DNA from: Pyrodictiaceae archaeon
Lineage (GTDB): Archaea; Thermoproteota; Thermoprotei_A; Sulfolobales; Pyrodictiaceae
Length of the DNA: 6,227 nt
Direction of reading: 5' to 3'
Assembly (NCBI GenBank): GCA_027046105.1
Contig: JALTZQ010000027.1
Span: forward strand, 1 to 6,227
The notes under the pieces were generated by a model, which did no database searches, was not told the DNA's origin, and saw nothing but the letters and a program-made list of their open reading frames with translations. Position 1 is the first letter of the stretch. Each line of letters starts with the position of its first letter. Below are positions 1 to 6,227 of this stretch, in pieces. Made by a program: the position numbers and the translations under genes.

Positions 1-28
1 CCCTGTGGTCAACAAGACCCACAAAGGG
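1..28. repeat. Imperfect inverted repeat (hairpin) at the window edge
   Basis: Bases 1-10 pair with 16-28 around the loop AACAA. The pairs are CCCT (1-4) with AGGG (25-28), GTGG (5-8) with CCAC (19-22), and TC (9-10) with GA (16-17), leaving a two-base bulge (AA at 23-24) and a one-base bulge (C at 18). It lies 20 bases beyond the stop of the integrase fragment, where the G+C-rich sequence has already ended. It could be a terminator-like stem, the edge of another element, or chance. The left context is cut off, so its role is open. Confidence 0.35.
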
Positions 29-47
29 TGGGGGATGTGGCATGAAT

Positions 48-575
48 CTAAAACAATAGAGTTGAAAGTACTGGAACGGACACAAGCTCCGCCCAGTCTA
101 CCTCGACGCGCTCCGACACCTTGCTCTCCGTTCTGCGCTTCAACAGCGAGAGATAGCGCTCCATGGCGTCCTTGCTTATCCGGCCCGTCTCGTAGAGGAA
201 GCGCACCAGCTTCCTGGCCGCCTTGTAGGCCTTGTCGTTGCCCAGGGCCTCGATAGCCTTCTCCTCGTCCAGGTATCCTAGCCTCTCCAGCGCGGAGACG
301 TAGTCGTTCGCGGTGCGCTCCTCGACCCGCTCCTTCTCTACCAGCCACCGCCTGAAAGAAGCCAGGAGACCGCTATGGAGCGATATAACAGGCAGGCCCG
401 ATGACGCTGGCTCGACCATGAGCCTTGCGCGATATAACAGGTCAAGAACCTGCTCCGCCTTACCAGGGCGGCGCTCCGACCAGGCTGAGCTACGGCGGCC
501 CCTATCCACTATTGCTTGTAGGACGGCTAATAAGTCTGCGGCCATCAGAACCGATAGCAGCCTCACACAAAGCAC
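48..575 (-). CDS. Truncated SSV-type integrase (tyrosine recombinase), N-terminal part only
   Basis: This is the N-terminal part of a site-specific recombinase that would integrate a virus or plasmid into a tRNA gene. The segment from FRRWLVEKERVEERTANDY to the LLKRR stretch matches, from memory, the core-binding domain of SSV1 integrase (FYDYL...ERGISEKTAKDYI, then KAYRLFARFL), including a short basic helix run before the expected catalytic domain. The frame stops at 48 soon after VDWAEL, so the catalytic Arg, His-x-x-Arg and Tyr motifs are absent. The full family is about 330 residues; this frame has 175. The annotated start is GTG at 575; ATG at 545 (MAADLLAV) is an alternative. Residues from about 26 (from the GTG) are encoded by a tRNA-Thr 5' half, the expected place for attP in this family. 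If the element is integrated here, the sequence before the tRNA half is host DNA and the start is fortuitous. Probably non-functional. Confidence 0.7.
   Translation of the reverse strand: MLCVRLLSVLMAADLLAVLQAIVDRGRRSSAWSERRPGKAEQVLDLLYRARLMVEPASSGLPVISLHSGLLASFRRWLVEKERVEERTANDYVSALERLGYLDEEKAIEALGNDKAYKAARKLVRFLYETGRISKDAMERYLSLLKRRTESKVSERVEVDWAELVSVPVLSTLLF
380..441 (-). repeat. Two 13-base direct repeats beside the att core
   Basis: CCTGTTATATCGC (minus strand) occurs at 441-429 and again at 392-380, start to start 49 bases. The copies fall in different reading frames of the integrase ORF (LLYR against PVIS), so they are not a duplicated protein motif. The first copy starts 12 bases after the end of the tRNA half. 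Position and spacing would suit arm-type recombinase or accessory-factor sites, but that is inference. Confidence 0.4.
453..499 (-). other. 5' half of a tRNA-Thr(GGT) gene inside the integrase frame (probable att core)
   Basis: Read on the minus strand from 499: acceptor strand GCCGCCG (499-493), TA (492-491), D stem GCTC (490-487), a ten-base D loop with GG (486-477), D stem GAGC (476-473), G26, anticodon stem CCGCC (471-467), loop CTGGTAA (466-460) with T33 and anticodon GGT, and stem GGCGG (459-455). Both stems pair perfectly. After AG (454-453) a normal variable loop, T arm and acceptor CGGCGGC do not follow, so this is not a complete tRNA. There is no canonical intron after base 37, because the anticodon stem closes directly. 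Its translation (SSAWSERRPGKAE) is typical of a tRNA read as protein. SSV-type integrases carry their attachment site inside the gene, normally as a tRNA 3' half; here it is the 5' half. Confidence 0.75.
527..534 (-). promoter_or_regulatory. TATA-like box upstream of the tRNA half
   Basis: CTTATTAG on the minus strand lies 28-35 bases before the first base of the tRNA half (499). That is a reasonable distance for an archaeal tRNA promoter whose transcript starts a few bases upstream of the mature end. If real, the flank above 499 is host DNA with the original tRNA promoter and the junction is an att site of an integrated element. The same bases also code for D-L-L-A in the integrase frame, so the two readings compete. 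Confidence 0.3.
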
Positions 576-751
576 TACAGAGATTCTACCCCTAGGTTAT
601 ACTCACACTACTTACTTGATCGTTGACAATGGTATGTGTCACTATTGCCTCTATGTAAACTGCTATTACCCTCCCTTACCACATTGGATGTGATAAAAAT
701 GTATATTGCCTTTGATAATGACTGTGGTTAGATTCTCGGGGATTTGGCTCC
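576..751. other. Intergenic stretch without a supported gene
   Basis: The region between the integrase fragment and the lyase gene is lower in G+C than the integrase. I see no plausible coding frame, tRNA or repeat. The only candidate signal is a TTTTT run on the minus strand at 699-695, about 53 bases after the lyase stop, which could be a weak terminator for that gene. Confidence 0.4.
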
Positions 752-1684
752 TTAAGTTCTAGCACAGCCCTTCGAGACTACTAGATAGTTACTATATATG
801 GTGCAGAGAAGCGTGCGTAGACTATCGATTAAATCACTTGGAAGATGCTGTTCGGGTATCCGTGTGTAAAGCTTTACGGGCGCCCCTAGTGCGCTTAACA
901 AAGCTTTTATTAGCTTAGTTAGTGAGGGTGAGGAAGCAAATCGTGTTGCTAGCTCGACGATCATACGGTGCATTTTAATAGCATCCTCGTACCTTCCCTG
1001 CGTCCAGGCAAGGTAAATCCCTGCTAAGAGCTTAGGTACTAGATTAGCTATTGCATCAACAGCTCCATCAGCACCCGTTGCTAGAGCACTTAGCATATAC
1101 TCCCCGTAGCCAGTTAGAACTGCAAAATCACGTCTCACCGATTTAACGAGATGAACGGTTTTATATAGGTAGTGTAGATCAGGTTCGGTAATCTTCACGC
1201 CTACTACACCGCTATGTTCCACCGCTAGCTGGTAAATCACGTCTATAGGTACCGCATAACCCACATGGCTAGAAATGGTGTATACAACCAATGGCTTATT
1301 GGATGCATCAGCTATGCGCGCGAAGAAATCGAAGAGGGCTTGTTTAGTAGGCTTGTAATAGAGCGGTGGAGTCGTGAAAACGGCATCTACATCAACGTCA
1401 CGTAATTTCTTCGCATTCTCTAGTGCCTCATCGATAGTTGCTGCAGCTACACTCGCGATTACCTTAACGTTCTTACGCGCGTCAAGTACAGCTTCATAAA
1501 GTTTTAACCGCTCCTCCATTCTTAGATATAGTGACTCCCCAACTGTGCCAGCAACATAAAGCCCATTAATACCACTATCCTCAAGCGCCTTTACAAGCCA
1601 CTTAACAGCCTCAAGGTCAATCTCTCCACTTTTACCAAATGGCGTAACTGTAGCAACTACAATACCTGAAACAAAAGGCTCCAA
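752..1684 (-). CDS. Dihydrodipicolinate synthase / KDG aldolase family lyase (DapA superfamily)
   Basis: This is a Schiff-base class I lyase, a cytosolic TIM barrel that adds pyruvate to, or releases it from, an aldehyde-type partner. From the TTG start (310 aa) the family markers are IVVATVTPF (8-16), GTVGE (46-50), PPLYY (106-110), the catalytic Tyr in YTISSHVG (Tyr135) and the Schiff-base Lys in GVKITEPD (Lys164). Thr47, Tyr110 and Tyr135 form the proton-relay triad. His140 stands where true DHDPS has the carboxylate-binding Arg, and Val48 replaces the second Thr of GTTGE, so a lysine-pathway role is doubtful; a 2-keto-3-deoxy-sugar-acid aldolase or related lyase is as likely. The frame is open to ATG 1738, but the 18 extra residues do not look like the family. 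TTG at 1684 has GGTG about 8 bases upstream and starts just before the conserved first strand. It is divergent from the permease gene. Substrate not resolved. Confidence 0.88.
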   Translation of the reverse strand: MEPFVSGIVVATVTPFGKSGEIDLEAVKWLVKALEDSGINGLYVAGTVGESLYLRMEERLKLYEAVLDARKNVKVIASVAAATIDEALENAKKLRDVDVDAVFTTPPLYYKPTKQALFDFFARIADASNKPLVVYTISSHVGYAVPIDVIYQLAVEHSGVVGVKITEPDLHYLYKTVHLVKSVRRDFAVLTGYGEYMLSALATGADGAVDAIANLVPKLLAGIYLAWTQGRYEDAIKMHRMIVELATRFASSPSLTKLIKALLSALGAPVKLYTRIPEQHLPSDLIDSLRTLLCTIYSNYLVVSKGCART

Positions 1685-1717
1685 AGATTTACACCAGGAT
1701 AATCTTGTTAAACTAGA

Positions 1718-1785
1718 ACAATAATATTTGTATTGCATATAGACCCATAATCATGATACAATAATATTTATGATGATGGTATCAT
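1718..1785. promoter_or_regulatory. Divergent promoter region with repeated TATA-like motif and operator-like dyads
   Basis: ACAATAATATTT occurs at 1718-1729 and 1758-1769, exactly 40 bases apart. On the minus strand the 1718 copy is about 40 bases before TTG 1684, and the 1758 copy about 27 before the alternative ATG 1738. On the plus strand the 1758 copy continues as a box for the permease, giving a leader of about 50 bases. The second copy is flanked by the perfect palindrome ATCATGAT (1750-1757) and by ATGAT-GGT-ATCAT (1773-1785). Bases 1750-1777 also form an imperfect dyad with 9 of the outer 11 positions matching. A regulator bound here could occlude TATA-binding protein for both genes; function is inferred. 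Confidence 0.45.
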
Positions 1786-1816
1786 TATGTGTTTTATCCC
1801 CCTATCATCCCACTAG

Positions 1817-1825
1817 AATATATAT
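1817..1825 (+). promoter_or_regulatory. Second TATA-like box before the permease
   Basis: AATATATAT is centred about 24 bases before the chosen ATG at 1845. Used as a TATA box it would give a nearly leaderless transcript, which conflicts with the good ribosome binding site at 1834-1839. The box at 1761-1770 is the alternative. Confidence 0.3.
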
Positions 1826-1833
1826 CAGAGCAC

Positions 1834-1839
1834 GAGGTG
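1834..1839 (+). promoter_or_regulatory. Ribosome binding site that sets the permease start
   Basis: GAGGTG ends five bases before ATG 1845 and matches the anti-Shine-Dalgarno GGAGGTG pattern. It favours this start over the upstream in-frame ATG codons at 1770-1778, whose extra residues (SLCVLSPYHPTRIYIRARG) look unlike the family. Confidence 0.6.
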
Positions 1840-1844
1840 TGGTT

Positions 1845-3308
1845 ATGGCTGAGGAATTGAGTAAAACACTAAGTGAAACCTTAAAGCAAATTCCTCGGCC
1901 GCCACGCGCAACTCTAAGCTGGTTAGTGACAGTATTTGGTCCTGGAGCCATAATAGCATCTGTGACACTGGGTAGTGGAGAACTCGTATGGACACCAAGA
2001 GCTGCTGTAGCCTTCGGTTATGCCATGACATGGGCCTTCCTCTACGGTATCTGGGTCAAGGGTGTTATACAATGGCTTGCCAATAGATGGTATGTGCTTA
2101 CAGGAGAGACCGCGATGAGTGCAACAAGGCGTATAATTGGCTCATGGTTTAACATCTTAATGCTTATCTCAATTTTATCCGTCATGCCATTGTGGTTTAC
2201 AATACTTAGTTCACTAGCTGCCCAAGTGCCGTGGACAGCGCTTGGAAGACCTGTGAGTCTGCATGCATTTTGGATCCCAATTGTAGCCATTACCATAGTA
2301 ATTCTAGCTCTCTCTGCTAAGCTTGGTAAAGCATATAGTGTGCTTGAGAAGCTCATGCAAACTATTCTATGGGCTATGTTTATTGCGTTCTGGATCGCTG
2401 TGCTCATTGGCACTAGACCTGATTGGGGTGCCTTCCTTAGTAATCTCTTTGTGCCACGATTACCCGAGTTTGAACCTTGGATAAAGGAGGTTGCCCCGGA
2501 CATATACAAGCTTGGTCCATTCCTAATACTTGGTACAGCTCTAGGAGCCCTTGGAGGCGGAATACAGGATTACGTTGGTTATAATGCAATGCTTTACGAG
2601 AAACGATGGGGTCTAACTAGTTTCGTTAACCGATTCATGAAGATCTATACAAAACTCGGACGAAGAAAAGTTGAACTACCCGAGTCTGGCGATGAGGCCG
2701 AGAAGCTAAAAGGATGGCTAAAGCCTGCAGCTTTTGACGTTGGATTCTCCTACCTCATGGTATTCATAGTCACCATTCCCGCTGTTATACTGTCTGTTGA
2801 GGTATTAAGACCAAGACATTTAGCACCTACAGGACTGAAAATGGTTGAGGTCCAAGCAGCCTGGCTAACTGAGACTATAGGCCCGTGGGCAGGCGTGCTT
2901 TGGTGGATAGGCGCTTTCTTTGCACTATGGGGTACTTTCTATGGCATGTGGGAGGTTTACGCATGGACCATATACGATATGCTTAGAAGTACATGGCCCG
3001 ACAGATTCTCAACACTAAGTCTTAACAAGGTAAGACTCTACCTATGGGCCTACATTGCGATTATAGGTACGATATTTTATGCAACAGGTGCCAGTCTGCC
3101 ACTCTTAGCTGCTTTCGCAGCAGCAGCCACTCACCTATTTGCTCTAGGACTTTGGGGTATTGCACTACTCATAGCGAATCTAAGATATCTTCCAAAGACC
3201 TATAGGCCCCATCCCGTGATAGTCGTGCTTGCCGTAATTGGTAGCATCATATACTTCGTTTACGGTGTAATACAGTTGATACGAGTCTTCGTGCCCCTTG
3301 CGATATAG
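1845..3308 (+). CDS. Nramp-fold membrane transporter without the classical metal-binding motifs
   Basis: Integral membrane protein of 487 aa with about 11 hydrophobic segments: roughly 26-48, 52-75, 100-130, 142-160, 170-192, 222-250, 300-325, 350-376, then three more to the C-terminus. The first segment (GPGAIIASVTLGSGELVW, GSGE at 43-46) aligns with Nramp TM1, where true metal transporters have DPGN. The second has the family's Lys/Trp-rich helix followed by TGET. In TM6 the MPHN motif is replaced by GGGIQDYVGYNA (237-248). The APC/LeuT-type fold is kept but the side chains that bind Mn/Fe are gone. This divergent branch occurs in bacteria and archaea and, to my knowledge, has no settled substrate; annotation pipelines would probably call it an Nramp metal transporter. 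A basic cytoplasmic loop (about 255-295) separates the halves. It is divergent from the lyase gene, with the dehydrogenase 72 bases downstream, which hints at an organic-acid substrate; that is inference. Confidence 0.85.
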   Translation: MAEELSKTLSETLKQIPRPPRATLSWLVTVFGPGAIIASVTLGSGELVWTPRAAVAFGYAMTWAFLYGIWVKGVIQWLANRWYVLTGETAMSATRRIIGSWFNILMLISILSVMPLWFTILSSLAAQVPWTALGRPVSLHAFWIPIVAITIVILALSAKLGKAYSVLEKLMQTILWAMFIAFWIAVLIGTRPDWGAFLSNLFVPRLPEFEPWIKEVAPDIYKLGPFLILGTALGALGGGIQDYVGYNAMLYEKRWGLTSFVNRFMKIYTKLGRRKVELPESGDEAEKLKGWLKPAAFDVGFSYLMVFIVTIPAVILSVEVLRPRHLAPTGLKMVEVQAAWLTETIGPWAGVLWWIGAFFALWGTFYGMWEVYAWTIYDMLRSTWPDRFSTLSLNKVRLYLWAYIAIIGTIFYATGASLPLLAAFAAAATHLFALGLWGIALLIANLRYLPKTYRPHPVIVVLAVIGSIIYFVYGVIQLIRVFVPLAI

Positions 3309-3339
3309 TGCAGTGGGATCATTAAACACGTTAAGATCA

Positions 3340-3345
3340 TTTTTT
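3340..3345 (+). terminator. Oligo-T terminator after the permease gene
   Basis: A run of six T starts 32 bases after the permease stop codon, with no strong stem before it. T runs alone can end archaeal transcription. It suggests the dehydrogenase may have its own promoter, for example CTATACC at 3349-3355, about 28 bases before its ATG. Confidence 0.35.
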
Positions 3346-3380
3346 CCTACTATACCTATTCGTGAACTTGGGGAATATTC

Positions 3381-4445
3381 ATGGCTCGCGTCAAGCTTGC
3401 AATAGTAAATTATCCTTATTTTAAACAATACAGGATTATTGAAGAACATCTTATGAGACTTAAACAATACTATGATGTTGACTTTGTTGATATAGATGGT
3501 TTGAATGACCAAATAGTCCTTGCTCGTGCACTAAAAGGATACCATGTTCTTATTGTTGCTCATACCCCATACTTTGGTGCAGAGTTCCTCAAACATAATA
3601 AGGATGTAGTTCTTATACTACGTTATGGTATAGGATACGATAACATTGATATTCATGCTGCTGAAAGAGAAGGTGTCATTGTAGCTAGGCTACCCAACTA
3701 CATTGAGCGTGAAGCCGTAGCTGAACATACTTTAGCATTAATGCTTGCAGCACTCAGGAGGCTTACTTTAGCTGATCGTGACCTTAGGGAAGGCAGAGTT
3801 AAACCTGGTGTTTACGATGAGTATGTGCTTGAGAAGCTTACGGGGCCAGCTAATCTTTCCGAGTTGACAATAGGCATAGTGGGTCTAGGCAATATAGGAT
3901 CAAGAGTTGCCGAAATACTTGTTAAAGGTTTTGGTGCTAAAGTGCTAGCCTATGATCCCTATGTTAAACCAGAGCTTGCGAAGCGCTTAGGTGTTAAACT
4001 AGCTAGTAGTATCGAGGAACTTATTTCACAAGTCGATATATTAACCATACATGCACCATTAACGCAAGAGACCTATCATATGATAAATCGCAATGTGCTT
4101 AGCAAGGCCAAGCGAGGCCTTATACTCGTTAACACAGCTCGTGGGGCAATAATCGACACCAAGGCCTTACTATGGGCGCTCGACGAAGGTATTGTGAGCA
4201 TGGCAGCTCTTGATGTTTTCGAAGAAGAACCTCTACCTCCTAATCATCCACTACTGAAGAGAGAGAACGTTATAGTTACGCCACATATTGCAGTTTTCGT
4301 CCATACTACACTTAGGAAGATGTTTGAGCACGTAGTTAATGCCGCAATAGCATATGCGGAGGGAAGGCCGTTAGACGAGTATGTCGTTGTAGTCGCGCGT
4401 CCGAAGGCAGCTAGACCCAATCCATTTCAGTTAGAGGTCAGCTAG
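3381..4445 (+). CDS. D-isomer-specific 2-hydroxyacid dehydrogenase (NAD(P)-dependent)
   Basis: A cytosolic oxidoreductase interconverting a 2-oxoacid and a D-2-hydroxyacid. All signature residues are present: the Rossmann GxGxxG at 168-173 (GLGNIG), Asp192 after the second strand (AYDPY), which favours NAD, catalytic Arg254 in NTARG, Glu283 in DVFEEEP and His301 in PHIAVF. The Arg-to-Glu spacing of 29 equals that of E. coli SerA. The substrate domain (1-110) contains LRYGIGYDNID, the usual substrate-loop region. At 354 aa it is slightly long for the core family but has no ACT or other regulatory domain, so classical feedback-regulated SerA is unlikely; a short phosphoglycerate, glyoxylate/hydroxypyruvate or D-lactate-type enzyme is possible. 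The C-terminal tail ends in a Pro/Arg-rich stretch. The ATG at 3381 has GGGG about 8 bases upstream and begins right before the first beta strand (VKLAIVNYP). Substrate cannot be fixed from sequence. Confidence 0.9.
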   Translation: MARVKLAIVNYPYFKQYRIIEEHLMRLKQYYDVDFVDIDGLNDQIVLARALKGYHVLIVAHTPYFGAEFLKHNKDVVLILRYGIGYDNIDIHAAEREGVIVARLPNYIEREAVAEHTLALMLAALRRLTLADRDLREGRVKPGVYDEYVLEKLTGPANLSELTIGIVGLGNIGSRVAEILVKGFGAKVLAYDPYVKPELAKRLGVKLASSIEELISQVDILTIHAPLTQETYHMINRNVLSKAKRGLILVNTARGAIIDTKALLWALDEGIVSMAALDVFEEEPLPPNHPLLKRENVIVTPHIAVFVHTTLRKMFEHVVNAAIAYAEGRPLDEYVVVVARPKAARPNPFQLEVS

Positions 4446-4449
4446 TAAG

Positions 4450-4455
4450 TTTTTT
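4450..4455 (+). terminator. Oligo-T terminator after the dehydrogenase gene
   Basis: Six T residues start five bases after the TAG at 4443-4445. A second run of five T (4532-4536) lies further on. No stem precedes either. These would separate the dehydrogenase from the GTPase transcript. Confidence 0.35.
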
Positions 4456-4564
4456 GCCATAGGAATCATGTGGAGGAGTTTAATTCTATCCTACTACACC
4501 TGCTCACACGAATTGAAGTTGTTTACATGCCTTTTTATCCTACTGAGAGTTAAGGGCATCCAGA

Positions 4565-4581
4565 AAATATTACATACTAAA
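4565..4581 (+). promoter_or_regulatory. Possible TATA region for the GTPase gene
   Basis: The A/T-rich stretch AAATATTACATACTAAAA precedes the GTPase starts; it holds two TATA-like cores (around 4567 and 4577). Transcription about 25 bases downstream would give a leader of roughly 20-30 bases before TTG 4624. It would fall after ATG 4582 and the frame's earlier ATG 4468, arguing against those starts. The rest of 4446-4623 shows no gene; a strong GGAGGAG at 4472-4478 has no start codon at a usable distance. Confidence 0.3.
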
Positions 4582-4623
4582 ATGCAGCTTCATACACTGA
4601 ATAAGTCCCCTGGGTATGTGGGT

Positions 4624-5841
4624 TTGCCTCCGCCTCAGAGGATGGCTGGTGTAGTGGGTAAGGCTAATGTTGGTAAGTCTACTTTCTTTGCGGCGGCTAC
4701 TCTTGCGACAGTCGAGATAGATAATAGGCCGTTTGTGACTGTGAAGGCTAGTGTTGGTGTTGGCTATGTGCGTGTAAGGTGTGTTCATGTTGAGCTTGGT
4801 TTAGAGAAGTGTGATCCTGTTAACAGTGTTTGTGTTGAAGGGTGGAGGTTTATACCTGTCCAGTTAATGGATGTGCCTGGTCTTATACCTGGAGCGCATC
4901 GTGGCCGTGGCCTTGGCAATAGGTTTTTGGATGAGCTGCGGCAAGCTGATGCATTGATACTTGTTGTTGACGCAGCGGGTTCTACTGATGAGGATGGAAA
5001 CCCTGTTCCACCAGGGAGCTATGATCCTGTAGAGGAGGTTCGTTGGCTTGAGCGTGAGCTCGATGAATGGCTCTATGGTATTCTTCGGAGGGACTGGGAT
5101 CGATTCGTTTTAAAGACGCTTGTCTCTGGTATGGACGTGGTTGACGCGCTTACGCAGAGGCTTAGTGGGCTAAATGTCGGTAAACCTATGGTTGAAACTG
5201 CTTTACGTAGAGCAGGGCTATTAGAGAAGAGTCTTAAGTCGTGGACTCTAGATGATCTACGCTTATTTGTTTCTGAGCTTAGGAAGACAAAGCCAATACT
5301 AGTTGCTGCTAATAAGGCTGACCTACCTGCTGCAGAAGAGAACATAAAGAGGATGAAGAGGGAGCTAAAGGACTATATCATCGTACCTACTAGTGCTATG
5401 GCTGAATTGGCGCTTCGTCGTGCAGCTAGGGCTGGGCTAATAAGGTATCTTCCTGGCGACAACAGGTTTGAGGTTATCAATGAAGGAAGGCTAACAAAAC
5501 AGCAACTACGAGCACTAGAGTATATTGAGGAGAGGGTTCTACGTAAGTGGGGTTCTACTGGGGTACAAGAGGCTATTAATAAGACCTTCCTAGAGCTGCT
5601 TGGCATGATAGTCGTTTACCCCGTTGAAGACCCAACACACTACACTGATGGCAAGGGCCGTGTACTACCTGATGCATACCTTGTACCACGTGGTACTACT
5701 GCTAGACAGTTAGCCTACATGGTTCATACTGATCTAGGTAAAACCTTCCTATACGCCATTGATGCAAGGAGTAAGAGGAGGCTTGGAGAAGACTATGAGC
5801 TTGAGAATGGCATGGTTGTTAAGATAGTAGCTACTGCCTAG
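4624..5841 (+). CDS. YchF/OLA1-type Obg-family GTPase with TGS domain
   Basis: A cytosolic P-loop GTPase or ATPase of the Obg/YchF group, a ribosome-associated family linked to translation and stress. From TTG 4624 (405 aa): P-loop GKANVGKS at 12-19, G3 motif DVPG at 83-86 followed by the glycine-rich IPGAHRGRGLGNRFLDELRQAD segment, and G4 motif NKAD at 230-233. Between G3 and G4 is a long helical insert (about 130-215) usual for archaeal homologues. The C-terminal 75 residues (IVVYPVEDP to VVKIVATA) form a TGS domain. NKAD predicts guanine specificity, unlike the NxxE of bacterial YchF and human OLA1. The frame extends to ATG 4468, but the first 50 or so residues look non-coding. TTG 4624 has TGGGT about 8 bases upstream; GTG 4618 and ATG 4642 are alternatives, so the exact start is uncertain. 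The gene converges on the ABC permease. Confidence 0.88.
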   Translation: MPPPQRMAGVVGKANVGKSTFFAAATLATVEIDNRPFVTVKASVGVGYVRVRCVHVELGLEKCDPVNSVCVEGWRFIPVQLMDVPGLIPGAHRGRGLGNRFLDELRQADALILVVDAAGSTDEDGNPVPPGSYDPVEEVRWLERELDEWLYGILRRDWDRFVLKTLVSGMDVVDALTQRLSGLNVGKPMVETALRRAGLLEKSLKSWTLDDLRLFVSELRKTKPILVAANKADLPAAEENIKRMKRELKDYIIVPTSAMAELALRRAARAGLIRYLPGDNRFEVINEGRLTKQQLRALEYIEERVLRKWGSTGVQEAINKTFLELLGMIVVYPVEDPTHYTDGKGRVLPDAYLVPRGTTARQLAYMVHTDLGKTFLYAIDARSKRRLGEDYELENGMVVKIVATA

Positions 5842-6227
5842 ATCCTTGGGCCTCGTCTTAGCCTTGGGTTAAGGTATTCTTCAAGCCCTAGTCCTATCAA
5901 CATAACCGATAGTACTGCTATAGATATCATTAGGCCTGGTGGGATGAACCACCACCATAGCCCTAGGAAGAGGGCATTACGCTCCATAGCATAGTGGATT
6001 ATCATTCCCCAACTCTTCGCCGTGGGGTCGCCAAGGCCTAGAAAGGCTAGTGATGCTTCGGTAAGCATTGCTATAGCTGTAACTGTTATCACCTCAACTA
6101 TTATCAGTGGAGTAACGTTTGGCAGTATATGGCGGAACATTACCCTTGTATGGGACGCTCCTACTGCTAGTGCAGCCTCGATGTAGGGCTCCTCTTTGAG
6201 CCTTATCACCGCTGATCTTATCAACCT
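5838..6227 (-). CDS. Oligopeptide-type ABC transporter permease (DppC/OppC family), C-terminal part
   Basis: The C-terminal 129 residues of an inner-membrane permease of the binding-protein-dependent-transport family; the gene continues past the right edge. The EAA loop is clear: EPYIEAALAVGASHTRVMF, then ILPN (EAA at 17-19, Gly23 and Ile-Leu-Pro at 33-35 of the visible part), the cytoplasmic contact with the ATPase subunit. Two or more membrane segments follow (IIVEVITVTAIAMLTEASLAFLGLG, and WWWFIPPGLMISIAVLSVMLIG), then EEYLNPRLRRG, matching the usual DppC ending (GDGLRDALDPRLR). The SLAFLGLGDP...SWG stretch is also typical. Cognate genes (a second permease, two ATPases, a binding protein) should lie beyond 6227. 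Substrate could be peptides or sugars; crenarchaeal dipeptide-type systems import both. The stop codon overlaps that of the GTPase gene. Confidence 0.9.
   Translation of the reverse strand, partial: RLIRSAVIRLKEEPYIEAALAVGASHTRVMFRHILPNVTPLIIVEVITVTAIAMLTEASLAFLGLGDPTAKSWGMIIHYAMERNALFLGLWWWFIPPGLMISIAVLSVMLIGLGLEEYLNPRLRRGPRI

What the first reader, a model, noticed from the sequence alone, without database searches (positions are those of the whole stretch)
453..499. A tRNA-Thr 5' half, not a 3' half, is embedded in frame in an SSV-type integrase
The minus strand gives a perfect acceptor strand, D arm and anticodon arm for tRNA-Thr(GGT), and the same bases are read as protein just before the integrase core-binding domain. 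This is where SSV1 carries its attP. From established knowledge, archaeal and bacterial tRNA-targeting integrases usually carry the 3' half, so integration restores the tRNA end. Use of the 5' half would mean the element supplies the start of the tRNA, and possibly a promoter, on integration. That is uncommon and worth following.
Basis: partly seen in the sequence, partly recalled or inferred. Interest (0 to 1): 0.75.

Follow-up and report, generated by a model that had tools for sequence, protein, structure and literature searches.

The report
Crenarchaeal integrase using tRNA front half
A mobile DNA element of heat-loving archaea seems to insert itself into a transfer-RNA gene by carrying a copy of that gene's front half inside its own integrase gene, so that the rebuilt tRNA would be driven by integrase DNA; the stretch in this window is a decayed end of such an element.

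Summary
Window 499-453 (-) matches the first 47 bases of tRNA-Thr(GGT) at 46 positions and stops there; no 3' half follows. The same bases are read in frame into an integrase core-binding domain, but the gene is a remnant without catalytic domain. A related genome, G009, shows the whole anatomy: tRNA-Thr 5' half plus intC at one end of a 14.2-kb insert, and an HTH-like intN fused in frame to the intact tRNA-Thr at the other; G012 shows the empty site. G210, G081 and G213 have like layouts (Thr, Val, Val). Most integrase relatives sampled carry an antisense 3' half (70 of 104). In archaea 5'-half use is in print for pTN3-like integrases and one thaumarchaeal element. Not seen in print: TGTTATA motifs like lambda arm sites, two direct copies inside intC coding at fixed register in five integrases, and inverted pairs upstream of intN in 5 of 15 cases. 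A search with that spacing alone led to G213, whose intC has no detectable similarity to G009's. Upstream of the window's half lies an intN tail much less like G009 than its intC (12/24 against 110/124), suggesting an older integration scar. Activity, promoter and binding are untested.

The parts
453..499 (-). tRNA-Thr(GGT) 5' half, 47 bp: att core
   Evidence: 46/47 identical to complete tRNA-Thr(GGT) in G001, G012, G015, G020; identity stops at 453
79..452 (-). intC remnant: linker and core-binding domain, catalytic domain missing
   Evidence: BLASTN 79-499 against G009, 86.5% over 421 columns; 110/124 aa identical; phrog_5127
433..439 (-). arm-like motif copy 1, TGTTATA; its GTTATA starts 14 nt after the core end
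   Evidence: same register in G009, G210, G081, G213
384..390 (-). arm-like motif copy 2, 49 nt further, read in another frame
500..575 (-). intN tail (about 25 codons), probably scar of an earlier integration; the HTH part is absent
   Evidence: score 55, reached by 0 of 3000 and 0 of 4000 shuffles and 0 of 130 other tRNA upstream regions
527..536 (-). TATA-like GACTTATTAG 37 nt upstream of the tRNA start (promoter role inferred)
   Evidence: GACTTAGTAG at the same distance in G020, counted by hand
48..575 (-). 175-aa ORF joining intN tail, core and intC remnant in frame
   Evidence: an ENA-sourced 175-aa protein differs from it at one residue, apart from the start residue
46..70 (+). CRISPR-type repeat GAATCTAAAACAATAGAGTTGAAAG abutting the truncated integrase
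   Evidence: A 2-mismatch form occurs twice, 68 nt apart, in 1 of 214 genomes (G023); four copies, two of them degenerate
752..6227 (.). flanking genes of chromosomal type: DHDPS-like (-), Nramp-like (+), D-2-hydroxyacid dehydrogenase (+), YchF-type GTPase (+), ABC permease (-)
   Evidence: the DHDPS-Nramp pair also in G024 (the latter gene judged by eye)

Best explanation
The 47 bp are the att core left at the intC end of an integrated, now decayed element whose suicidal tyrosine integrase targets the 5' half of tRNA genes. In the free element one gene would read HTH-intN, core, intC. Recombination in the core with the host tRNA gene would split it: intC stays beside the displaced 5' half (as here), while intN, fused in frame to the rebuilt tRNA, becomes its upstream region and presumably its promoter. 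The integrase probably also binds arm sites: TGTTATA copies on both sides of the core, inverted to each other, two of them written inside intC, perhaps through its N-terminal HTH. In this window the sequence upstream of the half is an intN tail much less like G009 than its intC, so most likely an older integration had already given this tRNA an integrase-derived upstream region before the present element arrived. Shown by sequence: two-ended anatomy in G009 and G213, in G081 at contig ends, in G210 on two contigs; empty site in G012; motif conservation. Inferred: recombination activity, promoter, arm binding, order of events.
For: G009: 5' half followed in frame by intC (PF16795, E 3.4e-19) and, 14.2 kb away, intN (HTH_3, E 2.4e-4, just below its cut-off) fused to intact tRNA-Thr, core 45/45 identical. 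G012 carries genes matching both G009 flanks around one tRNA-Thr. Same 5'-half layout in G210 (Thr), G081 (Val), G213 (Val). 14 of 57 intN-like matches lie up to 150 nt upstream of an intact tRNA in the same orientation (Thr 3, Val 8, Ala 2, Ile 1), 12 of them open in frame through it. Motifs: in five integrases 14 of the 20 invariant positions among the 75 after the core fall in the two copies; 0 of 300 permutations for the four first known; upstream of intN 6 exact copies in 15 regions, 0 of 1000 shuffles; out-of-sample hit G213, an integrase by PF00589 without BLASTP similarity to G009's intC. Mosaic: intN tail 12/24, intC 110/124 identical to G009. G012's empty tRNA-Thr also has an intN-like tail (score 44, 0 of 4000 shuffles).
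Against: The far end in the window's own genome could not be looked at. The window's right flank lacks the gene found upstream of tRNA-Thr in G001, G009, G012 and G015; G020 and G212 do not show that order either. The arm pattern has no genome-wide excess (14 matches against 13 for the backward control). Of 15 intN upstream regions only 5 have the inverted pair, G009 and L126 have one copy (the latter with a mismatch), and 8 have none in the stretch tested, among them G210's, whose intC does carry the two direct copies. The scar signal is clear only in the window; G012's score (44) is the best of 130 tRNA upstream regions but the next, from an unrelated genome, is 40, and the intN profile gave G012 only E 0.43.
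Confidence: 0.72

Rival explanations
1. The window holds a fragment of one unsplit integrase gene (intN, attP, intC) of an element that never integrated here through tRNA-Thr, cut at both ends by deletions.
For: The ORF runs in frame from the intN tail through the core into intC, and spacer and D-loop length compensate so that the frame is kept (37+47 nt against 39+45 in G009; counted).
Against: intN tail and intC differ greatly in similarity to G009 (12/24 against 110/124). The HTH and the upstream motifs are not seen at 575-900. G012 has a like tail beside an uninterrupted tRNA.
Confidence: 0.2
2. It is a member of the pTN3-like integrases of Thermococcales that moved into Crenarchaeota.
For: Same use of the 5' half, same rebuilding of the tRNA away from its original promoter (PMC8371274, PMC5495485); 8 of 37 Thermococcaceae loci carry a sense 5' half whose best match is tRNA-Leu or tRNA-Ser and are probable pTN3-like members.
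Against: In a tree of 32 chosen rows window and G009 group with crenarchaeal 3'-half integrases (99/98), the eight Thermococcaceae 5'-half rows lie on the other side, and starred branches force at least 3 label changes (long branches flagged; G081, G210, G213 not included). The HTH-intN is all but absent in Thermococcaceae (1 of 94 genomes, E 0.0475).
Confidence: 0.07
3. An intron-bearing or split tRNA-Thr gene whose 3' half lies to the left.
For: Rfam's tRNA model spans 499-402.
Against: Score below gathering, poor acceptor pairing; ARAGORN finds none; folding is ordinary (z -1.29); G009 has the same half with the same non-tRNA sequence after it and an intact tRNA elsewhere.
Confidence: 0.01

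Closest known systems
pTN3-like suicidal integrases (Thermococcus nautili pTN3; PMC5495485 passages, PMC8371274 section 18)
   Same: att core is the 5' half of a tRNA gene inside the integrase gene; integration splits the gene and rebuilds the tRNA away from its original promoter.
   Different: Targets here are tRNA-Thr and Val (intN next to Ala and Ile too); pTN3 uses tRNA-Leu, and my Thermococcaceae 5'-half loci best match Leu or Ser. HTH-intN is not found there apart from one marginal hit; of 7 such loci scanned, 2 have a single TGTTATA and none two; the tree places them apart.
SSV1 / pT26-2 type suicidal integrases (PF16795; pGE2 of Pyrococcus abyssi)
   Same: Catalytic family of G009, att inside the gene just before the core-binding domain, gene split on integration.
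   Different: 70 of 104 sampled loci carry the 3' half antisense; this group the 5' half in sense. G081 and G213 fit PF00589 better than PF16795.
Lambda-type integrases with arm-binding domain and arm sites (PMC8371274 section 17; PMC8138268 passages)
   Same: Repeated short motifs flank the core in opposite orientation, and the integrase has an extra N-terminal DNA-binding-like domain.
   Different: No homology of the N-terminal domain claimed; here the downstream motifs lie inside the integrase coding sequence; binding untested.
CalSub-E1, thaumarchaeal element in the 5' region of tRNA-Ser (PMC6563490 passage)
   Same: Use of a tRNA 5' region.
   Different: Only the published passage was seen; its integrase was not compared.

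Membership tests
pTN3-like integrases | att core is the tRNA 5' half, in sense, in the integrase gene | tested here: met
pTN3-like integrases | intact tRNA rebuilt directly behind intN | tested here: met
   In relatives G009, G213 and, on another contig than its intC, G210; not examinable in the window's own genome
pTN3-like integrases | phylogenetic grouping with pTN3-like rows | tested here: not met
   with probable kin of pTN3; pTN3 itself was not at hand and long branches were flagged
SSV1/pT26-2 integrases | PF16795 catalytic domain | tested here: inconclusive
   G009 69.8 bits against a cut-off of 27; G213 25.9 and G081 17.2, below it, with PF00589 above its cut-off; the window's fragment ends before the domain
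SSV1/pT26-2 integrases | att core from the tRNA 3' half | tested here: not met
Lambda-type arm-site system | repeated arm motifs on both sides of the core | tested here: inconclusive
   Both sides in G081 and G213, one upstream copy in G009, none upstream in G210; the window keeps the intC side only
Lambda-type arm-site system | integrase N-terminal domain binds the arm motifs | not testable with these tools
   HTH-like sequence and model only
Functional tRNA gene | complete cloverleaf | tested here: not met

The most novel reading that the evidence does not exclude
A second archaeal group of 5'-half suicidal integrases, arisen apart from pTN3, works with a lambda-like arm system: an HTH arm-binding domain and inverted TGTTATA sites, two of them dual-coded inside the integrase gene and kept even where the catalytic parts have diverged beyond recognition. 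Each integration hands the host tRNA an integrase-derived promoter that can outlive the element as a scar, and re-integration at a scarred tRNA fuses the old intN tail to a new intC, shuffling integrase halves at the core.
Probability: 0.4. Interest if true: 0.72.

Novelty: new variant of a known kind. Interest (0 to 1): 0.6.

Why it matters
A 2021 review'-half use unique to pTN3-like integrases in archaea (PMC8371274 section 18). A separate crenarchaeal group would mean the switch from 3' to 5' half happened more than once. Arm-like sites inside an archaeal integrase gene would give a testable basis for how such enzymes assemble on attP and choose direction. Integrase-derived upstream regions at host tRNA genes would be a clear case of mobile-element coding DNA reused as a housekeeping promoter.

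Tried and rejected
Intron-bearing or split tRNA: rejected. Fossil antisense 3'-half att at window 395-440, suggested by the peptide EPASSGL resembling EPATSGL of Thermococcales attP: rejected at DNA level (394 of 400 shuffles score as well); the peptide is absent from G210 and G081. My first reading, that 500-575 is the original chromosomal tRNA promoter, was dropped once it proved like intN. Searches without result: integrase in viral contigs and phages, DHDPS in genome contigs; in plasmids only pGE2 for the window's ORF. An intN profile, built with L117's own intN among its nine rows, found upstream of tRNA-Thr sites L117, L186 (G038) and the window (E 4.1e-4), G012 only at 0.43, not G020. 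G020, G212 and the G210 half score weakly (11, 25 and 26 of 300 shuffles as good), so scars there are not claimed. One origin of the 5'-half integrases is not shown: (48 rows) G081 is a long branch, and G213 and G009 intC have no BLASTP similarity, while G213 and G081 share 37%. Fold search of intN gave no match at E 0.001 or better; HTH regulators appear only among weak hits. Counting notes: L094 and L166 are the same place, so its 67 loci are 66 places; classed there were 30 loci, 7 and 30 Thermococcaceae loci; the other Thermococcaceae matches came with a laxer BLAST limit (1e-3 against 1e-4). The permutation test was set to stop at 300.

Full report
What is there. The minus strand of 453-499 is the front 47 bases of tRNA-Thr(GGT): 46 of 47 identical to complete genes found in 4 of 20 genomes of the nearest family by a pattern with up to 3 substitutions. 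The likeness ends at 453 and no 3' half follows. The ORF 575-48 reads through it into an integrase core-binding domain (phrog_5127; pGE2 integrase 42% over 91 columns). Similarity to the closest relative ends at window 79, before the catalytic domain, next to a CRISPR-type repeat at 46-70. So the integrase here is a remnant.

The complete relative. A protein search of 214 order genomes matched 26 at E 0.01 or better. The best, G009, has the same gene: 110 of 124 residues identical after the core. Its 5' half (45 bp, identical in both copies) is followed in frame by a full intC with the archaeal phage-integrase domain PF16795. The other end, 14.2 kb away, has a 73-residue HTH-like intN fused in frame to the intact tRNA-Thr(GGT). 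The insert also encodes a DnaA-like initiator (phrog_5484). In G012 genes matching both G009 flanks stand around one uninterrupted tRNA-Thr, the empty site; G001 and G015 share the upstream flank, G020 and G212 do not.

A wider group. An intN search gave 57 matches in 48 of 214 genomes. 14 of the 57 lie up to 150 nt upstream of an intact tRNA in the same orientation: Thr 3, Val 8, Ala 2, Ile 1; 12 are open in frame through the tRNA, two decayed. 17 of the 57 lie in open frames of 420 residues or more, and 14 of these have a whole tRNA starting 414-515 nt before the match end on the same strand; they look like ordinary, non-suicidal relatives. On the intC side, 104 loci were classed by the tRNA piece near the core-binding domain: 70 an antisense 3' half, 11 a sense 5' half (G009, G210, G081 and eight Thermococcaceae loci best matching Leu or Ser), 17 none, 3 middle, 3 whole (103 distinct places). 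A tree of 32 chosen rows puts window and G009 with crenarchaeal 3'-half rows (99/98) and the Thermococcaceae 5'-half rows elsewhere, with at least three label changes forced by well-supported branches; long branches were flagged, and G081, G210 and G213 were not in it.

Arm-like sites. In the 75 bases after the core of five integrases (window, G009, G210, G081, G213), 20 positions never vary, 8 of them in a first TGTTATAT and 6 in a second GTTATA exactly 49 bases on. As 49 is not a multiple of 3, the copies are read in different frames (TTG/CTG TTA TAT; GTT ATA), so the constraint is on DNA. For the four first known, 0 of 300 column permutations gave as good a repeat. Upstream of intN the inverted motif occurs as a pair 33-34 nt apart, counting one mismatch, in G213, G116, G173 (one of its two), G020 and G081, singly in G009; 6 exact copies in 15 regions, 0 of 1000 shuffles. 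8 of the 15 regions have none there, G210 among them. In a 14.6-kb stretch of G009 the 7-mer occurs four times, three at these places. A search for two copies at this spacing gave 14 matches in 13 of 214 genomes against 13 for the backward control, so no overall excess; G210 is missed because its second copy lacks the first T. Three of the 14 sit in integrases, and the one in G213 had not been found by similarity to intC. There a tRNA-Val(CAC) 5' half, 46/46 identical to the intact tRNA behind intN on the same contig and strand 16.3 kb on, stands in the expected register and reads in frame into an integrase (PF00589, phrog_5127). That intC is 37% identical to G081's and not detectably similar to G009's by BLASTP, so core use, register and motifs are kept where the rest has diverged. 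I take the motifs as probable integrase arm sites. The intN model is a confident all-helical fold (pLDDT 89), HTH_3 hits 5 of 12 members at E 0.1, but fold search gave nothing below E 0.001.

The window's history. Bases 500-575 encode a tail like intN: score 55, reached by none of 3000 and 4000 shuffles nor by any of 130 other tRNA upstream regions. Yet it is only 12/24 identical to G009's intN while intC is 110/124, and the HTH part and upstream motifs are missing. G012's empty tRNA-Thr has a like tail (score 44, 0 of 4000 shuffles), the best of the 130, though the next, from an unrelated genome, is 40. The simplest account is an older integration that left an intN tail upstream of the tRNA, then a second element whose intC lies to the left, later truncated. 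An unsplit gene cut at both ends is the main rival.

Known and new. Papers: PMC8371274 (outline, sections 17, 18, 31 and passages), PMC5495485, PMC6563490, PMC6972569, PMC8138268 (passages), PMC5882108 (whole text). They describe 5'-half use for pTN3-like integrases and one thaumarchaeal element, separate histories of intN and intC, and length compensation around att. In the listings and in what I read I saw no report of 5'-half integrases in Pyrodictiaceae-type hosts nor of arm sites in archaeal suicidal integrases; the library holds open-licence papers only, and most listed papers were not opened.

Noticed in passing
window 46-70 (+): A CRISPR-type repeat abuts the truncated integrase; a close form is repeated in G023 contig C82. 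An array may lie to the left of the window.
   Followed up: partly
L229 and L231 (G084, G085), about -280 to -255 upstream of tRNA-Ala: Iterated TGTAATAT/TGTGATAT repeats 11-12 nt apart upstream of tRNA-Ala-type intN genes, perhaps another arm or operator motif.
   Followed up: no
L131, L132, L133, L136, L209, L211, L213, L215, L219, L220, L221, L225, L227, L234: Long open integrase frames with the same kind of HTH stretch and a whole tRNA starting 414-515 nt before the match end, possibly non-suicidal relatives of this group.
   Followed up: no
L325:1488-2396 and L122:7200-8087: Val-targeting intC of G213 and G081 fit PF00589 while Thr-targeting G009 fits PF16795, although the intN parts are alike: intN may have been joined to different catalytic halves.
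   Followed up: partly
L117:10032-10940 (-): DnaA-like initiator in the G009 element (phrog_5484), reminiscent of archaeal viruses such as APOV1.
   Followed up: no
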